Made by a program: the position numbers and the translations under genes. From Bacteroidota bacterium (GTDB lineage: Bacteria; Bacteroidota; Bacteroidia; Bacteroidales; Lentimicrobiaceae), in NCBI GenBank assembly GCA_009773515.1, contig WSXX01000021.1, positions 1-64,000 of the forward strand: a stretch of DNA of 64,000 nt. The letters run 5' to 3'. This document shows, piece after piece, positions 1 through 64,000 of the stretch (within the stretch, counting starts at the first letter, position 1; each line of letters starts with the position of its first letter). Under the pieces are notes generated by a model. That model was not told where the DNA came from and did not search any database. It saw nothing but the letters and a program-made list of their open reading frames with translations.

Positions 1-93
1 GTGGCCTACTTTGCTCCGGAATGGGTGGCCTACTTTAGTCCGGAATGGGTGGCCTACTTTGCTCCGGAACGGTGGCATACTATAGTCCGGATT
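1..93. repeat. Tandem 23-24 bp repeats, probable IS21-like element end
   Basis: Four imperfect direct repeats start with GTGGCCTACTTT or a close variant at positions 1, 25, 49 and 72, giving periods of 24, 24 and 23 bases. Each carries a CTCCGGAA or GTCCGGAA block. Arrays like this, with repeated transposase-binding sites, are typical of IS21-family ends in Bacteroidota. No transposase gene is visible; the body of the element would lie before position 1. The repeats are read in frame into the transporter gene that follows. The family assignment comes from recalled sequence resemblance. Confidence 0.6.
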
Positions 94-1653
94 ATTCAAC
101 TGATTTTAATGGCAAGCCGTACTTCGGTTGATTTTATACGCAACTGGTTGTTACTGCATATAAGCACCCGTATTGACATTTCACTGATATCAGATTTTTT
201 GGTTAAACTGATGAAATTGCCTATCGGTTTTTTCGATACCAAGATGATAGGCGATATAATGCAGCGCATTGGAGACCATTCACGCATCCAGAACTTTCTT
301 ACCGGTTCATCACTGAACATTTTGTTTTCAATGATCAACCTGGTGATTTTCAGTATAGTTCTTGCACTCTACAGTTTTAAAATATTAGGCATCTTTTTGT
401 TGGGCAGTGTTATCTATTTCATTTGGGTATGGCTTTTCCTGAAGAAAAGACGAGAACTCGATTTTAAACGATTTGCCCAGATGTCGGACAATCAAAGCAA
501 TCTTTTTCAACTTATTACCGGCATGCAGGAAATCAAACTTAACAACTGCGAGCGGCAAAAAAGGTGGAAATGGGAGCGCATTCAGGCACGCTTGTTTCGG
601 GTTAGCGTTCAAGGACTTGCTTTAAGTCAGTGGCAGCAAGCGGGGGCATTGTTTTTTAATGAAACTAAAAATATCTTTATTACCTTTTTGTCGGCATCGG
701 CTGTAATAAAAGGTGATATAACATTAGGTATGATGATGAGCATACAATACATCATTGGGCAATTAAACGCCCCGGTTGAGCAAATGATAAGTTTTATGCA
801 ATCGGCACAAGATGCCAAAATAAGTTTAGAGCGTTTGGGTGAAATTCACAACAAAGAAGATGAAGAACCCGCCAATGCAGTTAAGGTGAATCAATTGCCT
901 ACTGACCTAAGTATAGAAATCAGCAACCTTTCGTTTCAATATGAAGGTCCACACAGCGAAATGGTTTTAAAAAATATTAACCTTAACATACCACAGGGTA
1001 AAACTACAGCCATCGTGGGTACAAGTGGCAGCGGAAAAACAACACTTGTTAAACTCCTGCTTGGTTTTTATTCTCCAATAAAGGGTGAGATAAAAGTTGG
1101 GGGCACATTGCTTGGTAATTTCAACAGTAGTTTCTGGCGTTCACAATGCGGCGCAGTAATGCAGGATGGTTTTATATTTTCAGATACCATTGCTGAGAAT
1201 GTTGCCCCTGGAGATGAAAATATTGACACTGGCAGACTCCGGAATGCCGCGAATGTTGCCAATATATCCAGCTTTATTGATGGACTTCCATTGAGTTACA
1301 ATACAAAAATAGGGCAGGAAGGCAGTGGAATAAGTCAGGGTCAGCGCCAACGTTTACTGATTGCCAGAGTTGTTTACAAAAATCCGGAGTATATCTTTTT
1401 TGATGAAGCCACCAATTCATTGGATGCTAATAATGAAAAAGTTATCATGCACAATCTTGATGATTTTTTTAAAAAGGGGCAACCCAAAACGGTTGTTGTG
1501 GTGGCGCACAGGTTGAGTACTGTTAAGAATGCTGACCAAATTGTTGTTTTGGAAAAAGGCGAAATTATTGAACGTGGAACACATAGCGAGCTTACAAAAC
1601 AAAAAGGAGCCTATTACGAATTGGTTAAAAATCAGTTAGAACTGGGGAACTAA
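1..1653 (+). pseudogene. Peptidase-type ABC exporter, 5'-truncated by an IS end
   Basis: This is the C-terminal three quarters of an ABC exporter of the bacteriocin/peptide secretion type, which normally carries an N-terminal C39 peptidase, six membrane segments and an ATPase, about 700-740 residues in all. Native-looking sequence begins near codon 31 (IIQLILMASRTSVDFIRNW). The first roughly 30 codons are translated repeat DNA with the motif AYFAPEWV, so the peptidase and first membrane helices are missing. The ATPase is complete: Walker A GTSGSGKTT near residue 340, signature SGISQGQRQR near 440, Walker B YIFFDEAT, and switch histidine VVAHRLS. The stop is one base from the start of the HlyD-like gene, so they form an operon. 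The protein is probably non-functional. It could instead be a contig-edge artefact, since the window begins inside the repeats. Confidence 0.8.
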
Positions 1654-1654
1654 C

Positions 1655-2962
1655 ATGCCGGATAATTTAATAGAACGCGCGATAGAGATTCGCTCCGAAG
1701 AAATTGATGAAATTCTGGGGCGAACCCCTTCATGGATACTTCGCAGAGGGATATTGCTTCTATCTGTTATTGTGCTGGTATTGTTAAATTTCAGTTGGTT
1801 TTTTCGATATCCCGATGTTATTACAGCCCCAGTAACCATAACATCGGCAAACCCGCCCACGGCTGTTTCAGCCCGTTCAGGAGGTAGGATAATTGCTTTT
1901 TTTGTAAACGACAAGCAACAAGTAAATACAGGTGAATATCTGGCAATTATTGAAAACAGTGCTGATACAGGCTCAATAAGCAAATTAAGGTTGTTTTTCA
2001 AGCATGCAGATACATTAAATGAAGCTATTCAGTATATAAGCACTGATTCAACAAAACTGTCTGGTTTAGGATATCTGCAACAGCCTTATACTTCTTTTAT
2101 TCAGGCAGTTATAAATTTTCAGCGTTATGAGCTTCTGTCATTTAATGTAAAAAAGATCGAAGCACTTAAGACTCAGATTCGTTTAACAAAATTATATATC
2201 GAGAAACTGAAAGGGCAAAGATTTTTACAAGGCATGAACTTGAAACTCGCTCAAAAACAGTTTAGCCGAGATTCGTTGTTGTTTGTACAGCAAGTGATTG
2301 CCGCATCAGAATTTGATAAAGCGGAAACGCAACTAATAGTCAACAAAACATCATTCAAAAACTCTGAAATGGCTCTTTCTAATTCAGAAATTCAGGTAAG
2401 CCAGTTGGAACAGCAGGTAATTGAATTGCACCTCACACGGGAAAACGAGTCTAAACAATTAATTGACGAGGTAAATAATTCGTACAAAAACCTGAGAAGC
2501 AGATTTGATGAATGGGAAAATCAATTTGTTTTGAAGAGTACCACAAACGGAAATGTTTCCATTGGCAATTATTGGAGTGTAAATCAAAATGTTAATGTTG
2601 GAGATAATATAATGTCAGTTATCCCTGAAGAAGAAGAGATGGCATTTGGCCGAATAACAATTGGCATGGAAAACTCCGGAAAAGTTAAACAGGGTCAGAC
2701 GGTCAACATTAAACTTTCCAATTTCAACTATAATGAATTTGGCATGTTAACCGGAAAAGTAAAGTCGATCTCACTTGTTCCTGATCAGAGCAATTATTAT
2801 GTTGAAGTTGAATTACCTAATGGACTTAAAACCAATTATAACAAGCAATTACCATTTCTACACGAAATGACAGGTGTTGGTGAAATTATTACTGAAGATA
2901 TGCGATTAATTGAGAGAATCTTAGGCCCAATGCGGTCTTTATATAAAGAGAAATTTCGATAG
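1655..2962 (+). CDS. HlyD-family membrane fusion protein
   Basis: This 435-residue protein is the periplasmic adaptor that would link the ABC exporter to an outer-membrane channel for peptide or bacteriocin secretion. It has a cytoplasmic N-terminus of about 30 residues, one membrane helix (about 31-52, GILLLSVIVLVLLNFSWFF) and a biotinyl/lipoyl-like half (SARSGGRIIAFFVNDKQQVNTGE). A long charged coiled-coil region follows (about 150-285), then a second lipoyl half and a beta-barrel domain. The ATG lies one base after the transporter stop, indicating translational coupling. The reading frame is intact although its partner is truncated, so expression now probably depends on promoter activity from the inserted element or is lost. 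Confidence 0.85.
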   Translation: MPDNLIERAIEIRSEEIDEILGRTPSWILRRGILLLSVIVLVLLNFSWFFRYPDVITAPVTITSANPPTAVSARSGGRIIAFFVNDKQQVNTGEYLAIIENSADTGSISKLRLFFKHADTLNEAIQYISTDSTKLSGLGYLQQPYTSFIQAVINFQRYELLSFNVKKIEALKTQIRLTKLYIEKLKGQRFLQGMNLKLAQKQFSRDSLLFVQQVIAASEFDKAETQLIVNKTSFKNSEMALSNSEIQVSQLEQQVIELHLTRENESKQLIDEVNNSYKNLRSRFDEWENQFVLKSTTNGNVSIGNYWSVNQNVNVGDNIMSVIPEEEEMAFGRITIGMENSGKVKQGQTVNIKLSNFNYNEFGMLTGKVKSISLVPDQSNYYVEVELPNGLKTNYNKQLPFLHEMTGVGEIITEDMRLIERILGPMRSLYKEKFR

Positions 2963-3092
2963 AGGAATAAGATTATAAAATTAATCTGACCAAAGTCCCG
3001 CATATCTCAATCAATCAACCCATGGAAACGTGCACAGACACTAATAATTTCAATAATTGCTCAAAATATTTTTCTGATTAAAAAAAAATATC

Positions 3093-3100
3093 TATTTTTG
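3093..3100 (+). promoter_or_regulatory. Putative -7 promoter box for tRNA-Gln
   Basis: TATTTTTG matches the Bacteroidota primary sigma -7 consensus TAnnTTTG and lies 23 bases before the tRNA. No clear -33 TTTG was found at the ideal distance. Confidence 0.45.
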
Positions 3101-3122
3101 CACACCTTTTAGAAGGGAAAAG

Positions 3123-3193
3123 TGTCCGATGGTGTAATGGTAGCACAAGAGATTTTGGTTCTCTCGGTCTAGGTTCGAGCCCTGGTCGGACAA
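3123..3193 (+). tRNA. tRNA-Gln (anticodon UUG)
   Basis: The cloverleaf can be folded by eye. The acceptor arms TGTCCGA (3123-3129) and TCGGACA (3186-3192) pair perfectly. The anticodon stem AGAGA/TCTCT encloses loop TTTTGGT with anticodon TTG, and the T-arm contains GGTTCGAGCC. Base 3193 is the discriminator, and CCA is not encoded. It lies ahead of rimP-nusA-infB with a terminator hairpin between. It is also about 11 kb from a GatDE-type amidotransferase that acts on Glu-tRNA(Gln). Confidence 0.93.
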
Positions 3194-3254
3194 CAGTAAA
3201 AAACAATCACCCCGCTGCAGATTATCGCGCGTCTCAATGGTGAAGCTAAGTTGA

Positions 3255-3278
3255 GGGGACTGTAGTGTCCCCTTTTTT
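3255..3278 (+). terminator. Intrinsic terminator between tRNA-Gln and rimP
   Basis: A perfect 6-bp stem GGGGAC/GTCCCC (3255-3260 with 3267-3272) with a 6-base loop is followed directly by TTTTTT. It would end the tRNA transcript, or act as a leaky attenuator ahead of rimP. A GTG codon at 3265 lies inside this hairpin, which argues against it being the rimP start. Confidence 0.8.
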
Positions 3279-3294
3279 ATTACATTTAAAAAAA

Positions 3295-3744
3295 ATGATT
3301 GACAAGGAATCAATAGTCAGAGAAATTGAAACTGCATTGCTTGACACCGACAGATTTATTGTGGAAGTCAAAGTAAAAGCAGGGAACCGCATCACTGTGT
3401 TGCTTGATAGTGATACGCAAATCACCATTGCTGATTGTGTGGCTGTTAACCGGCACATTGAGTCAGTATTTGACCGTGAAGTTGAGGACTACGAACTCAC
3501 TGTTTCTTCATCGGGCATTGATCAACCCTATAAATTGCTCAGGCAATATATCAAAAACATCGGCCGCGAGGTAGATGTAACTTATGTGGATGGAACTGTG
3601 TACACCGGCAAACTGGTGGCAGCCGATAATGAAAAGATCACTGTTTACAGCAAAACCAAAGTCAAAAAAGTTGAAACTGAAGAGACCAGGGAAATCCTGA
3701 TGAATCAGATAAAGCATACAAAAGAGGTCATCTCTTTCAAGTAA
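3295..3744 (+). CDS. rimP: Ribosome maturation factor RimP
   Basis: This 149-residue cytoplasmic protein is needed for maturation of the 30S ribosomal subunit. The N-terminal alpha/beta domain carries the family pattern IADCVAVNRHIES followed by YELTVSSSGIDQPYKLLRQY, and a C-terminal SH3-like domain contains DGTVYTGKLVAADNEKITV. The ATG at 3295 is preferred: the protein then begins MIDKESIVREIE, as is usual for the family, and the upstream GTG (3265) sits in a terminator hairpin. It is followed 37 bases later by nusA and then infB, the conserved rimP-nusA-infB order. Confidence 0.93.
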   Translation: MIDKESIVREIETALLDTDRFIVEVKVKAGNRITVLLDSDTQITIADCVAVNRHIESVFDREVEDYELTVSSSGIDQPYKLLRQYIKNIGREVDVTYVDGTVYTGKLVAADNEKITVYSKTKVKKVETEETREILMNQIKHTKEVISFK

Positions 3745-3781
3745 CTTAATAAATCACCCAATTCAAAGAACACCAACAACA

Positions 3782-5017
3782 ATGGAACATATCAATTTAG
3801 TCGAAACTTTCTCCGAATTTAAGGAGTTTAAAAACATCGACCGCGAAACCATGATGCGCATCATCGAAGACGTTTTCCGTCATATGCTCATCAAAAAATA
3901 TGGATCCGACGAAAATTTCAATGTAATTGTCAACATCGACAAAGGTGACCTTGAGATTTGGAGGAACCGCGAAATTGTGGAAGACGGTGAAGTTGAAGAT
4001 GAAAACAAACAGATTGAATACTCCGAAGCAATTAAAATTGAGCCCGATTTTGAAGTGGGTGAAGAAGTTACTGAAGAGGTCAAGATGAAAGACTTCGGCA
4101 GAAGGGAGATCCTTACCATAAGGCAAAACCTGATGTCGAAAATTCAGGAATACGAAAAAGACAGCATCTACAAAAAATACAAAGAAAGAATTGGCGATAT
4201 CATAACCGGCGAAGTTTATCAGGTATGGAAGAAAGAAATTCTTGTACTCGATGATGAGTATATTGAGCTGACACTTCCGCGTTCTGAGCAGATCCCTTCT
4301 GATTTTTACCGCAAAGGTGATACCTTAAGAGCGGTTGTTTCAAAAGTTGATATGCGCAACAACACCCCGGTTATCATACTTTCAAGAACTTCACCATCGT
4401 TCCTTGAGCGTTTGTTTGAATCAGAAGTTCCTGAAGTTTATGATGGCCTTATCACCATCCGAAACATTGTCAGGGTTCCGGGCGAACGTGCCAAAATTGC
4501 TGTAGAGAGTTACGACGACCGCATTGATCCTGTTGGAGCCTGTGTTGGAATGAAAGGCTCACGTATTCACGGAATTGTGAGGGAACTGCGCAATGAAAAT
4601 ATTGATGTGATCAACTTCACAGGCAATCCTTCGCTTTATATTTCAAGGGCGTTGAGTCCTGCAAAAATTTCATCCATCACCATAAATGAAGCCGATAAAC
4701 GGGCAGATGTTTTTATGAAACCCGATCAGGTTTCATTGGCCATTGGAAAAGGTGGATACAATATTAAACTTGCCAGCAAGCTCACCGGATATGAAATTGA
4801 TGTTTATCGTGATACTGATTTCGACAACGAAGATGTTGATATCCAGGAATTCAACGATGAAATCGATCAGTGGATCATTGATGAATTCAAATCAATTGGT
4901 TGCGACACAGCCAGAAGTGTTTTGGATCTCAGTATCGAAGAACTTGTAACCCGCACCGATCTCGAAGAAGAAACAATTAAAGAGGTAGTAAGAATCATCC
5001 GGGCTGAATTCGAGTAA
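3782..5017 (+). CDS. nusA: Transcription termination/antitermination factor NusA
   Basis: This 411-residue protein binds RNA polymerase and modulates pausing, termination and antitermination. The domain order is visible: an N-terminal polymerase-binding domain (about 1-125), an S1 domain (about 135-200, GDIITGEVYQVWKKEILVLDDEYIELTLPRSEQ in part), then two KH domains. The first KH has VGACVGMKGSRIHGIVREL, and the second has DQVSLAIGKGGYNIKLASKLTG. A short acidic C-terminus follows with a single helix-hairpin-helix-like stretch, the usual length for Bacteroidota. NusA commonly regulates its own operon, which fits the hairpin upstream of rimP. The gene ends 124 bases before the infB ATG. Confidence 0.95.
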   Translation: MEHINLVETFSEFKEFKNIDRETMMRIIEDVFRHMLIKKYGSDENFNVIVNIDKGDLEIWRNREIVEDGEVEDENKQIEYSEAIKIEPDFEVGEEVTEEVKMKDFGRREILTIRQNLMSKIQEYEKDSIYKKYKERIGDIITGEVYQVWKKEILVLDDEYIELTLPRSEQIPSDFYRKGDTLRAVVSKVDMRNNTPVIILSRTSPSFLERLFESEVPEVYDGLITIRNIVRVPGERAKIAVESYDDRIDPVGACVGMKGSRIHGIVRELRNENIDVINFTGNPSLYISRALSPAKISSITINEADKRADVFMKPDQVSLAIGKGGYNIKLASKLTGYEIDVYRDTDFDNEDVDIQEFNDEIDQWIIDEFKSIGCDTARSVLDLSIEELVTRTDLEEETIKEVVRIIRAEFE

Positions 5018-5141
5018 ATCGGATTCTTAAAATCAGTTCTCATTCGGATTAATCCGGAATTCAAAGGGTTTGAAGAGCATAATTAGCGTATTTTTACAGA
5101 AAATCCGCGGCAGCAGGCGGATAATAACATCAAACAACAAT

Positions 5142-8100
5142 ATGTCAGAAGTAGGTAAGAGCACACGACTCGGGAAAGCAGCTCAGGAGTTTAATGTCGG
5201 AGTCCCAACCATTGTCGAGTTCCTCCATAAAAAGGGGATCAAAATCGACAATAATCCGAACACTAAACTTGCACCTGAAGTATACTCCTTGCTGATGAAA
5301 GAGTACCAATCAGAGAAAACTGTTAAAGAGGTTTCTCAGAAGATTGAACTTGAATACACTCAGCACAAAACGATTTCAATCACTGACAAACGTCAGCCGG
5401 TTGAGGAAGAACATGACACTGATACAGGTAAGGATCTTCTGGTCCGTAACATGCCTGTGGAATCAGCGAACGTTTCAAAAACCAAAACAATTCCTGCTGC
5501 TGAGCCCAAAGAAGAACCCGCCCCAGTGCCAACTCCCGAAGTTAAAGCTGCACCTCCCGCAGAAGAGAAAACCGCAATTCCGTCTGAGCCGGAAAAAGCA
5601 GTTACTCCCGAGGTAACGCCTGCTCCTGAGATTACTATCAGTCCGGTTGTTGAAACTCCTGCACCGGAAACTGCTCCTGTTGCTGCACCACCTGAAAAAA
5701 CCCCTGAGGTTACGCCAGTAAAAGCCATCGAAAAAGAAGAAGTTATTGTTCCTGAGCCCGAAAAACCAAAACCGGTTGAAACTGAGTCGAAACCTGAGCC
5801 TGTAAAATCAGAACCAAAAGCTACAGAGGTTGTACCTGAGGTAAAAGCTGAAGAAACTCCTGAAAAAGAGCCGGAAGTTCCTCAGGTAGAAGCTCCATTG
5901 ACAGCAGCCAACATTAAGGTACTTGGAACTGTTGACCTTGATCAGTTCAAAAAAACGGCAAGAAAAGGAAAAGATCACAAGAAAAAAGGAGCTCCTTCCG
6001 CAGACAATCAAAAAACTGAACCTGCCAGGGAAACAAAAAAACCGGCAGCTGAAGTACCGGTTTCTAAACCTGAAGTAAAAGAAGCTCCCGCTGAACCTGC
6101 GACACCTGTTGTTGAAAAGGTTGTGGAAACTCCTGTAGTTCCAAAACCAGAAACACCTGCACCTGTTGAGAAGGAATCGAATTTCATGAAAACAGAGGTA
6201 AGGAAGCTTGAAGGGCCGACCATTCTTGGCACCATGATACTTCCGGAACCACGCAAGCAGGAACCCAAAAAGCCAGTTGCTTCCTCTTCTGACGATTCAT
6301 TGAAATCGAAGAAAAAGAAGCGTAAACGTATTAAAAAGGCTGGCGAAGGAAGTGCACCTGCAACTGATAAACCAGCCACAACCACAGGTCAGGGTCCCAA
6401 CCGCCAGCAAAATACGCCGGGCAAAGGCAAACCACCTTCACGCGATAAAAGAGGTCCTGCCCGTCCTGAGCCACAAAAAGTTGAGCTTACTGCTGAAGAT
6501 ATCCAAAAGCAGATTAAAGAAACTTTGCAAAGGTTAAGTGCCGGAGGTAAATCAAAGGCTTCAAAACACCGTCGCGAAAAAAGGAGCATTGCAAGTCAGC
6601 ACATGGCTGAAGATGCGCAGCGCCGTGAGGAAGAACAAAAATCAATCATGGTTGCCGAGTTTGTTACAGCTAATGAATTGGCCAATCTGATGGATGTTCA
6701 GGTAAATCAGATCATTTCTACCTGTATGTCACTTGGACTATTTGTGTCTATAAATCAACGACTCGATGCTGAAACCATTGTGGTTGTTGCTGATGAGTTC
6801 GGATTCTCAGTTAAGTTTGTTGGTGTTGAAGATGTAGAAAGTGCCGTTGACGAAGCTGATCTTGATAAACCGGAAGATATGTTGTTCCGTGCTCCGATTG
6901 TAACTGTAATGGGACACGTTGACCACGGAAAAACATCATTGCTCGACTACATCAGAGATGCAAACGTAATTGCCGGCGAAGCCGGAGGAATTACCCAGCA
7001 CATTGGTGCGTATGAAGTAAAACTAGAAAACGACAAGAAAATCACATTCCTTGACACTCCGGGTCACGAAGCATTTACAGCTATGCGTGCAAGGGGAGCA
7101 AAAATCACTGATATTGTTATTATTGTGATAGCAGCTGACGATACCGTGATGCCACAAACTGTTGAAGCAATCAATCATGCTCAGGCAGCAGGAGTTCCTA
7201 TTGTTTTCGCAATTAATAAGATTGATAAACCCAACGCCAACCCCGAAAAAATCAGGGAAGAGTTGTCGAAACGCAATATTCTTGTTGAGGATTGGGGTGG
7301 TAAATATCAGAGTCAGGAAATTTCAGCCAAAAAGGGTGTAAATATTGACCTGTTGCTTGAAAAAGTGCTTCTCGAAGCAGAAATGCTCGATTTAAAAGCC
7401 AATCCGAATAAAGTAGCCAACGGTACCATCCTTGAATCATCATTGGATAAAGGAAGAGGTTATGTTGCAAAGATTCTGGTACAGGCAGGCACGCTGAATG
7501 TAGGAGACCTTGTAATTGCCGGAACTACCATTGGTAAGGTAAAAGCAATGTATAATGAGCGTAACATTCCAATAAAGAAAGCCGGGCCAAGTACTCCGCT
7601 TCTTCTGTTGGGATTGAGTGCAGCTCCTCAGGCTGGTGACACTTTTAAAGTAATGACCGATGAACGTGAGGCCAAAAATATTGTTGCCAAACGTCAGCAG
7701 CTGCAACGCGAACAGGGTATCAGAACCACTAAACATATTACTCTCGACGAAATCGGTCGTCGTATTGCTATCGGAGACTTCAAGGAATTAAATGTAATTG
7801 TTAAGGGTGATGTTGATGGTTCAGTGGAAGCGCTGTCAGATTCATTGCTCAAACTCTCAACGCCTGAAGTTCAGCTGAATATTATTCATAAATCGGTTGG
7901 TGCAATTACTGAAAGTGATGTACTTCTTGCCTCTGCATCCAATGCAATTATTGTTGGATTCCAGGTAAGACCGACAGCCAGTTCGCGCAAGCTTGCTGAA
8001 CAGGAACAGATTGATGTACGTGTATATTCGATCATTTACACGGCCATCAACGAAATCAAGGCAGCTATCGAAGGAATGCTTTCGCCGGATATCGAAGAAA

Positions 8101-8393
8101 AAATCCTCTGCAATATTGAAGTTCGCGAAGTCTTCAACATTACCAAAGTCGGAACAATTGCAGGTTGTATGGTTCTGGACGGAAAAATCCACAGAAACAC
8201 GAAAATCAGGGTTATCAGAGATGGAATTGTGGTTCACACTGGAACCCTCGGATCACTCAAACGATTCAAGGATGACGTGAGAGAAGTGTCGTCAGGGTAC
8301 GAATGCGGATTGAACATCGATAACTTCAACGATATCAGAGTAAAAGATATTATTGAAGGATACGAAATTGTTGAAACCAAGCGTAAACTCTAG
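5142..8393 (+). CDS. infB: Translation initiation factor IF-2
   Basis: This 1083-residue GTPase delivers initiator tRNA to the small ribosomal subunit. A short N-terminal domain ([17 protein letters not shown]) is followed by a long low-complexity linker rich in P, E, K, V and A (about 100-480). The IF2_N-like region comes next, then the G domain with GHVDHGKTS (G1), DTPGHEAF (G3) and NKIDK (G4), and finally the C-terminal domains that bind fMet-tRNA. The ATG at 5142 is chosen: the sequence from there matches the usual Bacteroidota start, while an in-frame TTG at 5070 would add 24 atypical residues. The last 11 codons ([11 protein letters not shown]) are repeated downstream at 8645. Confidence 0.95.
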
Positions 8394-8413
8394 GTATCGG
8401 AATCTTTATTTCA

Positions 8414-8453
8414 TAAAAAAACTTCCAGGGAATATTCTCTGGAAGTTTTTTTA
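8414..8453 (+). terminator. Terminator of the rimP-nusA-infB operon
   Basis: ACTTCCAG (8421-8428) pairs with CTGGAAGT (8439-8446). The hairpin is flanked by an A-run and a run of seven T's. It lies 20 bases after the infB stop. Confidence 0.85.
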
Positions 8454-8493
8454 TGGTACTCCTTTGATTATAAACGTCTAAAACACTTCGACC

Positions 8494-8643
8494 CGGCTAA
8501 GCGGCATTTGCAATGCCGCTTTGAACATCATTGAATTTGTAATTCAATAATTTATGCCCGACTGATTCATTCTTTAAGTCGCTTATTTGGATAATTGCAA
8601 ATTATCCAGTGTTCAGAGCGGCATTGCAAATGCCGCTCAGCCG
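8494..8643. mobile_element. 150-bp palindromic MITE/REP-like element
   Basis: The ends 8494-8526 and 8611-8643 are inverted repeats matching at 31 of 33 positions. Each arm contains its own palindrome built on GCGGCAT and ATGCCGC. Two more palindromes lie in the middle: ATTGAATT/AATTCAAT (8531-8549) and GGATAATT/AATTATCC (8589-8607). No coding potential is seen. The structure suggests a non-autonomous transposable element or a family of structured repeats. Confidence 0.65.
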
Positions 8644-8644
8644 T

Positions 8645-8692
8645 GGATACGAAATTGTTGAAACCAAACGCAAACTGTAGTATCGGATTCTT
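8645..8692 (+). repeat. Duplicated 3' end of infB
   Basis: This stretch repeats 8358-8406: the last 11 codons of infB, the stop and the following bases. There are a few substitutions and one missing base. All differences within the codons are synonymous, so both copies encode [11 protein letters not shown] followed by a TAG stop. The copy has no gene attached and starts directly after the 150-bp inverted-repeat element. Confidence 0.85.
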
Positions 8693-8717
8693 TCGGCAAT
8701 AATCAACAGGTGATCTA

Positions 8718-9545
8718 TTATTTAATCCGTGCTGCGATTTTGAAGTATTCCGCATAACGCGACTGAACATCCTGCCAGTTTACCTTATTCCAGAAACTTT
8801 CCACATAATCGGCTCTTTTGTTCTGGTATTTCAGATAATAGGCATGTTCCCAAACATCCATTCCCAGCAAAGGAAAACCTTGTTTTTCTTCAGAGCTCAT
8901 CAAAGGATTGTCCTGATTTGCAGTTGAAGAAATAAAGAGCTCCTTCGATGCAGGATCAACAGATAACCAGGCCCATCCCGAACCGAATCGTGTTTTTGCA
9001 GCTTCGTTGAACTTCTGAACAAATGCTTCATAACTACCAAAAGAACGGGTAATTGCTTCGAGCAATTCTCCTGAGGGCATTCCTCCCCCATCGGGTGAAA
9101 GGTTTGACCAATACAAAACATGGTTATAAAAACCGCCAGCATTGTTTCTGACAGCAGCGGAAACTTTATCTATATCAGCAAAAATGCTGTAAACTGACTT
9201 GGTTTCAAGATCAGTGCCTGCAATGGCTTTCTTAAAATTGTTGAAGTAACCACGATGATGTTTATCATAGTGAATTTCAACGGTTTGCTTGTCAATAACT
9301 GGTTCCAGTGCATCATACGCATATGGAAGATCCGGGAAAATTAAATTGGAGGAAGGAATTAACCAATCCTCACCTTTTCCGGCAAAACCGGCCACTGCAC
9401 TTACTTCTGATGCAGTGCCAAGAACTGCGGGAACAGGCTTTGCATCAGTTTTGGTTTTACTTTTTACTGCTTGCTGTGCTGCAAGGCCAAAGGGCAAAGA
9501 CAAAAGCCCGGCAAGAAACATCACTAAGAATAATTGCTTTTTCAT
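8718..9545 (-). CDS. Exported Fe/Mn superoxide dismutase
   Basis: This 275-residue enzyme converts superoxide to hydrogen peroxide and oxygen. It has a signal peptide (MKKQLFLVMFLAGLLSLPFG, cleavage near AAQQ) and a spacer of about 40 residues, so it probably acts in the periplasm or at the surface. The catalytic region contains HYDKHHRGYF, NHVLYWSNLSPDGGG and [11 protein letters not shown], which supply the metal-binding His, His, Asp and His. It lies downstream of a cytoplasmic paralogue in the same orientation, separated by a terminator-like hairpin. The tandem pair suggests duplication followed by gain of an export signal. Metal preference cannot be decided by eye. Confidence 0.9.
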   Translation of the reverse strand: MKKQLFLVMFLAGLLSLPFGLAAQQAVKSKTKTDAKPVPAVLGTASEVSAVAGFAGKGEDWLIPSSNLIFPDLPYAYDALEPVIDKQTVEIHYDKHHRGYFNNFKKAIAGTDLETKSVYSIFADIDKVSAAVRNNAGGFYNHVLYWSNLSPDGGGMPSGELLEAITRSFGSYEAFVQKFNEAAKTRFGSGWAWLSVDPASKELFISSTANQDNPLMSSEEKQGFPLLGMDVWEHAYYLKYQNKRADYVESFWNKVNWQDVQSRYAEYFKIAARIK

Positions 9546-9563
9546 AAACTTGAAAGATTTGAT

Positions 9564-9597
9564 TAAAAAATAAACCGGACAGCTTTGCCATCCGGTC
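9564..9597 (-). terminator. Terminator after the cytoplasmic SOD gene
   Basis: On the minus strand an ACCGGAT/GTCCGGT stem (bases 9574-9580 with 9590-9596) is followed by a T-rich run (complement of 9564-9573). It separates the two SOD genes, so the exported one probably has its own promoter or depends on read-through. Confidence 0.55.
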
Positions 9598-9626
9598 TTA
9601 TTAACAAATGAAATCAGAAAAAGGCG

Positions 9627-10238
9627 TTATTTTAACGTTTTTTCATAATTCTCTGAAACTTTATTCCAGTTTACGAGATTCCAGAACGCGCCGATGTAAT
9701 CAGGGCGACGGTTCTGATATTTCAGGTAATAGGCATGTTCCCAGACATCAAGACCCAAAATCGGGGTTCCCGGACAATCGTGAACATCCATTAGTGGATT
9801 GTCCTGATTGGCTGATGAGCATACACAAAGACTTTTGTCGGCCTTAACACTTAACCAGGCCCAGCCACTTCCAAAACGGTTGGCTGCTGCATCGTTGAAC
9901 TTTGTTTTAAACGCTTCAAAAGAGCCAAATGTGGCGTTGATATCTTCGGCAAGTTTACCTTTAGGCTCTCCTCCCCCATTTGGGCTGAGAATTTCCCAAA
10001 ACAGATTGTGGTTATAAAATCCACCGCCGTTATTTCTAACGGCCGCTGGAGCTTTGCTGATTTCTGCAAAAATATCGGTTAAGCTTTTCGATTCAAGATC
10101 TGTTCCCTGAATGGCAGCTGTAAATTTATCGAAATACGCACGATGATGTTTTGTGTGATGGATTTCCATCGTCATGCGGTCAATGTGTGGTTCTAATGCA
10201 TCATAGGCATATGGTAATGCCGAAAATTCAAAATTCAT
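9627..10238 (-). CDS. sodB: Cytoplasmic Fe/Mn superoxide dismutase
   Basis: This 203-residue enzyme has no signal peptide and the usual length of the Fe/Mn SOD family. Motifs are [26 protein letters not shown] in part, [15 protein letters not shown] and [19 protein letters not shown], which include all four metal ligands. A strong Shine-Dalgarno sequence precedes the ATG. The gene probably protects the cytoplasm of an anaerobe during oxygen exposure. It is followed on the same strand by an exported paralogue. Bacteroides enzymes of this type can be cambialistic (active with Fe or Mn); whether this one is cannot be told from sequence alone. Confidence 0.93.
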
Positions 10239-10245
10239 TGGTTTT

Positions 10246-10253
10246 TCCTCCTT
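10246..10253 (-). promoter_or_regulatory. Strong Shine-Dalgarno before the SOD start
   Basis: On the minus strand AAGGAGGA lies 8 bases before the ATG at 10238. Near-perfect sites are uncommon in Bacteroidota, where most starts in this window have only A-rich leaders. It fixes the start codon and suggests efficient translation. Confidence 0.65.
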
Positions 10254-10370
10254 GATTTAACGATTATTTAAACTTATTTAGATTCTGTATAAATAACAGC
10301 ATAGAACCGATATTGTTTAATGGCGCGGGATTGGAATGAGGAAGAAGAAGAATATCAATGGTCGGAAGTT

Positions 10371-10488
10371 ACTATTGTCCGATAAAACCGAAAAAATTCA
10401 TGCCACAAAATCTCCAAGACTCAAAATTGCACCAAATGAATGAATTAGATTGGTGATTTTTGGTGATTTAGAGCTTTGGTGGCAAATT
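10371..10488 (-). repeat. Dispersed 118-bp repeat, copy 1
   Basis: The reverse complement of this stretch aligns along its length with 21504-21637. Shared blocks include CACCAAAAAT, AATTCATTCATTT, GAGTCTTGGAGATTT and GGACAATAGT. It lies in the gap upstream of the SOD gene and carries no gene of its own. The rest of 10239-10505 shows nothing beyond the Shine-Dalgarno site. Confidence 0.75.
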
Positions 10489-10505
10489 AATTGGTTTAGT
10501 TAATT

Positions 10506-13061
10506 TCAGAACTCAACTGAGATCTTTACATTGAGTTGCCTTGGAGTCAGATAATTCGGCACACCATACTGCCGGTTATTTACATCCTTAACCCAGGTGT
10601 AAGAAATGGTATTGTTAACCTGAAGAAGATTAAGCACTTCAGCACTTATCCATATGTTGTTGATGTATTTTCGCCATGCACCTCGCTTTTTATCGGGATT
10701 GGCATCATAGGAAACCTGACCGGCAATCTGCTTGGAAAAACCGATATCAACCCTTCGGAAAGAAGGCATACGCTGCGAATTTCTGGCCCTGGGCACTCCC
10801 GGAGGGCTGTAAGGAATTCCGGTTCCGAAAAGCAGGTTAAGATGCATCTTGAAAGTTGGATTCCGGGGAAGGTAATCCTGAAAAAACAAGCCAAAAGTCA
10901 GCAACTGATCCGTTGGGCGAGGCATAAAACCTCTTTCAGAAACGATGCTGTCAGCAATAATCTGATCGGAAGTATATCCGCGGATAATCAATTCTCCTTC
11001 GCTGTTGTAATAATCGGTGTAAAAGTCACCTTCAATGTCTTCGCGGGTTTGCATCAGCGATAAGCTTGCCCATGATTCAATGCCATTGACAAATTCGCCG
11101 TTTACCTTAAAATCGAGCCCGGTTGCATAACCTTTTGCATTGTTCTGTGCAAAATATCTGATTCTGACGTTGTCAACCTCATAAGGAACCAGATTGGTGA
11201 GATACTTATAATATGCTTCCCCGATAAACTTGAAGGGACGTCCCCAGGCTGTGAAGTTCATATCAGAAGCTGCAACAATATGATAAGAAGTTTGCGCTTT
11301 CAGATCGCGGTTAATTGTACCATCTTTTGCACGAAGCTCGCGATAAAACGGTGGCTGATGATAAATTCCAGCGGTAAGGCGAAACAAAATATCGGTCTCC
11401 CATAAGGGTTTAAGTGACATTCCTCCTCGGGGGCTAAGGACCAGCTGCTCGTTCAAATCCCAGTAGTTTGCCCTCAGTCCAAAGTTCAACCCCAATTGCC
11501 CTAAACTGATTTCCTTTATTTCAGAATATTGTGCAAATCCGGAAATCCGGTTTGAATTAAGTTCTATGGTAGTCCGCACAACATCCTGAAGCAAAACATC
11601 ACTCTGATTGCCTGCAAAACCTGGTATTCCACTTGAGTAAGGCAAAGTATAACCAGCAGAATCATTCATATTCCATTCGTTCAGCCTGTCATTGATCATT
11701 TCGCGCTGGTATTTTACGCCCCATTGAAATGTTTTATCGTCACGCTGATAAACGCCGCGCTGCTCTATATTAAAAACAGTTGCGTTTAAGTAATTCCGGG
11801 CATGGTTGAGGTAAGTTCCCACGCCTTTGATATCAAGAGCCTGACCAAAAGTTTCACTTCCCTGATCGGTTTCCAGTTCTGAAATCCAATACTGACCCAT
11901 TATATCAAATGTTTCGCTTTCAATGGTTTGGAAAGTTGATACAATTAATTTCAGTGAAAGGTCTTTATTGGGTTTATAGTTAGTGGTAAATGCGCCCATG
12001 TAATTCTTAAAACGGTCAACCTCTTTTCCTTCAAAAAAGACCCTGAGCTGCAGTGCTTCATTAATGGTACCAAAGCTGGTGGTGCGATCTTTCGGAGTCA
12101 GTTCATAAGAATTCCGGGCATAATTTCCCAGGAAGCTGAATTCCAATTTTGGATTGACCTCATAGAGTAACATACCCTGAAGGTCGGTGAAAGAAGGTTT
12201 GTAATCTCCTTTGGTTTCAAGGCCTTTAAGAATATACTGATTTGACTTTTGTCTGAAACCCAGCAGGTACATAAATCTGCGGTCACGTGAAGAACCTTCA
12301 AGATGTAATGAAGCACCAAGCAGGCTGGCACTGACTGTACCGGCTGTTTTTGTTGGACGTTTGTAACGGATATCCAATACCGATGACAGTTTATCGCCAT
12401 ATCTTGCTTCGAATCCTCCGGCAGAAAAAAGTATTGAAGCCACCATATCTGAATTAAGGAAGCTTAATCCTTCCTGTTGTCCTGATCGCACAAGAAACGG
12501 TCGATAAATCTCAACATCATTTACATAAACGAGATTCTCATCATAATTTCCGCCACGTACTGAATACTGAGAACTTAATTCATTGTTAGAAGATACACCG
12601 GGGAGAGTTTTCAGCAAAGCTTCAATACCACCAGAAGCACTGGGTATTAATCCTGCCAGTTTCGGATCTATCGGATTAAGATTTGCTGATCTGATCTGAC
12701 GATCTTCAACCACAAAATCGGGGAGTTCGGTTGCTGTTTCTTTGAGTTTGCGTTTGAGTTCAAAGCGTTCTCCGGGATCGAGCCTGACTTTAACCGTGGC
12801 ACTTGCATATCCGATTGAAGATATAATCAGAACGATATCGCGGTTGGCCGGAATTTTGAGCAAAAAAGTACCATCATCTCTGGTGACTGCACCGCCTGGC
12901 TGCCCTTGTACTGCAATATTGACAAGACCAAGGGGCCGGTTCTGCTCATCGGTGATGCGCCCGGCAACTTCTCCAAACTCCTGCGCCAGCAGTCTGGTGA
13001 CCGATAAAAGGCCTATAATCAAAACAATCAGGAAGCGACGTGTAGAATACTTTTCGGGCAT
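10506..13061 (-). CDS. TonB-dependent receptor with carboxypeptidase-like regulatory domain
   Basis: This 851-residue outer-membrane receptor probably imports a ligand using energy from TonB. It begins with a signal peptide (about 1-26, ending RLLAQ). A CarboxypepD_reg-like domain follows (VAGRITDEQNRPLGLVNIAVQG), then a plug domain with GIEALLKTLPGVSSNNELSSQY and YSVRGGNYDENLVYVNDVEIYRP. The rest is a 22-strand-type barrel ending in an aromatic-rich strand (LNVKISVEF). Its partner upstream in the same operon is a small protein with the same regulatory fold, 17 bases away. The substrate is not evident. It lacks the SusD neighbour typical of glycan uptake systems. Confidence 0.88.
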   Translation of the reverse strand: MPEKYSTRRFLIVLIIGLLSVTRLLAQEFGEVAGRITDEQNRPLGLVNIAVQGQPGGAVTRDDGTFLLKIPANRDIVLIISSIGYASATVKVRLDPGERFELKRKLKETATELPDFVVEDRQIRSANLNPIDPKLAGLIPSASGGIEALLKTLPGVSSNNELSSQYSVRGGNYDENLVYVNDVEIYRPFLVRSGQQEGLSFLNSDMVASILFSAGGFEARYGDKLSSVLDIRYKRPTKTAGTVSASLLGASLHLEGSSRDRRFMYLLGFRQKSNQYILKGLETKGDYKPSFTDLQGMLLYEVNPKLEFSFLGNYARNSYELTPKDRTTSFGTINEALQLRVFFEGKEVDRFKNYMGAFTTNYKPNKDLSLKLIVSTFQTIESETFDIMGQYWISELETDQGSETFGQALDIKGVGTYLNHARNYLNATVFNIEQRGVYQRDDKTFQWGVKYQREMINDRLNEWNMNDSAGYTLPYSSGIPGFAGNQSDVLLQDVVRTTIELNSNRISGFAQYSEIKEISLGQLGLNFGLRANYWDLNEQLVLSPRGGMSLKPLWETDILFRLTAGIYHQPPFYRELRAKDGTINRDLKAQTSYHIVAASDMNFTAWGRPFKFIGEAYYKYLTNLVPYEVDNVRIRYFAQNNAKGYATGLDFKVNGEFVNGIESWASLSLMQTREDIEGDFYTDYYNSEGELIIRGYTSDQIIADSIVSERGFMPRPTDQLLTFGLFFQDYLPRNPTFKMHLNLLFGTGIPYSPPGVPRARNSQRMPSFRRVDIGFSKQIAGQVSYDANPDKKRGAWRKYINNIWISAEVLNLLQVNNTISYTWVKDVNNRQYGVPNYLTPRQLNVKISVEF

Positions 13062-13078
13062 ATCTGTTTCAGTAATGG

Positions 13079-13714
13079 TCAGTCTTTTCTTTTAAAATCG
13101 CCACGTTTCCAGGCTTTAATAAACTCTGCCCAGGCAAATGGATTAAATACCGTAATCGGTTGTGCCTGACCACGGTAATACAATTTACTAACCTGATTAT
13201 CCATATAATTCCGGTAGTTCATACTTCCATCCATTGGCATAGCTCTGGCACGTTCGCGCATTTCCATCTTATCCAGGTTCCGCTGGGCTATAGTAAGGTC
13301 ATCATCAGGAATTTTATTCCATACAAAAGCATGACGAAACTGCTCTTTTGTCGGCCACGGGTATATAACGGTTTCCTTGAGCAATATTGTATCATTGGTC
13401 ATAATATGAACCAAAGAATAGCGGTTTGAGCGCAAAGTATCAGGAATCAAATACTCTCCCTTTTTAAAGCCAACGGCTGAGAACTGAATTACATCGCCTT
13501 TGCGGGCAACCAACGAAAAAAAACCGTAAAAATCGCTGGTTGTACCACGGTTCAAGCCCTTGATCTTTATGTTGACATAAGGAACTGCTTCAAGACTATC
13601 GCTGGCCACAATCATCCCTGAAAACTGCACAAGATCTTCATCAGGAGTCTGAGCAAATAACTGAGAACCTGACAATAACAAAACAAGTACGAACAGCGCG
13701 CGGAGATGGTTCAT
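13079..13714 (-). CDS. Exported carboxypeptidase-like regulatory domain protein
   Basis: This 211-residue protein starts with a signal peptide (MNHLRALFVLVLLLSGSQLFAQ). An in-frame codon seven residues upstream is less likely because the signal peptide fits from the ATG at 13714. Residues about 28-110 form a CarboxypepD_reg-like beta sandwich (FSGMIVASDSLEAVPYVNIKI, GTTSDFYGFFSLVARKGDVIQFSAVGFKKGEY). A charged C-terminal half of unknown function follows. It is transcribed just ahead of the TonB receptor and is probably a periplasmic or outer-membrane-associated partner of it. Confidence 0.75.
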   Translation of the reverse strand: MNHLRALFVLVLLLSGSQLFAQTPDEDLVQFSGMIVASDSLEAVPYVNIKIKGLNRGTTSDFYGFFSLVARKGDVIQFSAVGFKKGEYLIPDTLRSNRYSLVHIMTNDTILLKETVIYPWPTKEQFRHAFVWNKIPDDDLTIAQRNLDKMEMRERARAMPMDGSMNYRNYMDNQVSKLYYRGQAQPITVFNPFAWAEFIKAWKRGDFKRKD

Positions 13715-13778
13715 GACTGACGGCAAATATAACACTTATTCACATTTCATCAGACAGATATTAGCCGATGCAAAACAC

Positions 13779-13808
13779 AAAAAAAAGCTGCTGCACATGG
13801 CAACAGCT
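13779..13808 (-). terminator. Terminator of rpmB
   Basis: On the minus strand AGCTGTTGC pairs with GCAGCAGCT (9 bp, one G-T pair) around a short loop, followed by eight T's. It lies 29 bases past the rpmB stop and shows that rpmB is not co-transcribed with further ribosomal genes. Confidence 0.8.
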
Positions 13809-13837
13809 CAATTTCTTAAAGAAGAATCAGTGACTTC

Positions 13838-14077
13838 TTATTTGGGAAGAAACCCTTTGGCACGTGCAGCTTTGAGGCTGGCACTGATACCATTTTTGCT
13901 GATGGAGCGGATACCGGCAGCAGATACTTTTAAAGTAATCCAGCTATCCTCTTCGGGGATATAGAATTTCTTAACCTGTAGATTCGGGTAAAATCTGCGT
14001 TTGGTTTTTATGTTAGAGTGGGAAACTCTGTTTCCTACGATCATTCCTTTTCCGGTAATTTGACAAACTTTCGACAT
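13838..14077 (-). CDS. rpmB: 50S ribosomal protein L28
   Basis: This 79-residue protein begins [22 protein letters not shown] and contains [18 protein letters not shown], the standard L28 sequence. The ATG at 14077 is chosen because the family starts there; 26 in-frame codons upstream do not resemble L28. In many Bacteroidota rpmB is followed by rpmG and a small DUF4295 gene. Here a terminator follows directly, so those genes must be elsewhere or absent. Confidence 0.95.
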
Positions 14078-14321
14078 GACTGTTGGATTATCAATGGTTT
14101 TTATTTCGGTTTGCAAAGAACGCAATATTTTTTTGAATACACAACAATATCTCAAAAAAAATCGCTAAAAAATCCGAAAAGCATGGCGCTTTGATTTTCA
14201 GCCACTTATGAAATACATATAACTTTTGCATTTTTCTTTAATAATTCAAACCGGAGGCTTCGGATATTTTCGTAAAAAATAACCATCCATAAAAAAAGGT
14301 GAATAAACTCTCATAAAAAGC

Positions 14322-14353
14322 TTTGTAGTATTGCAAAAAATCCTGTAGGTTTG
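14322..14353 (+). promoter_or_regulatory. Bacteroidota promoter of gatE-gatD
   Basis: TTTG (14322-14325), a 20-base gap and TAGGTTTG (14346-14353) match the -33/-7 consensus TTTG-N19-21-TAnnTTTG. The ATG of gatE follows 24 bases later. A normal bacterial promoter here indicates that the archaeal-type genes are integrated into host expression. Confidence 0.65.
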
Positions 14354-14376
14354 AGGCCTTTAAAACACCTCCCATA

Positions 14377-16338
14377 ATGAACCAGAATTTCGACCCCAGG
14401 GAAAACTACATTAAAACCAAAGAAGCCGCCGGATACGTCCCCCGTGCAAAAGCTACTCAGAAAACTTATGATGAAATAGGTTTTATGTCTGGCCTTGAAG
14501 TGCATCAGCAACTCAAAACCAAAGAGAAATTATTTTGCCACTGCCCTGCCGGCATTTATAATAAACCAAATGTTTTTGATGCGGAAGTAATCAGGCATAT
14601 GCGGCCAACGCTGAGTGAACTCGGTGAATATGACGGCACTGCACTGATGGAGTTCAAAACCCGAAAAAATATAGTTTATCGTTTGAAAAACGAAACCACC
14701 TGTACTTATGAAGTGGACGATACGCCACCGTTTCCGGTGAACCGCGAGGCACTTAATATTGCCATTGAAATATCGCTGCTTTCGAAACTGAATATTGTTG
14801 GAGAAGTACATATCACCCGTAAACAATACCTTGACGGAAGTATACCAACCGGTTTTCAACGAACCGCTATTATTGGTGTTGAAGGTGAAATTCCCTTGAA
14901 AAATAAAAAAATCCGCCTTATACAGTTAAGTCTTGAAGAAGACTCATGCCGTGAGGTTTCAGATATAGGACATACCAGGATTTACAGAACCGATCGTTTG
15001 GGAATGCCTTTGATCGAAACAGTAACTTATCCCGAAATGGTTAATCCGGATGAGGTAAAAGAAGCTTGTGATTATATCCGCTTTCTGAACCGGAGCACCG
15101 GAAAAGTAAGAACCGGAATTGGCGCCGGAAGGCAGGATGTAAATGTCAGCTGCCGCGGAGGTGTACGTGTTGAAATTAAAGGCGTTGCCCATACCCGCTG
15201 GATTCCAGAACTCACCCACAATGAGTGCTTCAGGCAATGGTCGTTGCTGATGCTTCGCGATAAGCTTGTGAATGAAATCCCCGATCATAAAGACTGGAAA
15301 ATCGCTCATACGCAGCTGGATTATTATGATTTCAATTTCAGCTATCAACCGCTGAAGGACAATAAAGACCGGAAAAACAGGATTATAGCCATAAATTTAC
15401 CCGGATTCAACGGAGCACTTTCGCATTTTACGCAACCCGGCAAAATGTTTGCCAACGAGTTGATTGAGCGGCTGAAAGTTATCGCATGCCTCGAAGTTCC
15501 AAACCTTACCCATACCGAAGAGTTTGAGCCTGTAATTCAGGAAAAAGACTGGCAACAGATCAAAACGGCACTTAAAGCGTCATCAAACGATGCACAGTTG
15601 GTGATCTGGGGACCGGACGATGATATGAAAACCGCGCTTGAAACCATTGAAGAGCGCTGTAAAATGGCTTTCGCAGGAATTCCCAACGAAACCAGAAAAT
15701 CGTTTGAAAACGGAACAACAATCTTCGAACGTGTGCTGCCTGGCGCTGACCGCATGTATCCCGATACCGACAGTGCGCCGATTCCTCTTGAAGATTCATT
15801 GATCACAGAATTGGGAAGCAATCTGCCACAGGAAATAGTTGACAGATATAACATCATGAAAGAATGGGGAATTCCTGAAGATACATACACTTATATTTTC
15901 AAGAAGAACCTTTTTCCGTTGATTGAAAAAATTGTAGATGAACTGAAATATGATCCTGCATTTGTAGGCAAGCTTTTCGGACATAAGCTTAAGTTTGTTG
16001 AAGGACATTCAAAGCCGGTAGCCGAATTTTCGTACAAAATCGTTTATGGTCTGCTTAAATTCATCAGCGATAAAGGATTAACTCCAGAAGTTGCCTGGCT
16101 TATGCTTCCGCATGTTTATGAGCACCCTAAACTCGATTTTGAATCGGTGCTTATCAGCATAAAGTTTAAGAAGGTCGCTAAAGAGCAATTGTTTGGCAGT
16201 GTTCCGTTCCTGAAATCGAAGTTTGCAGAAATTCAGCATACGGATAAAGCCGGCAACGAAAGAGACTGGATCATGGGGCAGCTCAGAAAAATGGCGATTG
16301 GTAATGTGAGCCTTACTGAACTGGCCGCCAGTCTTTGA
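14377..16338 (+). CDS. gatE: Glu-tRNA(Gln) amidotransferase subunit E, archaeal type
   Basis: GatE is the kinase/amidotransferase subunit that converts Glu-tRNA(Gln) to Gln-tRNA(Gln), using ammonia released by GatD. The 653-residue protein shows the GatB/GatE signature GLEVHQQL (39-46), metal-site cysteines in LFCHCPAGI, and the GatE-type sequences EFKTRKNIVYRL and DGSIPTGFQRTAIIG. It is about 150-170 residues longer than bacterial GatB, as expected for the AspRS-like insert of GatE, and has a C-terminal helical/YqeY-like tail (LPHVYEHPKLDFESVLI). Together with gatD downstream (97 bases, no terminator) it forms a complete GatDE pair. The family is regarded as archaeal, so transfer is likely. 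GatB is less likely given the length and the GatD partner. Confidence 0.9.
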   Translation: MNQNFDPRENYIKTKEAAGYVPRAKATQKTYDEIGFMSGLEVHQQLKTKEKLFCHCPAGIYNKPNVFDAEVIRHMRPTLSELGEYDGTALMEFKTRKNIVYRLKNETTCTYEVDDTPPFPVNREALNIAIEISLLSKLNIVGEVHITRKQYLDGSIPTGFQRTAIIGVEGEIPLKNKKIRLIQLSLEEDSCREVSDIGHTRIYRTDRLGMPLIETVTYPEMVNPDEVKEACDYIRFLNRSTGKVRTGIGAGRQDVNVSCRGGVRVEIKGVAHTRWIPELTHNECFRQWSLLMLRDKLVNEIPDHKDWKIAHTQLDYYDFNFSYQPLKDNKDRKNRIIAINLPGFNGALSHFTQPGKMFANELIERLKVIACLEVPNLTHTEEFEPVIQEKDWQQIKTALKASSNDAQLVIWGPDDDMKTALETIEERCKMAFAGIPNETRKSFENGTTIFERVLPGADRMYPDTDSAPIPLEDSLITELGSNLPQEIVDRYNIMKEWGIPEDTYTYIFKKNLFPLIEKIVDELKYDPAFVGKLFGHKLKFVEGHSKPVAEFSYKIVYGLLKFISDKGLTPEVAWLMLPHVYEHPKLDFESVLISIKFKKVAKEQLFGSVPFLKSKFAEIQHTDKAGNERDWIMGQLRKMAIGNVSLTELAASL

Positions 16339-16435
16339 AAATAACAAACAGAGAATAGAAAAACCGGCAACAGGAAGAAAAAAGAATTCAACCACCGGAA
16401 AATAAGGGATTAAATCACAAAAGAAAAAACAAAAA

Positions 16436-17821
16436 ATGGCTGACGATATTTTTCAGGGATATAAAGGATTGGCATTGGAAGTGCTGAAAAAGTGGAATGT
16501 AAGGGTATGGGGGCAAGCTGATGTTACAACAACCCGTGGTTTGTTCAAGGGAACCATACTTCCCCGATCGGAAAACGACGATGACAAACACATTGTGATG
16601 AAGATTATCACCGGGTACAATGTAGGCGTTGACATTGCCACCATCACTGATATGAAGGAAACCGGCTATAAAAAAGCCAACTATAAAATTCCTGAAAAGG
16701 AGTTTCCATACACTCAGGGACTACCCAAAGTAAAACTGATAGGCACAGGAGGAACCATAGCTTCAAGGCTCGATTATCGGACAGGTGCCGTTATTCCTGC
16801 GTTTTCGCCGGGAGAATTATACGGTGCAGTGCCTGAGTTGGCCGAAATCTGTAATCTCACTACTGAAAAGGTTTTCGCGGTATTCAGCGAAAATATGGCT
16901 CCGGATCATTATCGCAAACTCGCCATCGCCATTGGCAAAGAAATTGAAAACGGTGTTGATGGAATTGTAATCGGCCATGGAACAGACACACTTCATCATA
17001 CTGCCGCTGCACTTACCTATATGGTTCAAAATCCTCCGGTGCCCATTGTATTGGTTGGATCGCAAAGATCATCGGACAGGCCAAGTTCTGACGCAGCCTT
17101 GAATCTGATGCATGCCTGCACAACAGCCGGGCATGGCGATATTGCTGAAGTAATGGTGTGTATGTTTGGTCCAACCAGCGATGAATACGGGTTTTTGCAC
17201 CGGGGAACAAGGGTAAGAAAAATGCACTCTTCATACCGTTCAACATTCCGCACCATTGGTGATACTCCGCTTGCAACAGTCACCCGCAGAGGTGTTGAAC
17301 CCATCAAAAAGGAATACAATCACCGTCGCAAAGACCGGAATGTAACCATATTGCCTTACTTCGAAGAAAAAGTAGCCATCGTTTATTACTATCCTAATAT
17401 GCAACCCGACATTATTGATTCGCTTGTGCAGAACGGATACAAAGGCATTGTGATTGCAGGCACCGGGCTGGGACATGTAAATAAACCCATTTACCCTGCC
17501 ATTGAGCGTGCTCATGCCGCCGGAGTTCATATGTATATGACTGTTCAGACATTGTGGGGCTATGCACATATGTTTGTTTACGACACAGGGCGTGACCTGA
17601 TGGCCAAAGGCATTATTCCTGCAGCCAATATGCTTCCTGAAGCTGCTTACATCAAACTGGGGTGGGCACTTGGACAAACAACCGACCACGAGGAAGTTAA
17701 GAGACTGATGCTGACTCCTGTTAATGATGAAACCACTTCAAGAGAACCCTACAATGGTTACCTTGTGTATCAGGGTGGAGTTTCTGAAGTTGAGGATTTT
17801 ATCAAAAAAGTCAGGAAGTAG
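16436..17821 (+). CDS. gatD: Glu-tRNA(Gln) amidotransferase subunit D, archaeal type
   Basis: GatD is an asparaginase-like glutaminase that supplies ammonia to GatE. The 461-residue protein has the GatD-specific N-terminal beta-barrel domain (about 1-90), absent from ordinary asparaginases. The asparaginase fold follows with LIGTGGTIAS (about 101-110, catalytic Thr), GHGTDT (180-185, second catalytic Thr and Asp) and GSQRSSDRPSSDA, a hallmark of GatD. The ATG follows an A-rich leader after gatE. Its order after gatE and the shared strand indicate one transcript. An asparaginase of unrelated function is unlikely because of the N-terminal domain and neighbour. Confidence 0.9.
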   Translation: MADDIFQGYKGLALEVLKKWNVRVWGQADVTTTRGLFKGTILPRSENDDDKHIVMKIITGYNVGVDIATITDMKETGYKKANYKIPEKEFPYTQGLPKVKLIGTGGTIASRLDYRTGAVIPAFSPGELYGAVPELAEICNLTTEKVFAVFSENMAPDHYRKLAIAIGKEIENGVDGIVIGHGTDTLHHTAAALTYMVQNPPVPIVLVGSQRSSDRPSSDAALNLMHACTTAGHGDIAEVMVCMFGPTSDEYGFLHRGTRVRKMHSSYRSTFRTIGDTPLATVTRRGVEPIKKEYNHRRKDRNVTILPYFEEKVAIVYYYPNMQPDIIDSLVQNGYKGIVIAGTGLGHVNKPIYPAIERAHAAGVHMYMTVQTLWGYAHMFVYDTGRDLMAKGIIPAANMLPEAAYIKLGWALGQTTDHEEVKRLMLTPVNDETTSREPYNGYLVYQGGVSEVEDFIKKVRK

Positions 17822-17866
17822 TTGTATTAAACCGTCAAAAGCTAAGTCAGGGCTTAAGTTAAAGAA

Positions 17867-18679
17867 TCAAAACATGGCTTTAATAGCCGCAGATTCTCCT
17901 TTTGTATTTAAAATCCTGATAATATAAATTCCACTTTGCAATCGGGATAAATCGTAACGATTAATCCCGGGTGCAGGATTGCCATTAAATACAATTCTGC
18001 CGCAATGGTCATAGCAATACAACAGATATTGATCATGCCCGAATCCGTCAGGGATATCCAGAATCATGGTTTGGTCTGAGATTCTGATTAAATCAATCAA
18101 AGATTTGATTTCTAGTGGATTATATCCGGTATAATTCACCATATAAGCGAGTTCATAAATAGAAAGGTCAGAGGGTCCCATTACAATACCTCTGTTAAGT
18201 CTGATCCATCCGTAAATTGTATCGTAATCGCATATGCGATAAGCCATAAACCCTGGTCCACCAAAACTTCCTGACGAACCGGATGAAGAAATACAATAAA
18301 AAATTCCATTATCGGCACTCCAGTTCAATGACCTGTCGATTATATCACCAGCTTCATGTTTTCTGATCCAATTGGGATTATCCGGCATTGTGGAAATTTC
18401 AATCCCCCCGAAAGGATTTGCTCCGGCATTGGCAGATTCATATCCGGAATGAGAGTAGTAAATCCATTGAGTCCAGAAATAGATATCATCAGAATTATCA
18501 CCGTTAAGATCGAGGGAAACATCATCCTGAGTACCCCAGGAAAACGCAGACAAATTAATATCGCTGAAGTCATTATGTATAATATTCCCGCCTGTTGTCT
18601 GGCCGGCAACGAAGATCTGGGTAAAAACGTCCAACGGTAAAAAAGCCGTTACAATCAAAATGATTATTATCTTGAACAT
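17867..18679 (-). CDS. Secreted T9SS-sorted protein of unknown function
   Basis: The 270-residue product has a signal peptide (MFKIIIILIVTAFLPLDVFTQ). The middle part has Asp/Asn-rich, secreted-protein composition (LNGDNSDDIYFW) and no recognisable catalytic motif. The C-terminus resembles a T9SS type A sorting tail: GINRYDLSRLQSGIYIIRIL followed by a short basic end. The ATG at 18679 is chosen because the signal peptide starts there; earlier in-frame codons add a second unlikely hydrophobic segment. The gene is convergent with gatD, 45 bases apart. Confidence 0.65.
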   Translation of the reverse strand: MFKIIIILIVTAFLPLDVFTQIFVAGQTTGGNIIHNDFSDINLSAFSWGTQDDVSLDLNGDNSDDIYFWTQWIYYSHSGYESANAGANPFGGIEISTMPDNPNWIRKHEAGDIIDRSLNWSADNGIFYCISSSGSSGSFGGPGFMAYRICDYDTIYGWIRLNRGIVMGPSDLSIYELAYMVNYTGYNPLEIKSLIDLIRISDQTMILDIPDGFGHDQYLLYCYDHCGRIVFNGNPAPGINRYDLSRLQSGIYIIRILNTKGESAAIKAMF

Positions 18680-18851
18680 GGCCTGTCGCTCAATTGTTGA
18701 ATAACAAATTGATAAGACAAATATAAGAAAAAAGATAGAAAATACCAGTAAAATATTTCGTTCGGAATCAAATATCAATCGATCAGGATCAAGCCACTTC
18801 TGCATACCTGAAAACTACCTTCAGGCAAAATTCTTATAAATTATTTTAACT

Positions 18852-18859
18852 TACCTTTG
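18852..18859 (+). promoter_or_regulatory. Putative -7 promoter box for the nuclease-like gene
   Basis: TACCTTTG matches TAnnTTTG and lies 29 bases before the ATG at 18889. The -33 element is not clear. Confidence 0.5.
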
Positions 18860-18888
18860 CATCAGCAACTACTCCGCAAAATACCGAC

Positions 18889-20172
18889 ATGATTAAACTT
18901 TTACTACTGACTTTACTATCTGCTGTATATATTCACACAGCGGCTCAGGACACCATTACTGTGATGCATTACAACCTGCTGAATTATGGAAATTACACTT
19001 CCTACTGTACTTCAGCCAATAATAATCATGAACAAAAAGACCTCTATCTGAAGAGCATAGTAGATCATGTGAATCCTCAAATTTTAACTGTAAACGAAAT
19101 CAGCCAGTATGAATTTTATCACAATCAAATATTGAATCAGGTTTTTAACACAAATGGAGGAAATTATTTTCGCAAGGCTGCAATTACCAATATTGCCGGA
19201 TCGTATATCATCAACAGTCTGTTTTATGATTCGCGTAAGTTGGTTCTACATTCGCAGGCGGTGGCTCAATCATACATAAGAGACATCAATGTATATACAC
19301 TCTATTACAAACATGAATCACTTGCAGATGGCGACACCACGTTTATTCATTGCATTGTAGCACATTTGAAAGCCAGTTCAGGGAGCAGCAACGAACAGGC
19401 ACGCGCCACTATGGCCAATAATACCATGAACTGGCTAAAAAATAATATGAAACCCGGAAATTATCTGATGATGGGTGATTTCAATTTATACAAATCTGCC
19501 GAAGACGCTTATCAATATCTTGTGAACCCATTGCCGGTTAATCAGGCCTACAGGTTCTATGACCCGATTGACAGGCCGGGAAACTGGAGCAACAATTCAT
19601 CATTTTCTGATATTCACACACAGTCGGTATCTGCTTCAGGTAACGGATGCCAGGCCAGTGGCGGCATGGACGACAGGTTTGATTTTATACTGGCTTCAGA
19701 AAAGATAATGCAGGGCACAAATAATATTTCGTATATTCCAGAATCGTATAAAGCCCTTGGTCAGGATGGTAACCATTTTAATACATCAATCAATGCACCG
19801 CCTGAAAACACAACAGTTCCAGCTGATGTACTGAATGCGCTGGGCAATAACTCCGATCACCTTCCGGTAGTTCTGAAGTTAAGGATAAGCACGGGTCCCA
19901 CAGGCATTAAAAACAGATTCCCTGACATCTCAACTGCAGACATTCAATACGCCGGAGGAGAGCGATATTTGAGTATATATTCCCTTAAAGAACAACGGAT
20001 TAAAATTTCAATTATCGATATGACAGGTTGTGTAATAAACAGCAAGCAGGTGAGTCTTTCCAGCGGGAATAACAGTATAAAACTTGAAACAGAGAATCTT
20101 GCAAAAGGAATATATCTGTTAAATATCGCTGGCTTCAAAAACGAAAGTCTTACGTTAAAACTGATACCTTAA
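18889..20172 (+). CDS. Secreted endonuclease/exonuclease/phosphatase-family protein, T9SS-sorted
   Basis: This 427-residue protein has a signal peptide (about 1-19, ending AAQ) and an endonuclease/exonuclease/phosphatase fold. Motifs are ITVMHYNLLNYGNY, a catalytic Glu in ILTVNEIS, GDFNLY (metal/catalytic Asp-Asn) and NNSDHLPVVLKL (Asp-His pair). The last 80 residues form a T9SS type A sorting domain ending GIYLLNIAGFKNESLTLKLIP. It is probably an extracellular DNase or phosphodiesterase for nutrient scavenging. Its 3' end overlaps the convergent glycosyltransferase gene by 23 bases. Confidence 0.8.
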   Translation: MIKLLLLTLLSAVYIHTAAQDTITVMHYNLLNYGNYTSYCTSANNNHEQKDLYLKSIVDHVNPQILTVNEISQYEFYHNQILNQVFNTNGGNYFRKAAITNIAGSYIINSLFYDSRKLVLHSQAVAQSYIRDINVYTLYYKHESLADGDTTFIHCIVAHLKASSGSSNEQARATMANNTMNWLKNNMKPGNYLMMGDFNLYKSAEDAYQYLVNPLPVNQAYRFYDPIDRPGNWSNNSSFSDIHTQSVSASGNGCQASGGMDDRFDFILASEKIMQGTNNISYIPESYKALGQDGNHFNTSINAPPENTTVPADVLNALGNNSDHLPVVLKLRISTGPTGIKNRFPDISTADIQYAGGERYLSIYSLKEQRIKISIIDMTGCVINSKQVSLSSGNNSIKLETENLAKGIYLLNIAGFKNESLTLKLIP

Positions 20173-21358
20173 CCTCCATAGGGTTTAAGCCCCTGTTTTC
20201 TGAAACCTGCTTATTGGTTGCCAATTCTGCAATTTGCAGATACTGAGAGGCTCTGTCTTTTGCCGACCCGAATTTTTTCAATTGTTCTCTTCCTTTGGCA
20301 ATCAAGCGGGCACGTAAAAGAGGGTTTTCCGCCAATTGAATAATTTTTTCTGCAATATCTTCCGGGTTAAGAGGATCGAAATAATGGGCTGATTCGCCAC
20401 AAACATTTCTAGCAAATGACATATCGGAAGTAAGGATTGGCAGCCCCATTTTCATGGCTTCCGGGTATGAAGCGCTGAAACAATCAAGCAAAGATGGTAA
20501 AAACATAAAGTCGCACTGACTGTAGAGATAAGGGCATTCCTCCACTTTAATTTTGCGGGTAAAATGAACATAAGTTCTGTTGGCTGTGCCCAGATTCCGT
20601 AAATGCATGCGATGTATCGTCAATATAAATTTAATACGGAGTTCGGGTCTTTTAATCCTTAAATGATTAATTACTTCATTTATGACATTGAGATTTTTAA
20701 ATCTGTGATTCGGGGCTATAGTAACAAGACGGATTTCGTCTGATACCCTTGGGGGAAGTTTCACTCTGTCTGACCACCTTTCGGGATGGTTATAAATATC
20801 ACTAAAAGTATTTGAGACCTGAAAAATGCGTTTCGGATTAATAATCAACTGTTTAATCAGCCTTTGCCTGACTTCTTCGGTTTCGACAACAAGAATATCG
20901 ATATGCTGCATAAAAAACCTTGAACGTATTTCATTTATAATCCGCCGTTTCAATTTCTCATATGCCGGAATCACATCAAAATAAGGAGAATCAGAATAAA
21001 CAAAAGAAGGAATTGCAAATCCGGAAACATGTGGTGCCACAGGCCTCCAGAAAACAGGACCAAAGACAGAAAACACCACATCAGGGTGAATCACCCGTTC
21101 AAGCATTTGCATGCGTCTGAGTCTTTTGAAACTCATCCATTTTTGCATAATCCGGTCAGAGTATCCTGAATAAGCAATAAACGAGTAGAAAGTAAAGTTT
21201 GATGGAAATCTGTCCTTGCTTATTTGCTGTTCAATTTCAACAGAATAAAACACATGATACTCATTTTCAGGGAAATGAATCAATTCATTGATAAACGAAA
21301 TTGCAACCTGAAGTTGTCCTCCAATATGAATGTTTGATGCATTTATTATGAGTTTCAT
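20150..21358 (-). CDS. Family 4-type glycosyltransferase
   Basis: This 402-residue cytoplasmic enzyme has the GT-B fold of glycosyltransferase family 4 and probably transfers a nucleotide-sugar to a surface polysaccharide. The N-terminus MKLIINASNIHIGGQLQVAI contains the glycine loop. The C-terminal donor-binding domain includes RLVTIAPNHRFKNLNVI and LPSLLDCFSASYPEAMKMGLPI, with the E-x7-E-like region and HYFDPLNPEDIAEKI. The donor and acceptor cannot be told. It stands alone, not in a recognisable polysaccharide cluster, and its 3' end overlaps the convergent nuclease-like gene. Confidence 0.8.
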   Translation of the reverse strand: MKLIINASNIHIGGQLQVAISFINELIHFPENEYHVFYSVEIEQQISKDRFPSNFTFYSFIAYSGYSDRIMQKWMSFKRLRRMQMLERVIHPDVVFSVFGPVFWRPVAPHVSGFAIPSFVYSDSPYFDVIPAYEKLKRRIINEIRSRFFMQHIDILVVETEEVRQRLIKQLIINPKRIFQVSNTFSDIYNHPERWSDRVKLPPRVSDEIRLVTIAPNHRFKNLNVINEVINHLRIKRPELRIKFILTIHRMHLRNLGTANRTYVHFTRKIKVEECPYLYSQCDFMFLPSLLDCFSASYPEAMKMGLPILTSDMSFARNVCGESAHYFDPLNPEDIAEKIIQLAENPLLRARLIAKGREQLKKFGSAKDRASQYLQIAELATNKQVSENRGLNPMEVKVSVLT

Positions 21359-21503
21359 GTCAGGATAAACGGCAAATTTGAAATTAAGTTGATGTTAAAT
21401 TATTTCGAACCATTGTTGTCCGGGAAAAGTTTCAAATAATATTCCAAATAACTGATATTGTTGCTCTGTGGCAAAAGTTGTAGAACAATACCTTACTTTA
21501 CAA

Positions 21504-21637
21504 AATTGGCCACCAAAACACGATCCCGATAGCTATCGGGACACCAAAAATTACCAATTTAATTCATTCATTTTGTGTATTTTGGAGTCTTGGAGATTTG
21601 GTGGCAAGAATCTTTTCAATTTTCACCGGACAATAGT
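21504..21637 (+). repeat. Dispersed repeat, copy 2 (with inserted palindrome)
   Basis: This is the second copy of the repeat at 10371-10488, in inverted orientation relative to it. It contains an extra perfect 18-base palindrome TCCCGATAGCTATCGGGA at 21524-21541 that the first copy lacks. The 460-base gap 21359-21818 between the glycosyltransferase and cinA holds this repeat and no credible gene. Confidence 0.75.
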
Positions 21638-21818
21638 GATTTTGAACCTAAAGTGTAAAGTTAACACAATTTTTGCAAAAACGTCTCCCTCAGATAAAAA
21701 AAACTATCCAAAATTTTCTTTCAGAAAATTTTATCTCCGATAGTTAAAATAAAAATCATTCACTTTCCTGATCTGAGCAGATAAATCGATTATTTTGCAG
21801 TTTATAAACTCTTTTAAA

Positions 21819-23057
21819 ATGAAAGCTGAAATAATCACCATAGGAGATGAAATTCTGATAGGTCAGGTAATAGATACAAACTCGGCATGGATAGCTGAAC
21901 AACTGAACTTAACAGGCATAAAAGTCGCACAGATTACAAGCATCTCCGACCAGAGAGAGCACATTCTTAACGCGCTTGAAGAAGCATCAGGCAGGTCAGA
22001 AATCATTCTTATGACAGGAGGCTTAGGTCCAACCCGCGACGATATAACAAAGGAAACACTTTGCGAATATTTCGGCACCAGGCTGGTATTTAATCAGGAT
22101 GCATTTAATAACATTGAAAGGATTTTCAGATTGAGGGGATTTCAGATAACGCCGCTTAATCGCGCTCAGGCCGAAATTCCGGAAAACTGCAGCATGCTTT
22201 TAAATTCAAATGGCACAGCGCCTGGCATGTGGTTTGAAAAAGACGGCAGAATATATGTTTCAATGCCAGGTGTGCCTTTTGAAATGAAATCGCTGATGAC
22301 AGATTGTGTTTTACCACGGCTTAAAAACCTTAGCCCTGTTTCTATCTATCACCGTACTATCCTCACCCAGGGAGTTGGCGAATCGTTTCTGGCATCAATA
22401 ATTGAGAACTGGGAAACCAATCTTCCGGCACACATAAAGTTAGCTTATCTGCCTCAACCCGGAATTGTAAGGCTGAGGTTAAGTGCTTCAGGCCACAATC
22501 TGAACCTGCTTATGAATGAGGTAAATGAAAAGGTAAACGAATTGTACGGTTTAATTCCTCAATATATATTCGGTGAAGGTGAAGACACGTTGGAAAAGAT
22601 AGCAGGAGATCAATTAAAAAAACGCGGATATACACTTGCTACTGCTGAAAGCTGCACCGGAGGCTATATTGCACACCTGATTACAGGGATTGCAGGAAGT
22701 TCAGCGTATTTTAAGGGGTCTGTGGTTGCTTATTCCAATGAAATTAAAGAAAATATTCTCGGGGTTAAACCCGAAACCATTGAAAAATATGGAGCTGTAA
22801 GCGAACAAACCGTGCAGGAAATGGCTGATGGCATCATTGAAAAGTTCAGGGTTGACTGCGCCATTGCTGTTTCGGGCATTGCCGGGCCTGATGGAGGAAG
22901 CGATGAAAAACCTGTCGGCACAACATGGATCTGTGTGAAAACACCATTGGGCTCCATCACAAAAAAATTCACTTTTGGAGAGCACCGCGGCCGGAACATA
23001 CGCAGAGCCGCTTTGGCTGCTTTGGATTTGCTGCGTAAAAGTGACGGGGTGACTTGA
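21819..23057 (+). CDS. cinA: CinA-family nicotinamide-nucleotide amidohydrolase
   Basis: This 412-residue protein combines an N-terminal molybdopterin-binding-like domain (MKAEIITIGDEILIGQVIDTNS, MTGGLGPTRDDITKE) with ADP-ribose pyrophosphatase-type activity in known homologues, and a C-terminal PncC deamidase domain (LATAESCTGGYIAHLI, AVSGIAGPDGGSDEKPVGT). The PncC activity recycles NMN to nicotinate mononucleotide. The ATG at 21819 gives the family-typical start. The final residues SDGVT and the stop codon are written by a REP-like repeat that begins at 23041, so the natural C-terminus may have been altered by insertion. Confidence 0.92.
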   Translation: MKAEIITIGDEILIGQVIDTNSAWIAEQLNLTGIKVAQITSISDQREHILNALEEASGRSEIILMTGGLGPTRDDITKETLCEYFGTRLVFNQDAFNNIERIFRLRGFQITPLNRAQAEIPENCSMLLNSNGTAPGMWFEKDGRIYVSMPGVPFEMKSLMTDCVLPRLKNLSPVSIYHRTILTQGVGESFLASIIENWETNLPAHIKLAYLPQPGIVRLRLSASGHNLNLLMNEVNEKVNELYGLIPQYIFGEGEDTLEKIAGDQLKKRGYTLATAESCTGGYIAHLITGIAGSSAYFKGSVVAYSNEIKENILGVKPETIEKYGAVSEQTVQEMADGIIEKFRVDCAIAVSGIAGPDGGSDEKPVGTTWICVKTPLGSITKKFTFGEHRGRNIRRAALAALDLLRKSDGVT

Positions 23058-23162
23058 ATATAAGCTACTTTCGTAGCTTAGCGGGTGAATGAGTCACCCC
23101 GTCACTTTGAACGAAATATAAGCTACTTTCGTAGCTTAGTGGGTGAATAAGTCACCCCGTCG
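23041..23162. repeat. Two REP-like hairpin repeats between cinA and a RAYT gene
   Basis: Repeat A (23041-23105) is bounded by perfect 14-bp arms GTGACGGGGTGACT and AGTCACCCCGTCAC, with an inner hairpin AAGCTAC-TTTC-GTAGCTT. Repeat B (23114-23162) repeats the inner hairpin and right arm with three base changes and lacks the left arm. The repeats sit 31 bases from a REP-associated transposase gene, the usual arrangement for such families. Confidence 0.8.
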
Positions 23163-23192
23163 CTTTGACGAATATTAACCAAGATTATCATT

Positions 23193-23804
23193 ATGAATTT
23201 TCAACAAGGCAACTTATATCATATCTACAATCAAGGAAACAACAGACAAAAAATCTTCTTTAACAGGAGAAACTATCTATATTTCATAGAAAAAATCAAA
23301 ATCCATGTTGTTCCCTTTTCTGATGTTATTGCATGGTGTCTTATGCCAAATCATTTTCATTTGATGGTTGAAGTGAAGGAAACAATCCGACCTTCAATAA
23401 CAAATAATATGGAACGTGCTTCCAACACTACCCCGAAAACTAAAAGTTTGACATTTAATACCAGCATCGGAATAATGCTAAGATCATACACCAGAGCTAT
23501 TAACCTTCAAGAGAACCGAACCGGTTCATTATTTCGTGAAGAAACTAAAGCCATTTGCCTTAACCAAATTCAGGATAAATCCCCTACCTGGTTTTCTGTT
23601 GCAGGTGGAACCATCATAAATATTGATTCTCCTGATCTTCAATATCCGAATACTTGTTACAAATATATTCATGACAATCCTGTTAAGGCAGGAATGGTTA
23701 AAGAAGCAGCAGACTGGGAATTTTCATCTCATGGAGAGATATATGGTAATAGAGAACCAAAGTTGGTTGAAATTGAGAGCATTAAAAACTTAGAATTATT
23801 TTGA
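23193..23804 (+). CDS. REP-associated tyrosine transposase (Y1/IS200-like)
   Basis: This 203-residue protein belongs to the HUH single-strand transposases. It starts GNLYHIYNQGNNRQKIFF and has the metal-binding motif MPNHFHLMVEV (HFH near 53-55). A catalytic Tyr lies in MLRSYTRAIN (near 98), and the typical C-terminal block YIHDNPVKAGMVKEAADWEFSSH is present. Proteins of this type (RAYTs) process and spread REP hairpins; matching hairpins flank the gene upstream and occur again at 26559. The reading frame is complete, so the protein may be active. Confidence 0.88.
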   Translation: MNFQQGNLYHIYNQGNNRQKIFFNRRNYLYFIEKIKIHVVPFSDVIAWCLMPNHFHLMVEVKETIRPSITNNMERASNTTPKTKSLTFNTSIGIMLRSYTRAINLQENRTGSLFREETKAICLNQIQDKSPTWFSVAGGTIINIDSPDLQYPNTCYKYIHDNPVKAGMVKEAADWEFSSHGEIYGNREPKLVEIESIKNLELF

Positions 23805-23968
23805 TTTATGTAAGTGGTAATTGGTTAATCTATCAAAGCATAAGGGATATTGAACCAACTTTTTAATTTTTTTTATAATTATGATTCAATTCAATGAATC
23901 ATGCAAATCTTTTTTGCACATTTGCACCGGTCTGTCAACAGGCAATAATAATCTAAACTCATTCACAA

Positions 23969-26071
23969 ATGAAAAAAACCTTACAACTGATTGCGCTCGG
24001 TATTTTTATGGCAAGTAACCTGATGGCTCAGGATCTTGTTAGCACAGAACCGATGCTAAAAAATGCTATTCTGGAAGAATTCACCGGAATACACTGCACT
24101 TACTGCCCTGACGGACATGCAATTGCACAATCCATCCTTGATAATAATCCGGGACGTGCATTCGTTATTGCGCTTCACCAGGGATCGTTTGCATCTCCAT
24201 CGCCAGGCGAACCGGATTTCCGCACCCCTTTCGGAGATGCAATTGCCGGCCAGACCGGACTTACAGGCTATCCATCAGGAACTGTAAACCGTCATGTATT
24301 CAGCGGAAGCAATACCGCTTTGAATCGTGGTGCATGGGCAGGAGCCTGTGAGCAAATTATGCAGGAAATGTCTCCGGTAAATATTGGTATTTCATCAGCC
24401 TACGAAGCTGCAACCCGCGAACTAACCATTCAGGTTGAACTTTATTATACAGCAAATGCGCCCACTTCGAGCAACTTTATAAATATTGCCCTTATTCAGG
24501 ATAGCATTTACGGTCCTCAGACTGGCGGTGGTGCTGGCAGCAATTACCGTCACATGCACATGCTCAGACACATGGTTACCGGTCAGTGGGGCGACGAAGT
24601 TACCACAACAACTGAAGGAACTCTAGTAACAAGAACCTACACTTATACTGTTCCTGCTTCGTACATCAGCGTTCCCGCCATAGTTGAAAATATGAAGGTA
24701 GTTGCTTTTGTTACCGAAGGTCATCAGGAAATTTTAACCGGTGACGAAGTAGATGCCATCGGCGGCACCAATTTATATATTGGCCAGATGACCTCTGCTG
24801 ATCCCTATATTCAGCGGGGAGTGAACGGATTTGAAAATACTTTTAATCTGCAGGCAAACAGCAACATCGAAGGAAATCAAGCATTTGAATTCTCACTTGA
24901 AACTAAAAATTCTCCCGCTGACTGGCAGGTATCTTTTACAATTGACGATGAGGAATATACAACCTCAGCTATTGTTAACATTGATAAAAATACTCCCAAA
25001 CCTATTATGGTTAAAATTACTCCCGGATCAACCCCTGGGTTCCCGGAATTTATTTTAACAATGAAATCGGTTGAATTCTCCTCGGCTCCTGAAAAGCTTT
25101 TTACAACAATGGTTATTTCAGGCGTTACTGATCTTCTGGTAAATGGTACTGGTGGCCCGGAGACTGTTAATCATCAGGGCGTTTACCTCGCAGGACTTGC
25201 TGGTTCAGGAATTACCAGCTATACGGTGACAAATGCCAATGCAATGCGCGACATGATAAATGCCAATGCACATCAGGATGTATTTACCTGTTGGCTCAAT
25301 ATTGCATGGACTTTCCCTTCGCTAACCGATAGTCAGGCTGAAGCTGCAATGGACTTTATGGAAGCCGGTGGCAACATATTTATTGCCGGCCAAGATATAG
25401 GATGGGATATTATGAGCGGACAGGATGGTTCAAACGGAACGCCGGTAACTCAGAATTTCTATACCAATTACATGAACGCTGTGTATGTTGGTGACGGCTC
25501 ATCAGCAAACAACAGACTTAATGCAATAACCACCAACTCTGTTTTTGGCGGTGTTGCTCAAAGCAATATTGTTGACGTTTACGGTGGAAACATGTATCCC
25601 GAAGAAATAAATGCAGGCCCTGGTGCAGAAGTTATTTTCGATTACAATACTTCTGCAAAACATGCTGCTATAATGAATGATGCTCCTGAGTACCGTTCAA
25701 TATATTTTGGAATCGGACTTGAGATGCTCAGTAATGTAGCTGTCCGCAACGAAATCATCAGCCTGAGCCGTCAGTGGCTATCAGATGGTATGGTTGGCGT
25801 TGAATACAAAGAAGCCATGAGCGCTTTAACAAGTGGACAAAACTATCCAAATCCGGCTGTTGATTATACCTGGATCGCCGTTTCGGAAAATGCAGCTGGG
25901 GGAGTAATTGAGATTTACAACATAACAGGTAGCCGTGTAATTTCGCATTCAACAGGCTCCAGCCTTCTCAATCGGATTGATTTAAGCAATTTACCTGCAG
26001 GGGTTTACACTTACAGGGTTGTTGCAGGAAAGAATGTTTCAGCTGCAAAAAAACTGACGGTTGTTAAATAA
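23969..26071 (+). CDS. Omp28-like secreted protein with T9SS sorting domain
   Basis: This 700-residue protein has a signal peptide (about 1-20, ending LMAQ) and an Omp28/thioredoxin-like domain beginning ILEEFTGIHCTYCPDGHAIAQ, with a CxxC pair near residues 39-42 and GQTGLTGYPSGTVNRHVF. A middle region (about 400-600) contains FMEAGGNIFIAGQDIGWDI, a glutamine-amidotransferase-like fold of unknown role. The C-terminus (NYPNPAVDYTWIAV, GVYTYRVVAGKNVSAAKKLTVVK) is a T9SS type A sorting tail. It is probably exported to the cell surface. Omp28 relatives are known as surface proteins of Porphyromonas; the biochemical role is unclear. Confidence 0.8.
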   Translation: MKKTLQLIALGIFMASNLMAQDLVSTEPMLKNAILEEFTGIHCTYCPDGHAIAQSILDNNPGRAFVIALHQGSFASPSPGEPDFRTPFGDAIAGQTGLTGYPSGTVNRHVFSGSNTALNRGAWAGACEQIMQEMSPVNIGISSAYEAATRELTIQVELYYTANAPTSSNFINIALIQDSIYGPQTGGGAGSNYRHMHMLRHMVTGQWGDEVTTTTEGTLVTRTYTYTVPASYISVPAIVENMKVVAFVTEGHQEILTGDEVDAIGGTNLYIGQMTSADPYIQRGVNGFENTFNLQANSNIEGNQAFEFSLETKNSPADWQVSFTIDDEEYTTSAIVNIDKNTPKPIMVKITPGSTPGFPEFILTMKSVEFSSAPEKLFTTMVISGVTDLLVNGTGGPETVNHQGVYLAGLAGSGITSYTVTNANAMRDMINANAHQDVFTCWLNIAWTFPSLTDSQAEAAMDFMEAGGNIFIAGQDIGWDIMSGQDGSNGTPVTQNFYTNYMNAVYVGDGSSANNRLNAITTNSVFGGVAQSNIVDVYGGNMYPEEINAGPGAEVIFDYNTSAKHAAIMNDAPEYRSIYFGIGLEMLSNVAVRNEIISLSRQWLSDGMVGVEYKEAMSALTSGQNYPNPAVDYTWIAVSENAAGGVIEIYNITGSRVISHSTGSSLLNRIDLSNLPAGVYTYRVVAGKNVSAAKKLTVVK

Positions 26072-26080
26072 GTAGTAGCT

Positions 26081-26127
26081 TTTTAATATTATCGGGGTGA
26101 CTTTATGGCATCCCGATAATATTAAAA
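26081..26127. terminator. Long perfect inverted repeat, probable bidirectional terminator
   Basis: Arms TTTTAATATTATCGGG (26081-26096) and CCCGATAATATTAAAA (26112-26127) pair over 16 bp around a 15-base loop. The hairpin starts 10 bases after the Omp28-like gene stop and ends 24 bases before the next ATG. The A/T-rich base of the stem is unusual for a terminator. The loop begins with GTGACTT, part of the REP motif seen at 23041. Confidence 0.6.
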
Positions 26128-26151
26128 CAAAACCTTTTAAACTTTTCGCCC

Positions 26152-26532
26152 ATGAGCCCTGTCCTTATTGCCGGAGTTATCATTGTTAACCTTGCGCTAA
26201 TCGCATATTCTGTTGCCATAATTACCGAACAGCGAAAGAAAACAGTTAATGGATTTGTGTTGACTTTTCTTACAGCCGGTGTTATTCTTGATATAACAGC
26301 AACCGTCTGCATGATAATCGGTTCCTCAAATTCATTTATTACATTTCATGGACTTATAGGTTATCTGGCTTTGGCTGTAATGCTCATTGATGCTGTTTTG
26401 CTCTGGAAACTATGGCTCATAAAAAGAGAAGCTACCACAGTAAGCAAAAACCTGCATTTATATTCGCGATATGCCTACGCATGGTGGGTCATTGCTTACA
26501 TCACCGGCGCATTGATTGTTGCATTGGGGTAA
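26152..26532 (+). CDS. Small four-helix membrane protein (HsmA/TIGR03987-like)
   Basis: The 126-residue product is almost entirely hydrophobic, with four predicted membrane helices at about 3-22, 34-57, 62-85 and 105-125. Short charged loops are EQRKKTVNG and KLWLIKREATTVSKN. The layout and the sequence HLYSRYAYAWWVIAYITGA recall a conserved family annotated as TIGR03987/HsmA; the match is from memory and not certain. No function is known to me. It stands between a hairpin and a REP-like repeat with no evident operon partner. Confidence 0.55.
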   Translation: MSPVLIAGVIIVNLALIAYSVAIITEQRKKTVNGFVLTFLTAGVILDITATVCMIIGSSNSFITFHGLIGYLALAVMLIDAVLLWKLWLIKREATTVSKNLHLYSRYAYAWWVIAYITGALIVALG

Positions 26533-26558
26533 GCTGGTAGATTTTGCTCCAATAGTGT

Positions 26559-26598
26559 CGGGGTGACTTGATGAGATAGCGTACTTGAAGTCACCCCG
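26559..26598. repeat. Third REP-like hairpin
   Basis: Arms CGGGGTGACTT (26559-26569) and AAGTCACCCCG (26588-26598) share the core GGGGTGACTT of the REP repeats near 23041. The loop differs. It lies between two unrelated genes, consistent with dispersal by the RAYT. Confidence 0.65.
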
Positions 26599-26678
26599 TG
26601 ACTATGAAGTCAATCTGAACTTTAAGGATTATCATTTGTTTTTTGAGCACCCGGTTTCACACTCAATTCCCACGACTT

Positions 26679-27428
26679 ATGATTGCCGAGCACAATTCAA
26701 AACGATATCAACAACTTTATCTTATTTTATCGGCGGTATTTCTAACCAATGCGCTGGTAGCCGAGTTTGCCGGTGTTAAGATTTTTTCGCTGGAGAAACT
26801 GCTTGGCCTTATGCCCGCTCAACTTCCTTTCTTTGGCGGTCAGAAACTCGACCTCAACCTGAGCGTGGGTGTAGTCATCTGGCCATTGGTTTTTGTGGTT
26901 TCCGATCTTATAAACGAATATTTTGGCCGCGAAGGAGTCAGGAAAATAAGCTTTATAACCGCTGGTATGATTGCCTGGGCTTTTGTTATTGTACTGGCTG
27001 GCACTGAAGTCCCTCCCGCTGATTTCTGGCTCGGACTCAACAATACCGATCCTTCCGGAAATTCATTCGACATCAATTATGCTTACACCAGCATTTTCAG
27101 GGCAGGTATGGGTATTATTGTTGGTTCTTTGGCGGCGTTTCTGGTCAGTCAACTTATTGATGCTTATGCTTTCCATTATCTTAAGAAACTTACCGGCAGC
27201 AAAAAACTATGGCTTCGGGCGACCGGCTCCACAGTAATTTCGCAACTGATCGATAGCTTCGTTATTCTATTTATCGCCTTTTACCTCCTCGGAAACTGGC
27301 GTATGGAGCAGGTGCTGCAGGTTGGACTGGTTCAATACACTTACAAAGTATCGCTGGCAATACTTCTTACACCGGTGATTTACCTTGCACATTGGGTAAT
27401 TGATGGGTATCTGGGAAAGAGACGCTGA
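26679..27428 (+). CDS. Queuosine-precursor transporter (YhhQ/VUT family)
   Basis: This 249-residue inner-membrane protein resembles the Vut_1/YhhQ family, which imports queuosine precursors such as preQ0 or preQ1 for tRNA modification. About six membrane segments are visible. Family-like stretches include LVAEFAGVKIFS, WPLVFVVSDLINEYFGREGVRKISF and FLVSQLIDAYAFHYLKKLTG. The RATGSTVISQLIDSFVILFIAFYL region is close to the family signature. The ATG at 26679 is preferred over an in-frame TTG at 26643. The gene stands alone, convergent with the amylase-family gene. Confidence 0.8.
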   Translation: MIAEHNSKRYQQLYLILSAVFLTNALVAEFAGVKIFSLEKLLGLMPAQLPFFGGQKLDLNLSVGVVIWPLVFVVSDLINEYFGREGVRKISFITAGMIAWAFVIVLAGTEVPPADFWLGLNNTDPSGNSFDINYAYTSIFRAGMGIIVGSLAAFLVSQLIDAYAFHYLKKLTGSKKLWLRATGSTVISQLIDSFVILFIAFYLLGNWRMEQVLQVGLVQYTYKVSLAILLTPVIYLAHWVIDGYLGKRR

Positions 27429-27504
27429 TAATTTACGGAACAGCAAAGTGCACATTTACAGGTATTTTCAGCAAACCTTGATTCTTCCTCCGGGCTTCAA
27501 AATT

Positions 27505-28887
27505 CTATGACTGCTTTCTCATCAGCAAGAACTGATATGGTTCCAAAGTCATTTGTGTTCCAAGTGTGATGTTACTCTCATTGATAACTTCCAGCCATTG
27601 GGTATTCCTCAGTTCCGCAGGAATGGTATAACCAACCGGAACATTTCTTAGGTTAACCATTATAACTACCTCATCTCCGTTGAGTTCCTTTTTAAAACAG
27701 GCAACATCACTGTGCTGGTAAATTTTATTCACACCTTTTCGGGCAGTTGCGGAGGATGCATAAAACTGCAGCATTTTTTCGTAAGTCAGCAACATTTCGG
27801 GGTTACTTCCCCAGTTGATTGTTGAGTTTGAGAAGAAAGGTATATTGGCAAGTGTTCCTACCTCCTGACTTCCATAAATCAATGGAACACCACCTGTAAA
27901 AATACCTACCACTGATGCAGCCAATGCCCCGTCAATTCCATTAAAAAGGCTTATTGGCGTAGCATCCCAGGCCGATTCATCGTGGTTGGTGGTAAAACGC
28001 ACCCAATGTTTGCCGGCAGGAGCACTGGCGTACTCATTTGTATGTGCAGTAAAAATGCGGCTCACCGGCTGTCCATTAAAAACTTCTTTTATGGCTCCGT
28101 AAAACTGCCAGCCAAAACTGAGATCGAATCCGGCAGCAAAATGATCATTTCTGGCTCCTTCAGCAAACCAGATAAAATCCCTTCCATCAATCGATCGTAT
28201 TGAATCAATAGCCTGTTTCCAGAAGTCAAAAGGAACTCCATCGGCATAATCACACCTGAAACCATCAATATTTGCTTCGTAAGCCCAAAACTTCATGGCG
28301 TCGATCATAGCGTCGCGCATTTTCTGGTTGCTGAAATTCAGGTCGGCAACATCAAGCCAGTTGGTTCCTGCCGGATGAATGATGTTGCCATTCCCGTCCT
28401 GAGTGTACCAGCTTTTATTGCTTATCCAGGCATTATCCCAGGCTGTATGATTGGCAACCCAATCCATAATTACAGCCATTCCCCTGCTGTGGGCTTCATC
28501 GGTTAATTCTCTCAGATCATTGAGGGTGCCATATTCCGGACCTACCGCTTTGTAATCCTTAACTGAGTATGGAGAATTGACAGAATTTACCTGTCCAACC
28601 GGATGAATAGGCATCAGCCAGATAACATTAACCTTTAAATCAGCCAGCTCATCCAACCTGTCAGTTACACCCTGCAGATCGCCCGATGAACTGAACGCCC
28701 GCAGATTTACTTCATACATTACAATATCCTCTGTTTCAGGAATTCCGGTAAATGGCGTTCCATATTGCTGATAAATTGAGTCCTCAACAGGGGGATCCGG
28801 TGGATTCGGATTCTCCTTTTCCTTGTTACATGAAATTGAAAATAGCAGCAAGAATGCGATAAATATGCGGAGGAATGTTCTGATCAT
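27505..28887 (-). CDS. Alpha-amylase family (GH13) lipoprotein
   Basis: This 460-residue glycoside hydrolase has a lipoprotein signal (MIRTFLRIFIAFLLLFSISC, lipobox SISC), so it is anchored to a membrane, probably facing the periplasm or surface. The catalytic barrel shows the four GH13 regions: VIMDWVANHTAWD, DGFRCDYAD (nucleophile Asp), FIWFAEGARND (acid/base Glu) and FTTNHDESAWD (transition-state Asp). A C-terminal beta domain follows. It probably cleaves alpha-glucans. No SusC/SusD pair or other starch genes are beside it. Confidence 0.88.
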   Translation of the reverse strand: MIRTFLRIFIAFLLLFSISCNKEKENPNPPDPPVEDSIYQQYGTPFTGIPETEDIVMYEVNLRAFSSSGDLQGVTDRLDELADLKVNVIWLMPIHPVGQVNSVNSPYSVKDYKAVGPEYGTLNDLRELTDEAHSRGMAVIMDWVANHTAWDNAWISNKSWYTQDGNGNIIHPAGTNWLDVADLNFSNQKMRDAMIDAMKFWAYEANIDGFRCDYADGVPFDFWKQAIDSIRSIDGRDFIWFAEGARNDHFAAGFDLSFGWQFYGAIKEVFNGQPVSRIFTAHTNEYASAPAGKHWVRFTTNHDESAWDATPISLFNGIDGALAASVVGIFTGGVPLIYGSQEVGTLANIPFFSNSTINWGSNPEMLLTYEKMLQFYASSATARKGVNKIYQHSDVACFKKELNGDEVVIMVNLRNVPVGYTIPAELRNTQWLEVINESNITLGTQMTLEPYQFLLMRKQS

Positions 28888-29158
28888 TTTGTTTGTTTAT
28901 TTTGATAATGCCATAAAACACATGGCAGAAGTGCTCAATCCGATAGCAAGCTCAGGTAATTTCTGCTCGCCTGTTTATCTCCACAAAAATAACCTTTTAA
29001 ACATAATGTTTCATTTTGAAATATCAGACATCAGTTTCCTGGTGGAAGATATATCCCGAATCATTACCTGAAAATCAAATGAAATAACACCCTCATTATC
29101 TCTCAAATTGCATGATTTCCTGGTCTCTCAAGCTTTCATCCTTCGTCACAGAATTGCC
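28888..29158. other. Divergent intergenic region
   Basis: This gap separates the divergent amylase-family gene and the sigma-54 activator. No credible gene, repeat or RNA was seen apart from the promoter box just downstream at 29159. Confidence 0.5.
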
Positions 29159-29166
29159 TATCTTTG
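29159..29166 (+). promoter_or_regulatory. Putative -7 promoter box of the sigma-54 activator gene
   Basis: TATCTTTG fits TAnnTTTG exactly. The ATG at 29182 is 15 bases further on. An in-frame TTG at 29164 lies inside the box, so it cannot be the start. Confidence 0.6.
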
Positions 29167-29181
29167 CAAAAAACAGCATCT

Positions 29182-31092
29182 ATGACCCGGAAAAGCCGGA
29201 AACAAGACGACATTATCCGCGAATCGCACGAGAGGAGTAAAAATTTCGGGGTTACTCATGACCAGGAATTCCCTATCCTCATGCTTACCGATGCGGAAAA
29301 AGAAATTCTGCTAAGCGAAAATCAAAGCCTGATTGAAGTTGCCGGTCCCTTTATGGAGATGCTTTACAACTTTGTGGAAGGCTCGGGTTTTATCATTGTG
29401 CTTACCGATAAAAACGGTTGCATCCTCAGCGTTTCCGGAGATAAAGAACCTGTGGAAGCTGCCATGGGTATGAATATGGTGGTCGGTGCTTTTATGAATG
29501 AGAAAAGCATAGGCACCAATGCCATGGGTACTGCATTAAGTGAAAATACCCCTGTGCAGGTTTCGGCTTCGGAGCATTTTATGACAGCCTATCATCGCTG
29601 GACATGCTCAGCAGCGCCCATTCACGATGAAGACAACAACATTGCAGGCACCCTGAATCTTACCGGCAGCCGTGAACTTGTTCATCCGCACACGCTGGGG
29701 CTGGTGGTTGCATCGGTATCCGCCATCGAAAATCAGCTCAGAAACCTGCAAATAGAACACCGCCTCAAAGAATCCGTTCAGTTTATAAACCACGTAATGG
29801 ATTCTCTTTCACTTGCGGTGATGTCGGTTGATGAAAACGGACGGATAACCTCAGCCAACAAAATGGCGCATAAACTTCTGAAACAACCCAATGAAAAACT
29901 TCCCGGAACTTCAGCGGAAGATTACCTGCCTGATTACCGAAAACTTTTATCAATCGTTAATGAGCAAAGAATAATTCTTGATGAAGACACTCAACTGAGG
30001 ACATCAGCCGGATCTGAATCATTCAGCCTGAACGCATACCCGATTACTCTGGCCGACGGAAGAATTGAAGGCATGGTGGTGAGTTTCAGGGAGATGAAAC
30101 GCGTTTATAAAACTGTGAACAAATATACCGGAATGCATGCCCGCTATACGTTTGAAGATCTTATTGGTGAAAGCGATGAGATGAAACGTGTAACCGAATA
30201 TGCAAGAGCGGTATCTGACAGCCCCTCAACCGTGCTGATCACCGGCGAAAGCGGCACAGGTAAGGAGGTTATTGCACAGTCGATTCATAATCACAGTTCA
30301 AGGGCTGAAAATGGATTTGTAGCACTGAATTGCGGTGCCATCCCGCCTTCGCTTATCGAAAGTGAATTGTTTGGTTATGACGAAGGGGCTTTTACCGGCG
30401 CATTCAAAGGTGGCCGTCCCGGAAAGTTTGAACTGGCAAATGGCGGTACTCTCTTTCTTGATGAAATTGGTGAAATGCCCACCGATATGCAGGTGAAACT
30501 GCTCAGGGCTTTACAGGAAGGCACCATTATGCGGGTTGGCGGAAACAGGCAGATATCTGTTGATGTAAGGATTATCGCGGCAACCAATAAAAACCTGAAA
30601 ACTGAAATCGAAAACGGCAACTTCAGAAGTGATCTTTTTTACCGCCTCAGCGTAATTCCCATTCACGTGCCTGCTTTGCGCGAAAGGCAGGAAGATATAC
30701 CCTTACTGATCAGCTACTTCCTGAATCTGAAATCAGTAAAACTCAAGAGAATTGTTCCTGAAATCAGCAAGGAGCTGTTTATAAAACTTTCCGGATATCA
30801 CTGGCCCGGGAACATCAGAGAATTGGAAAACTTTATCGAAAAATATGTAAATCTTGGCGGCGATCTCTCGTTCGATCCGGAAACATTCATGAATGATGAT
30901 CTTCAGAAAAATCCGAAAAATGTAAATGCCGGCAACCCGGACAAAACTATTGTCAGCCTCGCCGATACTGAGAAACAGGCCATAATCAGCGCACTTCAAC
31001 TTACCGAAAGAAACATCAGTCACACGGCCAAAGCATTAGGCATCAGCAGAAATGCCTTGTACGAAAAAATTAAAAGGCACGGAATTGAATAG
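29182..31092 (+). CDS. AcoR-like sigma-54-dependent activator
   Basis: This 636-residue enhancer-binding regulator probably activates sigma-54 promoters in response to a small molecule or redox signal. An N-terminal GAF domain (about 50-190) carries the AcoR-type stretches SIGTNAMGTALSENTPVQV and HRWTCSAAPIHDEDNNIAGTL. A PAS domain follows (about 205-310). The AAA+ domain has Walker A GESGTGKE, the sigma-54 contact loop GAFTGA and Walker B GGTLFLDEIGEM. A Fis-type helix-turn-helix ends the protein (NISHTAKALGISRNALYEKI). It lies 543 bases upstream of the NuoE/NuoF operon on the same strand and may control it, but no convincing -24/-12 site was found there. Confidence 0.88.
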   Translation: MTRKSRKQDDIIRESHERSKNFGVTHDQEFPILMLTDAEKEILLSENQSLIEVAGPFMEMLYNFVEGSGFIIVLTDKNGCILSVSGDKEPVEAAMGMNMVVGAFMNEKSIGTNAMGTALSENTPVQVSASEHFMTAYHRWTCSAAPIHDEDNNIAGTLNLTGSRELVHPHTLGLVVASVSAIENQLRNLQIEHRLKESVQFINHVMDSLSLAVMSVDENGRITSANKMAHKLLKQPNEKLPGTSAEDYLPDYRKLLSIVNEQRIILDEDTQLRTSAGSESFSLNAYPITLADGRIEGMVVSFREMKRVYKTVNKYTGMHARYTFEDLIGESDEMKRVTEYARAVSDSPSTVLITGESGTGKEVIAQSIHNHSSRAENGFVALNCGAIPPSLIESELFGYDEGAFTGAFKGGRPGKFELANGGTLFLDEIGEMPTDMQVKLLRALQEGTIMRVGGNRQISVDVRIIAATNKNLKTEIENGNFRSDLFYRLSVIPIHVPALRERQEDIPLLISYFLNLKSVKLKRIVPEISKELFIKLSGYHWPGNIRELENFIEKYVNLGGDLSFDPETFMNDDLQKNPKNVNAGNPDKTIVSLADTEKQAIISALQLTERNISHTAKALGISRNALYEKIKRHGIE

Positions 31093-31173
31093 ATTCCCGG
31101 GGTAAATTCGTCATAACTTCTTCGATACCGCTACCAATAACAGATTGTTCGTCCGATCCTTCGACTCCGCTCA

Positions 31174-31327
31174 GGAGGACATCGTATAGGTCTGATATCG
31201 TGTGCATTAAAGAGAATCATTGATGACCAAACACGAATGTCACACTGAGCGGAGGACATAGTATAGGTCTGATATCGTGTGCATAAAAGAAAATCATAGA
31301 TGACCAAACACGAATGTCACACTGAGC
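31174..31327. repeat. Two tandem 77-bp repeats
   Basis: Copies 31174-31250 and 31251-31327 differ at a few positions. Both start GGAGGACAT and end GTCACACTGAGC. Outer sequences CTTCGACTCCGCTCAG and CTGAGCGGAGTCAAAG form inverted arms typical of a repeat seen between genes in many Bacteroidota. The gap 31093-31635 holds only this and A/T-rich sequence. Confidence 0.8.
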
Positions 31328-31635
31328 GGAGTCAAAGTGTTTAAACGCTTGATCTAACTGTCATCTCGACATTATGCTCATTTTTTTGAGTTTCAACTCA
31401 GGCTGAATACCGATGCAAAAACATAAAAAACCAGCTTTCAGGCATGAATTTTCTCATTTTCACACTTTTAACCACTCAGAGAATTACTGAATATTACAAC
31501 TTGTCAAACGCTATGCTATGTTTATATATTTGATTTTCAATACATTAAACCGTATTTAGAAAAGTTATAAATTACCATAAAAATACCTCTATACCGACCG
31601 GAATATTTACTTTTAGCCCACAAAACATACAATCC

Positions 31636-32166
31636 ATGCGAGTTTCAAGAATACCCGTTCCACAAAAGGTTGTCAGCAGTGAAGTGCCTGACCTCAGCCT
31701 GTTAGACCCTCTTATCAAAAAGTACAAAGGACGTAAGGGCAATATGATTCCGCTTCTGCAAGGAGCTCAGAACATTTACGGATACATCCCAAAAGAAGCT
31801 TTTGAGAAACTATCAGAGGATACCGGACTCAGCCTCAGCGAGATGTATGGTGTTGCTACTTTTTATGCACAATTCAGAATGAATCCGGTGGGCAAACACA
31901 TCATAAAGGTGTGCCATGGAACAGCCTGCCATGTGCAAAACGCCAATTCAATTACCGATGCAATTCAGGATGCACTGCAAATAAAAGACACTGAAACAAC
32001 CGAAGACAGGCTATTTACCCTGGAATCGGTTGCATGTCTCGGTTGCTGTTCTCTGGCTCCGGTTATGATGATTGGAGATGACACATACGGTAAACTTACC
32101 GGAAAGGCAGCTGTAAAAATCATCAAAGAGATCCGGATCAAGGAATCGCAACCTGCTGAAAAATAA
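31636..32166 (+). CDS. NuoE/HydC-like [2Fe-2S] subunit
   Basis: This 176-residue cytoplasmic protein belongs to the 24-kDa subunit family found in complex I, bifurcating hydrogenases and bifurcating transhydrogenases. A helical N-terminal half (GNMIPLLQGAQNIYGYIPKEA, SEMYGVATFYAQFRMNP) is followed by a thioredoxin-fold [2Fe-2S] domain. The four ligand cysteines are in VCHGTACH and VACLGCCSLAP. It is the first of three genes with short gaps (35 and 36 bases) and so the small subunit of the complex formed with the next two products. Electrons would pass between its cluster and the FMN of the NuoF-like subunit. Confidence 0.9.
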   Translation: MRVSRIPVPQKVVSSEVPDLSLLDPLIKKYKGRKGNMIPLLQGAQNIYGYIPKEAFEKLSEDTGLSLSEMYGVATFYAQFRMNPVGKHIIKVCHGTACHVQNANSITDAIQDALQIKDTETTEDRLFTLESVACLGCCSLAPVMMIGDDTYGKLTGKAAVKIIKEIRIKESQPAEK

Positions 32167-32201
32167 TACATATGGATTAACATTGCTTTACACATCAAAA
32201 T

Positions 32202-33980
32202 ATGAGTAAAACACAGGTAATAGTAGGGTTAGGAAGTTGCGGCGTTGCTGCAGGAGCCGGCAAAACCTACGACAAGATAAAAGCATTGAAAGAGGCTGAA
32301 AATCTGGACTTTGAACTAAAGAAAACCAGCTGTGTCGGTATGTGCTTCTGCGAACCTCTGGTCGAGATTGTTGACGATTCAGGAACCTATCTGTACGGTG
32401 GAATTGACGAGAACAGGGTTTTTGAAATTATTGACAAACACGTAGTTCAGGGAAGCCCGGTAAAAGAATATGTTGTTCATTCCGACTTGTTCAAAACCGA
32501 TGAGAATGAATTTCTCGATGATCAGGTAAAAATTGTGCTCCGTAACTGCGGACATATGGACCCTGAGAGTATTGATGAATATGAAGCAAGACAGGGCTAT
32601 GCAGCCATCAGAAAGATAGCTGATGAGAAAATTTCAGGCACTGCAGTAATTCAGGATATTCTCGACTCAGGCATACGTGGCCGCGGTGGCGGAGGTTTCC
32701 CAACAGGAATGAAATGGCGGTTTGCTGCCAATAACCCTTCTGATGAAAAGTTCATCATCTGCAATGCCGATGAAGGCGATCCCGGTGCATTTATGGATCG
32801 TTCGGTGCTTGAGGGCGACCCGCATTCCGTGCTGGAAGGCATGATTATCGGAGCATATGCAATCGGTGCCACCGATGGTGTAATTTATTGCCGGGCTGAG
32901 TATCCGCTGGCCATCAAGCGACTCAACATTGCCATAGATCAGGCCAGAGAAAACGGCTATCTCGGCAATAACATCCTTGGAATCGAAGGGTTTAACTTCG
33001 ATCTTCACATCAAAGAGGGCGCAGGCGCTTTTGTTTGTGGTGAAGAAACCGCACTGATTGCTTCGGTGGAAGGCGAACGCGGAATGCCTCGCAAACGTCC
33101 GCCATTTCCGGCTGCTTCAGGCCTTTGGCGCAAACCTACCAACATCAACAATGTTGAAACATTCGCCAATATCCCCTGGATTATTATCAACGGCCCGGAA
33201 GCTTACGCAAAATACGGAACTGAAAAAAGCAAAGGAACCAAAGTTTTTGCCCTTGCCGGAAAGATAAAACGTTCAGGTTTGGTGGAAGTGCCGATGGGAA
33301 TCACCATCCGCGATGTGATTTTCAAACTCGGCGGCGGCATTCAGGACGACAAAAAATTCAAAGCTGTTCAGATGGGTGGTCCTTCAGGTGGATGTATTCC
33401 TGAATATCTGGCCGATACCATTGTGGATTACGATTCAGTGAACGCAACCGGCGCCATCATGGGTTCCGGCGGTATGGTTGTGATGGATGAAACCACCTGC
33501 ATGATTGATGTGGCGAAGTTTTTCCTTGATTTCACACAAAAAGAAAGTTGCGGCAAATGCACGTTCTGCCGCATTGGCACAAAACGCATGCTCGAAATCC
33601 TGATCAGGATTACCGAAGGCGAAGGACGCGATGGTGATATCGAGTTGCTTGAAGAACTCGCCTATCAGATCAAAGATACATCGCTTTGCGGACTGGGGCA
33701 AACGGCGCCAAATCCGGTGCTTACAACCATTCGTTATTTCCGCGATGAATATGAAGCCCATATTTATCACAAAAAATGTCCGGCCAAAGTCTGCAAGAAA
33801 CTGCTCACTTACGAAGTTGACACAGAAAAATGCACCGGTTGCACTGTTTGCGCCAAAAACTGCCCGACCAATGCCATCGACGGCGACCGCAAACAATTAC
33901 ATTTTATCCGGCAGGAGGATTGTATCCGCTGCGGCGAATGCTACTCGAGATGCAAGTTTGATGCAATCAACTTATTCTGA
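32202..33980 (+). CDS. NuoF/HydB-like NAD(H)- and FMN-binding subunit
   Basis: This 592-residue protein carries an N-terminal thioredoxin-like [2Fe-2S] domain (about 1-90, GSCGVAAGAGK and KTSCVGMCFCEP). The NuoF core binds NAD(H) and FMN (RGRGGGGFPTGMKWRFA, ICNADEGDPGAFMDR, GAGAFVCGEETALIASVEGERG). The N3-type [4Fe-4S] site is ESCGKCTFCRIGTKRM. A C-terminal ferredoxin domain has two [4Fe-4S] motifs (CTGCTVCAKNCP and CIRCGECYSRCK). This layout is that of bifurcating hydrogenase HydB and related complexes. In complex I the extra ferredoxin domain is absent. With the neighbouring genes it should be the site where NADH reacts. Confidence 0.92.
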   Translation: MSKTQVIVGLGSCGVAAGAGKTYDKIKALKEAENLDFELKKTSCVGMCFCEPLVEIVDDSGTYLYGGIDENRVFEIIDKHVVQGSPVKEYVVHSDLFKTDENEFLDDQVKIVLRNCGHMDPESIDEYEARQGYAAIRKIADEKISGTAVIQDILDSGIRGRGGGGFPTGMKWRFAANNPSDEKFIICNADEGDPGAFMDRSVLEGDPHSVLEGMIIGAYAIGATDGVIYCRAEYPLAIKRLNIAIDQARENGYLGNNILGIEGFNFDLHIKEGAGAFVCGEETALIASVEGERGMPRKRPPFPAASGLWRKPTNINNVETFANIPWIIINGPEAYAKYGTEKSKGTKVFALAGKIKRSGLVEVPMGITIRDVIFKLGGGIQDDKKFKAVQMGGPSGGCIPEYLADTIVDYDSVNATGAIMGSGGMVVMDETTCMIDVAKFFLDFTQKESCGKCTFCRIGTKRMLEILIRITEGEGRDGDIELLEELAYQIKDTSLCGLGQTAPNPVLTTIRYFRDEYEAHIYHKKCPAKVCKKLLTYEVDTEKCTGCTVCAKNCPTNAIDGDRKQLHFIRQEDCIRCGECYSRCKFDAINLF

Positions 33981-34016
33981 GCCAGATCATTACCAACCCA
34001 AAGTCAAAGAAATCCG

Positions 34017-37000
34017 ATGAAGAATAAATTAAATATCATCCTGAACGATCAGATTGCCAAAGGTTTCGAAGGCGAAACGATACTTGAAGTTGCGCGACGC
34101 CATGGACTTGAAATCCCGACATTGTGCGACGATCCGCGTTTAGAGCCGTTTACTTCCTGTTACGTTTGCGTTGTTGAAGTTGAAGGAATGCGCGGACTGC
34201 AGCCATCATGCTCAACCAAAATCGCTGAAGGGATGAAGATTTATACCCACAGCGAAAAAGCTTTGAAATCGCGCAAAACGGCACTCGAACTGATGTTGAG
34301 CAACCATTATGCTGACTGTATTGGCCCGTGCAAGCAGACTTGTCCTGCAGGAGTTGATGTTCAGGGATATATCTCGCTGATTGAAAAGGGATTGTACAAC
34401 GATGCCGTTGCCGTGATCAAAGAAACCAACCCGCTGCCTGCAATTTGCGGAAGGGTTTGTGTTCGTCCCTGCGAAGTTGCCTGTCGCCGCAATCTTCTGG
34501 ATGAAGGCGCCGCCGTCGGCATTGATTATCTGAAACGTTTCGCTTCAGATTATGATCTTGACTCACCCACCAAATTCAGACCGCACATAAAACCTGATAC
34601 TGGAAAGAAAGTAGCTGTAATTGGTGCCGGTCCCGGTGGATTGTCTGCCGCATTTTTCCTCAGGAAAGAAGGTCATGCTGTGGATATTTTTGAGGCCAGT
34701 CCCGCTGCCGGCGGATGGCTCAGGTATGGCATTCCTGAATATCGCCTGCCCAACGATCTGCTGCAACGCGAAGTGGACAACATTACTGAAATGGGTGTAA
34801 ACATCCATTATAAGCAGCGCCTGGGTGAAACCATCAGCTACAAAGAACTGAAAAAAGAATACAACGCAACAGTGCTCGCCATCGGTTCACAAAAAGGAAC
34901 CTCCATTGGCTGCGAAGGTGATGATGCCGAAGGCGTATTCGCCGGAACTGATTTTCTGAAAGCGCTGGAGCTCAACAAAACAGATAAACCTGACTTTTCA
35001 GGAAAAACGGTTGTTGTGGTCGGTGGCGGAAACACAGCCATGGATTGCTGCCGCACATCGCGCCGCCTGGGTGCTGAAAAGGTGATTGTGATATACCGCC
35101 GCACCGAAAAGGAAATGCCTGCCAACCCCATCGAAATTCACGAATCGAAGCTCGAAGGTGTGGAATATATGTTCCTCACACTGCCGCTGAAAGTGAAAAA
35201 AGACGAAAACGGACACATCAAAGGCATGATTTGTATGCGCATGGAACTGGGTGAGCCCGATGCTTCCGGCCGGCGTCGTCCCGTTCCCGTTCCAGACAGT
35301 GAATTTCAGATTGATGTTGATATCGCCCTTGCCGCAATCGGGCAAAAAACCGATGTGCATTTTCTCAATGACATCAATTCAAACGAAACCGATGGCCAGC
35401 TGGTTGTAAATAAATGGGGCGATCTGGATGCCGACAAAAACACACTCCAAACCGGAATTCCTTCGATGTTCGCTGCAGGTGATGGAGTTACCGGCCCTGC
35501 AACCCTGATTCAGGCCATTGCTCAGGCAAAAGTTGCTGCATTAAGCTGCCACCAGTTCCTTACAAATCAACCTATTAAGCCGGCGATTAAAGAATTTATC
35601 AGTAAAAAAGATAATTTCAGGGAGCAGAAACCCGCCGACCTTGAAGGAAAATTTGCCAATCAGCTGCGCGAAGAAATGCCGGTAATGGATCCGGATAAAC
35701 GAATGAATTTTGAAGAAGTTGAATTGGGATACGAAAACGAGGAGGTAGCAAAAGCAGAAGCTGCACGCTGCCTCGAATGTGGATGCACTGCCTATTTTGA
35801 CTGCGATCTGAAAAAATATTCCACAGAATACGGAGCCGAACAAATGCACTTTGAAGGCGAACACCGTGAATATGATGTGGACTTCAGGCATCCGTATATT
35901 GAAATTGACAACAATAAGTGTATTCTGTGCGCACGCTGTGTTAGAATCTGCCGGGAAGTTGTCGGCGCAAATGCGCTGGGACTTGTAAACCGCGGTTACG
36001 ACACATTTGTTGCTCCAAGTATGGGCAACTCATTGAGCGATACAAACTGCGAGTCATGCGGACTTTGCCTTTCAACCTGCCCTACCGGTGCGCTTACCGA
36101 AAACAAACTGTTCAAACCAGGGCCTGTGATTACCGAAAGTTTCCAAACCATATGCAATTATTGCTCAGTGGGTTGCAACCTCGAAATTCACCACCGCAAT
36201 GGTTTTGTGATGGAAGTTAAAGGTGCGGAAGGACTTATAAACAGTGATGGAAACATTTGCCGATACGGGAAATTCGGATATCAATACCTGAATGACAAAA
36301 GCAGGATAACAAGTCCGATGCTCAAGAAAAACGGCAAACATGAACCCATCAGCTGGGAAGAAGCATTTGCTATACTTGACAAAGAAATCAAAACATCAAA
36401 ACCTGAAGAAATTTCATTTTTTGCCGGTGCCAGGCTAACCAACGAAGAGCAATTCCTTGTTCAGAAACTGGCAAGAGCAGGTGCCAAAACCAACAATATC
36501 GGCAGTTTCCATTACCTGGGAAGAGGCAGCAATTATTCGAAACTTTCCAAAGCCAATTTGCCGTTTCCTGAGCTAACCGAATCAAGCCGGGTTATTCTTT
36601 TGGGTGCTGAAGTCAGCCGCGACAATGCCGTGGCCGGTTTTATGATCTGGAACAATCAGAAAATGAAAGGCATTCCTGTTGAACTGATCACAACACTGAG
36701 CGAAAGTTCTTCAGATCACAAAGCCGACAAGATCATCAGGATAAAATCATATTATCACTTTGTGAAAGCGGTGAATCATTACCTGCTTTCGCATAAACTT
36801 GAAAATGGTTTGTTTATCCGTGATCTGATCGATAACTTCGGCGAATACAAAGATCAGGTGCTCAGCGAATCATTCGATGAACTGGTAAAAACTTCAGGCG
36901 TAGACCGCGAGGAAACCATCATTCAGTTTGCCATTGATTACAACAACGAAAAAGCGGCTGTCATTGCTTTCTCAGAGAAAGAACTTTCGGGCCGCACCTG

Positions 37001-37712
37001 TGCCGAAATCTTTAACCTGGCCTGCATTACCGGCAAACACGGCAAAACAGGCGCCGGACTGATGCTTCTGAAAGAAAAGAACAACACCCACGGCTTACAC
37101 GATATGGGCGTTATGACAAATCTCGGCCCTGGTGCCTGCGACTGGCAGGATCCCATTCTCCGTCAGACATTTGAGCACATCTGGAACTGTGGTGAATTAC
37201 CTGCCTGGCAAGGATGCACACTTCACAATATGCGCGACGGAAATTATAAAAAACTGTTTGTTTTTGGTGAAGATCCGGTGGGTTGCGCAATTCATCCCGA
37301 AGAGGTGAAATTATGGTTTGAAAATTCAGGATTCACCATGGTTCAGGATTATTTTATGACCGAAACCGCGAAGATGGCCGATCTGCTTATGCCAGCTTCA
37401 CTTCCCTGGGAAACAGGAGGAACTTTCACAAATTCGCAAAAGGTGATTCAAAAGATTGATAAAATCAAAGCTTCGCCGCTGAAATACGATGCCTGGCAGC
37501 AAACCGATATGATTCTTTCAGGCATGGGATTGGGTTCTCTTGAAAATGTGGATGAGGTAATGTTTGAAATAGCTTCGCTCCTACCCAAATACTGCACCAG
37601 CAGCAAACTTCAGTTCAGAATTACCGTTGAAGACAACTTTAATCCGATGTTCAAACATGGATGCGACATTGTGAACAAGCGTTTTGACGAAGAGTTTGAA
37701 TCTGCTTTTTAA
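34017..37712 (+). CDS. Fused NuoG-like / GltD-NfnB-like / molybdopterin-type oxidoreductase
   Basis: This 1231-residue protein has several modules in order. An N-terminal [2Fe-2S] domain (about 1-75, SCYVCVVEV) leads to a NuoG-type His/Cys cluster (HYADCIGPCKQTC). Next comes a GltD/NfnB-like flavoprotein with FAD site GAGPGGLSAAF (near 203) and NAD(P) site VVVGGGNTAMDCCR. Two ferredoxin motifs follow (CILCARCVRIC near 634 and CESCGLCLSTCP). A molybdopterin-oxidoreductase-like domain starts at ICNYCSVGC (near 712). Where formate dehydrogenases have LCH or LUH, this protein has LGR (near 833), so that domain is probably not catalytic. With the NuoE and NuoF partners the complex resembles the Sporomusa-type bifurcating transhydrogenase (StnABC, from memory), linking NADH, NADPH and ferredoxin. 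Formate dehydrogenase activity is unlikely. Confidence 0.8.
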   Translation: MKNKLNIILNDQIAKGFEGETILEVARRHGLEIPTLCDDPRLEPFTSCYVCVVEVEGMRGLQPSCSTKIAEGMKIYTHSEKALKSRKTALELMLSNHYADCIGPCKQTCPAGVDVQGYISLIEKGLYNDAVAVIKETNPLPAICGRVCVRPCEVACRRNLLDEGAAVGIDYLKRFASDYDLDSPTKFRPHIKPDTGKKVAVIGAGPGGLSAAFFLRKEGHAVDIFEASPAAGGWLRYGIPEYRLPNDLLQREVDNITEMGVNIHYKQRLGETISYKELKKEYNATVLAIGSQKGTSIGCEGDDAEGVFAGTDFLKALELNKTDKPDFSGKTVVVVGGGNTAMDCCRTSRRLGAEKVIVIYRRTEKEMPANPIEIHESKLEGVEYMFLTLPLKVKKDENGHIKGMICMRMELGEPDASGRRRPVPVPDSEFQIDVDIALAAIGQKTDVHFLNDINSNETDGQLVVNKWGDLDADKNTLQTGIPSMFAAGDGVTGPATLIQAIAQAKVAALSCHQFLTNQPIKPAIKEFISKKDNFREQKPADLEGKFANQLREEMPVMDPDKRMNFEEVELGYENEEVAKAEAARCLECGCTAYFDCDLKKYSTEYGAEQMHFEGEHREYDVDFRHPYIEIDNNKCILCARCVRICREVVGANALGLVNRGYDTFVAPSMGNSLSDTNCESCGLCLSTCPTGALTENKLFKPGPVITESFQTICNYCSVGCNLEIHHRNGFVMEVKGAEGLINSDGNICRYGKFGYQYLNDKSRITSPMLKKNGKHEPISWEEAFAILDKEIKTSKPEEISFFAGARLTNEEQFLVQKLARAGAKTNNIGSFHYLGRGSNYSKLSKANLPFPELTESSRVILLGAEVSRDNAVAGFMIWNNQKMKGIPVELITTLSESSSDHKADKIIRIKSYYHFVKAVNHYLLSHKLENGLFIRDLIDNFGEYKDQVLSESFDELVKTSGVDREETIIQFAIDYNNEKAAVIAFSEKELSGRTCAEIFNLACITGKHGKTGAGLMLLKEKNNTHGLHDMGVMTNLGPGACDWQDPILRQTFEHIWNCGELPAWQGCTLHNMRDGNYKKLFVFGEDPVGCAIHPEEVKLWFENSGFTMVQDYFMTETAKMADLLMPASLPWETGGTFTNSQKVIQKIDKIKASPLKYDAWQQTDMILSGMGLGSLENVDEVMFEIASLLPKYCTSSKLQFRITVEDNFNPMFKHGCDIVNKRFDEEFESAF

Positions 37713-37722
37713 AAAACAATAA

Positions 37723-37757
37723 CCTTCCGGCGGCTTAAAATCCCGGAAGGATTCTTT
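37723..37757. terminator. Bidirectional terminator hairpin
   Basis: CCTTCCGG (37723-37730) pairs with CCGGAAGG (37743-37750) between the convergent oxidoreductase and T9SS-protein genes. The downstream T content is modest. Confidence 0.6.
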
Positions 37758-37774
37758 CAAAGCTTTTAGCAGCT

Positions 37775-38377
37775 TTAGGGCCTGATAAATTTTCCGGTCA
37801 GCACTGCCCCGTTTTCATACTGCAGCCTGAAAATATAAACTCCGCTATTGAAAATATTTTCTGTAAGCAGGAAACGTCTGTTGCTAAAACTGAACTCCTT
37901 CAGCAGGCTTCCTGATGTTGAAAAAACCTGAGCCAAACCGTTTCGTGCCGGGGGATCTGCAATCAGAAGCTCGACCTCATTACCAGTTGAAAGAAGAGAA
38001 TATCCGCCATCGCCGGCAACAAGATATTCTACCTGGAGGTTGGTAGTAAAACCAGTATTCCCAAGCTCAAGGCGATAAATATTCACAGCATTGGTCTGTG
38101 GGGTGCTGTCAGTAAATGTGTAAGTAAATGCCACTTCCGGACTCCCGCAAATGCCTGGAATTTCGCCTATCTCTGTAAAAATCATTCCATCCTGTGAACG
38201 TTCAATCCGGGTACCTTCACACAGACTTCCGCTTCTAAAAGTCCAACGCAGAAAAATATTATCACCTTGCTGAAATCCTGAGAAATCCTGAAGCAGGGGA
38301 TGCGGTTGCGCCAATGCGAGGAATGGAAGTATCATTAAGAAAATGGAAGAAAAAAGTATCTTATTTAAAGTTTTCAT
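37775..38377 (-). CDS. Small secreted protein, probably T9SS-sorted
   Basis: This 200-residue product has a signal peptide (about 1-23, ending ALAQ). A beta-rich domain follows (about 30-120) that resembles fibronectin-like sequence (DNIFLRWTFRSGSLCEGTRIE, FTYTFTDSTPQTNAVNIYRLEL). The C-terminus (LLTENIFNSGVYIFRLQYENG, ending GKFIRP) looks like a T9SS type A sorting tail. No catalytic motif was recognised. It stands alone between terminator-like hairpins. Confidence 0.65.
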   Translation of the reverse strand: MKTLNKILFSSIFLMILPFLALAQPHPLLQDFSGFQQGDNIFLRWTFRSGSLCEGTRIERSQDGMIFTEIGEIPGICGSPEVAFTYTFTDSTPQTNAVNIYRLELGNTGFTTNLQVEYLVAGDGGYSLLSTGNEVELLIADPPARNGLAQVFSTSGSLLKEFSFSNRRFLLTENIFNSGVYIFRLQYENGAVLTGKFIRP

Positions 38378-38461
38378 GTGGAAGCAGCAATTGGGTTGAG
38401 CTTACAATATTAACACCAAATGACAGGACATGTTTAATAGAATATTTTGATTAAACAAGAA

Positions 38462-38494
38462 GACCTAACAAGTTGAAAGAAAACTTGTTAGGTC
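38462..38494. repeat. Perfect 13-bp inverted repeat
   Basis: GACCTAACAAGTT (38462-38474) and AACTTGTTAGGTC (38482-38494) flank a 7-base loop. Neither side has a strong T-run. Similar CCTAACA...TGTTAGG palindromes recur between genes in Bacteroidota and are likely terminators or repeats. It may serve the PBP gene downstream of 38621. Confidence 0.6.
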
Positions 38495-38620
38495 ACATCC
38501 ATCCCGATTACTTCCGGAATTTCACTAAAATGGACAACCCCGGAATAAAAACAGAAGATTACCAAACGTCTGATTTCCCCTGCCAGTCAGTTCGAATACT
38601 TGTGAAAACAATTGATCAGA

Positions 38621-40876
38621 TTACTTTTTCTTTTTGAAAAGTCGTTTGAAAAAAGAATCCTCTCCAGATTTTTGCTCTCTTTTGTCCTTAACTTGTCTTT
38701 GAGGTTTTTGATCGGGCTGCACTTCAAACAAACGCTCAAAAAATCCTTTGATACCTTTCTGCCGGTAAGGATCACATTGTAAAAAAGCATAAACCTCATC
38801 AGAAAACCCAAACGGAGTGAGATACCGCCTGTTTAGTCCGGCATCTTTTTCTATGCCGCTAAAAACCTGTGCCACAATCGGCAATGCCAAAGACGATCCA
38901 GCACCTTTTGAACTAAAAAAATGAACATCGGGCGTGCGGGCTCCAACCCATGTTCCAACCACCAGATCAGGTGTGTAGGCAATAAACCATGCATCAGAAT
39001 AGTTTTGAGCAGTTCCGGTTTTACCGGCAATTTCGGAACGAATTCCATATTGACCGCGCATTTTTGATCCGGTACCCTGATTGATAACCTGTTGCAAAAT
39101 AGCTGTAACCTGCTGACTTGTCTCCTTGCTGAAAACCTCAACTGATTCAGCAGATTTATTGACATACAAAAGATTGCCCTGTGCATCTGTAATTTTTTTA
39201 ATCATAACCAGATCGTTAACATTTCCCTGATTTGCAAAAGCACCATAAGCCCTGACTATCTCAAAAAGAGATAAATCAAGTGTTCCGATTGCTATGGAAG
39301 GGGCATCGTCAACTATATTCGGGAAGTCCAGTTTATTGCAGGTATTAATGATGTTTTCACTGCCCGTTCTGAAGAATAAATCAATCGTTGGAAGGTTCAT
39401 TGAATGGGCAAGTGCAAACCACAAAGCAACAGAACTATCAGGAGTTGAGGTGTGATCAGCATTTTTAGGTTCCCAGCCTTCGTATTGGGGATAACTTTTT
39501 ACCTCGTTTTCCAGATACTCACAAGGTTCAACTCCGGATTCCAAAGCAGTTGCATATACAAAAGGCTTAAAAGCCGAAGCAATCTGCCGATGCGATTTAA
39601 CCATATCAAATGGAAGAGTTCTGAAATTATTGCCACCAATCCATGAAATCACTGCACCGTTTTTCGGATTGGTGACCAGCACAGCGGCATTCAGCATACT
39701 GTAATAATGCCAGAGACTATCAAGCCTGCTTATGTTTTTTGATTGAAAACCATCCCACTCAAAAACCTCCATATCTCTTTTCTGCTTATCCTGCTCAAAA
39801 GTGGCCGATTGACTCCGCTGTTTGTCATACCATTGTTTCTTAAATTTTCGGCTGTCGAGTTCCTTATCGAGTAATTTCTGCATTTGCTTCATATGGGTTT
39901 TCACTGCAGAATCAGCCATTCCCTGAATCTTCATATCAAGGGTAGTATAAACCCTGAGCCCGTCTTTGTTCAGGCTATATTCTTTTCCGGTGTTTATTCT
40001 CAATTCTTCAAGAAGTTCCAATGCTTTCATTTTCACCTGATAAACGAAATAACCTGCAGGTGAGCTTAAGCTGATGTTTGCATAGTCGAGTGTCAATGGG
40101 AGTTTTCTTAGACTATCAGCCACTTCAGGCAGTAAAAACTGTTGATCTTCCATCAGCCTCAAGACCAGATTGCGCCGCGAAATTGCATTTTCGGGATTTC
40201 TTTTTGGGTTAAAATGGGTACTGGCTTTCAGTGAACCAATCAGCACCGCCGATTCTTCAGTTTGTAATTCACTTGCTGATTTATTGAAAAAACGCCGGGC
40301 CGCAGTTTCTACGCCATAAACATCTTCGCCAAATGGCACTGAATTGAGATAAAGTAAGATTATTTCCTCTTTGGTATAAACTTTTTCCAAACGAACAGCG
40401 ATGATAATTTCCCTGACTTTATTAACAGGTGTTGTTAAAAATCCGAAATGACTCCGGCCATAAAGATTTTTGATCAGCTGCTGAGTAATAGTGCTGCCTC
40501 CGCCTTTGTTGTTTCCAAACAAAATACTTTTAAAGAAAACGCGGAAATAACTTTTCAGATCATAACCACGGTGCGTAAAAAATCGCTTATCCTCGGTTGC
40601 AATCAAAGCATATTTTAGATGCTCAGGAATTTCGTCAAGACTAATATTGGTTCGATTCTCAGCGAAAAATTTTCCAATTATGATATTATCAGCAGAATAA
40701 ACCAATGAAGCTTCTTCATTTCTGATTTCTGCCAGTTCAGCTTTATCAGGCAACGCACCGAAAATCCCAGCATAAACTGACAAGAAAAACAGTAATGCCA
40801 TCAGCAAAACTGCAGAAATCAGCATGGCAAAATATTTAAGCAATCTTTTAAAAAGACGAAGATGATAAACCTGCAT
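38621..40876 (-). CDS. Penicillin-binding protein 1A, bifunctional
   Basis: This 751-residue protein polymerises and cross-links peptidoglycan. It has an N-terminal membrane anchor (about 15-37). The glycosyltransferase family 51 domain shows ATEDKRFFTHRGYD, GGSTITQQLIKNLYG and RKVEEI-like sequence. The transpeptidase domain has an SxxK site in QIASAFKPFVYA, an SMN motif in ALAHSMNLPT and KTGTAQNYSDAWF. A basic, low-complexity C-terminal tail (about 715-751, RLFKKKK) follows. Its length and domain order are normal for class A PBPs. It is transcribed alone. Confidence 0.93.
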   Translation of the reverse strand: MQVYHLRLFKRLLKYFAMLISAVLLMALLFFLSVYAGIFGALPDKAELAEIRNEEASLVYSADNIIIGKFFAENRTNISLDEIPEHLKYALIATEDKRFFTHRGYDLKSYFRVFFKSILFGNNKGGGSTITQQLIKNLYGRSHFGFLTTPVNKVREIIIAVRLEKVYTKEEIILLYLNSVPFGEDVYGVETAARRFFNKSASELQTEESAVLIGSLKASTHFNPKRNPENAISRRNLVLRLMEDQQFLLPEVADSLRKLPLTLDYANISLSSPAGYFVYQVKMKALELLEELRINTGKEYSLNKDGLRVYTTLDMKIQGMADSAVKTHMKQMQKLLDKELDSRKFKKQWYDKQRSQSATFEQDKQKRDMEVFEWDGFQSKNISRLDSLWHYYSMLNAAVLVTNPKNGAVISWIGGNNFRTLPFDMVKSHRQIASAFKPFVYATALESGVEPCEYLENEVKSYPQYEGWEPKNADHTSTPDSSVALWFALAHSMNLPTIDLFFRTGSENIINTCNKLDFPNIVDDAPSIAIGTLDLSLFEIVRAYGAFANQGNVNDLVMIKKITDAQGNLLYVNKSAESVEVFSKETSQQVTAILQQVINQGTGSKMRGQYGIRSEIAGKTGTAQNYSDAWFIAYTPDLVVGTWVGARTPDVHFFSSKGAGSSLALPIVAQVFSGIEKDAGLNRRYLTPFGFSDEVYAFLQCDPYRQKGIKGFFERLFEVQPDQKPQRQVKDKREQKSGEDSFFKRLFKKKK

Positions 40877-41122
40877 TTATTGTGGAATTTGAAGTTGAAC
40901 AGCGTTCTTCAAAGTTAGTTTATAAACGCGGCTGGTTGCACAAAATTATTGCCGGATATGTAAAGCACTAATAAACATAAGTTTACAGCGCAATCTATCT
41001 TTTATAGAAAAGCAAAATCTGTTCATGGAGGTTTTACCTGAACCAAAGTCCCCTTTTTAAATGAATGGAAACAGTCCTGATCTATCAATTACACCTGATT
41101 CTGTGCAACTTATGCTATTTAA

Positions 41123-42145
41123 TTAATGCCTGAAAACATTCCTCAATATCTCAACTGCCTGCATCAGCATTTCATCTGTAAAATCAAGATGTGTAACAAA
41201 GCGGATGGATTGTTTGTCAAATGCGATGGCTCTGAAACCAGACTCAGCAATATGACTCACCACTTCAGCAGCGGTAAGCGGAGCTGCTACCCTGAAAATG
41301 ACAATGTTTGTATCAACCGGCAGAACCGTTTCCACCCAACTCAGTTCAGACAACATATCACCCAGGAATTTTGCCCTTCGGTGATCTTCTTTTAACCTCT
41401 CCACATGAAAATCAAGTGCATAAATGCCAGCGGCCGCCAGATAACCAGCCTGACGCATTCCTCCGCCAAAAACTTTTCGCACGCGGCGGGCTTTGCGGAT
41501 AAACTCTTTGTCACCCAGCAACAATGAGCCAACCGGCGCACCAAGTCCTTTGGATAAACACACCGAAATGCTGTCGAACAATGCGCCACAATCTTCGGTA
41601 GATTGTCCGGTGACAGCCAGCGCATTAAAAATCCGGGCTCCATCAAGGTGATACTTCAGTCCGTTTTTGCGGCACACCTCCCCTATTTCTGCAAGCACGT
41701 TATTGTTGTAAACCGCTCCTCCACCTTTGTTCATGGTATTTTCTACTTCAACCATGGCTGTTCGCGGGCGGTGCAGATCATCGGGGTTGATATGATCCAT
41801 TACATCCTGAGCTGTGATCATTCCCCTATCACCATCAAGCAGACAAACCGACAAACCGGAATTGCTCATCAATCCCCCACCTTCATAATAATAAAGGTGT
41901 GAAAGCTTGTGCAGAATGACTTCTTCGCCTGGCTGAGCATGAACTCTGGCAGCTATCTGATTGGTCATGGTGCCTGACGGACAGAATAGCCCGGCCTGTT
42001 TGCCGAACATAGCCGCAGTTTTATCTTCGAGGGCAGTAACTGTGGGATCTTCACCAAAAACATCATCGCCTACCTTCGCCGAAAACATGGCTTCAAGCAT
42101 TTCAGAAGTGGGACGGGTAACGGTATCGCTGCGTAAGTCTATCAT
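41123..42145 (-). CDS. ltaE: Low-specificity L-threonine aldolase
   Basis: This 340-residue PLP enzyme cleaves L-threonine or L-allo-threonine to glycine and acetaldehyde. It begins MIDLRSDTVTRPTSEMLEAM, the typical family start, so the ATG at 42145 is chosen over an in-frame codon 22 residues upstream. The pyridoxal-binding Lys is in VCLSKGLGAPVGSLL. HLDGARIFNALAV holds the Asp that binds the cofactor ring. A -7 promoter box lies 20 bases before the start. It is a monocistronic gene between the PBP gene and the carboxylase operon. Confidence 0.92.
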   Translation of the reverse strand: MIDLRSDTVTRPTSEMLEAMFSAKVGDDVFGEDPTVTALEDKTAAMFGKQAGLFCPSGTMTNQIAARVHAQPGEEVILHKLSHLYYYEGGGLMSNSGLSVCLLDGDRGMITAQDVMDHINPDDLHRPRTAMVEVENTMNKGGGAVYNNNVLAEIGEVCRKNGLKYHLDGARIFNALAVTGQSTEDCGALFDSISVCLSKGLGAPVGSLLLGDKEFIRKARRVRKVFGGGMRQAGYLAAAGIYALDFHVERLKEDHRRAKFLGDMLSELSWVETVLPVDTNIVIFRVAAPLTAAEVVSHIAESGFRAIAFDKQSIRFVTHLDFTDEMLMQAVEILRNVFRH

Positions 42146-42164
42146 TGAGTAGTGATTTTGGCTG

Positions 42165-42172
42165 CAAAGGTA
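42165..42172 (-). promoter_or_regulatory. Putative -7 promoter box of the threonine aldolase gene
   Basis: On the minus strand TACCTTTG matches TAnnTTTG, 19 bases before the ATG at 42145. It supports the shorter start. Confidence 0.55.
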
Positions 42173-42232
42173 ATGTTTGAAACGGAGAATTATCCTTTTC
42201 CCGGTTTGCAAATTCCTGAAATACTTACATCA

Positions 42233-42273
42233 CAAAAAAAGCACAGAGGCAGAATAAATCCCGCCTCTGTGCT
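42233..42273 (-). terminator. Terminator of the carboxylase operon
   Basis: AGCACAGAGGC (42240-42250) pairs with GCCTCTGTGCT (42263-42273) over 11 bp. On the minus strand a run of seven T's follows. It lies 47 bases past the stop of the biotin protein gene. Confidence 0.85.
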
Positions 42274-42320
42274 TGAATAATGCTGGTTATGCGCAAGAAT
42301 AATCAGGTTTCAGCCAGTCA

Positions 42321-44225
42321 TCATGCTTTAGGTTGCACCACGAACAGCACATCGTTTTTGGCTACAGAATCGCCCGTTTTGAATTTAATCTCACTGATTA
42401 CACCATCAACCTGTGCTTTGAAATTATTCATCATTTTCATGGCTTCAATCACCACAACAGTTTCACCTGCTTTAACTTCGTCGCCGTTATTTTTGCGATA
42501 TTCAACCAACATTCCCGGTATCGGCGCAAGCATTGCTCCAGCCGAAACTTCTTTGGTTTTTGCGGTTTCAGCTTTTTTTCTGTTCGAACGCATGCCGTTC
42601 GATTTGCCATTTGGAATGGAAACATTAAATTTTTCACCATCCACAAAAACTTCCATTTCAAACTGTCCACTGCAATCTTTTTTAGCGGTGAGCTCTCCTG
42701 ATAATGCTTTCGCTACCAGTTCGTCTTCACGTCTGACATCTTCAAGTGTTTTTGGAATTGCATCGGCAGGTACTTCTTCGAGACCATATTTCCACTTAAG
42801 GAAACGTTTTCCGGTTACAGGATAAAGGGCCACAATCAGTTCATCGTCAATGTCCTTTGCCAGACCTTTTGTATCTTTAGCAACCTGTTCCATTTCAGGC
42901 TCAAGTACACTTCCGGGACGACATTCAATATGCTGCTCACCGCGTGGATAATCTTTCAGCGCTTTTTTTCTAAGCTCCTCATTGATCGGCATAGTGGTTT
43001 TACCGTACAATCCGAAGCAAAGGTCTCTTACCTGTTCGGTGATTTTGGAATATTCGCCTTCATAAGAATCGAAGAGCACGTTGTTGACTGTCTGCACACC
43101 TACAATCTGACTGGTTGGCGTAACCAAAGGAATCTGACCCAGGTCTTTACGGACTTTAGGCAACATTCTGAAAACTTCATCAAGCCTGTCGAGGGCATTC
43201 ATCTGCTTCAGTTGATTTACCAGATTTGAAAGCATTCCGCCCGGTGTTTGATGCATAATCACATCAGTATCAATAATGGAGTATTTCGGGTTGTTGGCCA
43301 GATGTTTATACTTTGGAATCACTTCCTCCATCATTTCGCTGATTTTACTCAGTTTTTTGATGTCGAAACCGGTATCGCGGCTGGTTCCCAGCAGGGAAAT
43401 TACCAGCGGTTCAATGGCTGCATGCGAAGTACGGTAAGCATATGGCGACATGCAGGTGTCCACGATATCAACACCGGCTTCAATGGCTTTGAAAATGGCC
43501 AGATCGCCCATGCCTGATGTAAAGTGGGTGTGAAGATTGATGGGAATATTTGTGATCTTCTTGAGTTCAACCACAAGATTGTAGATGTCGTAAGGAGCTA
43601 CCAGACCGGCCATATCCTTGATACAGATGGAATCCACGCCAAAATCCACAAGCTCCCTGGCTTTGTTTAGATAATAATCGATGTTATAAATCTCACCGCC
43701 CATGCGGGGCTCAGTTAAGGTGTAGCAAATGGTACCCTGAAAATGACGGTTGTTTCTTTTCACCACTTTTGCAGCGGTTTCAAAGTTACGGTAGTCGTTC
43801 AGCGCATCGAAGCAGCGAAAAATATCCATTCCGTTGTCGCAGGCTCTTTGCACAAAACTTTCAACCACATCATCGGCATAGTTTCTGTAGCCCACCACAT
43901 TCTGTCCGCGGAGAAGCATAAAGAAAGGCGTTTTTGGCATATGCTTTTTCAGGGTCCTGAGGCGCTCCCAGGGATCTTCGTTCAGGTAACGGTGCATGGT
44001 ATCAAAAGTAGCGCCGCCCCATGTTTCAATGGCATGGAAACCAACCTCGTCCATCATCTGTGCCATGGGAATCATATCCTCCGTGCGGCCGCGTGTTGCA
44101 AAAAGAGACTGATGACCATCGCGGAAGCTGAGGTCCTGTATTTTAACAGGGTTTGCTGCTGCAGGCCTGTTGACATCGTAATTCATTGGGGTCATTTCAA
44201 GAACCCCGTGTTTATCGTATTTCAT
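42321..44225 (-). CDS. PycB/OadA-like carboxyltransferase with biotin carrier domain
   Basis: This 634-residue protein has a TIM-barrel carboxyltransferase domain (about 25-330) with SFRDGHQSLFATR and the metal-site motif NLHTHFTSGMG. A conserved domain and a flexible linker (about 520-560) follow. The biotinyl domain carries EAMKMMNN, with the biotinylated Lys about 38 residues from the end. It acts on oxaloacetate/pyruvate. The ATG at 44225 follows AAAGGA by 6 bases; an upstream TTG is less likely. It is the third gene of an operon with mmdA and a small gene. No membrane decarboxylase subunit (OadB type) is beside it, so a soluble transcarboxylase with MmdA is plausible. Oxaloacetate decarboxylase alpha or pyruvate carboxylase B are alternatives. 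Confidence 0.85.
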   Translation of the reverse strand: MKYDKHGVLEMTPMNYDVNRPAAANPVKIQDLSFRDGHQSLFATRGRTEDMIPMAQMMDEVGFHAIETWGGATFDTMHRYLNEDPWERLRTLKKHMPKTPFFMLLRGQNVVGYRNYADDVVESFVQRACDNGMDIFRCFDALNDYRNFETAAKVVKRNNRHFQGTICYTLTEPRMGGEIYNIDYYLNKARELVDFGVDSICIKDMAGLVAPYDIYNLVVELKKITNIPINLHTHFTSGMGDLAIFKAIEAGVDIVDTCMSPYAYRTSHAAIEPLVISLLGTSRDTGFDIKKLSKISEMMEEVIPKYKHLANNPKYSIIDTDVIMHQTPGGMLSNLVNQLKQMNALDRLDEVFRMLPKVRKDLGQIPLVTPTSQIVGVQTVNNVLFDSYEGEYSKITEQVRDLCFGLYGKTTMPINEELRKKALKDYPRGEQHIECRPGSVLEPEMEQVAKDTKGLAKDIDDELIVALYPVTGKRFLKWKYGLEEVPADAIPKTLEDVRREDELVAKALSGELTAKKDCSGQFEMEVFVDGEKFNVSIPNGKSNGMRSNRKKAETAKTKEVSAGAMLAPIPGMLVEYRKNNGDEVKAGETVVVIEAMKMMNNFKAQVDGVISEIKFKTGDSVAKNDVLFVVQPKA

Positions 44226-44252
44226 TTTTGATCCTTTCAAAATTGTGGTTAA

Positions 44253-44435
44253 TTACTTTGAATCCCGGAAGTCGCCTCCCTTTCGTTGAATGAGCTCACG
44301 TCCATTCATTGCTATTTTGTTGCCCAGCTGCCGCCATTCGGTGTCAGTGATTTGTGGAGTTTCATCCACATTATTCAGCAAACAATAGCTTACCGCGATT
44401 GCAGCGGCCTTCATTTTTTTTTGTTTTGAGGTCAT
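44253..44435 (-). CDS. Small protein of the carboxylase operon
   Basis: The 60-residue product starts MTSKQKKMKAAAIAVSYCLL, a short basic stretch followed by a hydrophobic or amphipathic helix. A polar C-terminus ends with NGRELIQRKGGDFRDSK. It lies 7 bases after mmdA and 27 before the biotin protein gene. Small genes in this place are often called OadG-like or gamma subunits, but no clear membrane helix of the OadG kind is seen. Its job is unknown; a structural or assembly role in the complex is an inference. The ATG at 44435 is chosen because a longer frame would overlap mmdA. Confidence 0.6.
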   Translation of the reverse strand: MTSKQKKMKAAAIAVSYCLLNNVDETPQITDTEWRQLGNKIAMNGRELIQRKGGDFRDSK

Positions 44436-44442
44436 AGTGCTG

Positions 44443-45999
44443 TTATTGAGGTATATTACCGTGTTTTTTGGGAGGTAAAATTTCACTTTTCGAAGCCATA
44501 ATTTCCATGGCATCAATCAATCTTTGACGGGTTTCGCAAGGCAGGATAACCTCATCGATGTATCCACGTTGCGCTGCGATATAGGGAACATTAAATGCTT
44601 CCTCATATTCATTTATTTTCTCAAGGGTTTTTGCCGCTTTGTCGTCGGCTTCTTTTATTTCTTTGCGGTATCCCGAAAGAACTTCAACAGCGCCTTTGGC
44701 TCCCATTACTGCAATTTCGGCAGTTGGCCAGGCAAACACCATATCGGCACCCAAATGTTTGGAGCTCATGGCAACATACGATCCACCGTAATCTTTACGG
44801 ATAACCACCGTAAACTTGGGAACTGTTGCTTCGGAATAACTCCAGAGCAGTTTGGCTCCGTGACGGATAATCCCGGCCCACTCCTGATGAACACCCGGCA
44901 AATATCCCGGAACATCCACAAAAGTGATGATGGGAATGTTAAAAGCATCGCAGGTTCTGATAAAACGGCTGATTTTGTCGGAAGCATCAATATCAAGACA
45001 ACCAGCTGAAACCATGGGCTGATTGCCGATAATTCCAACCGAACGGTTATTCAATCGGGCAAAGCCAACTATACAGTTTTCGGCAAAATGCTCATGAATT
45101 TCAAAAAAATCACCGCTGTCAACCACCTCTTTGATAATGACTTTCATATCATAGGGTGTTCGCGGATCATCGGGAATAATGGTATCAAGCTCCGGACATA
45201 AACGTGCGGCATCGTCGCCCATATCTACCTTTGGAGTGCGCTCCATATTGTTATCAGGCAGATATTCAAGCAGGTAGCGAATCTGCTCAATCGTATCTTC
45301 ATCATTTTCGCAGGCAAAATGAGCGTTGCCACTCTTTGTATTATGAACCATTGCCCCTCCAAGTTCCTCAAAGCTGGTATCTTCGCCGGTAACGGTTTTG
45401 ATAACATAAGGACTGGTAATGAACATATGACTCGTTTTCTTCACCATAAAAACAAAGTCGGTCATTGCCGGAGAATACACCGCACCACCGGCACAAGGTC
45501 CCATTATTGCGGAAATCTGTGGAATAACACCTGATGCACGGGAGTTTCGGAAGAAAATCTCGCCATAACCTTTCAATGCATCAACACCTTCTTCAACGCG
45601 TGCACCTCCTGAATCATTCAAACCCACAACGGGTGTGCCTGACTTAAGCGCAAGATCCATAACCTTACAGATTTTTGCAGCGTGCATCTCACCGAGCGAT
45701 CCACCCATGGAGGTAAAATCCTGTGAAAAAGCAAAAACCGGACGACCATTCACCAGCCCATGGCCGGTAATAACTCCATCAGATTCTATTTCTACCTGTC
45801 CCATGCCAAAATTGGTAGAACGGTGTGAAACAAAAGTATCAAGCTCTCTGAAACTGTTTTCGTCAAACAGCAGCTCAATCCTTTCGCGTGCAGAGAGTTT
45901 TCCCTTCTCGTGTTGTTTCTGAACGCGGTCTTTGCCGCCCATTTCAGCAACCTTTAAACGTTTAGCCTTTAACAAGGCCAGTTTTTCAGCAACTTTCAT
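44443..45999 (-). CDS. mmdA: Acyl-CoA carboxyltransferase (MmdA / PccB type)
   Basis: This 518-residue cytoplasmic enzyme moves a carboxyl group between biotin and an acyl-CoA, most likely propionyl-CoA/methylmalonyl-CoA. Typical sequences are DRVQKQHEKGKLSARERIELLFD, GGSLGEMHAAKICK, DSGGARVEEGVDALKGYGEIF, PCAGGAVYSPAMTDF and FVDVPGYLPGVHQEWAGIIRHGAKLL. Length and motifs match methylmalonyl-CoA decarboxylase alpha, the 12S transcarboxylase subunit and PccB alike. It opens the operon that also encodes a small protein and the biotin-carrying partner. That layout suggests propionate or succinate fermentation. Confidence 0.9.
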   Translation of the reverse strand: MKVAEKLALLKAKRLKVAEMGGKDRVQKQHEKGKLSARERIELLFDENSFRELDTFVSHRSTNFGMGQVEIESDGVITGHGLVNGRPVFAFSQDFTSMGGSLGEMHAAKICKVMDLALKSGTPVVGLNDSGGARVEEGVDALKGYGEIFFRNSRASGVIPQISAIMGPCAGGAVYSPAMTDFVFMVKKTSHMFITSPYVIKTVTGEDTSFEELGGAMVHNTKSGNAHFACENDEDTIEQIRYLLEYLPDNNMERTPKVDMGDDAARLCPELDTIIPDDPRTPYDMKVIIKEVVDSGDFFEIHEHFAENCIVGFARLNNRSVGIIGNQPMVSAGCLDIDASDKISRFIRTCDAFNIPIITFVDVPGYLPGVHQEWAGIIRHGAKLLWSYSEATVPKFTVVIRKDYGGSYVAMSSKHLGADMVFAWPTAEIAVMGAKGAVEVLSGYRKEIKEADDKAAKTLEKINEYEEAFNVPYIAAQRGYIDEVILPCETRQRLIDAMEIMASKSEILPPKKHGNIPQ

Positions 46000-46092
46000 T
46001 TATGCAGGTTTTATTTTGTTTGTTTCAACTTTTAATTAATTCAATTTATGCTTTGATAGACCTAACCTGCTTTTACAGGATAAATCAAAATC

Positions 46093-47535
46093 TTATTGCA
46101 CAAGCATTTCAGTATGAACCCCTGACTGTGCATTAAAAAGCTTACGGGCCACATCGGGTGAACTTACTCCACCAGGTCCCGAAAGGCATCCGCCTTCACA
46201 AGCCATCACTTCAATCATATTCCAATCGTGTTTCCCGGTTGCCAACCGGCGTAAAACAGCCATATTCTTTTTGTGAAGACCGCTAATCACCAACGGTTTA
46301 ATCTGTTCACCGGAATAATATGCAGCTACTGAGTTCAACACACCTGAGCTTGCCGCAAATTGTCGTTCAGGAATTACAGCCCCCTGCTCTTCTACTTCAA
46401 AAACCTGAAGATCAATACCTCTGGCAATCATAAGTGAACCAAGCTCTTCGAAAGTCATCACATAATCTACGCCGGGATATTTAAGTGCCTCTGCCTGCTT
46501 AGCCACACAAGGACCTATAAAAACCACGACAGCATCGGGGTATTTGTCGCGAACCAATCCGGCAGTATATCGCATAGGTGTCCAGGTTTCAGACACAAAT
46601 GGTTTCAACTGTGTGAGGTGTTTTTCGGTTAACTCAACCCAGGCAGGGCAGCAAGAAGTAGCCATAAATTGCTGACCTGTTGCCAAAACATGCCCTAGCT
46701 CTTCAGCTTCATGCCTTGCGGTAAGTTCTGCACCCTGAGCAACTTCAAAAATATCAGCAAAGCCAAGCTTTCCAAGTGCGGTAACCAACTGCCCGTAACT
46801 TGCTCTGAACTGACCACAAACTGCCGGAGCAAGCATTGCAACAACCGGTTTATCAGCTTTCATCATCTGGTGAAGAATGCTTATCAGGTGCGATTTATAC
46901 ATAATTGCACCAAACGGACAGGCCATCATACAGCGACCACAATGGATACATTTGGTGTAATCAATCTGCTCAATTCCTTCTGAGTTCTGAGAAATGGCTT
47001 TCACCGGACAAGATTCCTCACAGGGAATAGGCACATAAATAATGGCATGATAAGGGCATGCCTCTTTGCACAGTCCGCATCCTACACATTTTAAAGAATC
47101 AATCTTTGCCTGACCGTTTTCCATAACTATGGCATTTTTAGGACAACTTACCATACAATTGCTTGCAAGGCAACCGCGGCAAAGATTAGAAACCACATAA
47201 TTGCTTTTAACACAGGAAGTACAAGCCTCGCCCACTACGGTAAGTACACCTTCGCCCCGATCAGTTCCGGCTAGAGCACGCAGCGCATAACTATAAAGGC
47301 TTTCAAGTTCGTCAGTTTCGTCGGCTACATTAAAACCGAGCAAAGCCATAATTCTGTACTTGATTATTGCTCTTGCTTTGTGAATACAGCATCGCGAACC
47401 GTTGGTCTGCGCGTTGCGGGGAGCCATTGCAAGTGCAATCCTGTCAATATCTTCGAGCCGGCCTTCAGCAAATAACCTGCAAAGCCGCGTAATTATTTCA
47501 CGCCGGATAAGCGTGGCATTATTTGTCTGTGCCAT
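46093..47535 (-). CDS. [FeFe]-hydrogenase, monomeric group B-like
   Basis: This 480-residue protein has the H-cluster motifs in modified but complete form: L1 TSCCPAWVEL, L2 FIGPCVAKQAEA and L3 EVMACEGGCLSGPG. The N-terminal half holds at least three [4Fe-4S] ferredoxin sites (CRGCLASNCMVSCP, CVGCGLCKEACP and CIHCGRCMMACP), with an extra Cys-rich stretch CTSCVKSNYVV. This fits the little-studied group B enzymes of anaerobes, which probably exchange electrons with ferredoxin. The gene is last of the minus-strand operon and overlaps the preceding small [2Fe-2S] gene by 17 bases. The maturation genes hydE, hydF and hydG are not in this window. Confidence 0.85.
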   Translation of the reverse strand: MAQTNNATLIRREIITRLCRLFAEGRLEDIDRIALAMAPRNAQTNGSRCCIHKARAIIKYRIMALLGFNVADETDELESLYSYALRALAGTDRGEGVLTVVGEACTSCVKSNYVVSNLCRGCLASNCMVSCPKNAIVMENGQAKIDSLKCVGCGLCKEACPYHAIIYVPIPCEESCPVKAISQNSEGIEQIDYTKCIHCGRCMMACPFGAIMYKSHLISILHQMMKADKPVVAMLAPAVCGQFRASYGQLVTALGKLGFADIFEVAQGAELTARHEAEELGHVLATGQQFMATSCCPAWVELTEKHLTQLKPFVSETWTPMRYTAGLVRDKYPDAVVVFIGPCVAKQAEALKYPGVDYVMTFEELGSLMIARGIDLQVFEVEEQGAVIPERQFAASSGVLNSVAAYYSGEQIKPLVISGLHKKNMAVLRRLATGKHDWNMIEVMACEGGCLSGPGGVSSPDVARKLFNAQSGVHTEMLVQ

Positions 47536-47788
47536 TTGCCAGTTCCCCCATTATTCCTGAAATTACCTTTTGCAAATTGGCCTGCCCTATCAGCTTTCCA
47601 TTAATTGTAACAAAAGGAGGTTTCCCGTTTTCCTGCGAATTGCAATAACCGGGACAATTCATTCCTTTCACCAGAACAAGATGACGGATATCGGAGGGCA
47701 GTTGATCCTGAATCATTTCAAATTCAGATCCTCCCATCACAAAACAAAGAGTTCCGTAGCAAATACTTACTTCAACCTGTCCGTTCAT
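47519..47788 (-). CDS. Small thioredoxin-like [2Fe-2S] protein
   Basis: The 89-residue protein has four cysteines placed like those of the NuoE/HydC iron-sulfur fold: CYGTLC near the N-terminus and NCPGYC in the middle, followed by a predicted strand and helix (PFVTINGKLIGQANLQKVISG). It is probably a one-domain electron carrier for the adjacent hydrogenase. Its gene lies 12 bases after the phosphatase gene and overlaps the hydrogenase gene by 17 bases. Confidence 0.8.
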   Translation of the reverse strand: MNGQVEVSICYGTLCFVMGGSEFEMIQDQLPSDIRHLVLVKGMNCPGYCNSQENGKPPFVTINGKLIGQANLQKVISGIMGELANGTDK

Positions 47789-47800
47789 AATTTTTGTTTT

Positions 47801-48985
47801 TCAGATAAAGTCCAGATGAACTTCTTTCAAATATTTGTCCTCGAGCAGCCTTTTTACTTTCTTCACCAGATTCCTTCTGATTTCCAGTTCAACAGGAAGA
47901 CTTGGATCCTGATGTGCTTCGTTGATTCGTGTTCCTGCCAGCAAAAAAATCTGATCGTTGTTCAGCAGCAAAGAAAGTAGCGCTGAAGCAGCATCTTTTC
48001 CCTTTACAGGAAGCTGAACTCCTGCTTCAAGTCTTGCCGAAACGCGGCCCAGCGTAAGAACACCCTCAGTTACCAGATCCACACCCTGCATAAATGAAAC
48101 AGGAGGAATATCTGACATTGAATCGAGACTAACTTCTATTTCGCGGCCCAGCTCACGAGATACAATTTCGGCGGTTGTGCCTCCTGATAAAACTTTGCTA
48201 CCACTGAACGAATCAACTGTCATGGCAAGCCGATGATCATCTTCCTGATGAAACGGAGGGCCGGTGCAGAGCAACAACTTTCGCGGGTGCCTGAAATAAA
48301 TTACGATACACGAAATATCATCTTTGGCATCGTAAATATCATTGGCATGAGCGTGTTCGGTAATTCTTCCGGCCAGTTCAGATGCTGAAATTCCGGGCTC
48401 AGTGTCAAGAATGCGGCAAATCCAGTTTCCGGCATCTGTAACATCCCATCCAAACGGATACTGAGCTGTTCCCAGCCCTGATTGGCTGACACCATCAGAA
48501 AGAAGAATAATCCGGTCTTCAAGACGTGCCTGAAACGAACTGCAATAAAGTTCTCTCGTGTTGCCTGGTTTTTTCGAAATGCGCTTTTTAGTAATTTCGG
48601 GAGTGAACAAGGCATTTCCTCTTACAATAATCATAGGAGGATTGTCGAAATTCACGATTCGTGTTTCACCATCGGCATCGCTGTCAACAATGGTAAAAGT
48701 GGCATAACTGATTTTGCGGTTTTTGTCAACCGGCAAAGTATCAAGAATAGTTTTGGCAGTGTGTTCAGGAGGATAGTGTTCAATGGTAAAATTCAAACCC
48801 ATTGTTGCAGTAAGCGTAGCAAGCACATTAGCTCTGACTCCGCTTCCAAGTCCATCGCTGAGCACAGTAATGATGCGATTCTCTTCCTGTATTTTTTTCG
48901 ACAGAAAAACATCACCACAGATAACTTCCCCCTTTTTGCTTAATTGCTTCGAGGCTATCTCAATATAGAGTTCATCCCTGTTCAT
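47801..48985 (-). CDS. SpoIIE-family (PP2C-type) serine phosphatase
   Basis: This 394-residue protein begins with a SpoIIE/PP2C domain (about 1-210). Metal-binding motifs are TVLSDGLGSGVRANVLA, RIILLSDGVSQSGLG and DAKDDISCIVI. The C-terminal part (about 230-394) has no recognised motif. Such phosphatases are often found beside sensory group C [FeFe]-hydrogenases, as here: its start overlaps the end of the hydrogenase-like gene by 14 bases. It may dephosphorylate an unknown target when H2 or redox state changes. No kinase or anti-sigma partner is visible nearby. Confidence 0.85.
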   Translation of the reverse strand: MNRDELYIEIASKQLSKKGEVICGDVFLSKKIQEENRIITVLSDGLGSGVRANVLATLTATMGLNFTIEHYPPEHTAKTILDTLPVDKNRKISYATFTIVDSDADGETRIVNFDNPPMIIVRGNALFTPEITKKRISKKPGNTRELYCSSFQARLEDRIILLSDGVSQSGLGTAQYPFGWDVTDAGNWICRILDTEPGISASELAGRITEHAHANDIYDAKDDISCIVIYFRHPRKLLLCTGPPFHQEDDHRLAMTVDSFSGSKVLSGGTTAEIVSRELGREIEVSLDSMSDIPPVSFMQGVDLVTEGVLTLGRVSARLEAGVQLPVKGKDAASALLSLLLNNDQIFLLAGTRINEAHQDPSLPVELEIRRNLVKKVKRLLEDKYLKEVHLDFI

Positions 48986-50714
48986 TGGCTAAATCTTTAA
49001 CAGGGTTATTAACCAGAGCGTTAAGCATAGTTTCGGTACGGGCAGCATTCTCGCCAAGCAGATAAGCCACTTTTTGAACAGTCCCCATATTTTCATGCAC
49101 AACCTGTCGGATTCTGCGCATAACTTCCTCCTGCATCAACCCGGGCTGATGAAGGTCCTGAACAATTCCGCAAATAATCCGATGCCGCTGAATGGTAAAA
49201 ACAGATAGATTCAACAGCCTTCCGTTTTCATCCACGTTTCTGTCGGTCAAATCGTTTCCCGACGAAAGAACATTTGAAAACACTTTATGAAAACCAATCA
49301 TTTTGCGTAAATCAGCACCTTTTAGTCCTGGTTTTACATCCCACAGCAGTGCAGCATCCTTGCCTATCAGATCAGCAAATATTTTATTACTTTCAATTAC
49401 ATGTAAACGATCGTCAACCAGAACCACTCCGTAAGGCATACGCTGCAGCAAAACACTTGCTTTATCGTTTGCGACCCTGCGCATGTAAGAAACGCACATC
49501 TGCCGCTCAGCCATGCCATTAAGCATTGCTATGGCAAAATCGCGGCAACTGTTGTAACCGCAACCTCCACAATTCAATTCATCAGCTGTTGATGATTTTC
49601 CGGCGGTTTTCAGGGCTTCCTGAATATCATCTTCTGCCCAGAATTTATCTTTTTGCGACTGGGTAACAATGCAGTAAGGGGTTCGTATATCAGGAACACC
49701 AATCATCGGGTTCTCTTTGTTGGCAAGCAGTTTCGGACTATTACGGTATTTGTCAACCCTAAGGTTTTTAACAATAGTACCTTCCCTGGCTGAAGTACCC
49801 GGTCCGTTCACACAGCCGCCTTCGCACACAAGAAGTTCAAGAAACAGTTTGGAAGCAGGATCAATTTTATCAATTCCGGCAAGTGCATCTTTTATATTTC
49901 CGATTCCTGAAATGTGCATATAATTCACATCCTGCATGCTGCTTATATTTTTCAGCGTGCTCACCATACCACCATCGAGTGGATAAAGTGCGCCATCAAA
50001 AGCCCGCTCAGGCACAAAATCATCATCTTCCAATGAAACTGTCAATTCAGGAATAATACCTTCCTCCTCAAACCAACGCCTCAGGTCGTTAAATGTCAGC
50101 GCTGCATCAATCAGCGAAGGGAAATCGTCGGATTCAGTCTTTTTGGCAACACAGGGACCTATAAAAACAACACGGATAGTTTCGCCGTACCAACGACGCA
50201 ACATGGCAGCATGAGCCATTAAAGGCGACTGCAGTCCAACCAGACTTTTGGCAAGTTCCGGTTTGTATTTCCTGATGTAATCTACTGCCGATGGGCATGC
50301 TGTGCTGATGTAAATTCCGGGCCCCGATTCCTGAAGAAACTCCGAAGTACCTGCAGTTACAAGTTCAGCACCAAGAGCAGTCTCTGAAACTCCGGTAAAA
50401 CCCAGTCTTTTAATGGCACTAACCAGCGCCTGTGGTGTAAAATCAGAAAATTCAGATACAAACGAGGGCGCAAGCGAAATATATACAGGTCTGGTTCTTC
50501 TGAGCATCCGCTTTACACGTGAAACATCATCGCGCACTTTTTTGGCTCCCGATGGGCAAATAAGTGTGCAACGGCCGCAGAAAATACAAAGGTCTTTCAC
50601 AATTGAAGCCCTGTCAGATTCAATCTTTATAGCCTTAACCGGACATTCCCTGATGCATTTATAGCAATCCTGGCAATTATTGACTTCGGTATAAACCGCT
50701 TGCATATTGTCCAT
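48972..50714 (-). CDS. Sensory [FeFe]-hydrogenase with PAS domain (group C, HydS-like)
   Basis: The 580-residue protein starts with two ferredoxin motifs (CQDCYKCIRECP and CIFCGRCTLICP). An H-cluster domain with group C-type motifs follows: L1 STACPSAVDY, L2 FIGPCVAKKTES and L3 LVCEGGCVNGPG. After this are a [4Fe-4S] motif (NCGGCGYNSC with a distal Cys), a PAS domain (about 420-510, MPYGVVLVDDRLHVIESNKIF) and a helical tail. This layout is that of proposed H2 sensors rather than bulk hydrogenases. Its signal probably goes to the phosphatase encoded next. It lies 11 bases after a small [2Fe-2S] gene. Confidence 0.88.
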   Translation of the reverse strand: MDNMQAVYTEVNNCQDCYKCIRECPVKAIKIESDRASIVKDLCIFCGRCTLICPSGAKKVRDDVSRVKRMLRRTRPVYISLAPSFVSEFSDFTPQALVSAIKRLGFTGVSETALGAELVTAGTSEFLQESGPGIYISTACPSAVDYIRKYKPELAKSLVGLQSPLMAHAAMLRRWYGETIRVVFIGPCVAKKTESDDFPSLIDAALTFNDLRRWFEEEGIIPELTVSLEDDDFVPERAFDGALYPLDGGMVSTLKNISSMQDVNYMHISGIGNIKDALAGIDKIDPASKLFLELLVCEGGCVNGPGTSAREGTIVKNLRVDKYRNSPKLLANKENPMIGVPDIRTPYCIVTQSQKDKFWAEDDIQEALKTAGKSSTADELNCGGCGYNSCRDFAIAMLNGMAERQMCVSYMRRVANDKASVLLQRMPYGVVLVDDRLHVIESNKIFADLIGKDAALLWDVKPGLKGADLRKMIGFHKVFSNVLSSGNDLTDRNVDENGRLLNLSVFTIQRHRIICGIVQDLHQPGLMQEEVMRRIRQVVHENMGTVQKVAYLLGENAARTETMLNALVNNPVKDLANEQG

Positions 50715-50725
50715 GGCTGATTTAT

Positions 50726-50983
50726 TTAAACCTGTGAACCTGAAAGTGCTGTTTTCAGGATGTTGATTATATTGGCAGGATGCACATCCTGGTAAACATG
50801 ATTGTTTATTGTGATAACCGGCCCTTTACTGCATAAACCTGAGCACAGTTGTCCTTTGAATCCAACCTCAGCTTCCAGATTGCGTTCACTCAGCCAGGCT
50901 TTGATAAGTTCAAGGCTAACTCTGTTTCCCCGCGAATAGCATGAACTTCCCATGCAAATGATGATCTGGTTTTTTGGTTTCAT
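50726..50983 (-). CDS. Small thioredoxin-like [2Fe-2S] protein
   Basis: This 85-residue protein has cysteines in ICMGSSCYSRGN and QLCSGLCSKGPVITINNHVY, the Cx4C...Cx3C layout of the NuoE-type [2Fe-2S] fold. It is probably an electron carrier to the PAS-containing hydrogenase that follows. It is a second, divergent copy of the type of protein at 47519-47788, so each hydrogenase in the operon has its own small partner in front of it. Confidence 0.8.
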   Translation of the reverse strand: MKPKNQIIICMGSSCYSRGNRVSLELIKAWLSERNLEAEVGFKGQLCSGLCSKGPVITINNHVYQDVHPANIINILKTALSGSQV

Positions 50984-51010
50984 GCTGCAAGTTTTTTGTT
51001 TTAATGAAAA

Positions 51011-51778
51011 TTACAGAATACTGTTCTGACTGCGCAACCTGTTTATCAGTTTGTGATAGCCTTCAGCAATATCCTGTCCAGGATGGGTATTTTCTACAAT
51101 GATATTTTCGTTTGTATGAATATCATCGTAAGTAAAATTCCAGATTGCTTTCATACCGGCAGCAACGAGAATATCAGCAATGTACTGGGCTTCGCCTGAT
51201 GGTGTGGCAATAATGCCCAGGCAAACGTGCATTCTTCCGGCCAGCGGAATAATTTTATCAGGTGACATTACCTTAATAGATCCGATCTGATTTCCAATCT
51301 TCCGATAATCGTTGTCAAAAGCTGCAACTATCTTCAGGTCAGTTTGCCCGAGGTTTTCTTTCAGCATAAGTGAAGTTCCCAATTTGCCGGCTCCCACAAG
51401 AAACGACTCAGTTTCGTTGCGATAGCCAAGAATTTCTTCAATCGCTGCCATCAGTCCGTTTATCTGCAAAGCTTTCTGCCCTGCCATACACAGATTATTC
51501 ATGATCAGATCTTCCTCAACAAGCGAAAGGCTGATGCCGGTTTCGGCAGAAACTGATCCCAGAGAAACATCTGTTCTTCCCCTCAGCCGCATAAGTCTTA
51601 ATAAGGTCAGGTAAAGTGTAAACCGTTTGATCTCATCAATTGCAATTGATTCATTCTTCACTTTCCCGGTGATTAATCTCAACGAATCTGCCGTTACAAA
51701 ATCATGAAACGGAGCTGTAGAGACAACACTTGGGCTTGCCGGACAATTTTTTATCCGGGGTTTAAACTTGCTTTCCAT
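51011..51778 (-). CDS. rex: Redox-sensing transcriptional repressor Rex
   Basis: Rex represses fermentation genes and is released from DNA when NADH rises. The 255-residue protein has a winged-helix N-terminal half (RFTLYLTLLRLMRLRG, VSAETGISLSLVEEDLIM) and a Rossmann domain with FLVGAGKLGTSLM (near 140). The Rex-type strand IVAAFDNDYRKIGNQIG follows, then GLMAAI-like helices and AIWNFTY. It is longer than typical Rex by about 30 residues at the N-terminus. It lies in the operon it probably controls; a Rex-operator-like site is found upstream at 54066. Confidence 0.88.
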   Translation of the reverse strand: MESKFKPRIKNCPASPSVVSTAPFHDFVTADSLRLITGKVKNESIAIDEIKRFTLYLTLLRLMRLRGRTDVSLGSVSAETGISLSLVEEDLIMNNLCMAGQKALQINGLMAAIEEILGYRNETESFLVGAGKLGTSLMLKENLGQTDLKIVAAFDNDYRKIGNQIGSIKVMSPDKIIPLAGRMHVCLGIIATPSGEAQYIADILVAAGMKAIWNFTYDDIHTNENIIVENTHPGQDIAEGYHKLINRLRSQNSIL

Positions 51779-51790
51779 AATTATCAGAAT

Positions 51791-52699
51791 TTAAGCCTGT
51801 TTAGGCAAAATATTCCCGGAATAAGACTTCCCGATTTCACGGACTTTTGAATTTCCTGAAACGGTGGCGGCAATATTTTCATTTACATTCAGGCTGATGT
51901 TAGCCCTGCTGATGGCATGTTCGTAATCAACCACATGGGCATTAAATTCAGGACCTTCTGTGGCTACATCTTTTACTTCGCCGTTTACATTCAAACGGAG
52001 TGTGGAAACTCCATTTTTAAAAGACTCAGTCAATTGTAAACCGAAATTGGCAGTTGCGGGAACTCCATAGCTCAGCGCGAGATCAGAAACCGATTTCATC
52101 ATTTTCAGCGTCCCGAAAACAGTGACGAGGTCATAACTATCCACTTGCTTTTCAAATAGTAATCCGAGTAATTGAGATGCCGAACCATGGAATCCCACAC
52201 TGCCATCTTCAGTTGCCAGATACACGTTCCGGCAAATATTTTCAAATTGATCCTTGAATAAAAAATCGTTTCTTGTTTCAGCTGCCAATATTACATCGGT
52301 AATGCATCCCAGCCGATTCAACCATTTAATCTGCGACAGGGCAGTTGCAGCAGCAATTCCATCAGCTACAAACAGCAGTTTGGAGCTAAGCAACTCCTTA
52401 TCATTGCAATAAGTAAGATCTGAAGGATTGCCAAGCGGGCCTTTGAGGCTAAGTAATATATTAATTTCGTTGTTGCCGGCCAGTTGTTCTGTTGAATGAT
52501 CAACAGCCTGCACCAGAATAGAAATGGTTCCAGACTCAGGATTGTTGCCGATAACCGGCAGCAAAACCGGATTGGTTTTTTCAGAAGGCTGCAATATTAC
52601 ATACTGTCCGGGCAAAATAGCTGTCGCAATCCGGGGGGCAAAAACCTCCAGTAAAACAATATCAGCAGTAAGTTTTTTTCTTTGTATGATGGTGAACAT
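51791..52699 (-). CDS. NfnA/DHODB-like flavoprotein lacking the [2Fe-2S] cysteines
   Basis: The 302-residue protein has the ferredoxin-reductase-type FAD domain (TADIVLLEVFAPRIATAILPGQYVIL) and the NAD-binding domain of the NfnA (SudB) and dihydroorotate dehydrogenase B families. The C-terminal part keeps EGPEFNAHVVDYEHAIS but lacks all cysteines of the usual GMCGACR...C site; the equivalent stretch reads KNGVSTLRLNVNGEVKDVA. The usual glycine-rich loop (GGVGIAP) reads ADGIAAATA. It probably no longer carries the cluster and may not bind NAD(P)H in the usual way. No NfnB gene is adjacent. It lies 12 bases ahead of rex. Confidence 0.75.
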   Translation of the reverse strand: MFTIIQRKKLTADIVLLEVFAPRIATAILPGQYVILQPSEKTNPVLLPVIGNNPESGTISILVQAVDHSTEQLAGNNEINILLSLKGPLGNPSDLTYCNDKELLSSKLLFVADGIAAATALSQIKWLNRLGCITDVILAAETRNDFLFKDQFENICRNVYLATEDGSVGFHGSASQLLGLLFEKQVDSYDLVTVFGTLKMMKSVSDLALSYGVPATANFGLQLTESFKNGVSTLRLNVNGEVKDVATEGPEFNAHVVDYEHAISRANISLNVNENIAATVSGNSKVREIGKSYSGNILPKQA

Positions 52700-52806
52700 G
52701 GCAGCAATTTTTAGATTTTTAGTTTTTGAGAAAAACCGGCAGGTTTCTGTTTTGGCAGCACCTGCCGGCAGGTAATCACACACACTAATCAAGTCAACTG
52801 GTTTTA

Positions 52807-53973
52807 TCAGAAATGCACCTTTTCGCCAAGGAATGCTGCAGTATAAAGTGCTTTAAATTCTCTCTCGCCGGTTTCGCGTGGATTGCAACCAGTGCACGCA
52901 TCCTGAACGGCATTCTTTGAAATGCGGTCGATATTCTGATTGAACATATCCTCTGATATTCCATAGTCTTTAAGGCTCATTGGAATATTCAGTTTTTCAT
53001 TCAGTCCGGTGCAGAAATCGCGGTAGGCATCTACCAGTTCGTCGGTAGTATTTCCTGAAAGGCCTATGCACCTTGCAATTTCAGCATACCTTTCGGCGCA
53101 AACCTTTCGGTTATAATCAATTACCACAGGCATATAAATTGCATTCAAACAACCATGCGGAATATGAAAAACTGCCCCTGATTTATGAGCCATGCTGTGT
53201 ACAATTCCCAGCAATGCATTCGAGAAAGCCATACCAGCGAGGCATTGAGCAATATGCATTTTGTCGCGTGCTTCTTTATCTCCATGATAAGATTTCTCAA
53301 GATTCTCTTTTATCATCTGAATGGCTTTGATGGCCAATGGATCAGAAAAATCAGAACGGTTTACCGCCACATAAGCTTCGGTTGCATGAGCCAGAGCGTC
53401 CATTCCTGTAAAAGCTGTCAGTTCCTGAGGCATGGTATATGCCAGCGATGGATCAACAATGGCTATGTCGGGCGTAATTTCAAAGTCAGCCAAAGGATAT
53501 TTAATCTGTGTTTTATAATCAGTTATTACCGAAAAGGCAGTTACTTCGGTAGCTGTTCCGCTGGTTGAAGGAATTGCAACAAAGCGGGCTTTGTTTCGAA
53601 GCGCAGGAATATTGAAGGGTTTTGCAATGTCCTCAAATTTTGCTTCAGGATGCTCATAGAAGACCCACATTGCTTTTGCTGCATCTATTGGAGAACCTCC
53701 GCCAATTGAAACTATCCAGTCAGGACCGAAACGTTTCATTACTTCGGCTCCCCGCATAACAGTTTCAACAGAAGGATCAGGCTCTACGCCTTCAAAAACC
53801 AGAGTTTCGATGCCGGCTTCCTGAAGGTAAGTCTCTACTTTGTTCAGAAAACCATTTTTCTTCATCGAACTTCCGCCAATAACAATGATGGCTTTTTTGC
53901 CTTTAAGGTTTTTCAGTTCAGCCAGTGAATTCTCACCGAAATAAATGTCGCGGGGTAGTGTAAAACGAGCCAT
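52807..53973 (-). CDS. Iron-containing alcohol dehydrogenase
   Basis: This 388-residue type III alcohol dehydrogenase reduces aldehydes (or oxidises alcohols) with NAD(P)H. The nucleotide-binding region has WIVSIGGGSPIDAAKAMW and AIPSTSGTATEVTAFSVI. Metal ligands are in TGMDALAHATEAYVA (Asp, His) and HSMAHKSGAVFHIPHGCLN (two His). It is the first gene of the minus-strand operon that includes rex and the hydrogenases. The gene is likely repressed by Rex at low NADH and induced to dispose of excess reducing power. The natural substrate is not evident. Confidence 0.93.
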   Translation of the reverse strand: MARFTLPRDIYFGENSLAELKNLKGKKAIIVIGGSSMKKNGFLNKVETYLQEAGIETLVFEGVEPDPSVETVMRGAEVMKRFGPDWIVSIGGGSPIDAAKAMWVFYEHPEAKFEDIAKPFNIPALRNKARFVAIPSTSGTATEVTAFSVITDYKTQIKYPLADFEITPDIAIVDPSLAYTMPQELTAFTGMDALAHATEAYVAVNRSDFSDPLAIKAIQMIKENLEKSYHGDKEARDKMHIAQCLAGMAFSNALLGIVHSMAHKSGAVFHIPHGCLNAIYMPVVIDYNRKVCAERYAEIARCIGLSGNTTDELVDAYRDFCTGLNEKLNIPMSLKDYGISEDMFNQNIDRISKNAVQDACTGCNPRETGEREFKALYTAAFLGEKVHF

Positions 53974-54065
53974 TACAAGTGTTTTAAAAGTTAAACTTAG
54001 GTCGGTCTCCTATTTACAAGGCTCGTGCCACAAATTACATATCATTGATATACAATACTTTACAA

Positions 54066-54083
54066 ATGTTAAACGTTTAACGG
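54066..54083 (-). promoter_or_regulatory. Putative Rex operator
   Basis: The perfect 14-base palindrome GTTAAACGTTTAAC (54068-54081) fits the Rex-binding consensus TTGTTAANNNNTTAACAA at 11 of 14 defined positions. It lies 93 bases upstream of the alcohol dehydrogenase gene, whose operon encodes Rex. Autoregulation is therefore likely. The site could also affect the divergent peptidase gene. Confidence 0.55.
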
Positions 54084-54129
54084 TTCTGTTATTTCACTAA
54101 CAAGTGTAATTATTTTGAGCACCTTTGCT

Positions 54130-54162
54130 GTCCTGAATAAGTGCACTGTAATTATTCAGGAC
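54130..54162. promoter_or_regulatory. Perfect 11-bp inverted repeat in the divergent promoter region
   Basis: GTCCTGAATAA (54130-54140) and TTATTCAGGAC (54152-54162) are separated by 11 bases. No T-run flanks it on either side that would make it a terminator. It may be an operator for the peptidase gene or for the hydrogenase operon. Confidence 0.4.
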
Positions 54163-54208
54163 ACAAAAAACAGATTTCAATCTTATCCGGGTGGATTCCT
54201 AAAATATA

Positions 54209-54216
54209 TATCTTTG
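54209..54216 (+). promoter_or_regulatory. Putative -7 promoter box of the C10 peptidase gene
   Basis: TATCTTTG matches TAnnTTTG, 35 bases before the ATG at 54252. Confidence 0.5.
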
Positions 54217-54251
54217 ATTTCGCTCCGAATCAAACCCGAAATTGAAAGATC

Positions 54252-56360
54252 ATGAAAAAGATTTTACCAATTATACTGCTTCTCCTTTACGGATTTTCGC
54301 TGAATGCCACAAATTCAGACAAAGAAAAGGCAGCTGCTATAGCCTTGAATTTTTTCTCAGAAAGGTTATCAATACACAATGACAGCAGAAAATCATCTAC
54401 CCTGCCAGACAATCATCAGCTGGTTTATGCCGGCAATGACCTTGTTGCTCACGCATTCAACTTTAAGGAAGGCGGATTTGTGCTTGTTGCTGCATCTGAT
54501 AAAACTTTTCCGGTACTTGGTTACAGCATGAAGGGTAAATTTGAAGCTGGTCAGGAGCCTGAAAGTGTGAAAGCATGGCTCCGATATTTTGGCAGACAAA
54601 TCGCAGCTTCTGAGGAAACTATTGAAGTTGCCCTTGAAATTCAGACAGCCAGAGAAAGATATCTGACCGCAGATAAACCCATAAATATCCGGAATAACCG
54701 CGTAGTTGAACCTATGCTTCGAACCACATGGGATCAGGGAAACTATTACAACGGCATGTGTCCGCCTGATCCCGCAGGCCCGGGTGGCAGATGCTGGGCC
54801 GGATGTGTGGCTACAGCCGTCGGGCAATTGATGTTTTTTCATCGCTGGCCCGAACAGGGAACAGGCGAATACAGTTACACACATCCGGTTTACGGGGAAC
54901 AATATGCAAATTTCGGTGAAGCTACCTACAATTGGAACGGAATGGAAACTTCGCTAAACAGCCCCAACAGCCACATAGCTCAACTGCTTTACCATCTGGG
55001 AATATCATTTGACATGGATTACGGCCCTAACGGTTCAGGCATGTGGAACCATAGTGCAGCCAATTCAATGCGCAACTTTTTTAAGTACGGCGCTCAAACC
55101 CAATATATTTTCCGCGACACCACCACCATGAACTGGGACAGCATACTGATTGCCAACCTTGACGCACGTAAACCACTTTATTATGCCGGTTGGGAAGGTG
55201 TAGGATCACAAAACGGACATGCTTTTGTGTGCGACGGTTATGCTCCCGACAATTTTTACCATTTCAACTGGGGATGGGGAAGCTCATTCGATGGATATTT
55301 TCTGCTTTCGGCGCTCAATCCAGGCGGCAACAATTTCAACTTTGCCCAGGAAGTCATAAAAGACATATACCCGGATACAACACTTTACAATTATCCGCAA
55401 TATTGTCAGGGAACGGACACTTTGTGGACCATTGCCGGCTCATTCAGCGACGGAAGCAATATGGTAAATTATCCTGCCGGAGCGGATTGCCAATGGCTGA
55501 TAAAAGCAGATGAACCGGATTTTGACTCCATCAGTGCCATCAGAATCAGCTTCCCTTTGCTTGATCTTGCCGAAAATGATGTTTTGCGTATTTATCAGGG
55601 CAACGACACAAATGGAACATTGCTTGCAGAACTAACAGGAAATGAAACTCCGGCAGAAATTGAAATCCCTGCTGGCGAGGCTTATATATGGCTATCGGGA
55701 CAAACCGGAGGAGCCAACGGCTTTCTTGCTTCCTACAAAAGTGTACTTCCTGTTTATTGTTCAGGAACAACTACAATAAATGAAGCAACAGGTACACTTG
55801 AAGATGGCAGCGGCGATAAAAACTACAGCAATAACAACCTTTGCAAGTGGCGGATTATTCCACAGAACCTAGTGCCTCTGACCCTTACGTTCACCGAATT
55901 TGATATTGAGCCCGAAAATGATTTCCTTCAGATTTATGATCTTGGCAGCCAGCAGCTTGTAGCTACCCTTTCGGGGAACGAAATACCTGAGCCAATCACA
56001 ATCACCAGTGGCAAAGCCTATCTGATATTCAATACTAACGGGCAAGGCACTGCGCAGGGCTGGACACTCAACTGGGCTCCTGAAGGCAGTGTTGGCCTGA
56101 AGGAAACTGCAGACAGAGGCTACAAAATATATCCAAATCCTGCTTCAGATGTGATAATAATTGAATCTTTCCAACCAATTGATTCTTCGAACGAAATAGA
56201 AGTTTATTCTGTTTCAGGACGTTTACTGATGAGCAAATCAGTTTCAATCAGCAATAACTTTGGTGGAACAGTTGACATCTCTGAACTGAAGTCAGGCATG
56301 TATCTGTTGAAAATCAGTGTAAACGGCAACCAGGAGTGGTTCAGATTCGTGAAGAAATAA
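54252..56360 (+). CDS. C10 (streptopain-like) cysteine peptidase, T9SS-sorted
   Basis: The 702-residue secreted enzyme has a signal peptide (about 1-19) and an inhibitory propeptide (about 20-140). The mature C10 peptidase domain follows with the catalytic Cys in GGRCWAGCVATAVGQLM and the catalytic His in GHAFVCDGYAP. YHFNWGWGSSFDGYF is also typical of C10. Two CUB-like domains come next (GSFSDGSNMVNYPAGADCQW and GTLEDGSGDKNYSNNNLCKW), then a T9SS type A tail (YKIYPNPASDVIII, ending WFRFVKK). It would degrade extracellular protein. It is similar in layout to Porphyromonas and Prevotella secreted peptidases. Confidence 0.9.
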   Translation: MKKILPIILLLLYGFSLNATNSDKEKAAAIALNFFSERLSIHNDSRKSSTLPDNHQLVYAGNDLVAHAFNFKEGGFVLVAASDKTFPVLGYSMKGKFEAGQEPESVKAWLRYFGRQIAASEETIEVALEIQTARERYLTADKPINIRNNRVVEPMLRTTWDQGNYYNGMCPPDPAGPGGRCWAGCVATAVGQLMFFHRWPEQGTGEYSYTHPVYGEQYANFGEATYNWNGMETSLNSPNSHIAQLLYHLGISFDMDYGPNGSGMWNHSAANSMRNFFKYGAQTQYIFRDTTTMNWDSILIANLDARKPLYYAGWEGVGSQNGHAFVCDGYAPDNFYHFNWGWGSSFDGYFLLSALNPGGNNFNFAQEVIKDIYPDTTLYNYPQYCQGTDTLWTIAGSFSDGSNMVNYPAGADCQWLIKADEPDFDSISAIRISFPLLDLAENDVLRIYQGNDTNGTLLAELTGNETPAEIEIPAGEAYIWLSGQTGGANGFLASYKSVLPVYCSGTTTINEATGTLEDGSGDKNYSNNNLCKWRIIPQNLVPLTLTFTEFDIEPENDFLQIYDLGSQQLVATLSGNEIPEPITITSGKAYLIFNTNGQGTAQGWTLNWAPEGSVGLKETADRGYKIYPNPASDVIIIESFQPIDSSNEIEVYSVSGRLLMSKSVSISNNFGGTVDISELKSGMYLLKISVNGNQEWFRFVKK

Positions 56361-56387
56361 GCAGGATTTTTCAGTTAAATTAATCCC

Positions 56388-56813
56388 TTAAACCGGATTT
56401 TTCTGAGGAATATCAAAAAGATGCAGTCCTGCGCCATGCTCAATGCATTCCATGATGCGTTTTTTAAATTTCCAGCAGGTCATCTGCCGGGTTTCAAGAC
56501 GGCGGGAAAGTTCATAACTGCTCATTTTAGGCGATCCGCAAACCAGATAAGCAATCTCAAAAGCATCGGTAATGGGTATGCGACAACGATGAAAAATAGT
56601 ATGGGCTGTTGCTGATTCATCGGTTTTACATGTAGTACACCGCCGCGAAAAAGGTGTTTTACCCTGACAATAATTGGTGCGTCCGCATTTCCTGCATTCA
56701 AAACCATCCTGCCATTTTTCATCAGCAATTACTTTGAGGCATTGCTCTGCAGTAGAAAACTGCAGATTAAATTCCTCCATTTCCAGACTTTTAAACAAAT
56801 GAGCAAGCGACAC
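56388..56813 (-). CDS. IS1595-type zinc-ribbon protein without a transposase domain
   Basis: This 141-residue protein resembles the N-terminal zinc-ribbon and helix region of IS1595-family transposases: FECRKCGRTNYCQGKTPFSRRCTTCKTDESATAHTIFHRC contains the four zinc ligands, split here for reading as FECRKCGRTN and RRCTTCKTD. The DDE catalytic domain is absent and the frame ends normally. Short standalone proteins of this kind recur in Bacteroidota, so it may be a domesticated DNA-binding protein rather than a recent fragment. A GTG start at 56813 is used; the next ATG would be codon 12. No terminal repeats were seen. Confidence 0.65.
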   Translation of the reverse strand: MSLAHLFKSLEMEEFNLQFSTAEQCLKVIADEKWQDGFECRKCGRTNYCQGKTPFSRRCTTCKTDESATAHTIFHRCRIPITDAFEIAYLVCGSPKMSSYELSRRLETRQMTCWKFKKRIMECIEHGAGLHLFDIPQKNPV

Positions 56814-56928
56814 AACTTATGTATTTGGTTTTCAATTTAAAACAATCCGGCACAGGATTTGTTATCTGTTCTCGTGCTGCAAAAATAATTTTTTTAGTGA
56901 TACTTATGCGATTTAAACAAAATTAATT

Positions 56929-56936
56929 TATCTTTG
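56929..56936 (+). promoter_or_regulatory. Putative -7 promoter box of the thioredoxin pair
   Basis: TATCTTTG matches TAnnTTTG, 39 bases before the ATG at 56976. An in-frame ATG-free extension upstream overlaps it, which supports the later start. Confidence 0.55.
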
Positions 56937-56975
56937 CAGCGCAAATCAAACAAGAACTTAACCCGACGATCAAAT

Positions 56976-57497
56976 ATGAACAAACAATTTTTATCCGTTC
57001 TGCTTGTAGCGAGCCTTATGCTTCTGGGCTGCAACCAATCAACCGGCAACGGACAACCAACAAAAGACGGCGAAGTAACCACTTCAGTAACTTCCAATCC
57101 CGAAGCAGGGAAAGTAATTCAAATGAACAAAGATATGTTCATTGACAGAGTATTCAACTATGTTGAAAGCCCTGACACCTGGGTTTACAAAGGTGACAAA
57201 CCATGCATTATCGACTTTTACGCAGACTGGTGCGGGCCCTGCAAGAAAATTGCACCCATTATGGCGCAACTTGCTGAGGAGTATAAAGATGAGATAGTCA
57301 TTTACAAAGTTGATACTGATAAAGAGCGTGAACTCGCACAGATATTTGGTATCCGCAGCATTCCCAGCATTCTGTTCTGCCCTGCCGAAGGACAGCCACA
57401 AATGACAATGGGTGCACTTCCAAAAGAAGAATTTGAAAAGATGATTAAAAACCTCTTGCTGAAACCAGCTGGCGGAACATCGCAAAATACCAAATAA
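56976..57497 (+). CDS. Thioredoxin-fold lipoprotein
   Basis: The 173-residue protein has a lipoprotein signal (MNKQFLSVLLVASLMLLGC, lipobox LLGC) and a low-complexity spacer. A thioredoxin domain follows with IDFYADWCGPCKKIAPIM (active-site WCGPC) and the cis-Pro region IRSIPSILF. It is therefore a membrane-anchored periplasmic disulfide reductase or exchange protein. The cytoplasmic-type thioredoxin gene 31 bases downstream has nearly the same domain (DWCGPCK and RSIPSMLFCPAEGQPQM), which points to a tandem duplication. Confidence 0.88.
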   Translation: MNKQFLSVLLVASLMLLGCNQSTGNGQPTKDGEVTTSVTSNPEAGKVIQMNKDMFIDRVFNYVESPDTWVYKGDKPCIIDFYADWCGPCKKIAPIMAQLAEEYKDEIVIYKVDTDKERELAQIFGIRSIPSILFCPAEGQPQMTMGALPKEEFEKMIKNLLLKPAGGTSQNTK

Positions 57498-57528
57498 TTT
57501 TTTTCGTAATCAAACAGAGAACAACATA

Positions 57529-57891
57529 ATGGAACATTTGACATTAGCATCATTTAAAGAAAAAGTATTTGACTTTGAGAAAAATCAGGAATGGAAATTT
57601 GAAGGAAAACTTCCTTGTCTGATTGATTTCTACGCCGACTGGTGCGGACCCTGCAAAATGGTAGCCCCGATTCTTGACGAACTTTCAAAAGAATACGAAG
57701 GCAAAGTGAATATTTACAAAGTTGACACAGAAGTAGAACAGGAACTTTCTCAGATTTTTGGAATCAGAAGTATCCCAAGTATGCTCTTCTGCCCGGCCGA
57801 AGGACAACCACAGATGGCTCAGGGAGCTCTTCCAAAACATGCCCTTATTCAGGCAATTGACGATGTTTTACTCAAAACAAAAGCCGAATAA
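57529..57891 (+). CDS. trxA: Thioredoxin
   Basis: This 120-residue protein is a thioredoxin without a signal peptide and acts as a general cytoplasmic disulfide reductant. The active site is DWCGPCKMVAPIL (near 40-46) and the cis-Pro is in IRSIPSMLF. The N-terminal 20 residues are slightly longer than in E. coli TrxA. It is co-transcribed with the lipoprotein paralogue upstream. A strong terminator follows. Confidence 0.92.
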   Translation: MEHLTLASFKEKVFDFEKNQEWKFEGKLPCLIDFYADWCGPCKMVAPILDELSKEYEGKVNIYKVDTEVEQELSQIFGIRSIPSMLFCPAEGQPQMAQGALPKHALIQAIDDVLLKTKAE

Positions 57892-57919
57892 CACATTTCA
57901 GTTGAATTGTATTTTTTCT

Positions 57920-57951
57920 GACAGGTCCGGTTTCCGGGCCTGTCTTTTTTT
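57920..57951 (+). terminator. Terminator of the thioredoxin operon
   Basis: GACAGGTCCGG pairs with CCGGGCCTGTC over 11 bp (one G-T pair) around a TTT loop (57920-57944), followed by seven T's. Confidence 0.9.
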
Positions 57952-57958
57952 ACCTTTG
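57951..57958 (+). promoter_or_regulatory. Putative -7 promoter box of the WbqC-like gene
   Basis: TACCTTTG matches TAnnTTTG. It starts at the end of the T-run of the preceding terminator, 22 bases before the ATG at 57981. Confidence 0.5.
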
Positions 57959-57980
57959 TCCGTTCGATCAATGTAAACTG

Positions 57981-58628
57981 ATGTCAGGAATACCCTCCGT
58001 TTTATTACCTGCAGCCTGCCTGCCGGATGTTGAATTTTTTGCGTGGATTTATCATGCACCCTCAGTCTATATCGAACTGCATGAAACCTATTTTAAACAG
58101 ACCTGCCGAAACCGATACCGTATTTCAACGGCACAGGGCGAAACAATTCTGAGCATTCCGGTAACCAAACCTTTGGGCAATAATTCGCCACTCTCCATTG
58201 TTGAGCTGTCGATGCACGAAAACTGGAACATTATTCATTGGCGAACCATTGAATCGGCATACAGCAAGTCGCCCTTTTTTATTTATTACAAAGATTATTT
58301 TGAAGCGGTTTTTATGTCACCTCCCATTCTGCTGATTGATTTCAACCTGAAATTGTTGAAGCTGTGCATGAAATTTGCAGGAATTGACAAAGAGATTTCC
58401 TACACTGAAAACTTCATAAAAACGCCTGAAAATCAATTTGATATGCGTCTCAGGATTATGCCAAAACAAAACCTTTCGCATGAATGGGAAATCAGGCAAT
58501 ACCAGCCATACATTCAGGTTTTTTCCGACAGACTAAACTTTATTCCCAACCTGAGTATTCTCGATCTGTTGTTTAATCTTGGGCCGGAAACCGCTTCTTA
58601 TCTTAAAGCACATATACCGGGGCAATAA
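57981..58628 (+). CDS. WbqC-like family protein
   Basis: This 215-residue cytoplasmic protein belongs to the WbqC family, whose members occur in O-antigen and other surface-sugar loci. Characteristic stretches are VLLPAACLPDVEFFAWIYHA, ETYFKQTCRNRYRI, ILSIPVTKP and WRTIESAYSKSPFFIYYKD. The exact activity of the family is not settled; acyl transfer to an amino sugar has been suggested for relatives. It is not part of a visible polysaccharide cluster here. Confidence 0.75.
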   Translation: MSGIPSVLLPAACLPDVEFFAWIYHAPSVYIELHETYFKQTCRNRYRISTAQGETILSIPVTKPLGNNSPLSIVELSMHENWNIIHWRTIESAYSKSPFFIYYKDYFEAVFMSPPILLIDFNLKLLKLCMKFAGIDKEISYTENFIKTPENQFDMRLRIMPKQNLSHEWEIRQYQPYIQVFSDRLNFIPNLSILDLLFNLGPETASYLKAHIPGQ

Positions 58629-58664
58629 ATTGCTACCAGTAGAAAACAGAAATAGCAACCAAAA

Positions 58665-60737
58665 CTAAACCGTTGGATACTCAATCCTTACGTGATAGAT
58701 GCTCATCAGCTTCTTCTTGAGAATCTTTTTAATCCGGGTAATATCTTTGAGTGTGAGATCAGAATTGACAAACTGTTTCATTTCAATCTGTTTGTCGATG
58801 ATGGTTTCTACCAGATTGCTGATTGATTCGGCAGTATGCTTTTTCATACTTCGCGAAGCTGCTTCAACAGAATCAGCCATCATCAGCACCGAAGTTTCCT
58901 TGGAGAAAGGCGGTGGCCCCGGATATCTGAAATCAGCGTCTTTTAGATCTTTTTCCGGAAAATCGATTTTCTGACGGTTGTAAAAATATTCCGCCATTCG
59001 GGTGCCGTGATGTGTTCGGATAAAATCTATCAATACTTCAGGGAGCTTGTGTTTTTTGGCTTTCTCAATGCCTTTAATCACATGGCTGACAATAATTCTT
59101 GCACTTTCCTCGTAACTGAGTTCGTCGTGGGGGTTCATCTCCGACAATTGGTTTTCAATAAAATACATTGGCATATCCATTTTACCAATATCGTGATAAA
59201 GCGCGCCGGTTCTTACCAGCAATGTATTTCCGCCAATTTCATAAATGGCAGATTCCGCAATATTTGCAACCTGCATCGAATGCTGAAATGTTCCGGGAGC
59301 ATGCAGGGATAACTGCCTGAGAAGCGGACTATTCGTATCCGACAGCTCCATTAAGGTAACATCAGTAACCTGCCCAAAAAGTTTCTCAAAAAGAAAAATC
59401 AATGGATAAGAGAACAAGGTAAGGGCAGCGCTGCCGCCATAAAGCAGAAAAAGATTGTAATTTATATTTTGAATACTTCCATCCTGAATTAAAAGCATAC
59501 CAATATAAACCAACGAATATGTAGCAAAAACAGCAAGTGCTGTCAAAAAAAACTGCGATCTTCTTCGAAACTCCGCAACACTGATAATTGCGATTACGCC
59601 GGCAGTAAGTTGCTGAAAAAGAAACTCGAAGCCACTCGGAACCATAAATCCCGTAAGGATAAGTGTGATTACATGAACAAAAAAGGCAATCCGGGTATCG
59701 TAAAAAACCCTGACAATAATAGGCACAAGACAAAATGGCAGCAATTGCAGGAGATCTGGCCTGGTTTTTATGGTGACAGCAGCCGCACTTACCATGAGCA
59801 GAATAACCAAAAGCAGCATGAGCATTTTTTGGTTATCGGTAAAAATATCGCGCCGGAACGACAGCATAAAGAGGATAAAAACAACGATTGACAATCCAAT
59901 CAGAATAAACTGACCCAGCAGAATTTTTTCGTATTGAAAATCACTCCCGAGTTTAGACTGATAATCCTGCCGCAGCGATTCCAGAATCTGAAATTTCTCA
60001 GAATTTACAAGCTCTCCCCTTGAAATAATTTTCTCTCCGCTTTGAATCATTCCACGTGTTTCAGGAATTTCGTTGATCATAGCTTCCTGCGCTCTTTTGG
60101 TATTCTCAGCATCAAAAATAATATTCTGTTTCAGCGAATTGAGCAAAAGTTCGCGGATAGCGATGGGTACATTATTTTCCTGAGAAGTTTTTGTCAGGAT
60201 GTATTGTCCGGCTGTGCGGATGGTAAAAAAGTCAGAAATCGTTTTTTTTACAGCCTGATTCCCGTCCACTTCAAAAACCTCAAAGTCAGCAGGTTTGTTT
60301 TCTATCTCTGTGGTAAGGCCAATAACCCCGCGCGTAAAAATAAAATCAATAATTTCGAGCATAAATGCCAATGGATCAGAGTTTTCTCCATTGCTTACCT
60401 CCAGAGATTCAGAACCTTTTTCCTTGAGTTTATTATAGGAGTTGATCAGATTATTAGTCTGTGACGAAACTACTTCATGATCGCGTCTGAAATAAGGCCT
60501 TGACTCTTTAAGTGCTTCATTTATTTCATTCTGAAGTTCAGCTTCCGGCTTCAGGATGGCCATATCAACCGGAGCAATCAGGTCGGCGTGTTGCCAGGGC
60601 TTTCCCTTCTGGTATTCGTATCTGAATTTTCCCTCACGGGGAAAAATAGCAATAAGAACTCCGATCATCAAGGCAAACAAAACAATTTTGCCGAATAAAT
60701 CATAATGATCGCGAAGCCAGTTAATTTGTTTATTCAT
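58665..60737 (-). CDS. pgpH: PgpH-like 7TM HD-domain cyclic dinucleotide phosphodiesterase
   Basis: This 690-residue membrane protein resembles PgpH/YqfF, which degrades c-di-AMP in known homologues. It has an N-terminal membrane helix (about 12-33) and a large extracytoplasmic domain (about 34-260). Seven further membrane helices follow (about 275-455), then a cytoplasmic HD domain with APGTFQHSMQVANIAE, LYHDIGKMDMP (metal-binding His-Asp) and HGTRMAEYFYN. The ATG at 60737 is preferred over an upstream in-frame codon because the N-terminus then begins just before the first helix. It would link cell-envelope or osmotic state to second-messenger levels. Confidence 0.88.
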   Translation of the reverse strand: MNKQINWLRDHYDLFGKIVLFALMIGVLIAIFPREGKFRYEYQKGKPWQHADLIAPVDMAILKPEAELQNEINEALKESRPYFRRDHEVVSSQTNNLINSYNKLKEKGSESLEVSNGENSDPLAFMLEIIDFIFTRGVIGLTTEIENKPADFEVFEVDGNQAVKKTISDFFTIRTAGQYILTKTSQENNVPIAIRELLLNSLKQNIIFDAENTKRAQEAMINEIPETRGMIQSGEKIISRGELVNSEKFQILESLRQDYQSKLGSDFQYEKILLGQFILIGLSIVVFILFMLSFRRDIFTDNQKMLMLLLVILLMVSAAAVTIKTRPDLLQLLPFCLVPIIVRVFYDTRIAFFVHVITLILTGFMVPSGFEFLFQQLTAGVIAIISVAEFRRRSQFFLTALAVFATYSLVYIGMLLIQDGSIQNINYNLFLLYGGSAALTLFSYPLIFLFEKLFGQVTDVTLMELSDTNSPLLRQLSLHAPGTFQHSMQVANIAESAIYEIGGNTLLVRTGALYHDIGKMDMPMYFIENQLSEMNPHDELSYEESARIIVSHVIKGIEKAKKHKLPEVLIDFIRTHHGTRMAEYFYNRQKIDFPEKDLKDADFRYPGPPPFSKETSVLMMADSVEAASRSMKKHTAESISNLVETIIDKQIEMKQFVNSDLTLKDITRIKKILKKKLMSIYHVRIEYPTV

Positions 60738-60953
60738 ATGTTTTCGAAAATCTGTTCGGTTAGCGCTAAGCCACCGAAAATACAAAGGAAATGCATACCA
60801 ACAAAATCTGAGTTGCTACAAAAATTTATGAAATGGCAGAAAATAACTGCAACTTATTCACAATCAAAATGTAACAAAGAAACAACGGAAAAGTTATCAA
60901 CAAAATGACTGTTGTTGTTAATTACTTTAATGGCGGAGGTTTTCGTTATTCAA

Positions 60954-60961
60954 TATATTTG
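60954..60961 (+). promoter_or_regulatory. -7 promoter box that fixes the start of the NlpC/P60 gene
   Basis: TATATTTG matches TAnnTTTG. It lies inside a longer in-frame reading frame that opens at 60905, so the start must be downstream; the ATG at 60986 is 24 bases after the box. Confidence 0.55.
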
Positions 60962-60985
60962 CCCATACAAAAGTTTGCACACCTA

Positions 60986-61771
60986 ATGACAGGAGGCATT
61001 TGCTATCTTTCACTGGTTGCCGTCAGAGCTGAACCATCTTCAAAATCGGAGATGGTAAATCAGTTGCTGTATGGCGACATTGTTGACATTGACCAGACAA
61101 GCGGTGAATGGATAAGGACTATCAGCCGGCATGATAACTACGCAGGATGGTGCAACATCAGGCAGATAGAGTTGCTCAACAATGAAACGCTTGAAGTAAT
61201 ATTGCACAGCAGCCGGATTCTTGTTTCCGGTACAACTGCCACAATTATTACCGGAGGATTGCCATCAATAACCCTGGTTCAAGGAAGCACACTCTACAAG
61301 CTCTCAAATGGCAAGCTTGCCGGCCCGGGAGGCGAATATCACATTGCCGAAGGAGAAACCAAAATTGCTCAGATCAGAGACGCTGAAGACATAATTGAAC
61401 TTGCTTATTCTTACCTGAAGACGCCTTATTTGTGGGGTGGCCGTTCTCCTTTCGGCATCGATTGTTCAGGTCTTACCCAAATGGTTTATAAAATGCAGGG
61501 CATTAATCTGATGCGTGATGCCAAACAGCAGGCCGGACAAGGAATGCTGATAAATCTTATGGCTGAAACAATGGCAGGTGATCTGGCTTTTTTCGACAAT
61601 GAAGAAGGACAAATAGTGCATACCGGAATACTTACCGGCAATGGAAGCATAATTCATGCACATGGCGAAGTAAGGATAGATCAGGTGGATCATCATGGAA
61701 TTTACGACAAATCCAAAGGAAAATACACCCATAAACTACGGCTGATCAGAAGAATGGGGAGCAATCAATAA
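60986..61771 (+). CDS. NlpC/P60-family cell-wall peptidase
   Basis: This 261-residue protein combines N-terminal SH3-like domains (MTGGICYLSLVAVRAEPSSK, VDIDQTSGEWIRTISRHDNY) with a C-terminal NlpC/P60 peptidase domain. The catalytic Cys is in GIDCSGLTQMVYKM and the catalytic His in IVHTGILTGNG. A distal polar residue is in IIHAHGEVRID. It probably hydrolyses gamma-D-Glu-diamino acid bonds in peptidoglycan fragments (YkfC-like role in recycling). No signal peptide is seen from this start, so it may be cytoplasmic. The ATG is supported by the promoter box at 60954. Confidence 0.87.
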   Translation: MTGGICYLSLVAVRAEPSSKSEMVNQLLYGDIVDIDQTSGEWIRTISRHDNYAGWCNIRQIELLNNETLEVILHSSRILVSGTTATIITGGLPSITLVQGSTLYKLSNGKLAGPGGEYHIAEGETKIAQIRDAEDIIELAYSYLKTPYLWGGRSPFGIDCSGLTQMVYKMQGINLMRDAKQQAGQGMLINLMAETMAGDLAFFDNEEGQIVHTGILTGNGSIIHAHGEVRIDQVDHHGIYDKSKGKYTHKLRLIRRMGSNQ

Positions 61772-61869
61772 CTAAAGCACTAACAATCTGACACTTAACC
61801 AAAATGCAGAAATGCATAACTTAATAATAACTTAACCCTAAAGAGGCACTTTTAATCGACCCGAATTTC

Positions 61870-61877
61870 TACTTTTG
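61870..61877 (+). promoter_or_regulatory. Putative -7 promoter box of the Oar-like receptor gene
   Basis: TACTTTTG matches TAnnTTTG. The ATG at 62003 is about 125 bases downstream, giving a long leader. Confidence 0.45.
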
Positions 61878-62002
61878 CAACCTGAATTTATTTTATAATT
61901 CAGGAACAGCATTTTGATTTACCGGAATCTGACATTTTCAATAATAATCACCATAAACCCAACACAGGAAACAATTCAATTCACTAACCAAAACAACAAA
62001 AA

Positions 62003-64000
62003 ATGAGAAAAACAGACAATTTGTTGCGCAGTTTTCGCAGGCAGTTATTGCTTGTTGCTGCTTTTCTGATGACCTCTGCCATTGCAATGGCGCAGGTAAC
62101 CACATCAGGGATGAATGGCAAAATTACAGGAGCTACCGGAGAAAGTCTCCCTGGAGCAACTGTTATTGCAGTTCACACACCTTCGGGATCGCAGTACGGC
62201 ACAACCACTGATATTGACGGCAACTATCGTATTCCAAACATGAATGTTGGCGGACCTTACAAAGTAACCGTTTCATATGTCGGATTTGAGACATACACCA
62301 ACAGCGAGATTTACCTCAACTTGGGACAGAATTACAGGCTTGGTGTTAAGTTGAGTGAAACTGCAGCAACCATTGAAGGCGTAGAGGTGGTGGGAGCCCG
62401 CTACGATATTTTTGACGGCAACCGTACCGGTGCTGAAACCAACGTTAGCCTTCAGACTATAGAGCGTATGCCTTCTGTTGGACGTAGTTTTTCAGATTAC
62501 ACCCGCTTAACCCCGCAATCAAGGGTTACACAATTTGGTGGCATTGAAATTGCCGGTTCAAACAACCGTTACAATGCCATTTATATTGATGGTGCTGTAA
62601 ACAACGACGTTTTCGGTCTTACCGATCAGGGAACCAACGGAGGACAAACCGGAATTTCACCTTTCTCAATGGACATTCTTGAGCAGGTTTCAATTCAGAT
62701 TGCACCTTATGATATTAAGCTTGGCGGATTTGCCGGTGCCGGTATAAATGCAGTTACCCGTCGCGGTAACAACGAATTTCAGGGATCAGCTTATTACGTA
62801 ATGCGCAACGAAAACATGGCCGGCAAAACTCCGACCGATGACGAAACTGTTGAAAGAAAAAAACTAAATCCTTTCAATGCCAACACTTATGGCTTCCGTT
62901 TGGGCGGACCTATTGTTAAGGATAAATTATTCTTCTTTATGAATGCTGAAATCCAGAACGAAGAAACTCCTCAGCCTTTTGAATTTTCAACATACAACGG
63001 CGCTGTAACAACTGAACAATTGGGTCAGCTTGTAAGTAAACTAAATGAATTTGGCTACGATCCGGGTGGATATACCAATGTAACACGTATGCTTGAAGGA
63101 ACCAAGATTTTTGGTCGTCTGGACTGGAACATCAACAAGGTTCATAAACTGATGGTTCGCCACCAATATACAAAAGCGATCCAAACCAGCCCTTCAAATT
63201 CAAGCTCAACCAACATCCGTTTTGCCAATACAGGAGTTTATTTCCCATCTACAACCAACTCAACTGCACTTGAACTGAAGAGCAACATCAGCTCAAACAT
63301 GAGCAACAGTCTGATCCTCGGATTCACATTGGTTCGCGACGACCGCGATCCGATGGGAAATAACTTCCCATATGTCAGGATTAAAGATGGCAACTCAAAT
63401 ATCTATTTTGGTTCCGAAGAATTTTCAACCGGTAACCAGCTGAATCAGGACATCATTACCCTGACCAATAATTTTGAAATCTACAAAGGCAAGCATACTT
63501 TCACTTTCGGAACACACAATGAGTTCTATAAGATGTACAACCTTTTTGTTCGTCAGACTTTTGGATCATACCAGTTCAACAGCATAGACGATTTCTTAAC
63601 CAATCAGCCTGCATATCAGTTCGACCGCACATTCTCAGCGGTTGATGGTGTAACCGGTGACGGTTCTAAAGCTGCTGCAGAATTCAACGCACTGCAGATC
63701 GGTTTCTATGCACAGGATGAAATTCAGGTGAGCGACAAGTTGAAAGTAACCCTCGGACTCCGCATGGATATACCGATGTTCCTTGATACACCAAAAGTCA
63801 ACGAAGATTTCAACAACAACGTAATTCCTCAGCTTGAAGCAGCCGGATGGGATCTTGAAGGTGCTAAAACCGGACAAATGCCTGATCCAGCCATTATGCT
63901 GAACCCACGCTTTGGATTCAATTATGATGTTAAAGGTGACCAGACTTTCCAGATTCGTGGCGGTGCAGGACTTTTCACCAGCCGTATTCCTTACGTATGG
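62003..64000 (+). CDS. Oar-like TonB-dependent outer-membrane protein, 3'-truncated
   Basis: The reading frame is open from the ATG at 62003 to the end of the window (666 codons) and continues beyond. It has a signal peptide (about 1-31, ending AMAQ) and a carboxypeptidase-like regulatory domain (GMNGKITGATGESLPGATVIAV, DGNYRIPNMNVGGPYKVTV). A TonB plug domain follows (FGGIEIAGSNNRYNAIYIDG, GGFAGAGINAVTRRG), then many barrel strands. The pattern, with PFSMDILEQVSIQIAPYDI, is that of the Oar-like family in Bacteroidota and Myxococcus. The role is probably adhesion or substrate uptake. The truncation is only due to the window edge. Confidence 0.88.
   Translation, partial: MRKTDNLLRSFRRQLLLVAAFLMTSAIAMAQVTTSGMNGKITGATGESLPGATVIAVHTPSGSQYGTTTDIDGNYRIPNMNVGGPYKVTVSYVGFETYTNSEIYLNLGQNYRLGVKLSETAATIEGVEVVGARYDIFDGNRTGAETNVSLQTIERMPSVGRSFSDYTRLTPQSRVTQFGGIEIAGSNNRYNAIYIDGAVNNDVFGLTDQGTNGGQTGISPFSMDILEQVSIQIAPYDIKLGGFAGAGINAVTRRGNNEFQGSAYYVMRNENMAGKTPTDDETVERKKLNPFNANTYGFRLGGPIVKDKLFFFMNAEIQNEETPQPFEFSTYNGAVTTEQLGQLVSKLNEFGYDPGGYTNVTRMLEGTKIFGRLDWNINKVHKLMVRHQYTKAIQTSPSNSSSTNIRFANTGVYFPSTTNSTALELKSNISSNMSNSLILGFTLVRDDRDPMGNNFPYVRIKDGNSNIYFGSEEFSTGNQLNQDIITLTNNFEIYKGKHTFTFGTHNEFYKMYNLFVRQTFGSYQFNSIDDFLTNQPAYQFDRTFSAVDGVTGDGSKAAAEFNALQIGFYAQDEIQVSDKLKVTLGLRMDIPMFLDTPKVNEDFNNNVIPQLEAAGWDLEGAKTGQMPDPAIMLNPRFGFNYDVKGDQTFQIRGGAGLFTSRIPYVW

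Follow-up and report, generated by a model that had tools for sequence, protein, structure and literature searches.

Archaeal-type gatE and gatD genes in a Bacteroidota chromosome: a probable Glu-tRNA(Gln) amidotransferase beside an intact GlnRS

The window (the whole stretch of 64,000 nucleotides analysed, from contig WSXX01000021.1 of a Bacteroidales genome) carries gatE and gatD together with a tRNA-Gln gene (Table 1). Positions 14322-17821 take in a promoter candidate as well as both genes. An ORF check in the window found both genes full-length and unbroken.

Table 1. Coordinates of the features discussed, as positions in the window
Feature	Position	Strand	Description	Basis
tRNA-Gln (UUG)	3123-3194	+	U1-A72, A73; possible GatDE substrate	ARAGORN and sequence
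Promoter candidate	14322-14353	+	Bacteroidota-type, TTTG-N20-TAGGTTTG; 23 bases before the gatE ATG	Pattern search
gatE	14377-16338	+	Glu-tRNA(Gln) amidotransferase subunit E, 653 aa	NCBIfam equivalogs above cut-off
gatD	16436-17821	+	Subunit D, asparaginase-like amidase with GatD N-terminal domain, 461 aa	TIGR02153, GatD_N

Against the NCBI equivalog profiles, GatE scored 458.8 bits with NF003107 (barely above the cut-off of 456) and 409.3 bits with TIGR00134 (cut-off 319.6), while the best GatB model reached 108.5 bits, far below its cut-off of 314.8. GatD scored 490.3 bits with TIGR02153 (cut-off 324) and 491.6 bits with NF003217 (cut-off 310). The earlier note, made from the sequence alone, had described an intact archaeal-type pair in which the N-terminal domain and a QRSSDRPSSD motif set GatD apart from ordinary asparaginases; in agreement, the protein contains QRSSDRPSSD and matched GatD_N (Pfam PF18195) at 37.3 bits (cut-off 25.7). 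A profile of 10 bacterial GatE proteins, including that of the window, matched 2d6f_C (355.7 bits) and 1zq1_C (353.5 bits) in the PDB over positions 33-658 of 660; these entries are presumably GatDE from Methanothermobacter thermautotrophicus and Pyrococcus abyssi, respectively. The same profile gave at most 100.6 bits with GatB structures, and GatD was also distinct: 381.2 bits with 1zq1_A, and at most 130.3 bits with asparaginases.

The GatE residues E41, H43, E187, E188 and E214, which we take from GatB structures to be the acidic and histidine positions of the active site, were the same in 139/139 GatE loci as in the two archaeal structures. In GatD, T107, T183 and D184 were identical in 120/120 loci and K262 in 119 (one gap); these four match what we assume to be the amidase residues of the M. 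thermautotrophicus enzyme: T101, T177, D178 and K254. In comparisons with six relatives, dN was 0.13-0.20 for gatE and 0.05-0.08 for gatD, whereas dS was 2.2-2.5 or could not be computed because of saturation, and both genes are thus under purifying selection.

An archaeal contig contaminating a bacterial assembly, the other origin that the earlier note had considered, has a negligible probability: the neighbours on the contig are ordinary Bacteroidota genes (Fe/Mn superoxide dismutase, TonB/CarboxypepD_reg genes, a Por secretion tail protein and CinA), the G+C content is even, and all 80 nearest GatE loci listed belong to assemblies titled as Bacteroidota groups, except that one is titled only 'uncultured bacterium'. 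Judged from sequence, gatE and gatD are archaeal-type GatDE genes in a genuine bacterial chromosome.

The Bacteroidota-type promoter proposed for gatE was a fair reading. Across the whole window, the TTTG/TAGGTTTG motif (spacer 19-21) occurred four times (1.65 expected), a count also reached in 9 of 100 shuffles, so that the single occurrence is weak evidence. A looser motif (spacer 17-23) was enriched among relatives: 21/107 Bacteroidales loci had it within 200 bases 5' of gatE, versus 4/428 control stretches inside the gene.

GatE above the cut-off was found in 84/198 genomes of the order (Bacteroidales); with two partial genes below the cut-off (G047 and G095), 86 genomes were counted as GatE-bearing, leaving 112 with no GatE. 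A phylum sample of 395 genomes (E <= 1e-60) contained GatE in 29 genomes outside the class of the window and in no other genome of that class, despite the 84/198 in the order sample; the two samples differ in that 371/395 and 167/198 genomes, respectively, were >=90% complete and <=5% contaminated. GatDE is dispensable, because it is absent from the 112 genomes of the order and from all other own-class genomes of the phylum sample, which counts against the function proposed below. Where gatD was found, it lay 3' of gatE on the same strand in 119/120 loci, with an estimated median gap of 26 bases (largest about 2 kb). No neighbouring gatD was detected by the first test in 19/139 loci: its start was visible in six (L005, L006, L081, L103, L315, L326), <0.8 kb of DNA remained in four (L050, L065, L090, L323), and the other nine showed no gatD in the 1.4-3 kb remaining (L004, L009, L049, L052, L053, L060, L064, L071, L072), so in these it sits elsewhere or is absent. 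The pair therefore recurs in two groups of the phylum, and is neither an isolated transfer nor an oddity. The view that it had been adopted by its host was borne out by its conservation, by the usual order of gatE and then gatD, and by purifying selection.

A FastTree phylogeny of 92 sequences (the window, 30 loci from the order, a further 27 out of 80 named loci, 29 loci of the other class, three archaeal GatE and two GatB) placed a long branch (support 0.96) between the two GatB and the 87 bacterial and three archaeal GatE, and so the GatE proteins did not fall among bacterial GatB. An archaeal origin of bacterial GatDE, and to this extent the proposed old transfer from archaea, is plausible, but the bacterial GatEs grouped beside, not inside, the only three archaeal sequences in the tree. 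In the other class, Mantel correlations were computed for 21 of the 26 GlnRS-bearing genomes (those whose GluRS was also compared). Without G353 and G551 (19 genomes), the r values were 0.86 for GatE-GlnRS, 0.83 for GatE-GluRS and 0.86 for GlnRS-GluRS, GatE distances following the two synthetases about as well as these follow each other; with both genomes kept, they were 0.58, 0.61 and 0.83, respectively. A Mantel test in Bacteroidales gave r = 0.50 (permutation p = 0.015, 10 genomes). Vertical descent of GatE within the order is weakly supported, because GatE and GluRS distances in eight Bacteroidales were not significantly correlated (r = 0.33, p = 0.17).

The genome of the window encodes an intact GlnRS (752.5 bits, cut-off 425.8; PPEPNGYLHIGH and VMSKR stretches present) and one intact GluRS. 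In the same genome, nothing matched the Amidase (GatA) family at E <= 0.001, and GatE was the sole GatB_N protein. Of the two roles suggested earlier for the pair, replacing or duplicating the formation of Gln-tRNA, duplication is thus retained, and replacement fails here because GlnRS is intact. A full GlnRS was found in 79/86 GatE-bearing genomes of the order and in 26/29 of the other class. The proportion in the order did not differ from that in GatE-free genomes (98/112, obtained by subtraction from 177 above the cut-off; Fisher p = 0.36), and in G039 glnS lies immediately upstream of gatE.

Two genomes of the other class, G482 and G509 (99% complete), contained GatE and GluRS, whereas GlnRS was not detected, and GatDE may be their sole route to Gln-tRNA(Gln), unless GatCAB serves there. 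The neighbourhood of glnS was not kept in their family relatives, and the loss is read from these two good assemblies only. Three other apparent losses were set aside: in G446 (other class) the sole match was a 135-aa frame, and a gap is likely; in G075 (Bacteroidales) a contig stops immediately short of where glnS would lie, beside a repeat, which makes an assembly gap likely; and in G034 (Bacteroidales) matches to a sister genome were spread over contigs, from which nothing follows. Five further genomes of the order with GatE and no GlnRS (G009, G127, G130, G141 and G180) were 78-88% complete; GluRS was examined in three of them, and of the 30 genomes searched for GluRS two (G127 and G130) had no match. 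An arginine at the equivalent of Thermus thermophilus R358, which we take to be a mark of discriminating GluRS, occurred in 51/51 genomes compared, seven of which had GatE and no detectable GlnRS. Position 358 was uninformative as a sign of non-discrimination, since all 51 genomes carry Arg. This arginine weighs against the function proposed below, although the residue is not diagnostic here.

Both tRNA-Gln found in the genome of the window have U1-A72. Excerpts of PMC9499178 describe A1-U72 of tRNA-Gln as the element recognised by archaeal GatDE; it was in neither of the two, which is a property of the host tRNA and not of the enzyme. In a model search of 52 genomes (27 GatE-bearing and 25 GatE-free), U1-A72 was present, among the matches listed, in 47/48 tRNA-Gln of the former and 39/39 of the latter; the stronger matches listed came from at least 26/27 and from 25/25 genomes, respectively. 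A73, which had looked archaeal at first, is a general feature of the order irrespective of GatE. Since GatE-bearing and GatE-free genomes did not differ at positions 1, 72 and 73, co-evolution of tRNA-Gln with GatDE was rejected for these positions. That the own tRNA-Gln has U1-A72 and not A1-U72 also weighs against a Glu-tRNA(Gln) amidotransferase.

From the sequence comparisons, GatDE is probably a working Glu-tRNA(Gln) amidotransferase beside GlnRS, serving as a second route or for repair. The products of gatE and gatD would form a heterodimer, in which GatD would free ammonia from glutamine or asparagine. With ATP, GatE would amidate the Glu on tRNA-Gln to yield Gln-tRNA(Gln). We infer that the single GluRS makes some Glu-tRNA(Gln) as the substrate, and direct charging by GlnRS would run in parallel, so that both routes would operate in one cell, the second either as a regular supply or to repair mischarged tRNA. 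A wider proposal, somewhat less likely than not, is that Bacteroidota have run both routes over time spans at least as deep as a class, that the specificity of the archaeal-type GatDE was refitted to bacterial U1-A72 tRNA-Gln, and that a single sub-lineage (G482 and G509) lost GlnRS, making GatDE its sole source of Gln-tRNA(Gln).

GatDE may instead act mainly in quality control, a discriminating GluRS leaving it to clear erroneous Glu-tRNA(Gln) and guard Gln codons. The retention of GlnRS in most GatDE-type genomes of both groups and the R358-type arginine agree with this, but it is unlikely: the two 99%-complete genomes with GatE and GluRS and no detectable GlnRS would be unexplained unless GatCAB supplied their Gln-tRNA, and their GluRS has the same arginine. 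Still less probable is another substrate, for example Asp-tRNA(Asn) for tRNA-dependent asparagine synthesis, as proposed for Bdellovibrio GatCAB. There is precedent, in the excerpts of PMC4206432, for an amidotransferase retained beside GlnRS and AsnRS, and without the archaeal A1-U72 signal in tRNA-Gln the specificity must have shifted somehow; however, archaeal GatDE is described as a Glu-tRNA(Gln) enzyme in parts of PMC9499178 and PMC8007984, and the GatE matches span its length. A relic or neutral passenger with no present function is very improbable: although the pair is redundant with GlnRS in most GatE-bearing genomes, and its absence from 112/198 genomes of the order makes it dispensable, dN is far below dS, the active-site letters are invariant, the gene order is kept and the promoter motif is enriched.

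No report of bacterial GatDE was found in the open-licence literature searched, a scope outside which most subscription papers fall. The textbook archaea-only distribution of GatDE looks wrong on the present sequences, its premise being undercut by the wide and conserved bacterial distribution. That distribution also provides numerous genomes in which GlnRS occurs alongside an amidotransferase of the Glu-tRNA(Gln) type, making it testable why there are two routes and whether GluRS mischarges tRNA-Gln in these bacteria.

Compared with known systems, a working GatDE in Bacteroidota would be closest to the archaeal enzyme, with which it shares the two subunits, aligned over nearly their full length, the Thr, Thr, Asp and Lys of GatD, and the acidic and His positions of GatE. 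It differs in its bacterial host, whose GluRS is of the bacterial type and whose GlnRS is intact, and in the U1-A72 rather than A1-U72 of tRNA-Gln; GlnRS is absent from archaea according to the excerpts of PMC9499178. Bacterial GatCAB has the same chemistry, and the GatB_N domain is common to GatB and GatE, whereas the genome here has neither an Amidase-family match nor a second GatB_N protein, and the GatB models fall far below cut-off. Type I/II asparaginases share the asparaginase domains with GatD but differ from it in GatD_N, in the gatE partner and in PDB score (381.2 bits for archaeal GatD versus <=130.3). The excerpts of PMC4206432, a 2014 paper, state that no bacterium was known with both routes to Gln-tRNA(Gln). 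They also describe GatCAB beside AsnRS and GlnRS in Bdellovibrio, Deinococcus and Thermus, where, unlike here, it is used or proposed for Asn-tRNA(Asn) and is not a dedicated Glu-tRNA(Gln) enzyme, while in these bacteria, as in the genome of the window, an amidotransferase coexists with direct synthetases.

The GatE protein of the host scored above both GatE equivalog models (one by a narrow margin) and far below all GatB models, and GatD, in which the GatD N-terminal domain was present, scored above both GatD equivalog models. In PDB searches, a profile of ten bacterial GatE sequences matched archaeal GatE with 355.7 and 353.5 bits (GatB: 100.6 or less), and GatD matched archaeal GatD with 381.2 and 370.5 bits (asparaginases: 130.3 or less). 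The two genes were arranged head to tail with 97 intervening bases; a candidate promoter of the Bacteroidota type was found 23 bases ahead of gatE, and the terminator-like sites listed for the window included none between gatE and gatD. The flanking genes are ordinary for Bacteroidota: superoxide dismutase, two CarboxypepD_reg/TonB-type proteins, a Por secretion tail protein, a glycosyltransferase, and CinA. The G+C content of the gatDE region (0.41-0.44) lay inside the range of the window (0.37-0.48), which is part of a 92-kb contig in a genome of 5.03 Mb (97.2% complete and 1.19% contaminated).

Positions of the genes for GatDE, GlnRS and tRNA-Gln in the host (L002, the glnS locus)
Feature	Position	Strand
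gatE	window 14377-16338	+
gatD	window 16436-17821	+
tRNA-Gln (UUG)	window 3123-3194	
glnS	L002:1375-3093	
tRNA-Gln (CUG)	L002:3167-3240	

GatE exceeded the cut-off in 84 of 198 genomes of the order Bacteroidales, with partial genes in 2 more. In a sample of 395 genomes across the phylum, it did so in 30: the host and 29 genomes outside its class, which spanned 7 families and were in some cases single-contig; the host excepted, no genome of its class in this sample carried GatE. A scan of GTDB species revealed at least 582 places encoding a relative; among the best 80 of these, the record titles name Bacteroidota groups for 79 and an uncultured bacterium for one, the closest listed being a Lentimicrobium MAG (GatE 83% identical). 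No relative was found in the viral contigs searched, and phage records gave partial matches only (25-32% identity). The protein family itself is already known and recognised by NCBI models, and GatDE is treated as archaeal in the portions consulted of PMC9499178, PMC8007984 and PMC7373986; no report of bacterial GatDE was found in the open-licence literature searched. The novelty is in its domain of life, its breadth in bacteria, and its pairing with GlnRS.

In a tree of 87 bacterial and 3 archaeal GatE sequences, with two GatB as the outgroup, the archaeal sequences (one of them a haloarchaeal gene reading in two pieces) formed one group (support 0.998) and the bacterial sequences another (0.785). 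The latter contained a clade of 27 sequences from the other class (1.0) and one of 59 (support 0.96; branch 0.97), to which the window and every Bacteroidales sequence in the tree belonged. Nested in the Bacteroidales clade was GatE of G353, a genome of the other class (locus L337), which suggests a likely transfer between classes, while that of genome G551 (L335) was a single long-branched sequence, basal in the bacterial group and perhaps acquired separately. Because only three archaeal sequences were included, the transfer from archaea proposed in the earlier note, and its date, lie beyond this tree. An unannotated GatE-like gene in a plasmid record of Natrinema thermotolerans (L144:3001-4655) matched in two pieces, possibly owing to a frameshift. 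Among 19 genomes of the other class, excluding G353 and G551, GatE distances tracked those of GlnRS (r 0.86) and GluRS (r 0.83), and GatDE and GlnRS thus appear to have been passed down together there over a long time; with both genomes included (21 genomes), the values were 0.58 and 0.61. The signal was weaker in Bacteroidales: r was 0.50 against GlnRS (10 genomes) and 0.33, not significant, against GluRS (8 genomes).

The host GlnRS was intact (572-aa frame, 752.5 bits, signature stretches kept), and the earlier suggestion that GatDE might have replaced existing Gln-tRNA formation does not hold for this genome. There was one GluRS (510-aa frame), and a search of the host genome revealed no GatA-family match and no second GatB-type protein. 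Full GlnRS was found in 79 of 86 GatE-bearing and 98 of 112 GatE-free genomes of the order (no difference), and in 26 of the 29 GatE-bearing genomes of the other class; GlnRS plus GatDE is therefore the usual state. Since GatDE is described as a Gln enzyme and GatCAB as serving Gln and/or Asn (in the parts consulted of PMC8007984 and PMC9499178), such genomes are candidates for possessing both routes, a combination that according to a 2014 paper (PMC4206432) no known bacterium encoded. In G482 and G509, from two genera of one family of the other class (99% complete; ~40 and ~20 contigs), GatE and a GluRS-type frame of ~490 aa were present and GlnRS was not found; gene order around glnS was not conserved in this family. 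GatDE may possibly be the sole route to Gln-tRNA(Gln) in these two. Bacteroidales G075 and G034, considered as GlnRS-less GatE genomes, failed on inspection, and five more such candidates in the order were less complete genomes. G075 contains many copies of a palindromic intergenic repeat of ~85 bases (L261:7275-7360), and its assembly breaks beside one such site. Elsewhere in the order, a GatB-like frame of ~490-500 aa was found where a full GlnRS match was absent (G077, G181, G014 and G154), and a GatB-like protein co-occurred with GatE and GlnRS in G050, G085 and G089. In one relative (G039:C78:20808-24321), glnS lay immediately upstream of gatE, linking both routes.

The best-supported reading is that an active GatDE would amidate Glu-tRNA(Gln) in a cell that also has GlnRS, either as a second source of Gln-tRNA(Gln) or in repair; the amidation chemistry is assigned because of family membership, and we infer a need for GatDE in this cell. 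Rival readings are pure quality control and action on another tRNA substrate. That the pair is a relic is contradicted by its conservation: the letters at the positions that we take to be catalytic were invariant in 139 of 139 GatE loci and, except for one gap (lysine), in 120 GatD loci; dN was low and dS saturated when the genes were compared with those of six relatives; and of the 120 loci in which gatD was found, 119 had it downstream of gatE with both genes on one strand. The same test did not find gatD beside gatE in 19 further loci, at least 1.4 kb of DNA remaining in nine.

Typing of 30 of the 39 host tRNA matches gave two tRNA-Gln, UUG and CUG, the latter right behind glnS. Among 30 other glnS loci that were typed, six had this glnS-tRNA cassette too (with GatE in G050, G103, G048, G098 and G158; without it in G006), and in GatE-free G064 a tRNA-Gln, judged by coordinates, directly followed glnS. 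The host tRNA-Glu (L165:1501-1573) showed an apparent G1-U72 wobble pair instead of G1-C72. In GluRS, Arg occupied the position of T. thermophilus R358 in 51 of 51 genomes, including seven GatE-bearing ones without detectable GlnRS, and this residue is therefore uninformative on tRNA-Gln mischarging here. Both host tRNA-Gln had U1-A72 and A73; across 51 genomes, 47 of 48 tRNA-Gln had U1-A72 where the genome carried GatE and 39 of 39 where it did not, with identical counts for A73, so that tRNA-Gln is unchanged with GatDE at these sites. The enzyme, if active, must accept U1-A72, which differs from the A1-U72 of archaeal tRNA-Gln that is read by archaeal GatDE (PMC9499178), whereas A73 is common to both.
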